From assembly GCF_016888135.1 (NCBI RefSeq), contig NZ_JACSWB010000293.1, positions 1 through 38,999 of the forward strand: a stretch of 38,999 nucleotides of DNA, read 5' to 3'. The notes under the pieces were generated by a model. It had not been told where the DNA came from and made no database searches. It worked only from the letters and a program-made list of their open reading frames with translations. Position numbers and translations under genes: made by a program. The DNA comes from Leptolyngbya sp. CCY15150 (GTDB lineage Bacteria; Cyanobacteriota; Cyanobacteriia; RECH01). Of the stretch, positions 1 through 38,999 are shown piece by piece. Position 1 is the first letter of the stretch; the number at the start of each line of letters is the position of its first letter.

Positions 1-2
1 GG

Positions 3-50
3 CTTGACAGTCACGGCTTTGCTGTATGGGATGAGTTCGCTTATGTTTGA
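3..50 (+). CDS. 3' end of an unidentified upstream gene (partial)
   Basis: An open frame enters from the left edge and stops with TGA at 48-50. It encodes only 15 residues, LDSHGFAVWDEFAYV, which look like ordinary protein rather than noise, and the stop lies 15 bases before the next start. This spacing would fit an operon with the following gene. Too little is present to name a family, and the frame could be open by chance. Confidence 0.25.
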   Translation, partial: LDSHGFAVWDEFAYV

Positions 51-65
51 GATAAATTTAACAGA

Positions 66-1112
66 ATGCCTGAAAACTCCTCTCGTCTGGAGTTGAGTGG
101 ATCGCGACAATTTACATCCTGGCTGGCCCAAAAGCACCTGAGCCTAGCCTTCACAACCTATCAAGCCGGAAAGGTATTTTGGATTGGCCTACAGCCCAAC
201 GGCCAGCTATCGGTCTTTGAACGCACCTTTGAACGCTGCATGGGCTTAACCGTCCATCACAATAGCCTCTACCTCAGTACGCTCTATCAACTGTGGCGCT
301 TTGAAAATAGCCTCAGTCCTAGCCAAAACTACCAGGGCTACGATGCCGTCTATGTGCCGCAGATGTCCTACATCACCGGTGATTTAGACATCCATGATGT
401 GGTGATGGCTGAAGGCAACCCCCGCCCAGTTTTTGTCAATACGCTGTTTAGTTGCTTAGCAACCGTCAGTGAAACCCATAGCTTTGTCCCCCTCTGGCAA
501 CCGCCGTTTATCAGTAAGCTAGCGGCTGAAGATCGCTGTCATCTCAACGGCTTAGCGCTACGGGATGGGCAACCGCGCTATGTGACCAGCGTGAGCCGCA
601 GTGATGTGGCTGATGGCTGGCGCGACCATCGCAGCGATGGCGGTTGCGTCATCGATATTGAGAGTAATGAAATCATCGCGACGGGGCTATCGATGCCCCA
701 TTCACCCCGGTGGTATCGCGATCGCCTCTGGCTGTTGAACTCCGGAACTGGCGAGTTTGGCTATGTGGATACCGCAACCGGCCAGTTTGAAGCGGTGACC
801 TTTTGCCCCGGCTATCTGCGTGGCCTGGCATTTGTCGGAGACTTCGCCATTGTGGGGCTGTCAGAACCCCGCCATAACAAGAGTTTTCAAGGCTTGGCGT
901 TAGATGCTGCCCTGGCGAAGAAGGACACCACGCCGCGCTGTGGGATTGGCGTGATAGACCTGCGCAGTGGCGATCTGGTGCATACGTTACGCATTGAAGG
1001 GGCCGTTTCAGAACTCTATGACGTGGTGAGCATTCCTAATGTGCAGCGTCCCATGGCGATCGGCATTCGCTCCGATGAAATCCGTCGAGTCATCTCCATG
1101 GGAGAGGCGTGA
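66..1112 (+). CDS. TIGR03032-like conserved protein
   Basis: A 348-residue soluble protein without signal peptide or membrane segment. The N-terminal text (FTSWLAQKHLSLAFTTYQAG around residues 17-36) and the later segments HLNGLALRDGQPRYVTS and MPHSPRWYRDRLWLLNSGTG match my memory of the TIGR03032 family, a beta-propeller-like group of unknown function common in cyanobacteria and often found near TPR, sulfotransferase or secreted repeat proteins. The length is normal for the family. No clear Shine-Dalgarno sequence precedes ATG 66. The next gene encodes a large repeat protein, and a strong hairpin separates the two, so they are probably separate transcription units. No biochemical function can be assigned. 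Confidence 0.75.
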   Translation: MPENSSRLELSGSRQFTSWLAQKHLSLAFTTYQAGKVFWIGLQPNGQLSVFERTFERCMGLTVHHNSLYLSTLYQLWRFENSLSPSQNYQGYDAVYVPQMSYITGDLDIHDVVMAEGNPRPVFVNTLFSCLATVSETHSFVPLWQPPFISKLAAEDRCHLNGLALRDGQPRYVTSVSRSDVADGWRDHRSDGGCVIDIESNEIIATGLSMPHSPRWYRDRLWLLNSGTGEFGYVDTATGQFEAVTFCPGYLRGLAFVGDFAIVGLSEPRHNKSFQGLALDAALAKKDTTPRCGIGVIDLRSGDLVHTLRIEGAVSELYDVVSIPNVQRPMAIGIRSDEIRRVISMGEA

Positions 1113-1118
1113 CGGAAT

Positions 1119-1169
1119 CTCGGCATCCTGAAGCGGTGGACAGCAAAGCCACTGCTTCAGGATGCCGAG
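1119..1169 (+). terminator. Strong hairpin downstream of the TIGR03032 gene
   Basis: The arms 1119-1134 and 1154-1169 are a perfect 16-bp inverted repeat (CTCGGCATCCTGAAGC and its complement). Pairing continues inward through one G-U pair to 1139/1149, giving a 21-bp stem and a 9-nt loop. It begins 7 bases after the stop codon. There is no T-run on the 3' side, so it may act as an mRNA-end stabiliser or an atypical terminator rather than a textbook intrinsic terminator. Confidence 0.6.
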
Positions 1170-1211
1170 CTAGATGACCAGTGAAATCCGAATAATAAAC
1201 AGAGAAAAGAC

Positions 1212-3410
1212 ATGACGTTCGACCCAATTTTGAACTTGGCTGACCTAGATGGCAGCAGCGGCTTTCGCATCGATGGGGTGGCATTTGACTATTCCGGTTT
1301 GTCGGTGAGCGGAGCGGGGGATATCAATGGCGATGGCATTGATGACCTGATTATTGGCGCACCCTATGCCGACAACAACGGCGGATATTCCGGTTCCAGC
1401 TATGTGGTGTTTGGGGGGAGTGGGTTTGATGCGACGCTGAATCTTTCCACTTTAGATGGCAGCAACGGCTTTCGCATCGATGGGGCGGAAGGTGACTTTT
1501 TCGGTCGTTCGGTGAGCGGAGCGGGGGATATCAATGGCGATGGCATTGATGACCTGATTATTGGCGCTTCCAGTGCCGACTCCAACGGTAGCCGTTCCGG
1601 TTCCAGCTATGTGGTGTTTGGTAGTCAGGGTGGGTTTGGTGCGATTCTGAATCTTTCCACTCTCGATGGCAGCAACGGCTTTCGCCTGGATGGGGAGGCA
1701 GCAAATGACAATTCCGGTCGTTCGGTGAGCAGAGCGGGGGATATCAATGGCGATGGCTTCGATGACCTGATTATTGGCGCTCCCAATGCCGACCCCAACG
1801 GTAGCCGTTCCGGTTCCAGCTATGTGGTGTTTGGTAGTCAGGGTGGGTTTGGTGCGATTCTGAATCTTTCCATTCTAGATGGCAGCAACGGCTTTCGCAT
1901 CGATGGGGCGGCAGGTGACAATTCCGGTGGTTCGGTGAGCGGAGCGGGGGATATCAATGGCGATGGCTTTGATGACCTGATTATTGGCGCACCCTATGCC
2001 GACCCCAACGGCGGCAGTTCCGGTTCTAGCTATGTGGTGTTTGGTAGTCAGGGTGGGTTTGGTGCGATTCTGAATCTTTCCACTCTAGATGGCAGCAGCG
2101 GCTTTCGCATCGATGGGGAGGCGGAAGATGACGATTCCGGTGGTTCGGTGAGCGGAGCGGGGGATATCAATGGTGATGGCATTGATGACCTGATTATTGG
2201 CGCAGACGGTGCCGACCCCAACGGCGGCAGTTCCGGTTCTAGCTATGTGGTGTTTGGGGGTAGTGGGTTTGGTGCGACGCTGAATCTTTCCACTCTCGAT
2301 GGCAGCACCGGCTTTCGACTGGATGGGGTAGCGGCAGGTGACGATTCCGGTGTTTCGGTGAGCGGAGCGGGGGATATCAATGGCGATGGCATTGATGACC
2401 TGATTATTGGCGCAGACGATGCCGACCCCAACGGCGGCAGTTCCGGTTCTAGCTATGTGGTGTTTGGTCGTCAGGGTGGGTTTGGTGCGATTCTGAACCT
2501 TGCCACTCTAGATGGCAGCACCGGCTTTCGACTGGATGGGGAGGCAGCAAATGACAATTCCGGTGTTTCGGTGAGCGGAGCGGGGGATATCAATGGCGAT
2601 GGCATTGATGACCTGATTATTGGCGCATACGGTGCCGATAACAACGGCGACCGTTCCGGTTCCAACTATGTAGTGTTTGGGCGTCGTGATATCACTATTC
2701 CTAGCCCGTTTGACGATATCCTCAGCGGCACAGCAAATGCCGATACAATTCGGGCACTGGGGGGCAATGATGTGGTGCGTGGCTTTGCAGGTAATGACCT
2801 CCTCGATGGCGGCCCAGGACGCGATCGCATCTTTGGACAAGACGGTAGCGATACCCTCATCGGCGGTACGGGCAATGACCTCCTCAATGGTGGGGCAGAT
2901 AACGATCGCATCTTTGGACAAGCCGGTAACGATACCCTCATCGGCGGTACAGGAAATGACCTCCTCAATGGTGGGGCAGATAGCGATCGCATCTTTGGAC
3001 AAGCCGGTAACAATACCCTCATCGGCGGTACAGGCAATGACCTCCTCAATGGTGGGGCAGATAACGATCGCATCTTTGGACAAGCCGGTAACGATCGCAT
3101 CTTTGGCGGCAGCGGTCGCGATATCTTACTCGGCGGCAGCGGAAACGATCGCATCGACGGTGGCCCCGGCAACGATGTGATTACCACTGGAGCAGGGCGT
3201 AACCTAATCGTCATCCGTCAAAACGACGGCTTCGATCGCGTCACCGACTTCCAAAACAATCAAGACCGTATCGATTTAGTCGGTCTTAGTTTTGGTCAAC
3301 TGTCCATCGTCCAACAGCGCGATGATGTGCTGATCAGATTGGGCAGTACCAATCTATTGCGATTGGAAAATACCAACCTGTCAGCTATCAACCAAGCTGA
3401 TTTTGTGTAA
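1212..3410 (+). CDS. FG-GAP repeat protein with RTX calcium-binding C-terminus, probable type I secretion substrate
   Basis: A 732-residue protein of two repeat blocks. Residues 1 to about 490 hold seven FG-GAP (integrin-alpha propeller type) repeats of about 70 residues, each carrying the calcium-loop core DINGDG(I/F)DDLIIGA and ending in SYVVFG. Residues about 500-665 are RTX nonapeptide repeats (GGxGNDxLx type, for example GGTGNDLLNGG). The tail, with FDRVTDFQNNQDRIDLVGL, resembles the C-terminal region of hemolysin-type exported proteins. There is no N-terminal signal peptide, as expected for ABC-dependent type I export in which the signal is C-terminal. Seven blades would suit a closed propeller. 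The likely place of action is the cell surface or medium; the ligand is unknown. No type I exporter genes are in the window. Confidence 0.85.
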   Translation: MTFDPILNLADLDGSSGFRIDGVAFDYSGLSVSGAGDINGDGIDDLIIGAPYADNNGGYSGSSYVVFGGSGFDATLNLSTLDGSNGFRIDGAEGDFFGRSVSGAGDINGDGIDDLIIGASSADSNGSRSGSSYVVFGSQGGFGAILNLSTLDGSNGFRLDGEAANDNSGRSVSRAGDINGDGFDDLIIGAPNADPNGSRSGSSYVVFGSQGGFGAILNLSILDGSNGFRIDGAAGDNSGGSVSGAGDINGDGFDDLIIGAPYADPNGGSSGSSYVVFGSQGGFGAILNLSTLDGSSGFRIDGEAEDDDSGGSVSGAGDINGDGIDDLIIGADGADPNGGSSGSSYVVFGGSGFGATLNLSTLDGSTGFRLDGVAAGDDSGVSVSGAGDINGDGIDDLIIGADDADPNGGSSGSSYVVFGRQGGFGAILNLATLDGSTGFRLDGEAANDNSGVSVSGAGDINGDGIDDLIIGAYGADNNGDRSGSNYVVFGRRDITIPSPFDDILSGTANADTIRALGGNDVVRGFAGNDLLDGGPGRDRIFGQDGSDTLIGGTGNDLLNGGADNDRIFGQAGNDTLIGGTGNDLLNGGADSDRIFGQAGNNTLIGGTGNDLLNGGADNDRIFGQAGNDRIFGGSGRDILLGGSGNDRIDGGPGNDVITTGAGRNLIVIRQNDGFDRVTDFQNNQDRIDLVGLSFGQLSIVQQRDDVLIRLGSTNLLRLENTNLSAINQADFV
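1219..2680 (+). repeat. Seven near-identical ~210-bp in-frame repeats (FG-GAP coding)
   Basis: Seven tandem units of about 207-213 bp encode the FG-GAP domains. Long blocks are almost identical at DNA level between units, for example the segment coding SGAGDINGDG and the segment coding SGSSYVVFG. Differences concentrate in the linker codons after the DG of FRIDG/FRLDG. The DNA similarity exceeds what protein constraint requires, pointing to recent duplication or gene conversion. Confidence 0.85.
2823..3092 (+). repeat. 81-bp higher-order repeat in the RTX region
   Basis: The sequence GATCGCATCTTTGGACAAG recurs at 2823, 2904, 2985 and 3066, an exact 81-bp period, with a shortened 27-bp step to 3093. 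Each 81-bp unit encodes three RTX nonapeptides. The unit is a multiple of the basic 27-bp nonapeptide repeat, so it is an expansion of a trimer of nonapeptides. Copies differ by only a few bases. Confidence 0.85.
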
Positions 3411-3434
3411 AGGATCCATGAATTGAGATCCTCC

Positions 3435-3465
3435 ATCCCCCACTGGATCTTGTCCAGCGGGGGAT
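3435..3465. terminator. Hairpin between convergent genes
   Basis: The arms 3435-3447 (ATCCCCCACTGGA) and 3453-3465 pair with one mismatch around a 5-nt loop. The hairpin lies 25 bases after the stop of the FG-GAP gene and 44 bases before the stop of the convergent DUF202 gene, so it may serve both. There is no T-run on either side. Confidence 0.5.
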
Positions 3466-3508
3466 ATCAATAGGTACCGAGATGGAAAGACCCTGAGGTG
3501 TAGCTGAA

Positions 3509-3970
3509 TCAGAGAATGCTACTGAGAAATAGAGAGACGAAGGCAAAAACACCGATGACCAAAAGAGCCGTTGCCACAACTAATGCCCCAGAGCGGCGCG
3601 AGTAGTAGATATAGTCATCGCGCTGAATATGCTTCAGCTCTCGATGATGTTCGATCGAAGCCGTCAAGATGGCATAGACTCCGACGGCAATAAAAGACAG
3701 ACTCAAGCCACGCACCAGGTCAGTCGGTTGAAAGCGATCGCTCTGAGTGGATTGTTGAATAGCAGCCACCACTTGGTCAATCCCAAACCCAAAGCCAATG
3801 AGAGACAGAGAGGTGCGGATCCAAGCGAGCAGCGTTCGTTCTGCAGCAGCACGACTGCGTTCTTTGGCCAATTCATTAGCCAGGTTGCGGGGCGATTGAC
3901 CCATCGGTACATGTTTGAAGACTACCGTGGCATTGTATAGCACCCAAAGCGATCGCAAGCTAGTCACCAC
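3509..3970 (-). CDS. DUF202 (YidH-type) inner-membrane protein
   Basis: A 153-residue protein with the DUF202 signature: RSRAAAERTLLAWIRTSLSL, a charged helix leading into the first membrane segment, followed by a second hydrophobic segment around residues 86-106 and a third at the C-terminus (residues about 128-152). DUF202/YidH proteins are small membrane proteins of unknown function. The start is GTG; two GTG codons lie in tandem at 3970 and 3967, preceded by AAAGGAG, so either could be used, and this ribosome site argues against the internal ATG (residue 23) that would give a more compact family-length protein. It is convergent with the upstream repeat-protein gene and divergent from the fasciclin gene. 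Confidence 0.8.
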   Translation of the reverse strand: MVTSLRSLWVLYNATVVFKHVPMGQSPRNLANELAKERSRAAAERTLLAWIRTSLSLIGFGFGIDQVVAAIQQSTQSDRFQPTDLVRGLSLSFIAVGVYAILTASIEHHRELKHIQRDDYIYYSRRSGALVVATALLVIGVFAFVSLFLSSIL

Positions 3971-4205
3971 CTGCTCCTTTAGAGGGATGCCACCAGCTAT
4001 TGTCGTCTAGATAACATCATTCACAAGATAGAGGTCAAGCTGTCTGAGTAACGGTTAAGTTTTGTACAGGTTCAGTAGCCCCTAGTCATGGATGATCATC
4101 AACCCGAGGCAGCGCGGTCAAGGTTGTAAGCCATTACGCCTCCGCGATCCAGGCTAGCCTGCTATGACCGTCCAGATCACATTATGAAAACAAGGTAGTT
4201 CTATC

Positions 4206-4844
4206 GTGAAAACCCGTCACTCATTAACCAAGCGACTCACCGCCGGATTCATCGGATTAGGCGCAGTATTTGCCCTGGCCGCTTGCGGAACCCCCGAAGA
4301 CACCGCAACTGACACCGCTCCTGGAGATCCAACGGCAACCGAACCTGATATGCCGGCTGAAGACCCAACGGCCAATCAACCTGACATGCCGGCTGAAGAC
4401 CCTAGCGCAGCAACCTCCAGCAACAGCGTCGTTGATGTAGCTGCCAGCGATGACTCGTTTAGCACCTTGGTGCAAGCTGTTGAAGCAGCAGGCTTGGCTG
4501 AGCCCCTTGCAACCGGTGGGCCTTTCACCATCTTTGCTCCCACCAACGAAGCGTTCGAAGCGCTACCCGACGGAACTCTCGAAACCTTGCTTCAACCTGA
4601 AAACCAAGATCTCTTAGCTCAAGTTTTGACGTACCATGTGGTTCCCCAGGAAGTCATGGCAGCCGATGTGACTACGGGTGAAGTTCCCACTGTAGCCGGC
4701 CCCAGCATCTCAGTTGTGGTGGATGAAGCTTCAGGAGAGGTCATGGTCAATGAAGCCATGGTCACTCAGACAGACATTCAGGCTGATAATGGCGTTATCC
4801 ATGCCATCGACCAAGTCATTCTCCCACCCGGTTTGGAACTCTAA
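4206..4844 (+). CDS. Fasciclin (FAS1) domain lipoprotein
   Basis: A 212-residue protein starting at GTG 4206. Residues 1-27 form a lipoprotein signal with positively charged start, hydrophobic core and lipobox LAAC; Cys27 would be lipidated. Residues 28-70 are an acidic, Pro/Ala/Thr-rich spacer in which PDMPAEDP is repeated. Residues about 72-210 form one FAS1 domain with the usual conserved stretches: FTIFAPTNEAFEALP near the front, YHVVPQ in the middle, and NGVIHAIDQVILPP at the end. FAS1 proteins mediate surface adhesion or matrix contacts; the protein probably sits on a membrane facing the periplasm or outside. It stands alone, divergent from the DUF202 gene. No good Shine-Dalgarno sequence is visible. 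Confidence 0.9.
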   Translation: MKTRHSLTKRLTAGFIGLGAVFALAACGTPEDTATDTAPGDPTATEPDMPAEDPTANQPDMPAEDPSAATSSNSVVDVAASDDSFSTLVQAVEAAGLAEPLATGGPFTIFAPTNEAFEALPDGTLETLLQPENQDLLAQVLTYHVVPQEVMAADVTTGEVPTVAGPSISVVVDEASGEVMVNEAMVTQTDIQADNGVIHAIDQVILPPGLEL

Positions 4845-4992
4845 GTCCGGTCTACGGGCTTGAAGACTGATGAGTAAGGCAATCCTCATGTAATTCAGGC
4901 TAAACCAGCGGCTGTAGATCTTCGGATTCTACAGGCTGCTGCCTCACACCCAGTCTTTGGAACTGCTTTTGATTGCCTCGAATATCATCATC

Positions 4993-5026
4993 TTGCATTG
5001 GGTGTTGTCATCAACATCCAATGCAA
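4993..5026 (+). terminator. 15-bp stem hairpin downstream of fasciclin gene
   Basis: The arms TTGCATTGGGTGTTG (4993-5007) and its complement (5012-5026) pair with a single G-U wobble around the 4-nt loop TCAT. It lies about 150 bases after the fasciclin stop. The 3' flank CGTTTG is only weakly T-rich. It could be a terminator or a processed 3' UTR structure. Confidence 0.45.
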
Positions 5027-5304
5027 CGTTTGTAAGTGGACTATACTAAGTGGACCATGGCAGTCGCCATTCTGGGAAAGCCTGTCCAGAATCTGTTGCT
5101 ATTGCTTCTCTTTAATTAGATAGAACATTAGATAGAACCTTTGATTAGCATTAAAATGCTGGGATGCTCCTGATGGCTCAGTACCGTCTGACGCCGTTGT
5201 CCTAAGCTGAGAGGCGATCGCTCCCCATAGAATCGCTCCCTGCCCGCGTGTGCTCTGAATCTAGTTAGCCTACGGTTCAGACAGCTTTCACTACTCTAAA
5301 ACAA

Positions 5305-5324
5305 TATAATGCATAAGTGTTATA
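5305..5324. promoter_or_regulatory. Possible ArsR operator/promoter region
   Basis: An AT-rich imperfect palindrome, TATAA at 5305-5309 and TTATA at 5320-5324, overlaps a good -10-like TATACT at 5321-5326. ArsR/SmtB repressors typically bind AT-rich imperfect inverted repeats overlapping their own promoter. The symmetry is short, so this is only a candidate, about 180 bases upstream of the gene. Confidence 0.25.
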
Positions 5325-5504
5325 CTATAGTTCTTAAAGGAATCATCTCCAAGACCCCAGATAGGCTGTCATTACATTAGGTGCGCCCAGTCTAGAGTCT
5401 TAGCCTCCACATCTAGGTCATGGGCAATGCTAGTTGCCTTCCTGGGGTGAGCTATCTGCCCAACGTTCTGCTGTGTTTGAGCGCGATCGCTCTTTACTTA
5501 TACT

Positions 5505-5888
5505 ATGACAACTGCTCAAATCCAATCCCAAGACTGCGGCGTTGCCAAGCTATCTCCAGAGGCGCTTGCTCTCGTATCAGATTTTTTCAAGGTTCTCTCA
5601 GAATCCAGTCGTTTGCAGATCGTCTGCTGTCTTCGCAGTGGGCCGCAAAACGTTTCTCAGGTCGTGGAGGCCACCGGTTTAAACCAAGCCAATGTGTCTA
5701 AGCATCTCAAGATTCTTACTCAGGCTGGCGTCGTGTCACGACAGCAGCAAGGCGTCTGTGCAATTTACCAAATCTCTAACGGATTAGTTTTTGAACTCTG
5801 TGAACGGGTTTGTGATGCCCTATCCAACCAAATTCAGCAGCAAGCTGAGCACCTTCAGCAATTAAACCTGGTTCGCAGTGAGCGGTAG
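5505..5888 (+). CDS. ArsR/SmtB-family winged-helix transcriptional regulator
   Basis: A 127-residue protein with a typical ArsR fold: helices around residues 17-45, the DNA-reading helix-turn-helix NVSQVVEATGLNQANVSKHL (residues about 49-68), then the wing around residues 75-90. Cysteines occur at the end of helix 2 (RLQIVCCLRSG) and in the C-terminal helix (FELCERVC). The classical ELCVCDL metal box of ArsR/SmtB and the C-terminal histidines of zinc sensors are not evident. A cysteine in helix 2 combined with one in helix 5 recalls the thiol-persulfide sensors BigR/SqrR, but this is inference. No target operon lies next to it, so it may regulate itself or distant genes. Confidence 0.85.
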   Translation: MTTAQIQSQDCGVAKLSPEALALVSDFFKVLSESSRLQIVCCLRSGPQNVSQVVEATGLNQANVSKHLKILTQAGVVSRQQQGVCAIYQISNGLVFELCERVCDALSNQIQQQAEHLQQLNLVRSER

Positions 5889-6311
5889 CTTGCCTAGCGC
5901 ACCTTCAAAAAGCGTTTTCCTGAGGGCATCGATGATGGAACCCTCACCTTCAGTCCCTATCTCTCATCGTAAAAGAAGGATGTTAATGGCTCATCCCCTT
6001 TCCCCCTAGGGGATGACGAGCATACCTTGAGCGGGGGATACGCTCTCTTTTCTAAGGGGAAATACGGCCCGTCATCTCACCCAAACACTAGATTCAAGAA
6101 TCGATTCAGCAGTTTGTCACATTTCTTTACTGATTTTCATCCCTCTTGGATAGTCATCTCTAGATCCAGGTGCTAGTATGTTGAGTGAGAATAAGGATTC
6201 GGCTGAAGTGTTTGTTTTTGATAGTGACAAATTTTTCACGTTTTGCATTGGCAGACTTCTCTCCGAAATTTCAATCTCTGCACACCTCTATCTAAGTTTT
6301 GGAGACATTTC
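5889..6311. other. Gap upstream of the RNA-binding protein gene
   Basis: No credible gene. It holds two hairpins: TCATCCCCT/AGGGGATGA at 5991-6016 and the small GAGCG/CGCTC stem around 6029-6045, probably ending the ArsR transcript. The remaining 250 bases before ATG 6312 likely form the promoter and a long 5' leader of the RNA-binding protein. Long leaders are known for cold-induced cyanobacterial rbp genes, but nothing here proves that. Confidence 0.5.
5991..6016 (+). terminator. Hairpin downstream of ArsR gene
   Basis: The arms 5991-5999 and 6008-6016 form a perfect 9-bp stem around an 8-nt C-rich loop. The hairpin lies about 100 bases after the ArsR stop. No T-run follows immediately, so its role as terminator is tentative. 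Confidence 0.4.
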
Positions 6312-6614
6312 ATGTCAATTTACGTTGGTAACCTCTCCTATGATGTTACAGAAGCAGACCTAACATCCATTTTTGCAGAGTATGGTTCCGTGAAGCGGGT
6401 TCAACTACCTACTGATCGTGAAACCGGACGGATGCGTGGTTTTGGATTTGTTGAAATGAGCGCAGAATCTGAAGAAAGCGCTGCCATCGACGCCCTAGAC
6501 GGCGCAGAATGGATGGGACGCGACCTTAAGGTTAACAAAGCTAAGCCTCGTGAAGACCGTGGCGGCGCTGGCGGTGGACGTCGCAACAACAACTTCTCTC
6601 GCGGTCGCTACTAA
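6312..6614 (+). CDS. RRM-type RNA-binding protein (cyanobacterial Rbp)
   Basis: A 100-residue protein with one RNA-recognition motif. RNP2 is IYVGNL (residues 3-8) and RNP1 is RGFGFVEM (about residues 42-49); both carry the aromatic residues that stack on RNA. The C-terminal tail after residue 80 is glycine-, arginine- and asparagine-rich, as in cold-inducible RbpA-type proteins of cyanobacteria. ATG 6312 is chosen because GGAG lies 7 bases upstream and the protein then starts directly with the RRM; longer in-frame starts have no such site. A role in RNA chaperoning or in mRNA placement at low temperature is known for the family. It appears to be monocistronic, with a terminator at 6714. Confidence 0.93.
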   Translation: MSIYVGNLSYDVTEADLTSIFAEYGSVKRVQLPTDRETGRMRGFGFVEMSAESEESAAIDALDGAEWMGRDLKVNKAKPREDRGGAGGGRRNNNFSRGRY

Positions 6615-6713
6615 GGTCTAACCTAGCTCAAGATGTACCGTGGATAGACCCCGGCTTATGGTCGTAGGTTCTCGATCCACCGTTACCTGAGTTTGGGTTT
6701 GAATATCTGATGG

Positions 6714-6754
6714 AAGAGGTTTCAGGCATCGCTGCTTGGAACCTCTTTATTATT
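6714..6754 (+). terminator. Intrinsic terminator after the RNA-binding protein gene
   Basis: The arms 6714-6727 and 6734-6747 give a 14-bp stem (outer part AAGAGGTT/AACCTCTT, two wobble pairs inside) with the 6-nt loop ATCGCT. It is followed by the T-rich tract TATTATT. It lies 100 bases after the stop codon. Confidence 0.65.
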
Positions 6755-6817
6755 GGAGGTTGAAGGGATTGGCTGGGTGCATCATGCTGAAACAGTCTCT
6801 GTTGGAAACAAACTACC

Positions 6818-7600
6818 ATGCGTGTCTTAACGTCTTCTGCCCAGCACCTCGTCTTACAGCTACGTCCTTGGAGCCTTTGGTTCTTTGGAGGAGCATTCAT
6901 GCTGGTTGGCCTTTTGCCGGGGCTTTTGCTAGCTGAAGTTTCAACCCTCGAATGTCGCCGTACTGAACAACCACCAAGCTGTGAGCTAAGCCGCTCCGGT
7001 CTAGTCAAAGACGATCGCGATGTTATTCCTTTAGATCAATTTCAAGGGGTAGAGGTACAAGAAAGCCGCAGCGATGGCAGTTCTACCTACCGCGTTGTCC
7101 TCCTCACATCAGAGGGCGATCGCCCCTTAACGGGCTACTCCAGCTCGGGTTATGCAGGAAAAGAACGCCTAGCTCGCCAAATTGATGCCTTCTTAAACGA
7201 TTCCAGTCAACCCCAGCTCGTTATTCAGCAGGATAGTCGATGGCTAGGCTATCTTTTCACGTTAATCTTTAGCGGCTCTGGATTGGTGGTGGCCTGCGTC
7301 ATGGGCAACGTTGTGACCTGTGAGTTTGACAAACTTGGCCAGTCTTTTAAGCTCACACGCCAAGGATTGTGGGGTCGTAAAACTATCCAGCATCCCCTCC
7401 ATCATATTCAGACGGTTCATCTAGAAACCTCGCGCAGCAATAAAGGGAGAACAACCTATCGGGTGGCTCTGGGTCTCAAGAATGGCGATCGCCTGCCCAT
7501 CACCACCTACTACAGCTCGGGTCGTAAGGATAAACAAAAAACCGCCGATCAGATTTCTGAATTCTTAGATGTGACGACCTCCACACCCCTGTCTCTCTGA
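6818..7600 (+). CDS. Membrane protein of unknown function with an internal duplication
   Basis: A 260-residue protein I cannot place in a named family. A hydrophobic segment at about residues 19-40 and another at about 142-163 are the likely membrane spans. After each span lies a related soluble region: residues about 88-128 (TYRVVLLTSEGDRPLTGYSS, then an amphipathic stretch ending QIDAFLND) and residues about 209-252 (TYRVALGLKNGDRLPITTYY, then ending QISEFLD). The two halves therefore look like a duplicated module of one membrane span plus a small beta-rich domain, perhaps PH-like; this is inference. ATG 6818 is the first good start; ATG 6899 would cut into the first membrane segment. Confidence 0.75.
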   Translation: MRVLTSSAQHLVLQLRPWSLWFFGGAFMLVGLLPGLLLAEVSTLECRRTEQPPSCELSRSGLVKDDRDVIPLDQFQGVEVQESRSDGSSTYRVVLLTSEGDRPLTGYSSSGYAGKERLARQIDAFLNDSSQPQLVIQQDSRWLGYLFTLIFSGSGLVVACVMGNVVTCEFDKLGQSFKLTRQGLWGRKTIQHPLHHIQTVHLETSRSNKGRTTYRVALGLKNGDRLPITTYYSSGRKDKQKTADQISEFLDVTTSTPLSL

Positions 7601-7630
7601 AACCTAGGGTGTGTCATCAATTAGGTAACC

Positions 7631-7661
7631 TGTGATCAGGAGTGGTAAATTGTGATCAGGA
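7631..7661. repeat. Direct repeat TGTGATCAGGA, two copies 20 bp apart
   Basis: TGTGATCAGGA occurs at 7631-7641 and again at 7651-7661, immediately before the ABC-ATPase remnant. The 20-bp spacing could indicate a tandem regulator site or a scar of the rearrangement that removed the rest of the ABC gene. No function can be assigned. Confidence 0.5.
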
Positions 7662-7821
7662 ATATTTATGCATCAGTTCTGTTTTGGCAGAACCGGCCCG
7701 GCCGCAACAGCCTCAGGATGCCTCTATCATTCTGCAAAAGGTCACCTTCCTCTACAGGGAAGATCATCCAGCACGGCAAGATGTTTCGCTGACCATTCCG
7801 GTGAGTAAAGTCACTGCTTAA
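7657..7821 (+). pseudogene. Remnant of an ABC-transporter ATP-binding domain
   Basis: Frame 1 from about 7657 to the TAA at 7819-7821 translates to text typical of the start of an ABC ATPase: ASIILQKVTFLYREDHPARQ followed by DVSLTIPVSKVTA. In intact exporters this stretch continues directly into the Walker A loop (ALVGxSGxGKT). Here the frame ends exactly where Walker A should begin, and no transmembrane domain precedes it. There is no start codon with a ribosome site. It is therefore a short decayed fragment of an ABC exporter half-transporter (MsbA/HlyB-type wording), left by deletion. Confidence 0.65.
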
Positions 7822-7885
7822 TCTCAAACTAAGGGGCTACCCCTTACTCGGTCTCCGCTGAAGCGAATCCTTTGAGAAACTCCTC

Positions 7886-8269
7886 ATGGCACCCAACCCG
7901 CCGCTGCACCAGACATGCCTCAAAGTTTTAGCTGCCATTGGGCCGCTAAGCTGGCTCCTGCTGGGGCTGTATCTGCTGACCTTAGGGCAACAGATGTGGG
8001 TGGGGTTAGTTGCCTTCTACTACAGCTTGCCAGCCATTTTGATCATCCACATCATTGCGCCGTTGGGGCTACTCTGGCTGACCCGCCACAGTCATCCCTT
8101 AGCCCGCCGTGGATGGGTATGCTGGAGCCTGATCTATTACGTGGCAGTACCTGGACTCATAGTGGGGCTATCAATCTGGTTTCAGGGGCTCACCGGAACC
8201 CTAGAGTTAATAGCCCGTCTCTTGCGGGAAATTCGCTTCCAGCTAGGCAGGTCAGGCTGGAGAACTTAA
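7886..8269 (+). CDS. Small membrane protein of unknown function
   Basis: A 127-residue hydrophobic protein with three probable membrane helices: about residues 12-35 (AAIGPLSWLLLGLYLLTLG), 38-65 (VAFYYSLPAILIIHIIAPLG, then LLWL) and 80-102 (SLIYYVAVPGLIVGLSIWF). The C-terminus is basic (RLLREIRFQLGRSGWR) and probably cytoplasmic. I do not recognise a family. ATG 7886 is chosen as the first start; no strong Shine-Dalgarno sequence is seen. A second frame on the same strand (7915-8280) is a composition shadow. The next start, at 8277, follows by 8 bases. Confidence 0.65.
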   Translation: MAPNPPLHQTCLKVLAAIGPLSWLLLGLYLLTLGQQMWVGLVAFYYSLPAILIIHIIAPLGLLWLTRHSHPLARRGWVCWSLIYYVAVPGLIVGLSIWFQGLTGTLELIARLLREIRFQLGRSGWRT

Positions 8270-8276
8270 CGCCTGG

Positions 8277-8504
8277 ATGAGCGGTCAGGAGATTATGCCA
8301 TTGTCAATAAGAAATAGTTACCGTGTGGTGAATATCGGCAATCTAGAGGTTCGGGATGATGAGCTGGTGCAGATTCGGGGACGTGTGGTTAACGTTCGAG
8401 ACGATGAATTCCTTCTGCATCTATTTTTCCGTATCTATCGCTCTAGATCTATCGCTCCAGACTGCCCAGAGATCTGGAGAGAGGCAGTCATAATCTGGTC
8501 ATGA
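8277..8504 (+). pseudogene. Truncated OB-fold gene copy
   Basis: A frame of 75 codons whose residues about 17-48 (VVNIGNLEVRDDELVQIRG, then RVVNVRDDEFLL) are nearly the same as the second OB-fold domain of the following gene (DNA 8845-8935). The DNA copies match over roughly 90 bases (8328-8420) with about ten differences. After the codons for EFLL the similarity stops abruptly and the remaining 27 residues look random. It lacks a signal peptide, the second half of the OB fold and the secretion tail. It is most simply a broken duplicate; translation of a short peptide cannot be excluded. Confidence 0.6.
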
Positions 8505-8553
8505 TCCATCTCTATAGTGAAAGGCATCTTGATAGAGATGGAGTAATCGCAAG

Positions 8554-9498
8554 ATGTTGACAAGCATTGGTGACCTGAGGGTTCAAGACGACGTGCTGGT
8601 GCGAATTCGGGGACGTGTAGTTAACGTCCGAGATGATGAATTTCTCCTGCGCGATCGCACGGGTTCCGTTTGGGTGGATGCCAGACGGCGGGTCAACCTA
8701 CGAGTGGGCGAACGGGTCACGGTTGTAGGTGACTTTGATGACAACGACTTTGATGCCCGGCGAATCATCAGAGTTGGTGGATCAAATCCTAACAATCCCG
8801 TGAATCCTAATCCTCCCAATCGTCCGGGCCCTATCCCCAGGGTAAATATCGGTAACCTAGAGGTTCGGGATGATGAGCTGGTGCGGATTCGGGGACGGGT
8901 CGTTAGAGTCCGAGATGATGAATTCTTCCTGCGCGATCGCACAGGTTCCGTTTGGGTGGATGCCAGACGGCGGGTTAACCTACGAGTGGGCGAACAGGTC
9001 ACGGTTGTAGGTGACTTTGATGACAACGATTTTGACGCCCGTCGAATTATTCGTAATCAGCCCCGGAATCGATCTATGGCACGCAGCAGTGCTTCCGATT
9101 CAGGTGTAGGTACCGATGGCAAGGATGGATTGACTGGCACCAGTGGGCGGGATAGTCTGCACGGACAACGGAGTCGTGATCGCTTAGTGGGCGGCAGCGA
9201 TCGCCTCACGGGTGGTGGCAGCGATCGCTTTGTCTATTCGTCAATTCAAGATGCTGGAGACAGAATCACAAACTTTAATCCGGTCAACGATCGCCTAGAT
9301 CTACGGCAAATCTTTAGACAGCCTCAGTACGCCAGCCAGGATCCATTCTCAGACTATCTGGACTTACAGCAAACGAGTCGTGGAACCGCTGTACGCATTG
9401 ACCCCGATGGTGATGTAGGCAATGCCAGCTTCATAACGCTGACAACGTTGACAGGGGTTAATCGCAACCAACTGAATGCCAGCCAGTTCCAGGTTTAG
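8554..9498 (+). CDS. Double OB-fold (YgiW/YdeI-like) protein with RTX/type I secretion tail
   Basis: A 314-residue protein. Residues 1-75 and 97-168 are two copies of a small OB-fold domain with the pattern DDxLVRIRGRVVxVRDDEF, then LRDRTGSVWVD and VGDFDDNDFDARRI, which parallels the E. coli YgiW/YdeI (bacterial OB fold) family. A Pro/Asn-rich linker (77-96) separates them. Residues about 185-222 contain degenerate RTX-like motifs (GTSGRDSLHG, GGGSDRFVYSS), and the end (DRITNFNPVNDRLDL onward) resembles the C-terminal target domain of type I secretion substrates. There is no signal peptide, consistent with C-terminal export. The combination is unusual: YgiW-type proteins are normally single-domain periplasmic proteins. 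It is the first intact member of the OB-fold cluster. Confidence 0.82.
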   Translation: MLTSIGDLRVQDDVLVRIRGRVVNVRDDEFLLRDRTGSVWVDARRRVNLRVGERVTVVGDFDDNDFDARRIIRVGGSNPNNPVNPNPPNRPGPIPRVNIGNLEVRDDELVRIRGRVVRVRDDEFFLRDRTGSVWVDARRRVNLRVGEQVTVVGDFDDNDFDARRIIRNQPRNRSMARSSASDSGVGTDGKDGLTGTSGRDSLHGQRSRDRLVGGSDRLTGGGSDRFVYSSIQDAGDRITNFNPVNDRLDLRQIFRQPQYASQDPFSDYLDLQQTSRGTAVRIDPDGDVGNASFITLTTLTGVNRNQLNASQFQV

Positions 9499-9562
9499 TT
9501 GGCTTAGCGACAGTGAACCTTTGCTTGAATACCTGTTAAATCATCTAACCTAGGAGACTATT

Positions 9563-10354
9563 ATGTATCGTCTTGGAATCGCTGCGATCGCTGGACTTTG
9601 CTCGATGATTGCTTTACCGTATGTCAGCTACGCTCAAGTGACCCATACCGGCATTGTAGAACGGGTATGGGAAGATGGATTTCGTCTCAATACCGGCGAT
9701 CGCTCTGTGACGGTGGATTCCTGGGATTTGTATGGCGACCATACCCCCCGTCATATTTCTGTGGGCGATCGCATCACCATTACCGGCGAAGTATCGGGAC
9801 GTGACTTTGACGCATTTTCTATCACTGTTGTAGAAGCCTTCCAATCCGGTCAGGACGTGGCCGCCGCTGTTCCTGGAGGATCATCTGGGCAGACCGTACT
9901 GACTGGAACCGTAGAACGGGTATGGGAAGATGGATTTCGTCTCAATACCGGCGATCGCTCTGTGACGGTGGATTCCTGGGATCTCTATGGCGACCATACC
10001 CCCCGCCATGTTTCTGTGGGCGATCGCATCACCATCTCAGGGGAGTTCTCCGGTCGCGATTTTGATGCATTTTCTATCGCGGGTTCAGAAGCTTCCCAAT
10101 CCAGACACGATATGACAGCGCTCGCCACCTTTCTGGGAGAATCCTCTGGGCAGACCGTACTGACTGGAACCGTAGAACGGGTATGGGAAGACGGGTTTCG
10201 CCTCAATACCGGCGATCGCTCTGTGACGGTGGATTCCTGGGATTTGTATGGCGACCATACCCCCCGCCATGTTTCTGTGGGCGATCGCATTACCATCTCA
10301 GGGGAGTTCTCTGGGCGTGATTTCGACGCCATCAGCGTCATTACAGTCAATTGA
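9563..10354 (+). CDS. Exported triple OB-fold protein
   Basis: A 263-residue protein with a Sec signal peptide (hydrophobic core residues 6-20, likely cleavage after SYA at residue 24). The mature part is three nearly identical OB-fold domains at about residues 28-92, 114-178 and 200-263, each with GxVERVWEDGFRLNTGDRSV, then VDSWDLYGDHTPRH and VGDRITI(T/S)GE(V/F)SGRDFDA. Short Ser/Gly/Ala-rich linkers join them. The domain fits the YgiW/YdeI pattern (GxVxxxxxDxFxLxDGTGxxxVD...VGDxVxVxGE). The start is ATG 9563 with TAGGAG 7 bases upstream. It lies 39 bases before the response-regulator frame, so the three genes may be cotranscribed. Site of action: periplasm or cell surface. Confidence 0.85.
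   Translation: MYRLGIAAIAGLCSMIALPYVSYAQVTHTGIVERVWEDGFRLNTGDRSVTVDSWDLYGDHTPRHISVGDRITITGEVSGRDFDAFSITVVEAFQSGQDVAAAVPGGSSGQTVLTGTVERVWEDGFRLNTGDRSVTVDSWDLYGDHTPRHVSVGDRITISGEFSGRDFDAFSIAGSEASQSRHDMTALATFLGESSGQTVLTGTVERVWEDGFRLNTGDRSVTVDSWDLYGDHTPRHVSVGDRITISGEFSGRDFDAISVITVN
9655..10330 (+). repeat. Three near-identical in-frame OB-fold repeats
   Basis: Units begin near 9655, 9910 and 10170. Within each, a block of about 165 bp from GTAGAACGGGTATGGGAAGA to GGGCGTGATTT or its equivalent is nearly identical; units 2 and 3 are most alike, including the linker sequence TCTGGGCAGACCGTACTGAC before them. This indicates recent tandem duplication or conversion inside the gene. Confidence 0.85.
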
Positions 10355-10405
10355 CACGCTGTTTTTGATCATCGATCATTAAAGTATTCGCCATTGTCCC
10401 GACCT

Positions 10406-11113
10406 ATGAGAATCTTGCTAGTTGAAGATGATCCGGATCAACTTGAGCCACTACAGGAAGCTCTTACTCGGTCGGGGCATGTTGTGGATGGCGTTGAAGA
10501 TGGCACTACGGCCCGCTGGTTGATTGGCGAAAAAGACTATGATTTGCTGATTCTCGACTGGATGTTGCCAGGAGAAGATGGCATTGAACTATGTCAACAC
10601 TATCGCCAGACCGGATACGCTGCCCCAGTCCTCATTCTCACAGCAAAAGATACAACAGCAGACAAGGTCATGGGTTTAGATGCCGGTGCGGATGACTATC
10701 TAGTCAAGCCTATAGACCTCGATGAACTCCTGGCCCGAGTTCGAGCCCTGCGGCGGCGATCGCCACTTTGGCAGGGCGATCGCCTCATGGTTGGCGCGCT
10801 GCACCTCAATCTTGACACCATGCAACTCCAGCACAAAGACGACTCTCTAAAGTTGAGCAGTCGCGACTTTCAACTGCTGGAATATATGATGCGTCATCCT
10901 CACCAAGTCTTAACCCGTGATCAGTTGGAACAGGCCTTGTGGGAGTGGGGAGACGAGCCAGAGAGTAATGCTGTAGCAGCCCGGATCAAGCGTCTGCGGC
11001 AACGCTTGCGTGATCTTGGCCTTGATACTTGGATCCATACCATTTATGGTGCTGGCTATCGCCTAGAACCCCCATCCCATGACCACGACTGTCCCGATGC
11101 TACATCTCGCTAA
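10406..11113 (+). CDS. OmpR/PhoB-family response regulator (RppA/QseB-like)
   Basis: A 235-residue regulator from ATG 10406. The receiver domain spans residues about 1-112 with the acidic pair in VEDDPDQ, phospho-acceptor Asp51 (LLILDWMLPGEDG) and the conserved lysine in DYLVKPID. The C-terminal winged helix spans about residues 125-225 with SSRDFQLLEYMMRHPHQVLT and the typical ending HTIYGAGYRLEP. It overlaps the kinase gene by 35 bases, so the two are translationally linked. It resembles cyanobacterial RppA/NrsR and proteobacterial QseB types; the stimulus is not deducible from this protein. A TTG 12 bases upstream (10394) is an alternative start; neither has a clear ribosome site. Confidence 0.9.
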   Translation: MRILLVEDDPDQLEPLQEALTRSGHVVDGVEDGTTARWLIGEKDYDLLILDWMLPGEDGIELCQHYRQTGYAAPVLILTAKDTTADKVMGLDAGADDYLVKPIDLDELLARVRALRRRSPLWQGDRLMVGALHLNLDTMQLQHKDDSLKLSSRDFQLLEYMMRHPHQVLTRDQLEQALWEWGDEPESNAVAARIKRLRQRLRDLGLDTWIHTIYGAGYRLEPPSHDHDCPDATSR

Positions 11114-12569
11114 ACCCGTCCATCAGTATTGGCAAAACCTCCCCATCCGCGTAAAAGGCATCGTCATTATTGCCATCCCGGTCACGTGCCTATTTACCGC
11201 ATTGGCAGCCTTTGCCTGGCTTAAAGCTAGTCTGGTTGAAGATGAAAACTGGGTTCAACATACCCAAACGGTACGCATCGAAACCAAGCAACTCTTAAAT
11301 GCACTCCTGGATGCAGAAACGGGCGTGCGGGGGTATGGGTTAACCCAGCGGGATGAGTTTTTAGCCCCCTACGGCAGTGCATTGGAGGTGATTCCCTCCT
11401 CACTGCAGCGGCTAGAGGCGCTGGTGCAGGATAATCCTCAACAAGTGGCTCGGCTGGACTATATTCAGGAGCTGATTGCCGAAAATTTAGACATCTTTGA
11501 ACGCAAGATGATTCTCCAGCGTAATTTGACCCGCATTCAAGGGCAGGCGGATGTCCTTGTACCCGCAGCCTCGCTCTATGACTGGCTGGAAGAGGGACGC
11601 GCCACCATGGATGAAGCTCGTCTCGCCATTGATCGCTTTGCCCAGACGGAAGAAGACTTGCTGATGGAGCGCAGTCAACACCAAGACCTCTATCGCCAAA
11701 TCACTTGGATCGTTCTTTGTATTTCTGGTGTTTTGGGTACCTTGGGAGCGTTGGTAGCTGTGCATCTATTCTCCCATTTGGAACAAGAGTTAGCCGATCG
11801 GGAATATCACCTACGGGAAACCAATCAACGCCTAGAAACGGCCTGTGACCAACTCCAGCGCTTTACGGCCAATGCATCCCACGAACTGCGGGCACCTCTA
11901 GCAGCCGTGCTTAGCAATGCTCAGGTTGGTCTGATGGCGCTTGATGAGCCGGAGGGAGAGGCGATCGCTCTTCGAGGGAAGCTTGAAAAGATTGTGACCC
12001 TCACAAAACACATGAGCACCTTGGTGGGAGACCTCCTATTTCTTGCCCGCCACAGTGGCCTACTCTCTGACGACACCCTCAAGCCAGTTTGCCTGAATGA
12101 CCTGCTCAACCACCTGCTTCAGGACTGGATACCTCAAGCTAGAGCGTCTCAGCTACAGTTAACGGGGCATATTCCCCAAGATCATCTATCCATTCAAGCT
12201 GATGCCAACTTGCTCAAGCAAGCGATCGCCAACTTGCTGAGTAATGCCTGTCGCTATACGGCGGCTGGCGGATCGATTCAACTCAGCGCCTATGCTACAT
12301 CCACACAGGTGACTATCCAGGTATCAGATACGGGAATAGGCATCCCATCGAAAGCACTTCCCCACATTTTTGAGCGATTTTATCGTGTGGATACCAAGCG
12401 GTCTAAAACATCGGGAGGCTTTGGGCTTGGGTTAGCGATCGCTCAGCAAATTATTTATGCCCACCACGGCACCCTTGATGTCACAAGCCACCTCGGACAA
12501 GGCTCAGTTTTTACCATTACGCTTCCGTTGGCGACGATGCTATCAGAGGCTGTCATGATTGCGTCATAG
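11079..12569 (+). CDS. CHASE3 sensor histidine kinase
   Basis: A 496-residue kinase. A first membrane segment lies at about residues 28-47, then a CHASE3 extracytoplasmic sensor domain (about 50-195, with the hallmark LLNALLDAETGVRGYGLT), and a second membrane segment at about 207-230. A short coiled linker leads to HisKA with phospho-acceptor His268 (NASHELRAPLAAVLS). The HATPase domain includes the N-box NLLSNACRYT, G1 VSDTGIGI, and G2 GFGLGLAIA. The partner is the overlapping OmpR-type regulator. ATG 11079 gives the overlap; ATG 11097 is an alternative. The sensor faces the periplasm, where the neighbouring OB-fold proteins should be located, which suggests they could modulate it or be its targets; that is inference. 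Confidence 0.92.
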   Translation: MTTTVPMLHLAKPVHQYWQNLPIRVKGIVIIAIPVTCLFTALAAFAWLKASLVEDENWVQHTQTVRIETKQLLNALLDAETGVRGYGLTQRDEFLAPYGSALEVIPSSLQRLEALVQDNPQQVARLDYIQELIAENLDIFERKMILQRNLTRIQGQADVLVPAASLYDWLEEGRATMDEARLAIDRFAQTEEDLLMERSQHQDLYRQITWIVLCISGVLGTLGALVAVHLFSHLEQELADREYHLRETNQRLETACDQLQRFTANASHELRAPLAAVLSNAQVGLMALDEPEGEAIALRGKLEKIVTLTKHMSTLVGDLLFLARHSGLLSDDTLKPVCLNDLLNHLLQDWIPQARASQLQLTGHIPQDHLSIQADANLLKQAIANLLSNACRYTAAGGSIQLSAYATSTQVTIQVSDTGIGIPSKALPHIFERFYRVDTKRSKTSGGFGLGLAIAQQIIYAHHGTLDVTSHLGQGSVFTITLPLATMLSEAVMIAS

Positions 12570-12653
12570 TTTGTTGCTACATTCAGCACTATCACAGCAA
12601 GATTCAGAATGATACCTGTTTTGGTGTGTGCATGATCTCTTTCTGTAGCAGCC

Positions 12654-13073
12654 ATGAAACTACTCGTAACGACTCTACTCACCTCAACATTACTAGGATT
12701 AGCAGTTCCCCCAGTACGCGCCGAGATTCCCTTGGAGGATCGGCAGCCATCTCCCGTACTGCAAGCCCAAACTCCTATTGGTGAACTCCGGCGCACGTCA
12801 AACATCACCATCTCTGGAGATATTCATAGCGTTGTTGGCAACGAGTTTATCCTAGACGACGGCACCGGCCAAATTATTGTCGATGCTGGCCCACGCTGGT
12901 ACCATCAGCTTGACCTGAGGGTCGGAGAGCGTGTGACCGTTGTCGGTGAATACGATGACTATGACTTTGATGCCTATCAAATTACCCGCAGTTCCGGCGA
13001 CGTGATTCGGATCCGTGAAGCCGATGGCCCGCCACCTTGGGCAGGTGGGCCGCAGCGGAGAAATCGCTTCTAG
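12654..13073 (+). CDS. Exported single OB-fold protein (YgiW/YdeI-like)
   Basis: A 139-residue protein with a Sec signal peptide (MKLLVTTLLTSTLLGLAV core; likely cleavage after VRA at residue 23). Residues about 50-113 form one OB-fold domain: ITISGDIHSVVGNEFILDDG, then TGQIIVDAGPRW and VGERVTVVGEYDDYDFDAYQ. This follows the E. coli YgiW layout (signal peptide plus one domain, about 130 residues) more closely than the other cluster members do. The C-terminus is Pro/Gly-rich and basic (PPPWAGGPQRRNRF). It lies 84 bases after the kinase gene on the same strand and could be part of its operon or its regulon. YgiW (VisP) and YdeI are linked to stress tolerance; a ligand here is unknown. Confidence 0.85.
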   Translation: MKLLVTTLLTSTLLGLAVPPVRAEIPLEDRQPSPVLQAQTPIGELRRTSNITISGDIHSVVGNEFILDDGTGQIIVDAGPRWYHQLDLRVGERVTVVGEYDDYDFDAYQITRSSGDVIRIREADGPPPWAGGPQRRNRF

Positions 13074-13135
13074 ACGTCAGCAGATGAACAACGCAGACCT
13101 AAGATCTTAGCCGAACTTGTGGGTTCAATCGGCTC

Positions 13136-13199
13136 AGGGTGGGGCATACGCCCGTCGCACATATGTTCAGTAAGCTCTATGCCCATGAGTCCCCACCCT
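13136..13199. terminator. Extended inverted repeat between convergent genes
   Basis: AGGGTGGGG at 13136-13144 pairs with CCCCACCCT at 13191-13199. An alternative inner pairing joins GGGCATA (13142-13148) with TATGCCC (13178-13184). The element lies between the 3' end of the OB-fold gene and the 3' end of the convergent parB gene, a place where a bidirectional terminator is expected. The 46-nt loop makes a classical intrinsic terminator unlikely. Confidence 0.35.
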
Positions 13200-13282
13200 C
13201 CAACGCATCAAGACAGTTTCCCCCCACCTAGCTCTAGGTGCAGATCGTTGGCTGCATCGGCCAACCGATACCTTGGGGATGA

Positions 13283-14422
13283 CTAAGCATTCCCCAACGC
13301 AGCTTCAATGTCTGAGAGGGTGCTGCGTAGGGCTTCCTGCAATTGCTCAAGGTGCGATCGCTCAAGCTGATTCATGTCAAGTTTTTCTACGTTGCGAATT
13401 AATCCTTCAACCTGCCGCTGAGTTGGGCTGGGCTTGGAGATTTTGGTATGACGACTGATTTCCTCCGCCACCAATTTACGCACCTGCGCCACGGAGAGTT
13501 TATTGGTGATCACCTGCTTCAAAAGTCTGGCCCGGGCCCGTTTGATCACATCTTTTTGAATATTTGGATTCTTGTCGAGCAAGTTTTTAGCCGACAGGCG
13601 CTGCAGGGCCAGGGCGTGCATTCCGCCTAAACCTTGTTCTCGAATCGCCTGTTTTAGATCATCCAAGAGACCCAACATTGGGAAAATGTTGGCGCTCACG
13701 GACGCTGGATGAAGCTGCAACCCCAACAAAATTTGGAGGACGTTTTTCTCCGTTGCATCTAATTCAAACCGATCAATCGATTCCCGTTGCTGCTCTGAGG
13801 AAGCCAAGACTAAGTCACCCAGGGTAGGCAGGTGTCCATGGCGCTCTAGGCGGCGCACCGTCGTGCGTAAAAGACGTGGGATGTCCGCCTCCTTAAGGCT
13901 AACCTGGTGAGATATTTCACGGACTAGCGCTTCGGCAGTATCGAGGGCATTTAAGTTTTCGCGGTGCAAGTTGGCCAGCAGCACCCGGCGGTGCAACAGT
14001 TCTGGCTCAGGAATGACCACCGCTTTCAGAGTTTGCCAGCCCAAGCGTCGTGCGCCGCGCCACCGCCGTTCTCCGTCAAACAGCAGGTATCGATTAGGTT
14101 TCTGCTCCATCAAGATGATCGGTTCCTGTTGCCCATCAGAATGGAGGGATTGGGCGATCGCCTGAATGCTTTCTTCCGTGAACGTTTGCCGGGGCTGATC
14201 AGGGTTAGGGCTGACTAAAGCTAGGGAAACCTCCAGCACTCCGCCCTCGGCAAGTTGTTCTCGCAGCTCTTGAAGTTTCGCCTCTAGCTCCTGAGATCCG
14301 CTTGTCCGAAGCTGCTGAATTTCGCTTTGCAGGTCTAGTACCTGGGCTTCTAGCTCATGCACTTCTTGAGAATATTCAGCACCGGAAAACAAATTAGAGA
14401 GATCAATGCCAACTCTAGTCAT
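13283..14422 (-). CDS. parB: ParB-family partition protein (centromere binding)
   Basis: A 379-residue protein. Residues about 16-62 are a predicted coiled coil (VHELEAQVLDLQSEIQQL and following). The ParB/sulfiredoxin-like domain covers about residues 64-160 with NPDQPRQTF, then LLFDGERRWRGARRLGW and NLHRENLNALDTAEAL; these correspond to ParB boxes I and II. A helical middle region with a probable helix-turn-helix (SLKEADIPRLLRTTVRRLER) should read the centromere. The C-terminus is helical and charged, as in dimerising ParBs. It overlaps parA by 8 bases and is downstream of it in one operon. Box II has GERRWRGA; the CTP-binding GERRxRA context is therefore recognisable but with an inserted-looking WRG. 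Its likely binding sites are the palindromes at 15605-15922. Confidence 0.88.
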   Translation of the reverse strand: MTRVGIDLSNLFSGAEYSQEVHELEAQVLDLQSEIQQLRTSGSQELEAKLQELREQLAEGGVLEVSLALVSPNPDQPRQTFTEESIQAIAQSLHSDGQQEPIILMEQKPNRYLLFDGERRWRGARRLGWQTLKAVVIPEPELLHRRVLLANLHRENLNALDTAEALVREISHQVSLKEADIPRLLRTTVRRLERHGHLPTLGDLVLASSEQQRESIDRFELDATEKNVLQILLGLQLHPASVSANIFPMLGLLDDLKQAIREQGLGGMHALALQRLSAKNLLDKNPNIQKDVIKRARARLLKQVITNKLSVAQVRKLVAEEISRHTKISKPSPTQRQVEGLIRNVEKLDMNQLERSHLEQLQEALRSTLSDIEAALGNA

Positions 14423-15212
14423 GGGTGTTCCTCAGTTCTTCACAAATTTGCTTCACGATCGGATCAAAATCGGCACAGGCAGGGTGACCAGGACGATACA
14501 TCTGTAGGGGTTGCCCCTTGGCGCTGGCATTCTTGAATTCTGATGAAAATCGAATGGGGGAAAAGCAGCGGATATTCAGTTTTTCAAGCTGTGGGGCAAG
14601 TTGCCCGAGGATATTGCGGTGGATGGCGAGCCGCTGATCATATTGATTGGGGACAAACCCTAGGAGCTTCGGTTCAGGGCTCAAGCGCAGGCGGCGGAAG
14701 TTGCCATAAAACCACTCCAGCAATTTGCCAGCTCCATCGGCTGATTTGGGCTCTACCTGCATGGGGACGAGTAGATGAGTGCAGGCCGACAGAGCAATGA
14801 GTGGTAATGGCCCCAGGGTGGCCGGACAGTCAAAAATAATCACGTCTTGGGGCAAGGGATAGTCTTGCAGGCGATCGCCTAGAAGGTAGGCACCGCGCTC
14901 ATGGAGTACGAGTTCACTGGTGGTTTTCACCAGACCCATTTCTCCCTGACAGGCCATGACGGTATCTAGCTTGTCATGCCAAATCGGCACGAGGGGCCAG
15001 TCGCCAGAAAAGCCTTCCTGCAAAACGGACGCGATGGTGTCTTGAATTCGAGGGCGAGATAGACCGCAAAATAGGCTGACCGATCCCTGGGGATCCAGAT
15101 CCATCAGCGCAACCTTGAAACCCCGACGTCCCAGCAAGTAGGCAAGATGGGTGGCGAGGGTCGTTTTACCGCTGCCTCCGGCATTGGAAAGTAGTGCTAA
15201 TCGAAGTTGCAT
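14415..15212 (-). CDS. parA: ParA-family partition ATPase
   Basis: A 265-residue ATPase without an N-terminal DNA-binding extension, like short (type Ib or chromosomal Soj) ParAs. Walker A is SNAGGSGKTTLATHL at residues 9-23; Walker A' follows as ALMDLDPQGS, and Walker B is IIFDCPATLGPL. In canonical ParA/MinD proteins the motif starts KGG; here that position is Ala (AGGSGKTT), so the signature lysine is missing while the P-loop lysine is present. The gene is first in the parA-parB operon with an 8-base overlap. It probably moves DNA carrying the nearby palindromic array over the nucleoid. No Shine-Dalgarno sequence is apparent before ATG 15212. Confidence 0.9.
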   Translation of the reverse strand: MQLRLALLSNAGGSGKTTLATHLAYLLGRRGFKVALMDLDPQGSVSLFCGLSRPRIQDTIASVLQEGFSGDWPLVPIWHDKLDTVMACQGEMGLVKTTSELVLHERGAYLLGDRLQDYPLPQDVIIFDCPATLGPLPLIALSACTHLLVPMQVEPKSADGAGKLLEWFYGNFRRLRLSPEPKLLGFVPNQYDQRLAIHRNILGQLAPQLEKLNIRCFSPIRFSSEFKNASAKGQPLQMYRPGHPACADFDPIVKQICEELRNTHD

Positions 15213-15604
15213 ACGAAATGAGATGTCACCAATTATGTAAACAACAATGGGTCACAAAAGACAAAACACATCTGAAGCGGCTAAGAGAGACAGTCCATGA
15301 AGGTAGGGTCAAGGTAGATGCTCTCGGGCACTGTTCTAGAGAATGATCTAAAGGCATATGGGGGAGGCATGACAGCTAGTCCCAACAGTGGGTCGGAAAA
15401 TGCCTAGGATGCGATCGCTGAGGATGACGAGGGAAGCAGCTTAGTCAGGCAGCCGTCGATCGATCCTGAGTAGTTCCCAGACATCCATAACTTGGGAGGT
15501 CATGAAGGCTGGGCATGATAGAAACCTATGGGATCGAGCTAGGGCGATCGCTTGTGTTGTGAAACCTTCAGCCAATTTGAATACTTGATAGGTACCTAGG
15601 TCAT
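15213..15604. other. Leader between parA and the palindromic array
   Basis: This stretch of nearly 400 bases contains no gene that I can support. It should carry the parA promoter on the minus strand. Two HIP1 sites and no obvious long repeat were seen; an imperfect short hairpin or two are within what chance would give. Confidence 0.5.
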
Positions 15605-15922
15605 TGTGGAATAACGTTATCCCACAGGTGTACTGCTTGACTCTGGCGCTAGCACGCTTGCCTTGCCTAGACTTGGGTGTGGAATAACGTTATTCCACAG
15701 GTGTACTGCTTGACTCTGGTCTTAGCACCCTCGTTTTGCCTAAGACTGGGTGTGGAATAACGTTATCCCACAGGTCAGCAGCCCCGACTGCTTTTTGCCG
15801 TTCATCATCCTCAGGCAATTGTCCGCGATCCAGTCCATGAGACAGAGTAGATGTGGAATAACGTTATCCCACACTCGTCCAGCTCGTTCGACAGAGCAGA
15901 TGTGGAATAATGTTATCCCACA
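15605..15922. repeat. Array of five 22-bp palindromes, candidate parS centromere
   Basis: The half-site TGTGGAATAAC and its mirror form a 22-bp palindrome at 15605-15626, 15678-15699, 15751-15772, 15852-15873 and 15901-15922. The second copy is perfectly symmetric; the other four share the same T-to-C change in the right half (TTATCCCACA), and the fifth also has TAATG in the centre. The first three are spaced by exactly 73 bp with similar flanks (GGTGTACTGCTTGACTCTGG follows copies 1 and 2). Copies 4 and 5 are 49 bp apart and each is preceded by GACAGAG(T/C)AGA. The array lies upstream of parA, divergently shared with an esterase. It differs from the chromosomal parS TGTTTCACGTGAAACA. An operator for an unrelated regulator is the alternative. 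Confidence 0.85.
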
Positions 15923-15980
15923 TTCGCAGGATATGGAACATCCGTTCCTAGAAATATCAAAAAGTTGTCAACATCTGCCG

Positions 15981-16889
15981 TTAAACAGCTCTAAAAAAGA
16001 TCCGCAGCACGTCTTCAATCCGCTCACCCCAAGACTCTTCCGTATGCTGCCCCCAGGGATCTTCCACCACAAACAAATTTTCCTGCTGGCGATAGCCAAA
16101 GCGATGCATGAGCAGATCTCGCATTTCCCGTCCTCGGGCCGTGGCGCGCTCCTCAATCCATGCATTATGGTCGCCACCATCCCGCACTAGCCCCCAGTCG
16201 AGATAGATCCGCAGGCGGCGATCGCGCAGGGTAGGTTCCGCCTCAAAGAGTAGCGACGACGACGCCACCTCACCAAAGAAATGGTCATCAGCACCCATCA
16301 AGAATGGCTCGGTTGCTGAATCTAGACCAACCCAAAAGGATGGTGAAAAAGCAGCCACATTGCCAAACTGCTGGGGATACTTAGCTGCCGTATAGAAAGC
16401 AGCTAGACCGCCATGGCTGGCTCCAGCGATCAGGGTATTAGCTGGATCGGATTGCGTACGGTAGTTAGTATCCACAAAATCTTTGACCGATTGGGCTAGG
16501 TAGGCAGCATAGTCACCTAGCCCTCCCCATTCGCGCTGCCACATGGGTGCATGGGTATATTCATAGTCTCGGCGCGTGGGGCAGACAGCTACCACCATCA
16601 AACGCTGAATTTGATGACTTAAATAAAGCCGCGTTAGGGTCTTGCCCAAGTGCCAACATTTGCCGTAGGCCCCACCCGGAAAAAAGATCGTATCGCCGTC
16701 GTTGAGATACAGCACCGGATAGGAGCGATCGCTCACCGGGTAGTCACGGGGCAGGAATATATGCAGCTTTCGGGGTGTAGGCATTGGCCCATCGACCTGA
16801 AACTGTTCGTAGGTGTGGAAAAAGCCACCCCAAAATCCAGGGTCATGGAGCCACCCCTCTTGTCCTCCTCGCACAAATGATTCTGCCAT
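15981..16889 (-). CDS. Alpha/beta-hydrolase, putative esterase (esterase D/Fes-like)
   Basis: A 302-residue hydrolase starting at ATG 16889. The nucleophile elbow is GASHGG, with the serine in the Gly-x-Ser-x-Gly context (LIAGASHGGLAAFYTAAKYP). Other features of the esterase D family are RKLHIFLPRDY near the front, PVLYLNDGD, and a late histidine in GQHTEESWGERIEDVL. Substrate is not predictable; siderophore esters and acylated small molecules are typical for the family. A longer frame to GTG 17030 adds 47 residues (including a hydrophobic stretch) that do not resemble the family, so the shorter start is preferred although neither has a ribosome site. The last residues come close to the palindromic array. 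Confidence 0.8.
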   Translation of the reverse strand: MAESFVRGGQEGWLHDPGFWGGFFHTYEQFQVDGPMPTPRKLHIFLPRDYPVSDRSYPVLYLNDGDTIFFPGGAYGKCWHLGKTLTRLYLSHQIQRLMVVAVCPTRRDYEYTHAPMWQREWGGLGDYAAYLAQSVKDFVDTNYRTQSDPANTLIAGASHGGLAAFYTAAKYPQQFGNVAAFSPSFWVGLDSATEPFLMGADDHFFGEVASSSLLFEAEPTLRDRRLRIYLDWGLVRDGGDHNAWIEERATARGREMRDLLMHRFGYRQQENLFVVEDPWGQHTEESWGERIEDVLRIFFRAV

Positions 16890-17040
16890 AGTCTTGAAAA
16901 AGTAAGGGGCGATCGCAAAGCAGGAACAGATCACGGATACACCTGGTGGGGAGAGGTAGCCATCTCCCAGGCGATCAACAGTTACCGTAAGTCCTTTGCA
17001 TGGAATAGGTTGGAATCTAAGGTGGTTCACACATAAGCTG

Positions 17041-17132
17041 CCTACGCATGAGAAGCCTACGCATGAGAAGCTTATGCAGGTGTAGCTGCATAGACAGGTT
17101 ACACAATAGATAGGCTACACAATAGACAAGCT
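17041..17132. repeat. Two adjacent short tandem repeats (15 bp x2 and 16 bp x2)
   Basis: CCTACGCATGAGAAG is exactly duplicated at 17041-17055 and 17056-17070. ACACAATAGATAGGCT at 17101-17116 is followed by ACACAATAGACAAGCT at 17117-17132. They look like slippage products in non-coding DNA. Confidence 0.75.
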
Positions 17133-17352
17133 ACCCATCAGATTCTTCACCTCAGTATAGAAGGTTCCTACACCGTCTCATATTGTACGGTGGACAGGAC
17201 GAATACACCGGTTGATCATGGCTAGCGGCTAGCTGATCTTAGCTATACCGAGCTAGCCTGTACCTCAATCGGAGTCCTGGTCAACCTCCCCTCTCTTGAA
17301 GCATTCATGTCATGATCATGAGTAGATGAGCATTCATACTGCCCACCCAACG

Positions 17353-17394
17353 CAGTAACTCGAATGCAGTAACTCGAACACAGTAACTCGAACA
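17353..17394. repeat. 14-bp tandem repeat x3 upstream of aminotransferase
   Basis: The unit CAGTAACTCGAAYR occurs at 17353-17366, 17367-17380 and 17381-17394, followed by a partial fourth copy (CAGTA). It ends 18 bases before the ribosome site of the aminotransferase gene, so it sits in the promoter or leader. Confidence 0.8.
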
Positions 17395-17416
17395 CAGTAT
17401 TAGTTGAGGACAACCC

Positions 17417-18799
17417 ATGGTTGCAAGTGCTGATAAGTCTGTTGATTTAGCCAAGCTAGATGTGGAGTCGCTATGGCATCCCCTAGCCCAGCACCAGCAG
17501 TTTCCCCAGACGCCTCCTAAGTGCATCAAAAAAGGGATCGGCAGCCGTATCACCGATACAACTGGACAAGAGTATTTAGATGGTATTGCCGGATTATGGT
17601 GTGTCAACGTGGGCTATGGGCGGCAGGAGCTGGCCCAAGTCGCCTATGACCAAATGCTCGATCTGGCCTACTATCCCCTCACCATGAGCCATGAGCCGGG
17701 CATCATGCTGGCTCATAAGCTACTCGACTTATTGGGCTATGCGGGCAAGGTCTTTTTCGCCACGAGTGGATCGGAGGCCAATGAAACAGCCTTCAAAATT
17801 GCCCGCCAGTATCACGCCCAAACGGCTAAGCCTGGAGCTGGGCCACGCTATAAAATCATTTCTCGCTATCGGGGCTACCATGGCCACACGATGGGAGCCC
17901 TCAGCGCCACAGCCCAGGCCGAACGTAAACTCAAGTTTGAACCCTTAGTGCCTGGCTTCCTCCATGTCAGCCCACCCTACTTTTATCGCCATGGAGAAGG
18001 GCGATCGCTTGAGGATTACACCCATAGCCTCATCCAAGAGCTGAGCTATACGGTGCAGTATGAGGGCGCAGATAGTATTGCCGCGATTATTGTTGAGCCC
18101 ATTATTTCCGGCGGCGGGGTGATTGTGCCGCCAGCCGATTACTTGCGCCGGGTGCGCCAGTTGTGTGACCAGTACGGTATTTTGCTGATCTACGATGAGG
18201 TGGTTAACGGCTTTGGACGCACCGGCAAAATGTTTGGCTATCAGCATTGGGGCGTCGAGCCTGACATCATTAACTTTGCCAAAGGCATTACCAGCGGCTA
18301 CATGCCCCTAGCTGCAACCGTCGTCAAGCAGCATATTTTTGAAGCCTTTTTGGATGCCCCTGGCACCGACTCCCATTTTCGTCATATCAGTACCTACGGT
18401 GGCAGTCCCGTCTGCGCAGCGGTGGCCAATCGCAATATTGAGATCATTGAGCGGGAGGGTCTAGCCGATCGGGCTGCGGAGGTTGGCGACTACCTACAGT
18501 CTCGCCTGAAGGAATCGCTGAATTACCCGATTGTGGGAGAGGTGCGCGGTCAGGGATTACTCATTGGTATTGAACTGGTTGCCGATCCGGACACGAAAGA
18601 GCCCCTAGAGAGCGATCGCATGGCAGCCATTCTGCGCTACTGCTTAGAGCATCATGTGATTATTGGCCGTAACACGAACACGATTCCTGGGTTTACCAAT
18701 GTGCTAATTTTGGCTCCTCCCTTGGTGCTTGCTGTTGAGGAAGCTGATGAATTGGTATCGGTGTTGTCTGAAGCGATCGCCCTGGTCTCTAGTTCATAG
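17417..18799 (+). CDS. Class III PLP aminotransferase (omega-amino acid:pyruvate type)
   Basis: A 460-residue pyridoxal-phosphate enzyme. Hallmarks are ATSGSEANETAFKIAR (phosphate-binding loop), YRGYHGHTMGALSAT, the cofactor aspartate in LIYDEVVNGFGRTGK, and the Schiff-base lysine Lys289 in FAKGITSGYMPL. The length and N-terminal DVESLWHPLAQHQQF match the omega-amino acid:pyruvate / taurine- or putrescine-pyruvate transaminase group, which moves an amino group from a terminal amine to pyruvate; the exact donor cannot be read from sequence. ATG 17417 is supported by GAGGA 6 bases upstream. No pathway partner is adjacent; the divergent esterase is not an obvious one. Confidence 0.92.
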   Translation: MVASADKSVDLAKLDVESLWHPLAQHQQFPQTPPKCIKKGIGSRITDTTGQEYLDGIAGLWCVNVGYGRQELAQVAYDQMLDLAYYPLTMSHEPGIMLAHKLLDLLGYAGKVFFATSGSEANETAFKIARQYHAQTAKPGAGPRYKIISRYRGYHGHTMGALSATAQAERKLKFEPLVPGFLHVSPPYFYRHGEGRSLEDYTHSLIQELSYTVQYEGADSIAAIIVEPIISGGGVIVPPADYLRRVRQLCDQYGILLIYDEVVNGFGRTGKMFGYQHWGVEPDIINFAKGITSGYMPLAATVVKQHIFEAFLDAPGTDSHFRHISTYGGSPVCAAVANRNIEIIEREGLADRAAEVGDYLQSRLKESLNYPIVGEVRGQGLLIGIELVADPDTKEPLESDRMAAILRYCLEHHVIIGRNTNTIPGFTNVLILAPPLVLAVEEADELVSVLSEAIALVSSS

Positions 18800-18992
18800 A
18801 GGCTGTTTTGTAGGGTGTCAGAATAATGCGCGTTGCGTCCCTAACCTGGGGCGATCGCTAACTCAGTTGGGACAACAGCTATGGATCGAGCTGGGAGTCT
18901 AATCGCAGGCGATCGCCCTAGATCTTGAGAAGCAGGGACAACAGCAGAGCCCACCCAGCCGATTTGAGCCAAGATGGGTATAGCACAAACAA

Positions 18993-19020
18993 AGGGCGAG
19001 GAGATGAACCTCCTCGCCCT
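18993..19020 (-). terminator. Intrinsic terminator of the peroxiredoxin gene
   Basis: The arms 18993-19003 and 19010-19020 form a perfect 11-bp GC-rich stem (AGGGCGAGGAG and complement) with a 6-nt loop. On the minus strand the stem is followed by TTTGTTTG, the T-rich tract expected for termination of the gene ending at 19089. It could also stop transcription from the aminotransferase gene. Confidence 0.75.
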
Positions 19021-19088
19021 AAATTAATGCTGAGAATGATGCTGAGAGCTACATGGCAAAGATGCGCTCTAGCTTGAGACGTCAGCTC

Positions 19089-19661
19089 TTAGCCAACAAA
19101 CGCCGCCCGTGGTTCAGACACGCCAGCAGAGGTTGTGCCCTTGAGGTAGGCCAACATGGTGTCAGCGTCAGACACTTCGAAAGGATCCAGCGGACAGTTG
19201 TCTTCGAAGTTAGGTTCAATGAAGATCTTCTCAATCTTGCCGTCATTGACCAACATCGAGTAGCGCCAAGACCGTAGACCGAAGCCTAGGTTCGACTTGT
19301 CTACCAACATGCCCATCTTGCGCGTAAATTCGCCATTGCCATCCGGCAGTAAGAACACATTTTGCGCGCCCTGTTGCTTGCCCCACTGGAACATGACAAA
19401 CGCATCATTCACAGAGATACATACGATTTGGTCAATGCCTTGAGCCTTAAACTCATCGTAGAGTTCTTCGTAGCGAGGCAGGTGGTTAGACGAGCAGGTA
19501 GGCGTGAAGGCTCCAGGCAGGGAGAATACAACCACTCGCTTGCCGCTGAAGACATCGCTGGTGGTGAGATCTTGCCAGCGATAGGGGTTGGGGCCGTCAA
19601 CAGACTCATCACGGACACGAGTCTTAAACACTACGTCGGGCACACGTTCAATAACTGCCAT
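19089..19661 (-). CDS. Peroxiredoxin, Prx5/type II family
   Basis: A 190-residue thiol peroxidase. The active-site motif is [16 protein letters not shown] with peroxidatic Cys56; the Arg of the active site is likely in the [10 protein letters not shown] segment. The other cysteines are Cys81 (IVCISVND), which suits the Prx5 framework, and one near [11 protein letters not shown]. Such enzymes reduce hydrogen peroxide and organic hydroperoxides using glutaredoxin or glutathione in cyanobacteria. ATG 19661 has AGAGG at suitable distance. It is transcribed away from the PerR-like gene with a candidate box between them, as with sll1621/slr1738 in Synechocystis, which suggests control by that regulator. 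A terminator follows at 18993-19020. Confidence 0.93.
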
Positions 19662-19764
19662 AGATAACCTCTAGTTCTGCTAATTGCTCTACATTTAGTA
19701 GCTCTTAGATTATCCTGAGGATTTCTGTTGTGTAGAAACCTAAAGGATTCATAAGCTCTGTAAC

Positions 19765-19779
19765 TAAGAATAATTCTGA
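19765..19779. promoter_or_regulatory. Candidate PerR/Fur box
   Basis: TAAGAAT-A-ATTCTGA is a 7-1-7 inverted repeat with one mismatch, the geometry of Fur/PerR boxes. It lies in the 265-base gap between the divergent peroxiredoxin and PerR-like genes, 104 bases upstream of the peroxiredoxin start. Confidence 0.5.
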
Positions 19780-19926
19780 TTTAGGAAGAAGTAAATAGTT
19801 ATAAATACTTAAAAGTTTGCTTTATTGATACATTGCAATCTATCCTGCCTGCTAATATAATAGGAGGATTAATAACCATCCAAAACAATCGAACGTTAAC
19901 TAAAATCCCGCTGACAACCTTCATAC

Positions 19927-20400
19927 ATGACCGGTACGGCAATGCAGGAGCAAGCCAATCAAATCATTCGCACTCTCAAGGACAAAGGTCTAAGGGTGAC
20001 GCCTCAACGTTTTGCTGTCTACGATAATTTGCTATCCCGCAGCGATCATCCAACCGCCGAGCAAATCTTGACTGACCTGAACCAGGCAGCGCCAATTTCG
20101 TCTCAAGCAACGGTCTACAGTGCCCTTCAGGCCCTGCGAGGGGTGGGGCTCGTGCGTGAGGTTTTGTTGGAAGAAGGGGTCTCGCGCTACGACGCAAAAG
20201 TAGTGCCCCACCACCATTTCCGCTGTCAACACTGTGGGGCGATCGAAGACATTGCTTGGGAAACCTTCAGCTCTCTTCAGCTTCAATGTCTTCGTCCAGG
20301 GCTACAGGTCGATCGCTATGAGGTCACGGTGGAAGGGCGGTGCGATCGCTGTCAAGACACCTCAGATTCTGATCAAGATTCTGATCAAGATCCTGAATAG
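19927..20400 (+). CDS. perR: Fur-family regulator, PerR-type
   Basis: A 157-residue Fur-superfamily repressor. The winged helix covers residues about 12-85 (GLRVTPQRFAVYDNLL, then SSQATVYSALQALRGVGLV). Zn-site cysteines are Cys100/Cys103 (FRCQHCG) and Cys139/Cys142 (RCDRCQ). Regulatory-metal ligands are probably His41, Asp89, His95/His97 and Asp108; at the last position PerR has Asp and Fur has Glu, so Asp108 supports PerR, the peroxide sensor that works by oxidation of a metal-bound His. The tail is an acidic DSDQDSDQDPE from a 12-bp repeat. The divergent peroxiredoxin is a natural target. ATG 19942 is an alternative start. Confidence 0.88.
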   Translation: MTGTAMQEQANQIIRTLKDKGLRVTPQRFAVYDNLLSRSDHPTAEQILTDLNQAAPISSQATVYSALQALRGVGLVREVLLEEGVSRYDAKVVPHHHFRCQHCGAIEDIAWETFSSLQLQCLRPGLQVDRYEVTVEGRCDRCQDTSDSDQDSDQDPE

Positions 20401-20905
20401 GTTGTAAATCTGTGCTGTAGGATGCTGTTCGGCATAGCCGCAGCGCACTCGTAAGGCTTTGATGGGGGGCTCTATGCTTTATTCCCATAGCCATGCCAGC
20501 GTTGACTACGACATTAACGGCAAGTTTGTAGTCAACAGCCACCTTTGGTCACCGAGGTCTCGACCGACAAGACAGTTATCAGTAGGAAGACGTCATGATG
20601 TGCAAGATGTATGGCGACGTTGCTTAAGGGTCAAACCTTATGAGACGAGACGAGACGAGGGTTGAGCGACGTTGAAAGCAGGCAACTTAACTCCATTGAA
20701 CGGAGTCCACCTACTTACACCACAATTGCTCAACTATCCTGTCAGCCGGCAGAGTAGCCTGTACGTTGATATAGGCCTATGGCATCTCAACCTTGCTGGA
20801 ACATCTTAGACAATGTGGCTTGTCCTTGATATCCTGTTAGACTTGCCGCATTGATACTATCAGTGCGCAGTCCAGCACATCTTGGGTTTGGCACCCTAGA
20901 CGGTT
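20401..20905. other. Gap of about 500 bases with an interspersed repeat
   Basis: No gene seen; the frames here are short and unlike proteins. It contains a CTATG...CATAG hairpin sequence at 20472-20490 and a repeat at 20634-20717 that recurs at 29951. The promoter of the following cyclase gene must lie in the last part. Confidence 0.5.
20634..20717. repeat. Interspersed repeat, copy 1
   Basis: This 84-bp stretch begins AACCTTATGAGACGAG and ends CCACCTACTTA. It matches 29951-30024 along its whole length with scattered differences. It is 10 bases longer because the GAGAC pentamer is present three times here and once there. GGGTTGAGCGACGT and GGCAACTTA are shared exactly. Confidence 0.8.
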
Positions 20906-20926
20906 TTGTCTTTTCTTCACCTTGCC

Positions 20927-22420
20927 GTGAACACGACCCCCTATGACCTGACATCAAGTCTTGCTGCCGATCGCCCTAGAATTTTACTCGTGGACGATGA
21001 ATTAGACAGCATTCGCGCCCTATCTGAATTGTTGATTCAGGAAGGGTATAAGATTCGTCGTGTCACCAATAGTGTGTTTGCTCTGAGATCAGCGTTAACC
21101 GATCCCCCGGATCTTGTGCTGCTCGATGTCATGATGCCTGACATGGACGGCTATACTCTCTGCCAGGCCCTGAAGCGATCGCCGGAGACTAGTCATGTGC
21201 CGGTTATTTTCATGACTGCCCTGAGCGATATTGCTGACAAGGCCAAAGCCTTTGCTGCGGGCGGAGCAGACTATGTGGTTAAGCCGTTTCAAACCGAAGA
21301 AGTGCTGATGCGCGTCAAGCACCAGCTCACCATTGCGGTACAACAGCGCCAGCTTGTGCAGAAAAATCAGCAGCTCGTGCAGGAAATTCAACAGCGTCAG
21401 CAAGTTGAGGCCAACCTCAATAGTCTCTTGGACAACGCCACGGAGGGAATTTTTCGCACATCCCTAGAAGGACGGTATCTGAAGACCAATCCTGCCATGG
21501 CCGCCATCTACGGCTATGCCTCTCCCAGCGCCCTGTTGGACACCATCATGCCGGTGCATCAACTGTATGTGGATCCCAAACGTTGGGATGAACTTGAGGT
21601 GTATGTGCGCTATCACCAGCGGATCACGGATGCGGAATCAGAGGTCTATCGTCAGGATGGGCAGAAAATTTGGGTGAGTGAAACGATTCGGCTGGTCAAC
21701 AATGAGCAAGGCGAACCGCTGTACTATGAAGGCACGGTTCAGGATGTGAGCGATCGCCGCCAGGCCGAAGTGGAGCTGCGCCATCAGCGAGACAAGGCTG
21801 AGCAACTGCTGAATATCATGCTGCCCTATCAGATCGCCCGTACCCTTAAACACCACAATTGCACCATTGCTGAGCACTACAGCAAAGTTACCGTCCTGTT
21901 TGCAGACTTGGTCAACTTTACGGAGATGTCGACTCAGCTCCTGCCTAGCGAATTAGTGGGGTTACTCAATCGAATTTTTTCTGGTTTTGATGCCCTTGTG
22001 GGGCGATACCAGCTAGAGAAAATTAAAACGATTGGTGATGCCTACATGGTGGCCGGAGGGCTGCCGGAACCTACCGCCGATCATCTCTATCGCATGAGCT
22101 CTTTAGCCTTAGACATGCGAGACGCGATCGCCCTTATCCCTACGCCGACAGACACACCCTTGCAAATCCGCATTGGGATGCATACAGGGCCGGTTGTAGC
22201 AGGCGTGATTGGCAAAAAGCGTCTCTCCTATGATCTTTGGGGTGATACTGTGAACCTCGCGAGTCGTATGGAATCGACGGGGCAGCCTGGAAAGATTCAG
22301 GTTACAGAAGATGTTTATCAAAAGCTGCACCATGAGTTCAGGTTTACACCAAGAGGGGAGGTGGCGGTTAAGGGCAAGGGCAACATTACCACATACTGGT
22401 TAGAAGGCAAACAAGCATAA
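20927..22420 (+). CDS. REC-PAS-class III adenylate cyclase
   Basis: A response-regulator cyclase of 497 residues from GTG 20927 (504 from TTG 20906; neither has a ribosome site). Residues about 16-130 are a receiver domain with Asp67 in VLLDVMMPDMDG and the lysine in DYVVKPF. A coiled, glutamine-rich linker leads to a PAS domain with PAC (about 165-285). The C-terminal class III cyclase domain (about 310-495) has both metal aspartates (VLFADLVNFTEMS and IKTIGDAYMVAGG). The base-specifying residues are Lys (EKIKTIGD) and Asp (LSYDLWGDTVNLASRM), the ATP pattern rather than the Glu/Cys of guanylate cyclases. It makes cAMP under control of an unidentified kinase. Confidence 0.9.
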   Translation: MNTTPYDLTSSLAADRPRILLVDDELDSIRALSELLIQEGYKIRRVTNSVFALRSALTDPPDLVLLDVMMPDMDGYTLCQALKRSPETSHVPVIFMTALSDIADKAKAFAAGGADYVVKPFQTEEVLMRVKHQLTIAVQQRQLVQKNQQLVQEIQQRQQVEANLNSLLDNATEGIFRTSLEGRYLKTNPAMAAIYGYASPSALLDTIMPVHQLYVDPKRWDELEVYVRYHQRITDAESEVYRQDGQKIWVSETIRLVNNEQGEPLYYEGTVQDVSDRRQAEVELRHQRDKAEQLLNIMLPYQIARTLKHHNCTIAEHYSKVTVLFADLVNFTEMSTQLLPSELVGLLNRIFSGFDALVGRYQLEKIKTIGDAYMVAGGLPEPTADHLYRMSSLALDMRDAIALIPTPTDTPLQIRIGMHTGPVVAGVIGKKRLSYDLWGDTVNLASRMESTGQPGKIQVTEDVYQKLHHEFRFTPRGEVAVKGKGNITTYWLEGKQA

Positions 22421-22457
22421 TAAAAGATAGAGTCAACGATATGGGTGTTAACTACGA

Positions 22458-22502
22458 GTCTAGTCAAACAAAGTCTAGTCAAACAAAGTCTAGTCAAACA
22501 CA
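22458..22502. repeat. 15-bp tandem repeat x3
   Basis: GTCTAGTCAAACAAA is present at 22458-22472 and 22473-22487, and as GTCTAGTCAAACACA at 22488-22502. It lies 38 bases after the cyclase stop. A separate 13-bp tandem duplication, CGCTGAGGATCCG, lies at 22585-22597 and 22598-22610. Confidence 0.8.
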
Positions 22503-22637
22503 ACAGTTGCATCAGTTGAGATGAACAGGTTAGACGAACAGTTGCAGATCTGCTTAGGATTGCCACTGTTCTGCCATCCATCAACGCTGAGGATCCGCGC
22601 TGAGGATCCGTTAATAGAGGCTGTATAAACACGATCT

Positions 22638-22727
22638 AGTGTTGCTGAATCAGGGTATGGACTTTGACCTAAAACCCTGAACGCTCCTGCAAAACGTTGC
22701 GGAATCCTATTAGTATTCATCAACGCC
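22638..22727. mobile_element. Degenerate MITE-like element (TTGCTGAAT family)
   Basis: The left end AGTGTTGCTGAAT (22638-22650) and right end ATTCATCAACGCC (22715-22727) resemble the ends of elements at 27768 and 32163. The element is only 90 bp and the 8-bp flanks (CACGATCT and CCCGCAGT) are not duplicated, so it is an old or deleted copy, or a chance pair of ends. Confidence 0.4.
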
Positions 22728-22861
22728 CCCGCAGTTCCCATCTCTAGCCCCCTCTTCATTGAGATTTGCTTCAGACATTGAACATAACCTACTAAAATCC
22801 AGGATTTAGCGTCCCTTTTATTAGGTTGATCATCAATAAGCTCTAAATTTACGATGCAGTT

Positions 22862-25800
22862 ATGGTGATGCGGTTTTCGTTTCGCGCAGTTCTCATAGGA
22901 GCGTTTGCAGTGCAGGTTATTGGCATTGCAAGTATTGTGAGCTATCTACATGGTCAAGGTGAGACAGCGTCACATCGCAGCTTAGTCCGTCAGTTAGCCA
23001 AAGCTGATAGCGATCGCGTTCAAGTCTATCTGTCGCAATACCTGCAGGTTCCTCAGCAGATCAACCGTCTCAATGCAACGGCGGTGCGGCTCAATCAGCT
23101 TGATGTCAGCAATTTACCTCAGCTTGAAGCCCACATTTTTGCCCAACTACAGCAGTTTGATTCTGTCAGCACCATTCTTTTTAGCGGGGCGGATGGATCC
23201 TTTCGCACCGTGCATCGCAGCATTGAGGATCGTCGTCAAGTTGAAGGGGGGCGATCGCAGCCGAATGGAGATTTTGATGTCTACCGTCTCAATGAGGCCG
23301 GCGTGCCGACCACATTAGTCACATCCCTGCCCAACTTTGATGGCCGCGATCGCCCTTGGTTTCGCGATGCGGTAAGAACTCAGCAAGCTGGATGGAGTGG
23401 TCTGTTTCAGATTGGGGAAGAAGCCTCGTTAGCCATTAATGCCTACTGGCCCATTTATGACAACAACACTCTGTTGGGGGTTTTTTCAGTCAACCTCAGC
23501 CTCCTTGATCTCAGTCAATTTTTGCGTCAGCTCGATGGCGCTCAGCAGGGGGTGGTGTTTATTGTGGATGAAAATGGTTACCTGATTGCCAGCTCTACAG
23601 ATGATCCACCCTTTCACGTCCAGGGGACAGGATTAGAGCGTCGTTTTTATCGCCTGCGTCCAGCAGACAGCGACCATGAACTCTTGGCAGATATCGCCAC
23701 TAATCTGCCTCAAGTGACCCATTTTTCGTCGTTAGATAGCGGCGATCGCCAGTGGGTAGACCGCATCGGGACAACATCCTATGTTTTAGATATCCATCGC
23801 CTTGATCCATCCCTAGGGCTGAATTGGCAAGTGGTGAATGTGTTACCAGAGTCTCTTTTTCTGGCAGACATTCGTGATCGACAGCGCCAAACCTTGATAT
23901 ACACGAGCCTTGCTCTAGTAGGAGCGATCGCTCTCAGTGCTGGCATTGCTCGCTGGGCAACCCAACCTCTCAAACACTTGCGAGACACGGCTACCCGCCT
24001 AGCTGATGGTGACTTTCACGCCGTACCGCCCCAGAGTCCAATCCTAGAGTTTCAATGGCTATCGGAAGCGTTTGAATCCACGTCCAGCCAGCTTCGGCAA
24101 TCGTTCCAAGAATTGCAGTCGCTGAATCAAACGCTCCAGAACAATGAAGCCAAGCTTTCTCAGTTTTTAGAATTAGCGCCGGTCGGCGTCTTGATCTACA
24201 GTCTAGATGGATCTATTTCCTATGTGAATGCTATTAGTAAAGCCTTATTTGGCTTTAAAAAAGATTCAGAGTCTCCAGTATCTAGTCTTAACGAGCTTTC
24301 CCACTATTATCCGCTCTACATAGCTGGAACTCAGCAGCCTTATCCACTTCACAATCTCCTCAATCCGCAAACGTTTTCAGAAGAATCTGTCACGTTAGAT
24401 GATTTGGAAATCCATCAAGAACACCACCTACATCTGCTAGAAGTTTCCGTATCACCTATGATTGGTCGGCAGGGTGACATCGAGTGGGCGATCGCTATCT
24501 TTAACGATATTACGACCCGAAAACAGGCTGAGCAACTGCTGGAACACTATAATCGTGAATTGGCCCACCAAGTTCAACAGCAGACCCTGGAACTCGCTAG
24601 GGAGGTGGAAGAGCGAAGAGTTGTTGAAGTCTCGTTACGTCAGAGCGAACAGCAGCAAAAGATTCTCTTACAGGCCATTCCAGATCTCATGTTCCGCGTT
24701 AGTCGAGATGGAATTTATCTTGGTTATGTTAAGACTAACGCCATGATCGATCTTTTGCCTGCAGATGAGAATCCGGTTGGCAAGAATATCATAGATTTTT
24801 TTGCTCAACACCATGATGTTGTTGCACGCCAGATGCATTTTATTCAAAAAGCCTTAGACACACAAGAAATTCAGATCTATGAGCAGCAGAACTACATAGG
24901 CGATCGCCTTCAATACGAAGAAGTGCGAGTGGTTCCCTGTAGCGATCAGGAAGTGCTTTTTATGATTCGTGACATCAGCGATCGCAAAAAGGCTGAAATT
25001 GCCCTGCGCTATAGCGAGGCTACCCAACGTGCTATTCTCCAGGCCATACCTGATCTACTGCTGCGCATTGATAGGTATGGTAAACGAAAAAGCTTTATCT
25101 CTGGGGGAGAGGTTCATCTACGCAAGGGGGTTCACCATGGCTTAGAGCAATCTATCTTCGAGACTCTGCCCCGTGATTTAGCAGAAACTCGGATGCGCTA
25201 TATTCATCAGGCCCTAGAGACTGGGCAACGCCAACATTATGAGCATGATATTGAGGTAGATAACGAAATCCGCCATGAGGAGGTGCGGATTGTTCCTCTC
25301 AATGCAGACGAAGTCATGCTGATGGTGCGCGATATTACCGATCGCACCCGAGCAGAAAGCGCTCTACGTCAATCACTTCAGAAAGAAGAGGCGATCGCCT
25401 ACATTCTAGAAAAAGTCCACCAATCTCTAGATCTAAAAGACGTCTTCTCATCTACCGTGGATGCAGTCCAGCATAGTCTCCACTGCGATCGGGTGTTAAT
25501 CTATCGCTTTCAGGCAGACTGGAGTGGAGAGATCCTGGCTGAAGCTGTTGCGCCTCAGTGGATTTCGTTGCTCAATGCAGAACGTGAAGATGTGATAACC
25601 GCACAAAATGCGATCGCCCATCCTGACTGTGTGATTACGGCTATGGCCCACCATGGGTTGCCTCACCATGATACTTATCTGCAGGACGTCAAAGCAGGTT
25701 TTTACAAGCAGCGCTCTAATCCAGTGAGGGAAGTTTCTGATATTTATGCTGAGAATTTTAGTGATTGTTATCTTGAGTTTTTAGAACATTTTCAAGCTCG

Positions 25801-27475
25801 TGCTTACATGACCTGCCCCATCGTCCAAGGCGACCAAATCTGGGGACTTTTGGCTGTCTATCACAACCAAGGGCCCCATGTCTGGACACCAGCAGAGCTG
25901 GCGATTGTCTGTCAGACGGCAACGCAACTTGGCATTGCAGCTCAGCAGGCGGAGCTGTTCCTGCAGCTTCAATTAAAGTCAACAGAGTTAGAAATTGCCA
26001 GAGAAGCCGCAGAAGCAGCCAGTAACTCCAAAAGTGTTTTCTTAGCTAATATGAGCCATGAACTGCGGACGCCTCTGAATGCAATCTTAGGGTTTGCCCA
26101 GTTACTCAATCGTGATCTAAGCCTGCCGGATGAGCATCGAGAAGCTATCCATACCATTACCCGCAGTGGTGAACATCTTCTCTCGTTAATTAACGGTGTC
26201 CTCGACTTATCTAAAATTGAAGCGGGACATATGAATTTAGAGAAGAGTTACTTTGATATCAGGGAATTTATTCGATCGCTTCAATCCATTGTCATTCAGC
26301 AAGCACGATCTAAAGGATTATCTCTCAACTTTGATCTATCGACCAATTTGCCAAGCTTAATTAAGTCTGATCCACAAAAGCTGCGGCAAGTTTTAATTAA
26401 CCTTCTCGGCAATGCCATTAAGTTTACCTCCTGTGGAAGCGTAACCCTCAAAGCTTCCATCACTCCCTTTGAATCGCCACAACCTCAGGGAAGCGATCGC
26501 CTGATTCAGGATAGTGCTGAACCGATTGCATGGTTGACCTTTGAGGTGATTGATACCGGAACGGGCATTGCTCCTGATGAGCAAGTTCGAATCTTTGAAG
26601 CGTTTGAGCAAACCCAATTAGGACAAATGGCTCCCGATGGTACTGGCCTCGGACTCACCATTAGCCAACGCTTAGTGGAAAAAATGGGTGGATGCTTGAC
26701 CGTACAAAGTACCTTAGGACAGGGCAGTGCGTTTCAATTCACCATTCCAGTTGGTATTGGCCAGACCAATGCTATCGAAGCCACCCAGGGGCAGGTTGCC
26801 CATCTTGCTCCCCACCAAGCTTATCGGATTCTGGTGGTTGATGATTCTATGATGAACCGCCAAGTCATGGTGCAGTTCTTAAGCAGCATTGGGTTTGAGA
26901 TCCAGGAAGCGGCCGATGGTGCTGAAGCGATCGCCCAGTGGCAAGCCTGGAATCCACACCTGATTTTGCTAGACCTGCGAATGCCCGTTTTCAGCGGCTT
27001 AGAGGTCATTCGTCATATCCGTAATTACGATCGCGAACATCCGCCTACCGGCGATCGCCTATCACCCAAAGTCATTGCCGTTACGGCTTCTGCCTTGATC
27101 GATCAGCAGCAGGAAGCTATGGCATCAGGCTGCGATGATTTCATCACAAAACCTGTAGATCTCTCTCGCTTGCTAGAAGCGATCGCTCAGCACATTGACG
27201 TAGACTATATCTACGATGACTTAACTATTGATACACCAAGTGCAGACATTCCATGTCTTGAACCTGATGCATTATCTGTCATGTCCCAAGAGTGGCTAGA
27301 CTCGCTCTACTTATCTGTACTGCGCTGTGAAGATGCTCAGGTCGATCAGCTTATTCAGCAAATTCCTAATCAATACAACGACCTCAAACAGGCATTAGAC
27401 TACTACAATCAACGGCTGCAGCTAGAACAGATTTTATTGATGATTGAGGCATATCAACCTCGCAGGAGTAGCTAA
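22862..27475 (+). CDS. Hybrid histidine kinase: Cache-HAMP-PAS3-phytochrome-like GAF-HisKA-HATPase-REC
   Basis: A 1537-residue sensor. A first membrane segment (about residues 9-28) and a second (about 343-364) enclose an extracytoplasmic Cache-type domain; HAMP follows (about 365-420). Three PAS domains start near 430, 600 and 725; the second and third are sister copies (LLQAIPDLMFRV / LQAIPDLLLRI). The GAF domain (about 843-1033) has cyanobacteriochrome-type wording: DRVLIYRFQADWSGEILAE, DTYLQ, VSDIY and LLAVYHNQGPHVW; the chromophore-cysteine position is Cys969, followed by Tyr970 instead of His. The kinase core has His1066 (NMSHELRTPLNAILGF), with G boxes DTGTGIAPDE and GTGLGL. The receiver has Asp1371 (LILLDLRMPVFSG). 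It may join light and ligand sensing. Confidence 0.9.
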   Translation: MVMRFSFRAVLIGAFAVQVIGIASIVSYLHGQGETASHRSLVRQLAKADSDRVQVYLSQYLQVPQQINRLNATAVRLNQLDVSNLPQLEAHIFAQLQQFDSVSTILFSGADGSFRTVHRSIEDRRQVEGGRSQPNGDFDVYRLNEAGVPTTLVTSLPNFDGRDRPWFRDAVRTQQAGWSGLFQIGEEASLAINAYWPIYDNNTLLGVFSVNLSLLDLSQFLRQLDGAQQGVVFIVDENGYLIASSTDDPPFHVQGTGLERRFYRLRPADSDHELLADIATNLPQVTHFSSLDSGDRQWVDRIGTTSYVLDIHRLDPSLGLNWQVVNVLPESLFLADIRDRQRQTLIYTSLALVGAIALSAGIARWATQPLKHLRDTATRLADGDFHAVPPQSPILEFQWLSEAFESTSSQLRQSFQELQSLNQTLQNNEAKLSQFLELAPVGVLIYSLDGSISYVNAISKALFGFKKDSESPVSSLNELSHYYPLYIAGTQQPYPLHNLLNPQTFSEESVTLDDLEIHQEHHLHLLEVSVSPMIGRQGDIEWAIAIFNDITTRKQAEQLLEHYNRELAHQVQQQTLELAREVEERRVVEVSLRQSEQQQKILLQAIPDLMFRVSRDGIYLGYVKTNAMIDLLPADENPVGKNIIDFFAQHHDVVARQMHFIQKALDTQEIQIYEQQNYIGDRLQYEEVRVVPCSDQEVLFMIRDISDRKKAEIALRYSEATQRAILQAIPDLLLRIDRYGKRKSFISGGEVHLRKGVHHGLEQSIFETLPRDLAETRMRYIHQALETGQRQHYEHDIEVDNEIRHEEVRIVPLNADEVMLMVRDITDRTRAESALRQSLQKEEAIAYILEKVHQSLDLKDVFSSTVDAVQHSLHCDRVLIYRFQADWSGEILAEAVAPQWISLLNAEREDVITAQNAIAHPDCVITAMAHHGLPHHDTYLQDVKAGFYKQRSNPVREVSDIYAENFSDCYLEFLEHFQARAYMTCPIVQGDQIWGLLAVYHNQGPHVWTPAELAIVCQTATQLGIAAQQAELFLQLQLKSTELEIAREAAEAASNSKSVFLANMSHELRTPLNAILGFAQLLNRDLSLPDEHREAIHTITRSGEHLLSLINGVLDLSKIEAGHMNLEKSYFDIREFIRSLQSIVIQQARSKGLSLNFDLSTNLPSLIKSDPQKLRQVLINLLGNAIKFTSCGSVTLKASITPFESPQPQGSDRLIQDSAEPIAWLTFEVIDTGTGIAPDEQVRIFEAFEQTQLGQMAPDGTGLGLTISQRLVEKMGGCLTVQSTLGQGSAFQFTIPVGIGQTNAIEATQGQVAHLAPHQAYRILVVDDSMMNRQVMVQFLSSIGFEIQEAADGAEAIAQWQAWNPHLILLDLRMPVFSGLEVIRHIRNYDREHPPTGDRLSPKVIAVTASALIDQQQEAMASGCDDFITKPVDLSRLLEAIAQHIDVDYIYDDLTIDTPSADIPCLEPDALSVMSQEWLDSLYLSVLRCEDAQVDQLIQQIPNQYNDLKQALDYYNQRLQLEQILLMIEAYQPRRSS

Positions 27476-27692
27476 ATATTATGGCTAAAGGTTACAGCGC
27501 ATGTGGTTCCCTACCCAACCTTGGCATTCCTAACCAGGTATAAGATAATACCTCTTGCTTCAGGCTGCAATAGCTAGCGCTCAACGTTTCCCCAGAGACT
27601 GTCAGACAAGGGATATTGGAGGGTGCTTGAGCATGAAAGATCACTCTATTTACATTCAGCATGACCATCAGGTACAAAAAAGATGAGAGGGG

Positions 27693-27710
27693 CCTCGCAC
27701 CTTTGCGAGG
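27693..27710 (+). terminator. Hairpin downstream of hybrid kinase gene
   Basis: CCTCGCA (27693-27699) and TGCGAGG (27704-27710) form a perfect 7-bp stem with a 4-nt loop, followed after a few bases by GCTTTAAT. It lies 218 bases after the kinase stop. It is a possible terminator of modest strength. Confidence 0.4.
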
Positions 27711-27767
27711 GCAATGCTTTAATGAAGGAGCTTAGGTTTGAGATCACAACTCAGAACTGGATTTTAG

Positions 27768-28053
27768 AGTGTTGCTGAATCGATAGATGACTTGCCCTCA
27801 TCCCCAACCCTTTTCCTCAGGGAGAAGGGAGCTAGAACCCTCGTTCTCTCTTGCTGGGGCTAGGGCTAGCAGCAATTCTCATTTTGACCAGTAGCTTGTC
27901 CAATCTGCCAAATCCTGAACGAAAGAATGAACTTTTCCAAGAACTCTATTGATACTATTGTCGACAAGGTGGGGCAAGATATTCATACTGAGAATTGCTG
28001 TAGGGCTAGAGTGAGGGTGGATTTAGGACGTCATATCTGCATTCAGCAACGCC
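27768..28053. mobile_element. MITE-like element A (TTGCTGAAT family), interrupted
   Basis: The ends are AGTGTTGCTGAAT (27768-27780) and ATTCAGCAACGCC (28041-28053), inverted with two mismatches at the outer tips. The flanks GATTTTAG (27760-27767) and GATTTTAA (28054-28061) form an 8-bp target duplication with one change. The interior, with CCCTCATCCCC, AGGGAGAAGGGAGCTAGAA and GAGTGAGGGTGGAT, matches element B at 32163. With the nested 131-bp element and its extra 9-bp duplication removed, the host is about 146 bp, the same size as element B. No coding capacity. Confidence 0.75.
27870..28000. mobile_element. 131-bp MITE-like element nested in element A
   Basis: Perfect 12-bp terminal inverted repeats, CAGCAATTCTCA (27870-27881) and its complement (27989-28000), bound this element. 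The flanks are a perfect 9-bp duplication, TAGGGCTAG at 27861-27869 and 28001-28009. Element B has a single copy of this site (GAGGGCTAGGG), so the target duplication is confirmed by an empty-site comparison. It encodes nothing and must have been moved by a transposase in trans. Confidence 0.85.
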
Positions 28054-28218
28054 GATTTTAAAGCGTGTTGGGTCAGATTTAAGGATGTCTGTGCTCCTGC
28101 TGCTTCTGATCCACCGAATGGTCTAAAATGCTTGGAGCAAGCTGTGAGCATAGAATCTAGGGTGTACTTCATAGTGCTGAGACCAAAACGTTAACTAACG
28201 GCTGTGAGGAGAAAAAAT

Positions 28219-29823
28219 ATGTGCGCGTCTCGCAAATCATCTACCGTATTTCAGGACTTGGGTTGGATTGCTGGCATGATTGGGGGCTCGGCAACGATGT
28301 TGATGGTTACCCCAGGATATGCACAGACACAACCCGTGATACCAGACATGCAGGCAACCCCGCTCATGCCCGCAGCAGCGTCGCCGACGTCGGAGCTGCC
28401 GGAGGTTGACGATATGGCTTCTGCAACGGAGCCGGAGGCCGCGATCGCTATCCCTGCTGCAGCAACACCCGTAGCAGAGTCAGCCGCCCCCAACGACCTA
28501 TCCCAACAACCCGAGAGCCTGGCTGAACCTGCGGCTGCATTACCGTCCGAATCATCAGAACTCGAATCATCAGGATCTGAATCATCCGAAGACGTGTCTA
28601 GGCAAGCCGTGGATCTCTTGCCTGCCCAGATGCCCGCTCAAATGCCCGCTCAAAATCCCAGTTCCATCTACGCTGACGCGATCGCCCAGTTCAGCGGTGG
28701 CGGTGGCCCAGGCCCCTTACGCTTCTACCTCGGCACCGAGCTGCCCTATCCCACCACGCTGCTGGGGCCAACGCGACGTTTTTCGGTGTCAGCAGGTAGC
28801 GATCGCCAAGGCGGGCTCAGCATACCGGGCGGGGTGCAGCTTTCGCTGAGTGATTCCGATACCGTCACCCTAGAGGGGCGGGTGGGTACCTCCATCCTCG
28901 GGTTTGACCTGAGCTACCGCCATCAGCCAGAGCTAGCTCCTCTGGGGTATTCCGTGAATATCTTCAACCAACGAGCCTATTCCTCCAACCTGCGGGGAGG
29001 CGATCGCGATGTGGATTTGCCTGGCGGTGATACACCCTGGGTGCATCGCTTGGGTGTGGGTGCAGAAGTCTTCCACGCTTTTTCCCCTGATCTAGAAGGT
29101 GCCCTGGGCCTCACCTATCAGCGGGTATCGGTGCGGGATGATGTTTTTTCAAACGACCTATTCTCACGGGACGAACGGGGCAATCGGCTCACGGTAAGCG
29201 ATAGCGGACAGGATGATTTGCTGATTTTATCGGCAGCAGCCCAGTATGACACCCGCAATGATCTGATTAACCCTACCGAAGGCAGCCGGCTGCGTCTGGG
29301 GCTAGAGCAAGCCATCCCCCTGCAGGATGAGACGATTTCCTTTACGGGATTGACCGGCAATGCTACCCAGTTTATTCCCCTCTCCCTGTTTGGCTTCGCA
29401 GAAGGCCCCCGCACCCTGGTGCTGAATATCCAAGCCGGGCACATTTTCAATGATGTTCCTAGCTATCGAGCGTTTAGCCTGGGCGGCAGCAACTCCGTGC
29501 GGGGTTTCGATCGCGGTGATGTGGGCTCGTCTACCAGTTTTATCCAAGCCTCAGCCGAATATCGCTTTCCCATCTTTTCCTTTGATGCCATGGATGAAGA
29601 GATCGATGTGGGTGGGCTGCTGTTTGTGGACTATGCCAATGCCCTAGGCACCCAAGATGACGTGATTGGTCGCCCTGGCGTTGCCCGCGATAAGCCAGGG
29701 GATGGGTTGGGGTTTGGTCTAGGCTTGCGGCTGCTATCACCCTTTGGCCCCGTGCGGGTAGAACTAGGACTCACCGACAGTGGAGACTCGGCTGTGCATA
29801 TTAACCTAGGCGATCGCTTCTAG
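28219..29823 (+). CDS. Omp85/BamA-type outer-membrane barrel protein lacking obvious POTRA domains
   Basis: A 534-residue protein from ATG 28219, chosen because AGGAG lies 7 bases upstream (the in-frame GTG 28204 is inside that site). A signal peptide ends near VTPGYAQTQ (about residue 33). Residues about 34-150 are low-complexity Ala/Pro/Glu/Ser-rich, including PAQMPAQMPAQ. From about residue 165 to the end the sequence is beta-barrel-like and has the features of the bacterial surface antigen (Omp85) domain: QYDTRNDLINPTEGSRL, the loop-6 motif VRGFDRGD, and the ending FGPVRVELGL...LGDRF with terminal phenylalanine. Canonical Omp85 proteins carry POTRA repeats; I see none, so this may be a patatin-less/TamA-like outlier or an accessory porin. 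It sits in the outer membrane. Confidence 0.85.
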   Translation: MCASRKSSTVFQDLGWIAGMIGGSATMLMVTPGYAQTQPVIPDMQATPLMPAAASPTSELPEVDDMASATEPEAAIAIPAAATPVAESAAPNDLSQQPESLAEPAAALPSESSELESSGSESSEDVSRQAVDLLPAQMPAQMPAQNPSSIYADAIAQFSGGGGPGPLRFYLGTELPYPTTLLGPTRRFSVSAGSDRQGGLSIPGGVQLSLSDSDTVTLEGRVGTSILGFDLSYRHQPELAPLGYSVNIFNQRAYSSNLRGGDRDVDLPGGDTPWVHRLGVGAEVFHAFSPDLEGALGLTYQRVSVRDDVFSNDLFSRDERGNRLTVSDSGQDDLLILSAAAQYDTRNDLINPTEGSRLRLGLEQAIPLQDETISFTGLTGNATQFIPLSLFGFAEGPRTLVLNIQAGHIFNDVPSYRAFSLGGSNSVRGFDRGDVGSSTSFIQASAEYRFPIFSFDAMDEEIDVGGLLFVDYANALGTQDDVIGRPGVARDKPGDGLGFGLGLRLLSPFGPVRVELGLTDSGDSAVHINLGDRF

Positions 29824-29842
29824 ATCGCCCCCTATCTGCCCA

Positions 29843-29883
29843 GTGAGCGGGAGCTAGCCTTTGATACGCTAGCTCCTGCTCAC
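29843..29883 (+). terminator. Hairpin after the Omp85 gene
   Basis: The arms GTGAGCGGGAGCTAGC (29843-29858) and its complement (29868-29883) form a 16-bp stem with one G-U pair and a 9-nt loop, 20 bases after the stop. There is no T-run; efficiency as a terminator is uncertain. Confidence 0.6.
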
Positions 29884-29950
29884 CCGACAATCCTGCCCTA
29901 GTGGGAGGGTGTAGCTATTGGCGAGCATTGAGCGCCGTCGAACTGCTCCC

Positions 29951-30024
29951 AACCTTATGAGACGAGGGTTGAGCGACGTCGAAACCCGGCAACTTAGCTT
30001 CATGGAACTGAGCCCATCTACTTA
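29951..30024. repeat. Interspersed repeat, copy 2
   Basis: This 74-bp stretch begins AACCTTATGAGACGAG and ends CCATCTACTTA. It matches 20634-20717. The length difference of 10 bases is exactly two GAGAC pentamers. It lies about 120 bases upstream of the 30144 gene. Confidence 0.8.
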
Positions 30025-30143
30025 GCAGGACAAGGGTGGGATTGCTGAAGTCAGCTCTTTGACTATGAATTTTATTCATGTATGTGATAGGCGCTATGCT
30101 TTGAATCCCATAGCAAAGCCCGTTAGATTAAGGACATAGATAG

Positions 30144-30500
30144 ATGAAACAACGGTCAGACGTCCTTTTCACTATCCCGCAGCAACAGTCCGATCTGGAG
30201 GTCGCCATGACATACTTTAACTACTCTCACCGTGAACAACTCGAACGTGCCCTTCACCTTGATGCCGCCGTTCCTTCTCGCTCCTCTCGTTGGCTATCGT
30301 CCCTAAAAGCGATCGCCACGTCTGTCGTCAAGACTTTTACCCAAGATAGCAATGCTCCTCGCATCTGGTTTAGCATGAGCGAATCGGGTCAAAAAATCTG
30401 GCATGTCTACGATCCTATCACGAATAACCATGGCCTCTATGAAACCGAGCAGGATGTTCGGGTATGGCTAGAGCATCGCTATTATGATATGGCTCGGTAA
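30144..30500 (+). CDS. Small soluble protein of unknown function
   Basis: A 118-residue protein I do not recognise. The central and C-terminal parts look like real folded protein: YSHREQLERALHLDA, then a basic helix (SLKAIATSVVKTFTQ) and a WFSMSESGQKIWHVYDP segment followed by ETEQDVRVWLEHRYYDMAR. No membrane segment or signal peptide. ATG 30144 has AAGGA 9 bases upstream; ATG 30207 (97 residues) has a stronger GGAGG 5 bases upstream and removes an unstructured start, so it may be the real one. A good bidirectional terminator follows, and the gene stands alone. Confidence 0.7.
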   Translation: MKQRSDVLFTIPQQQSDLEVAMTYFNYSHREQLERALHLDAAVPSRSSRWLSSLKAIATSVVKTFTQDSNAPRIWFSMSESGQKIWHVYDPITNNHGLYETEQDVRVWLEHRYYDMAR

Positions 30501-30552
30501 GCACCTAGTTGAGCGTATAGATACATGATGACTGGTCTACGCCTAGGTAATA

Positions 30553-30584
30553 AAATCCCCAAATTCTTCGGAGTTTGGGGATTT
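30553..30584. terminator. Bidirectional terminator with UUCG tetraloop
   Basis: AAATCCCCAAA (30553-30563) pairs perfectly with TTTGGGGATTT (30574-30584). Three further pairs close on C(TTCG)G at 30566-30571, an extra-stable tetraloop. It lies between the convergent 30144 and amidohydrolase genes, 53 and 30 bases from their stops, with A/T tracts on both sides. Confidence 0.85.
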
Positions 30585-30613
30585 ACCTTCATGGAGATGC
30601 AATCCAGGGCAAG

Positions 30614-31978
30614 TTAGACAGGTTTATCCATCGTGGTTTGGGCGTAGTGATTGACCTGCTCCACAAGTTTGGGTAAGTCTACAGTGGTTAACTGACCATG
30701 ATCGACGACCTTCTTGCCATTGATAAAGCTGTAATCGACGCTATCTGTTTGGCAAAAGGTTAGTGCGGCTACTATATCGTGAACACCAGATAGAGAAGGG
30801 CGATCGCAATTAATCGCGATGAAGTCTGCTGAGTAGCCAGGAACCAGTGCGCCAATATCATCTCGTCCTAGCACCCGCGCGCCTCCTAGGGTTGCTAGTT
30901 CTAGCACATCTCGCGCTGACATCACCGAGGCATCACAACTGCCGACCCGGGCTAAGAGCATAGCCATGCGAGCTTCATGCAGCAGATTAGTAGCATCATT
31001 GGAAGCAGCCCCATCTACCCCAAGTCCGACAGGGACATTGTGGTTGAGCATCTTCCGAATGGGGGCAATGCCGCTGGCTAGGCGCATGTTGCTGCAAGGA
31101 CAATGAGCAACGCCGGTTCCGGTGCGGCCAAACTTAGCGATCGCATCATCACTAAGCTGGACACAATGGGCGTGCCAGACGTCATGCCCTAGCCACCCCA
31201 CGGACTCAGCATAATCTCCTGGCCGCAAACCAAAGGTGGCCAAGCTGTAGTCTACATCGGATTGATTTTCTGCTAAGTGAGTATGAAGCCGTACTTGAGG
31301 GTGCGATCGCGCTATGGCAGCCGATTCTCGCATCAGATCTTGGGACACTGAGAAGGGCGAGCAGGGTGCAAGGGTCATCCGGGTCATGGCATGACGCGAT
31401 GGATCATGGTACTGCTCAATCAGCCGGAGACTATCGCTGAGGATATCTGCTTCTCGTTCTACTAACGTATCTGGCGGCAGCCCACCGTTGCTTTGCCCAA
31501 CGCTCATGCTACCTCGACTAGCGTGAAACCTTAAACCTATGTCCTTGGCTGCCTGGATAGCGTCATCTAAGGTGCAATCATTAGGATACAGATAGAGGTG
31601 ATCGCTGGCGGTGGTGCAACCCGATAACATCAGTTCTGCTGCCGCCATTTGAGTACTGAGATAAATTCCCTCTGATGTTAAGTTTGCCCAGAGAGGATAG
31701 AGAGATGTGAGCCAGTTAAATAAGTCACAATTCTGAGCGGCAGGAACGGCGCGAGTAAGACATTGAAAAAAGTGGTGGTGGGTATTAACAAGCCCAGGGA
31801 GGACAACATGCCGCCCTCGTAGATCTAGCACATCATCAGCCGTCTGGGGCAACTCGTCGGTAGTTCCAACCTGCTCGATGATGTTATCGCGAATCAGTAG
31901 TGCTCCATCAGCGATTTCTCGCCGTTCCGCATCCATGGTGACTAATGTATGGCAGTGTTGAATCAGTAGCGTTGTCAT
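30614..31978 (-). CDS. Amidohydrolase, probable 8-oxoguanine deaminase
   Basis: A 454-residue metal-dependent deaminase of the amidohydrolase superfamily. The metal ligands are visible in order: GLVNTHHHFFQ (His67 and His69), HTHLAEN, WHAHCVQLS, and the final aspartate in GLGVDGAASND. The text CLTRAVPAAQNCDLFNWLTSLYPLW is typical of the 8-oxoguanine deaminase / hydroxydechloroatrazine hydrolase branch; 8-oxoguanine deaminase (yielding urate and ammonia) is the more likely activity in a bacterium of this kind. ATG 31978 follows GGGAGG. It converges on the small 30144 gene and is followed by a terminator. No purine-catabolism partner is adjacent. Confidence 0.85.
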   Translation of the reverse strand: MTTLLIQHCHTLVTMDAERREIADGALLIRDNIIEQVGTTDELPQTADDVLDLRGRHVVLPGLVNTHHHFFQCLTRAVPAAQNCDLFNWLTSLYPLWANLTSEGIYLSTQMAAAELMLSGCTTASDHLYLYPNDCTLDDAIQAAKDIGLRFHASRGSMSVGQSNGGLPPDTLVEREADILSDSLRLIEQYHDPSRHAMTRMTLAPCSPFSVSQDLMRESAAIARSHPQVRLHTHLAENQSDVDYSLATFGLRPGDYAESVGWLGHDVWHAHCVQLSDDAIAKFGRTGTGVAHCPCSNMRLASGIAPIRKMLNHNVPVGLGVDGAASNDATNLLHEARMAMLLARVGSCDASVMSARDVLELATLGGARVLGRDDIGALVPGYSADFIAINCDRPSLSGVHDIVAALTFCQTDSVDYSFINGKKVVDHGQLTTVDLPKLVEQVNHYAQTTMDKPV

Positions 31979-32537
31979 AGACCTCCCTGTAGGGCAATTT
32001 AGTATGGCAAGGTAGAGCTAGCATAGGGCGATCGCGATTCAAGAAGACCTCAAGGGCTGAGATGCTTGGAGCAGGTTGAAACCTGATTGCCTATGCTTAG
32101 CGGTGTTGGATCATGATTCTAAACCATGGTTGTCTAATTTTCTTGAACCTATCTCCTAGTTCGGCATGACTGAATTGATAGATGATTTTCCCTCATCCCT
32201 AACCCTTCTCCCCAGGGAGAAGAGAGCTAGAACTCCTGTTCCCTCTTCCTAGGAAGAGGGCTAGGGTGAGGGCGGATTGAGCCATTCATACTTGTATTCA
32301 GCAACGCCCCTAGTTCTAGATGGGGTTAAAGGCAGCGATCGCTATCTGTATTTTTTCTAGGGAGCTAGATGTAACGCTGACAATGCCTGTTTTGCATTGA
32401 CTGCCAAATTTGTTGGATAGAGTTAAGATAGCTGATTGAGGAATAAAATATTTTTTCAGTCCACACCAGCTAATCCTTCTCTGATAGTTTTTAACTCTTC
32501 AGATGCCCTTATCTTAAGATCGATTAGGCATAAAGTC
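31979..32537. other. Gap with intact MITE-like element B
   Basis: No gene. Element B occupies 32163-32308. The rest is AT-rich and should hold the amidohydrolase promoter (near 31979-32100) and the 3' region of the MOSC gene. Confidence 0.55.
32163..32308. mobile_element. MITE-like element B with perfect 8-bp target duplication
   Basis: A 146-bp element with ends GGCATGACTGAAT (32163-32175) and ATTCAGCAACGCC (32296-32308), inverted with a few mismatches on the left. It is flanked by CCTAGTTC at 32155-32162 and 32309-32316. It shares its interior (CCCTCATCC, CAGGGAGAAG, GCTAGAAC, GGGTGAGGG) with element A. No coding capacity. Confidence 0.8.
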
Positions 32538-33359
32538 TCAAGACTCTAGCCAAATAGGATCATGACGATGAATAATACCCCCCTGCACAACTGAAGCGCG
32601 AATACCTGCGATCATAGTGTGGTGCTGAATAGTGGTGCGTAGAATATCTAAATCTTGGGGCAGCCCCTGTTGGGCGAGAGTGGTCACCACACAACGGGGA
32701 CAGGCGGTATCAATCTGTAGGCGTACCTGATCGCCGATGGCTAATAATCCACCCACCCAGGCATCTTCCACAAACCCTGCGTCCGACTCAGTGGGTTCGA
32801 TCAGAATATTCGGGCGAAACCGGCAGGGCTCAAACTGGCCGTCTGGGTAGAGCGCCTGCAGGCTTGAGAGCGTTGAAGTCGTCACCAAATGGATGGGACA
32901 AGAGTCAAAAAAAGTGCCTGTGGGCAGCACCAGTTCTGTGACAGCATCTTGGTGAACAGTTCCTTCTACCTCAGGCCAATATTGGTCTAAGCTCGCCTTC
33001 TCTGGGGCGCTGGAGAGCAACTGTACCGATCGCCCCAAGCTCTGGGAGAGCATGTCTTCGACAGCTTCTGTTTCACTGGTCACCGAGGTACCATCTGGTA
33101 AAACCATCTGAACGGCCGGTAAGGGTGTTGTAGATTGCGGCGTTTCAACAAAGGCTGCTTGGAAATCTAGTAGCTGGGCCCATTTTTTGGGATTCTTAGC
33201 ACTAGCAACTCTGCCACTGGCAACGTCCCATAATGCATAGGCGCGATCGCCCACCAGTCCATGGGAGGTGATTTCGGAGGACTCCAGTTCTTCCCCCAAC
33301 ATTGACTTGACCGGATAGCGCCAGAGCGTCGCTACTGAACCAACCCTTGTCTGAGCCAT
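32538..33359 (-). CDS. MOSC domain-containing protein
   Basis: A 273-residue protein. Residues about 6-100 are the MOSC N-terminal beta barrel (TLWRYPVKSMLGEEL, GLVGDRAYALWD). The MOSC domain follows with FRPNILIE and the conserved cysteine in DTACPRCVVTT, the position that binds sulfur or the molybdenum cofactor in MOCOS, YcbX and mARC proteins. YcbX-type enzymes reduce N-hydroxylated compounds; a ferredoxin domain, present in YcbX, is missing here, so partners would supply electrons. The ending GIIHRHDPIWLE is typical. It stands alone and is transcribed towards element B. Confidence 0.88.
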   Translation of the reverse strand: MAQTRVGSVATLWRYPVKSMLGEELESSEITSHGLVGDRAYALWDVASGRVASAKNPKKWAQLLDFQAAFVETPQSTTPLPAVQMVLPDGTSVTSETEAVEDMLSQSLGRSVQLLSSAPEKASLDQYWPEVEGTVHQDAVTELVLPTGTFFDSCPIHLVTTSTLSSLQALYPDGQFEPCRFRPNILIEPTESDAGFVEDAWVGGLLAIGDQVRLQIDTACPRCVVTTLAQQGLPQDLDILRTTIQHHTMIAGIRASVVQGGIIHRHDPIWLES

Positions 33360-33739
33360 AGCATCTAACTGTGCAAAAACAACCTGCTAACGCTAGCACA
33401 ATCTATGTAAAGCCAGAGGTATCCAATCTTACGGACAGAATGCTGGTCATACGGATCTGGTCTACCCTAGGCCGCGGCGTATGCTCAGTCGGTCGAGGAC
33501 TCTCTAGAACTGGCTGTCTGGTACGATGGCCTGATGAACCTGAAGATCCCATGGCGGTGCTGAATTGCGATCGAAGTTGCGCTAAAGAATCGTGAGCGAG
33601 ACGCTCATACTCGCATTTCATTCACCATCAAGGTAGGGTGAGCCTGTTCACAGTCCTATCTCATATCTTTATTCAGCAATGCTGAGCTAATCCTAGTGTA
33701 GCAATGATCTTTTTCCTCGCGCTATGGTATCGAGGGGTT
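33360..33739. other. Gap with degenerate MITE-like sequence
   Basis: No gene supported; the frames across 33371-33621 on both strands are compositional. The second half contains a repeat with TTGCTGAAT-like ends (33553-33683) related to the one at 37109-37242. Confidence 0.5.
33553..33683. mobile_element. Degenerate MITE-like element E
   Basis: The ends GGCGGTGCTGAAT (33553-33565) and ATTCAGCAATGCT (33671-33683) are inverted and close to those of the other copies. The segment TTCATTCACCATCAAGGT and the following 60 bases resemble 37171-37242. No target duplication is visible (GATCCCAT versus GAGCTAAT). Confidence 0.45.
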
Positions 33740-36106
33740 CTATGGCGTCATAGACTGATTGAAAAGATGATTGTGGATAAACTCTGAGGCTGCTTTGCTA
33801 GGAAGAGGGCGGGCAAAGTGGTATCCTTGAGCCGCATGGCACGTTACAGATTTCAGATACGATAATTGCCGGGTTGTTTCTACCCCCTCTGCTACAACAT
33901 TAAGACCTAAGTTGAGGGCCAGATTGACGATCGCTTTCACAATTTCAAACTTATCAATATCTGTTTCTAGGGGAGTAATAAATGAACGATCAATTTTCAG
34001 TGTACTGATAGGAAACCGATGTAGGTAGCTGAGTGATGAATATCCAGTGCCAAAGTCATCTAAGCAAACTCTGATTTGTCGTGCTTGTAGCTCACTCAGA
34101 ATAGTTGTAGCCACATCAGAATTTTCAATTAAAACACTTTCAGTAATTTCTAGTTTAAGCTGAGAGCCGGAAATATGAGATGTTTCTAGAATATAATCGA
34201 TTTGAGCAATGAGTTCAGCATGGGAGAATTGCTTTCCTGATAGATTAACGTTCATGGTCAGAGCTGATAATGCAGGAAAATCTTGTTGCCATTGATAGAG
34301 TTGATGGCAGGCTTCTTGCAGCACCCAGACATCAATGAGCATAATTAACCCAGTGTCTTCTGCAATTGGAATAAATTCATCGGGAGAGATCATTCCATGT
34401 TCTGGATGCTGCCAGCGCACCAACGCCTCAAAGCCCTCAATGCACTGATGTGCTAAAGATATAATAGGTTGATAGTGTACACTAAGCTCTTTCCGCTCAA
34501 TGGCCCTCTGCAAGTCACTTTCGAGCTGAAGCTGACGAAGGGCATGGGTATGCATGGAAATATCAAAGACCTCATACTCGCCTCGACCTCGTTTCTTGGC
34601 ACGATACATGGCTGTATCCGCGTCTCGCAAGAGCTGAGCTGGGTCAGTATAGTTACTAGCATGTAAGGTAATGCCAATACTGGCGCTAATAAAAACTTCT
34701 CGCCCATCCAGTAAAATAGGTGACTTGAGCACCCGATGGATACGATGGGCTACCTCAATGGCATCATTCATACCTTGGATGCCTTCTAGAAGCATTACGA
34801 ACTCATCTCCCCCTAGTCGGGCGACCGTATCTCCCAGCCGTAGACAGGCTTGCAGTTGATTAGCCACAATCTGTAAGAGTTGATCGCCAATCGTATGACC
34901 CAGGCTATCGTTTACCATCTTAAAGCGATCTAAATCTAGAAATAAAACGGCGAATTGATAAGGAGGTGCTTGGGGATTACGAATAAGATGACGATGAGCG
35001 ATGTGTAGGATATGCCCTAGGCGATCCATAAACAGTGCCCGGTTTGGCAGTCCTGTTAACGTATCATGAAAGGCATCATGGCGAAGCTGAGCCTCTATTT
35101 TTTGGCGCTCAACTAGCTCTGTTTGGGCCTGCTGATACAGTTGAGCTTGATGAATCGCGATCGCACATTGGTCAGCAATCGCTTTGACTAAAGCAACCTC
35201 GTCATCTGTCCAACTGCGTTGGCGATCGCACTGTTGTAGGCAAATACCGCCTAGATAGGTTTCTTGGTAGATCAGCGGCATTAAAATAGTAGACCGGATT
35301 TGATAAACTCGGGCGAGATCTTGAACATGCTCAACGTTAATATCTGCAATATCATGAATGATAATGGGGCGATCCTGGGTAATTTCCTCTTGGTAGTAAT
35401 CATAAAAACTGCAGGCAATACCCAAGAGCATGTCTCGCTGCAACGTCGCGTGGCTGATATATTTAATCACCGAGTAGCTAGTATCTTGCTCTGACTCAGG
35501 CTGAAAGATAGTGCTGCGACTGACCCCCAGAGCTTCATGCAGTTGGTCAACTGTGGTTTGTAGTACGGCATCAAGCACTAAGGTTTTGCGCATCGCCTGC
35601 ACAATTCGATTGACGATCGTTTCACGCCAGGCCTGCTGTTGAATTTGGGCGATCGCTGCCTTTTGATGATGTCGGAGTTTGAATTCCTCTAAAGCTCGCT
35701 TTAAGACCGTAGGCAAGCGAAACAACCGATCTTTGAGCACATAGTCAGTCATGCCCTGTCGAATACATTCAACGGCGGCCTCTTCTCCTAAGCTACCCGT
35801 AATTAAAATGAATGGAATATCTTGCTTAGCCTGCTTAAGCAGCTCAAAGACCTGCAACCCATTAAAACTGGGTAAGCGATAATCTGACAATACGCTATCG
35901 TAAGTATTGTGCTCCAAGAGTTGCTGGCAGCGCTCAGCCGTTGTGGCTGTGTCGTAGGTAAATGGAATGTCGGCAGACTCAAGGGCTAAGAGAATGAGTT
36001 CGACATCTTCGAGAACATCTTCGATAATCAATAACTTGAGTGGTGAGATCTCAACCTCCCAGACACCTTCGTCTAAACTATCAAGCGTGAGTTCGTACTC
36101 TTCCAT
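33740..36106 (-). CDS. REC-GAF-GGDEF-EAL cyclic-di-GMP signalling protein
   Basis: A 788-residue regulator from ATG 36106, chosen because AGGGA lies 7 bases upstream; a TTG at 36121 is less likely. The receiver domain is at about residues 20-140 (KLLIIEDVLEDVELI, Asp in SVLSDYRLPSFNG). A GAF domain lies at about 165-325. GGDEF (about 345-515) has the intact active-site loop RLGGDEFVMLLEG; EAL (about 525-780) has GFEALVRWQ, LDDFGTGYSSLSYLHRFPI and VVAEGVE, all catalytic motifs present. Both synthesis and breakdown of cyclic di-GMP are possible; the receiver would switch the balance. The GAF lacks the cyanobacteriochrome wording, so light sensing is not suggested. Single gene. Confidence 0.93.
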   Translation of the reverse strand: MEEYELTLDSLDEGVWEVEISPLKLLIIEDVLEDVELILLALESADIPFTYDTATTAERCQQLLEHNTYDSVLSDYRLPSFNGLQVFELLKQAKQDIPFILITGSLGEEAAVECIRQGMTDYVLKDRLFRLPTVLKRALEEFKLRHHQKAAIAQIQQQAWRETIVNRIVQAMRKTLVLDAVLQTTVDQLHEALGVSRSTIFQPESEQDTSYSVIKYISHATLQRDMLLGIACSFYDYYQEEITQDRPIIIHDIADINVEHVQDLARVYQIRSTILMPLIYQETYLGGICLQQCDRQRSWTDDEVALVKAIADQCAIAIHQAQLYQQAQTELVERQKIEAQLRHDAFHDTLTGLPNRALFMDRLGHILHIAHRHLIRNPQAPPYQFAVLFLDLDRFKMVNDSLGHTIGDQLLQIVANQLQACLRLGDTVARLGGDEFVMLLEGIQGMNDAIEVAHRIHRVLKSPILLDGREVFISASIGITLHASNYTDPAQLLRDADTAMYRAKKRGRGEYEVFDISMHTHALRQLQLESDLQRAIERKELSVHYQPIISLAHQCIEGFEALVRWQHPEHGMISPDEFIPIAEDTGLIMLIDVWVLQEACHQLYQWQQDFPALSALTMNVNLSGKQFSHAELIAQIDYILETSHISGSQLKLEITESVLIENSDVATTILSELQARQIRVCLDDFGTGYSSLSYLHRFPISTLKIDRSFITPLETDIDKFEIVKAIVNLALNLGLNVVAEGVETTRQLSYLKSVTCHAAQGYHFARPLPSKAASEFIHNHLFNQSMTP

Positions 36107-37356
36107 CGACGTCCCTAGCAATGCGCCACTATCTTGAATAAATGTCTTGTTCTCTCAAGCAATTCGTCCTGTTAGAGCTTATGTCTTTAACCTTTCTTTG
36201 CAAGCAATCTGCTAGAGAAATGCAGATAAACCATAAATCAGATGGCTCAAACAGGTCTCATGGTGCCATGGGGTTTACGAAACTGTGCGCTTATTCATGA
36301 TCGCTTGAGAAAAAAGCTGATCGTAGACCTGTTGTTGCACCACAAACGTTGCATGGCTTTCACCTTCATCATATTTTGGGCAACAGCGATCTGATGAAAC
36401 CCTTTGTGACCCGATCATTCAACATGCTTATGCAAGAAGAGCGACCTGATGAACCAAAGAACATAAATTCGCTACTCTAAGCTATTCAACGCTCTTTCAT
36501 CTTCATAGAGGAGTCCCGAATGTTGATTTATCTTAACATTTACGACATGCCTGTCAACTATAGCAGGTTATTGATCAAGTTAAGTGAGTTCTACATGCTT
36601 TAAGCACCGGCATACTCTGTTGAAATAATGCGAGACGGAAGATTTTATGAGGGCTTTAACGAACAGCCTAGAAGACTAGGCGATCGCCATGATGTTAACG
36701 GTAGTGTTCTACTATTCTGACCTCGAATCATGCAATTGACAACCGCACGACGCCCATAGGGGGATCGGTTATGCTGACTCCAGTAAGACCCACGTCAATC
36801 CGCAGCTAGTTCAATCCGCCCAAGCTTGAACGCCAGAACAAGTTGTCCCAACGAAGCTATTGACATCGATCAACAAGCCCTAGCAAAATTTCCATACCGA
36901 GCGTTGCTATCCTAACGTTCTTTCATGGGCGTTGCTGAATGAGGCTATAAAATTAGGGTAGTGTTCAAACGTTGTCATCTTATGCTGCCAGCGCTCCCGC
37001 GTTAACACCTGCCTTGGCCGCTCCTGCAGCTCTTGAGGTCTAGGCGTAGGAGCGTCGCTGGGAGCATTCCCACGCTCAGCGTAGGAACGATATCAACGTT
37101 CTCTCATGGGCGTTGCTGCATGAGGCTATGACATCGGAATGGCAACAAGATGCTCGCCCTCATAGCTCATTCACCATCAAGGTCGTGTAAGCGGTTTGCT
37201 CACTGTTCTTCAGCGCAAATCCTATCATGATTCAGCAACGACCTTGATGATTCTCAGATTTCCAGCGCTGAACTCGTGAGCCTGGGTTCAGGACTGAGTA
37301 CAACGGGCGTAGTTAGGTTGCCTCACTTATTCTCTGCCCAGAGTTAATAAAGAATG
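36107..37356. other. Gene-poor stretch of 1.25 kb with repeats
   Basis: No reading frame of protein-like composition on either strand. The first 800 bases show nothing recognisable beyond a HIP1 site. The last 450 bases hold a composite repeat (36928-37242), including a duplicated 32-bp block and a GC-rich palindrome near 37066-37089. An uncharacterised RNA gene cannot be excluded. Confidence 0.5.
36928..37242. repeat. Composite of MITE-like ends and a duplicated block
   Basis: GGCGTTGCTGAAT (36928-36940) and GGCGTTGCTGCAT (37109-37121) are two left-type ends in direct orientation; one right-type end ATTCAGCAACGAC lies at 37230-37242. A 32-bp block starting AACGTTCT(T/C)TCATGGGC occurs at 36915 and 37096 with two differences, a spacing of 181 bp. 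Between them lies a GC-rich region with the palindrome TTCCCACGCT-C-AGCGTAGGAA. No target duplication was found. Confidence 0.55.
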
Positions 37357-37800
37357 TTAACGCAGGATCCATTCACAGTGGTTGAGTTGCATCCAATAGA
37401 CTCCCACCCGTCGAGATAGATCTTGGAACTGCTCGCTATCTTGGGGCTTCACCACATAGCTGTTCACGCCTAGCCGATAGCAGGCGGTGATATCGTGATG
37501 TTCGTTAGATGCTGTCATGACGACGACGACTAACTGTTTCGTCCGAGGATGGTTACGGATGACTTCTAAGACTTCTAGTCCGCTAATTTTGGGTAACTTG
37601 AGGTCAAGCAGTACCAATCGCGGTAATGGACGGGGCGATGCTTCTTCTGCTGAACTCAGCAGGTAGTGTAATGCACCTTCACCATCTTGTTCCACATCAA
37701 TTTGGTTGATGAAAGGATAATCCTCTAACGCTAGACGAATGAGTTCGATGTCGTTGGGATCATCTTCAACAACCAAAAGACGAGATGTATTAATCACCAT
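37357..37800 (-). CDS. Single-domain response regulator (Rcp1-like)
   Basis: A 147-residue protein from ATG 37800, with the receiver fold only: acidic pair in LLVVEDDPNDIELI, phospho-acceptor Asp in RLVLLDLKLPKISG, Thr in VVVVMTAS, and Lys in SYVVKPQD. The ending RVGVYWMQLN is typical of the phytochrome-partner Rcp1 group of small cyanobacterial response regulators. It has no output domain, so it should pass phosphate on or bind a partner. An in-frame ATG at 37887 would add 29 residues unlike the family. Its nearest relative in the window is the gene at 38286, about 60% alike by eye; the two are probably tandem duplicates. Confidence 0.88.
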   Translation of the reverse strand: MVINTSRLLVVEDDPNDIELIRLALEDYPFINQIDVEQDGEGALHYLLSSAEEASPRPLPRLVLLDLKLPKISGLEVLEVIRNHPRTKQLVVVVMTASNEHHDITACYRLGVNSYVVKPQDSEQFQDLSRRVGVYWMQLNHCEWILR

Positions 37801-38285
37801 AGTACGAATAAGCCAATCAATGGAGAAGACGCTAGGGCCGACTGCACAGTTTTTTCTAGATGACATGCCAGAGGCTGAGTGCTGCACGCTATCTGCTCAC
37901 TCTCTTCTGAAATGTTGATGCTATGTGCCGTGTGCTAACGTGCGAAATGTGTCAGCCGACTCAATGAAAGTTTAAGGGAAATTACGTATGGAGATGTTCT
38001 AACTAACCAATAGGTCTCAACTGGGGGCGGGCCACTAAGCTCGTATTGGTTAGGGTTTTAGAACGAGAGGGCGATCGCTCTAACCAACTGGATGTACAAC
38101 TATAGCTCAACTATGATGATTTGTCAGTAATCTTACTGAGAAGACGATGCGTGGATTTCTACAGAAAAGCTATGACTGTTAGCATCTCTATAGGGTTCAC
38201 TTACTCCTAGTATATAACATTTTATACCAAAGTATTCCTCATACGTAGCTAACTTGGATCAATGACCATTCGCTCCTCTAGCTCC
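37801..38285. other. Gap between the two response regulators
   Basis: No gene. It contains a long inverted repeat (37996-38064) and AT-rich sequence near 38190-38240. Promoter elements for the 37357 gene should lie at the left end. Confidence 0.5.
37996..38064. repeat. Inverted repeat with bulge
   Basis: GTTCTAACTAACCAATA (37996-38012) pairs with TATTGGTTAG (38044-38053) and TTAGAAC (38058-38064), leaving a 4-base bulge GGTT. The 31-nt loop is G-rich. It lies downstream of the 38286 gene on the minus strand and could be its terminator or a small mobile sequence. Confidence 0.5.
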
Positions 38286-38798
38286 TCAGTCATCTAGGGG
38301 AACCTGGTTGAGCATCATCCAGTAGAACCCGACTTGACAGGCTACATCCATAAATTGCTTGAAGTCCAACGGCTTCACAATATAACTATTAACCCCCAGC
38401 TCATAACAGGTGCTGAGATCTTGGTTCTCCGCTGACGATGTCATGACGACTACAACCAGATCCTTCGTTTGGGGATGGGCGCGAATTGCTCGTAGAACCT
38501 GTAGCCCATCTACTTTAGGGAGCTTGAGATCCAGTAAAACTAGGCGTGGCAAGAGGTGGGGTGCTGATGTTTCTCCAGAACCATGCAAATAGCTAAGTGC
38601 TTGCGCTCCATCCATCACAATGTCCATTTGATTGACAAAATGATGGCTCTCTAGAGCTAACTGAATGAGCTCAACATCGTTGGGATCGTCTTCGACCAAT
38701 AGAATGCGGGTTGGTTCTATCTTCACGGTATTTTCTAGTTTTGAGCTAACAGGTTTATGAATAATGGTTTTGTAGATTTCTAGTATAAATGGAAACAT
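38286..38798 (-). CDS. Single-domain response regulator (Rcp1-like)
   Basis: A receiver-only protein, 170 residues from ATG 38798. Key sites: ILLVEDDPNDVELIQLALES, phospho-acceptor Asp in RLVLLDLKLPKVDG, Thr/Ser in VVVVMTSS, Lys in SYIVKPLDFKQF, and the ending QVGFYWMMLNQVP as in the Rcp1 group. The first 24 residues (MFPFILEIYKTIIHKP and on) are not family-like; GTG 38726 would give a 146-residue protein equal in size to its neighbour at 37357 and may be the true start. Neither start has a ribosome site. Its cognate kinase is not adjacent. Confidence 0.87.
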   Translation of the reverse strand: MFPFILEIYKTIIHKPVSSKLENTVKIEPTRILLVEDDPNDVELIQLALESHHFVNQMDIVMDGAQALSYLHGSGETSAPHLLPRLVLLDLKLPKVDGLQVLRAIRAHPQTKDLVVVVMTSSAENQDLSTCYELGVNSYIVKPLDFKQFMDVACQVGFYWMMLNQVPLDD

Positions 38799-38902
38799 GG
38801 GTCGTGTCGAAGTGACGGAACCCTAAATTTCCATGAACTATCAGCATCCCCTAATGTGAAGTCTGGATAGATAGAGTATTCGTTCTTTGTTTAGGGACGG
38901 GC

Positions 38903-38920
38903 CAGCAATTCTCAGTATGA
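38903..38920. repeat. End sequence of the 131-bp element family
   Basis: CAGCAATTCTCAGTATGA is identical over 18 bases to the end of the nested element at 27870-28000 read from its right side. No second end or target duplication is visible before the window closes, so it is either one end of a copy running out of the window or a relic. Confidence 0.5.
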
Positions 38921-38924
38921 CGAT

Positions 38925-38999
38925 TCAACTGGTATTGGGCGGGATGTTTAGCTCTAGACCTTCCAGCATGAAGGTGAGCAGATGATCCCAACTGTCGAA
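38925..38999 (-). CDS. 3' end of a probable TetR-family regulator (partial)
   Basis: A minus-strand frame enters from the right edge and stops with TGA at 38925-38927. Its 24 residues, starting FDSWDHLLTFMLEGLEL, resemble the C-terminal helix of TetR/AcrR-family repressors, where wording such as W..LL..ML.GL is common. Family assignment from so few residues is tentative. Confidence 0.4.
   Translation of the reverse strand, partial: FDSWDHLLTFMLEGLELNIPPNTS

What the first reader, a model, noticed from the sequence alone, without database searches (positions are those of the whole stretch)
27870..28000. Element within an element, with a clean 9-bp target duplication
A 131-bp non-coding element with perfect 12-bp inverted ends and a perfect TAGGGCTAG duplication has inserted into a second MITE-like element. 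Element B at 32163 supplies the empty site. This shows two distinct non-autonomous families and their order of arrival, and suggests a transposase with 9-bp staggered cuts elsewhere in the genome.
Basis: seen in the sequence. Interest (0 to 1): 0.65.

Follow-up and report, generated by a model that had tools for sequence, protein, structure and literature searches.

The report
Miniature transposon nested inside another

Summary
Confirmed. Window 27870-28000 is a 131-bp non-coding element with perfect 12-bp inverted ends (16 of 18 matched) flanked by an exact 9-bp duplication, TAGGGCTAG. It sits in a 146-bp MITE (27768-28053) that has its own 8-bp duplication. Element B (32163-32308, 146 bp) is an uninterrupted sister copy.

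The insert is mobile. Two more intact 131-bp copies in this genome and two in a congener have exact 9-bp duplications at unrelated sites. Two further copies split across contigs pair up by an exact 9-bp duplication. A congener's orthologous locus lacks both elements, so the host element arrived first.

The predicted source is found. An autonomous IS with ends CAGCAATTCTCAGTATGA lies in the same genome; one end is at this window's right edge (38903-38999). Three copies split across contigs show exact 9-bp duplications. Its transposase, readable in a congener, belongs to an ISNCY-labelled group found in cyanobacteria, proteobacteria, Chloroflexota, spirochaetes and ANME archaea, with the same ends and 9-bp duplications. 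Its predicted fold matches Tn5 transposase (Z 23), which also duplicates 9 bp.

Verdict: a new member of a known kind, well supported, of modest interest.

The parts
27870..28000 (+). 131-bp non-autonomous element (insert)
   Evidence: 12-bp perfect terminal inverted repeats; intact homologous copies elsewhere in own genome and congener with exact 9-bp duplications
27870..27887 (+). left terminal inverted repeat of insert, CAGCAATTCTCATTTTGA
   Evidence: 18/18 identical to ISNCY-type IS ends of Nostoc, Anabaena, Calothrix and Desulfoferrobacter
27983..28000 (-). right terminal inverted repeat of insert, CAGCAATTCTCAGTATGA read on the minus strand
   Evidence: 18/18 identical to both ends of the autonomous IS in the same genome
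27861..27869 (.). left 9-bp target duplication TAGGGCTAG
   Evidence: exact match to 28001-28009
28001..28009 (.). right 9-bp target duplication TAGGGCTAG
   Evidence: exact match to 27861-27869
27768..28053 (+). host MITE, 146 bp plus the 140-bp interruption; ends AGTGTTGCTGAAT / ATTCAGCAACGCC
   Evidence: 79% identical to element B without gaps; host family has 25 listed members with both ends and an exact or one-mismatch duplication, this one included
27760..27767 (.). left 8-bp duplication of the host MITE, GATTTTAG
   Evidence: 7/8 to 28054-28061; empty site in congener reads GATTTTAA
28054..28061 (.). right 8-bp duplication of the host MITE, GATTTTAA
32163..32308 (+). element B, uninterrupted 146-bp sister copy of the host MITE
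   Evidence: exact 8-bp duplication CCTAGTTC at 32155-32162 and 32309-32316
38903..38999 (-). transposase-3' end of an autonomous ISNCY-type IS with the same ends, cut by the contig end
   Evidence: 96% over 24 aa to the transposase C terminus (residues 412-435) on the minus strand; 18 bp identical to insert end

Best explanation
The 131-bp sequence is a MITE: a non-autonomous element moved in trans by the transposase of an ISNCY-type insertion sequence resident in the same genome. The transposase recognises the ~18-bp end (CAGCAATTCTCA plus about six more bases), excises or copies the element with Tn5-like DDE chemistry (inferred from the predicted fold), and joins it to a target cut with a 9-bp stagger, which repair turns into the 9-bp duplication (duplication shown, stagger follows from it). 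It landed in an older MITE of a different family that makes 8-bp duplications, in the gap between a sensor kinase gene and an Omp85-type gene. Shown: ends, duplications, family, matching IS ends in the same genome, empty site. Inferred: that this transposase moved the element, and that the route is cut-and-paste.
For: Two other intact 131-bp copies in the same genome (88% and 75% identical), each with exact 9-bp duplications ATCCATAAC and CATCTTAGG, and two in congener G002, CGCAGGGAT and GAGAAGAAG. Two contig-split copies pair by exact 9-bp duplications (L005/L010, L008/L016). IS ends in the same genome pair three times by exact 9-bp duplications (L032/L044, L034/L057, L039/L040) and match the insert's right end 18/18. 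Transposase read in a congener with D127, D216, E336 invariant among relatives. Relatives in Arthrospira, Calothrix, Anabaena, Nostoc, Desulfoferrobacter, ANME-2 and others carry the same ends with 9-bp duplications. Predicted structure pLDDT 90.6; matches Tn5 transposase over 358 residues, Z 23.1. Congener locus lacks host and insert.
Against: The insert shares only the terminal 16-19 bp with any IS found; the interior is unrelated, so it is not a simple internal deletion of a known copy. The IS body is missing from this assembly (only its ends survive at contig edges, plus transposase fragments), so an intact transposase gene in this genome is inferred. No transposition was observed.
Confidence: 0.94

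Rival explanations
1. The insert is moved by another transposase in the genome with similar ends (for example a Nostoc-type ISNCY element whose ends read CAGCAATTCTCATTTTGA) and not by the IS whose end lies at the window's right edge.
For: The insert's left end matches Nostoc, Anabaena and Calothrix IS ends 18/18 but the resident IS exactly only over its first 12 bp; other transposase fragments of the family exist in the genome (C279, C232, C207).
Against: The right end matches the resident IS 18/18 and no complete Nostoc-type IS was found in the genome.
Confidence: 0.2
2. The 131 bp is an ancestral part of the host repeat that the other copies lost by deletion.
For: None beyond its position inside the host element.
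Against: Exact 9-bp duplication around it; intact host copies, most of 129-147 bp, lack it; homologous 131-bp copies lie at unrelated sites, each with its own duplication.
Confidence: 0.01
3. The 131-bp element is kept because it does something for the host, such as acting as a structured RNA, terminator or regulatory site between the flanking genes.
For: Intergenic position upstream of an Omp85-type gene; copies in three genomes of one genus.
Against: Single-strand DNA fold only 1.6 sd better than shuffles, mostly from the ends; absent at this locus in a congener. Expression and conserved neighbours were not examined.
Confidence: 0.04

Closest known systems
MITEs derived from bacterial insertion sequences, such as MITEAba12 in Acinetobacter (PMC6382973, abstract only read)
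   Same: short, non-coding, inverted ends, IS-derived and non-autonomous, several copies
   Different: here the ends belong to an ISNCY-type IS and the duplication is 9 bp; interior unrelated to the IS found
ISNCY-labelled insertion sequences of cyanobacteria (Gloeothece verrucosa WP_013335080, so named in the record; ISMae2 of Microcystis named as ISNCY-like in PMC11448079)
   Same: the transposase in question is 47% identical to the Gloeothece protein; Gloeothece IS ends match the insert's left end over 17-18 bp
   Different: whether the group is the ISMae2 group of ISfinder could not be tested here
Tn5 / IS50 (IS4 family)
   Same: predicted fold over 358 residues, Z 23.1; R-W-x-x-E motif; 9-bp duplications; end of about 18-19 bp (Tn5 facts from established knowledge)
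   Different: no sequence similarity above family cut-offs; the YREK signature is not fully met; ends differ in sequence

Membership tests
Bacterial MITE | short element without coding capacity, with terminal inverted repeats | tested here: met
   131 bp, 12-bp perfect ends, no ORF of 80 aa or more
Bacterial MITE | target duplication of constant length at several independent sites | tested here: met
   5 intact 131-bp copies and 2 contig-split copies with exact 9-bp duplications in two genomes
Bacterial MITE | ends shared with an autonomous IS in the same genome | tested here: met
   18/18 at the right end, 12/12 at the left end; IS copies make exact 9-bp duplications
Bacterial MITE | mobilised in trans by that IS | not testable with these tools
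   needs a transposition assay
ISNCY (insertion sequences not yet classified) for the parent IS | named as ISNCY in public annotation | tested here: inconclusive
   one relative at 47% identity is annotated ISNCY family transposase; no ISNCY model of NCBIfam matches any of 33 members
IS4 family for the parent transposase | match to a curated IS4 model above its cut-off | tested here: not met
   for member 1 the best IS4 model scores 18.4 bits against a cut-off of 152; best E among 33 members is 7.9e-7
IS4 family for the parent transposase | Y-(2)-R-(3)-E-(6)-K signature | tested here: not met
   R332-(3)-E336 is present, but the Y position is G329 and the next conserved K is one residue too far, K344; the signature is quoted from memory
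Tn5-type DDE transposase fold for the parent transposase | RNase-H-like core with a beta-strand insertion, and the DDE triad | tested here: met
   Foldseek E 6.4e-10 to 4dm0, VIA Z 23.1, rmsd 4.3 over 358 residues; invariant D127, D216, E336
IS6-family origin of the host MITE (considered) | IS6/IS240 transposase present in the genome | tested here: not met
   no match to PF13610 in the own genome assembly

The most novel reading that the evidence does not exclude
The parent elements form a distinct, widespread IS family (ends CAGCAATTCTCA, 9-bp duplication, about 435-aa Tn5-fold transposase without the canonical IS4 signature) that is now lumped under 'not classified yet', and the 131-bp MITE and its longer relatives are its first described non-autonomous derivatives in cyanobacteria.
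Probability: 0.35. Interest if true: 0.4.

Novelty: new member of a known kind. Interest (0 to 1): 0.3.

Why it matters
It gives a complete, checkable case in a poorly studied cyanobacterial genus: two MITE families with different duplication lengths, their relative order, an empty site in a relative, and the transposase family that probably drives one of them. It also ties an IS group left in the 'not classified yet' bin to the Tn5 fold and its 9-bp stagger.

Tried and rejected
An ancestral-part reading of the 131 bp was rejected (independent copies with their own duplications). Looking for the IS body in this genome's own assembly failed: only ends at contig edges and transposase fragments are there, and C78 holds a truncated copy next to another element. 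The interior of the insert matches no IS interior, so a simple internal-deletion origin has no support. IS6 as the source of the host MITE: no IS240-type transposase found; no autonomous partner of the host family was identified. A literature search for the 12-bp end found no transposon paper; papers on ISMae2 give no ends or duplication length. A sequence search of solved structures gave nothing, before the fold search succeeded. Searches of the family and the order held only four genomes, so spread beyond the genus is untested at DNA level.

Full report
What is there. Window 27870-28000 is 131 bp, begins CAGCAATTCTCATTTTGA and ends TCATACTGAGAATTGCTG: 12 bp of perfect inverted repeat and 16 of 18 overall. 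TAGGGCTAG stands directly on both sides, 27861-27869 and 28001-28009. A scan of the whole window for exact inverted ends of 9 bp or more next to an exact 9-bp duplication finds only this place; in 200 first-order random sequences, with ends relaxed to 8 bp, the same test gave one hit in all.

The host element. Taking out the insert and one copy of TAGGGCTAG leaves 146 bp (27768-28053) that align without a gap to element B, 32163-32308, at 115/146 identity. The family is common in this genome: 20 or so long matches, and 25 listed members, the window's two included, with both ends and a duplication (8 bp as a rule) that is exact or has one mismatch. Ends read GGC(A/G)TTGCTGAAT; the exact 13-mer GGCGTTGCTGAAT occurs 70 times, against none for the reversed control. 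The window's host copy has GATTTTAG / GATTTTAA; element B has CCTAGTTC twice.

Order of arrival. Congener G001 (its transposase contig is identical in length and protein to a contig of Leptolyngbya sp. DLM2.Bin15) carries the same locus with neither element: window sequence up to the GATTTTA repeat continues directly into the sequence after it, and the unoccupied site reads GATTTTAA. The simplest reading is that the host MITE entered after the split from that relative, and the 131-bp element entered the host later. The single mismatch in the host's duplication and the exact duplication of the insert agree with that order, though two short sequences cannot date anything.

The insert is a mobile family. 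Own genome: intact 131-bp copies at C123 (88%, ATCCATAAC) and C223 (75%, CATCTTAGG). More copies are cut at contig edges about 97 bp in, as expected when a repeat breaks a short-read assembly; two pairs of such edges join by exact 9-bp duplications, L005/L010 TGGGCAATC and L008/L016 GGTGAAAGA. Congener G002 has two intact copies with CGCAGGGAT and GAGAAGAAG. One longer relative, 269 bp, has a 9-bp duplication with one mismatch.

The source of the transposase. Two other kinds of contig edge in this genome start with CAGCAATTCTCAGTATGAC, one continuing GATTCAACTGG and one AAAAGGCTG. They are the two ends of one IS: three pairs join by exact 9-bp duplications, L032/L044, L034/L057, L039/L040. The window's own right edge, 38903-38999, is such an end and codes on the minus strand for the last 24 residues of the transposase. 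The IS body is not in this assembly, but congener G001 has it from near its start, with a 435-codon reading frame. The insert's right end matches this IS over 18 of 18 bp; its left end matches it exactly over the first 12 bp and matches IS ends from Nostoc, Anabaena and Calothrix over 18 of 18. Beyond the ends no similarity was found.

The IS family. Relatives at about 47-89% identity occur in many cyanobacteria, Methylococcaceae, Desulfobacterota, Chloroflexota, spirochaetes and an ANME-2 archaeon. Where both ends could be placed, they read CAGCAATTCTCA or close to it and flank exact 9-bp duplications: about eleven Arthrospira sp. PCC 9108 copies, four Desulfoferrobacter copies, Calothrix, Anabaena, Nostoc, ANME-2 and others. 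Some copies gave no such pair. One relative is annotated 'ISNCY family transposase'. No curated NCBIfam model is met by the query, and Pfam DDE_Tnp_1 matches weakly.

Mechanism. The alignment of 33 transposases has invariant D127, D216 and E336. The predicted structure (pLDDT 90.6, pTM 0.90) matches Tn5 transposase best, E 6.4e-10 and Z 23.1 over 358 residues, well above the next distinct folds, piggyBac at 14 and integrases near 9. From established knowledge, Tn5 moves by cut-and-paste, uses a 19-bp end and leaves 9-bp duplications. The most likely account is that the IS transposase pairs the two ends of the MITE, cuts it out, and inserts it with a 9-bp stagger. The stagger follows from the duplications; the excision route is inferred. 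A shared fold does not prove a shared mechanism.

Membership. The 131-bp element meets the sequence criteria of a bacterial MITE; mobilisation in trans was not tested. The parent is not filed under IS4: curated models are not met and the Y-R-E-K spacing is off. It works like Tn5 as far as sequence and fold can show. 'ISNCY' is a holding name, and ISfinder was not available to give a group.

Verdict. The feature is an ordinary kind of mobile DNA, unusually well documented, and scores modestly.

Noticed in passing
window 38903-38999: The window's right edge is one end of the autonomous ISNCY-type IS; the contig probably breaks there because the IS is repeated. Its flank GGGACGGGC has no matching partner among the other IS ends found.
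   Followed up: partly
own genome, L075-L104 and L217-L246: Host MITE family: 70 exact GGCGTTGCTGAAT ends in the genome, elements of 64 to 227 bp with 8-bp duplications, no autonomous partner identified.
   Followed up: partly
L018 1501-1769, L024 and L026 from 1501: Longer relatives of the insert (243-269 bp where both ends are found) carry an internal module like GTTCCTACGCTGGGCGTGGGAATGCTCC; L018 has a 9-bp duplication with one mismatch.
   Followed up: partly
L017 (G000:C95 1-152): A copy of the insert family is interrupted by yet another sequence starting GGCGTTGCGCAGTAGAG, possibly a further layer of nesting.
   Followed up: no
G000:C135 85776-85942 (L037, L080): An insert-type end lies about a dozen bases from a host-family MITE, so the two families meet at a second place.
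   Followed up: no
L049 (G000:C78): A truncated IS end (about 186 bp) directly abuts sequence that recurs at several contigs; the contig's two ends hold DDE_Tnp_1_3-like transposase pieces.
   Followed up: no
window 22862-27475 and 28204-29823: The nested elements lie between a multi-domain sensor kinase gene and an Omp85-superfamily gene.
   Followed up: partly
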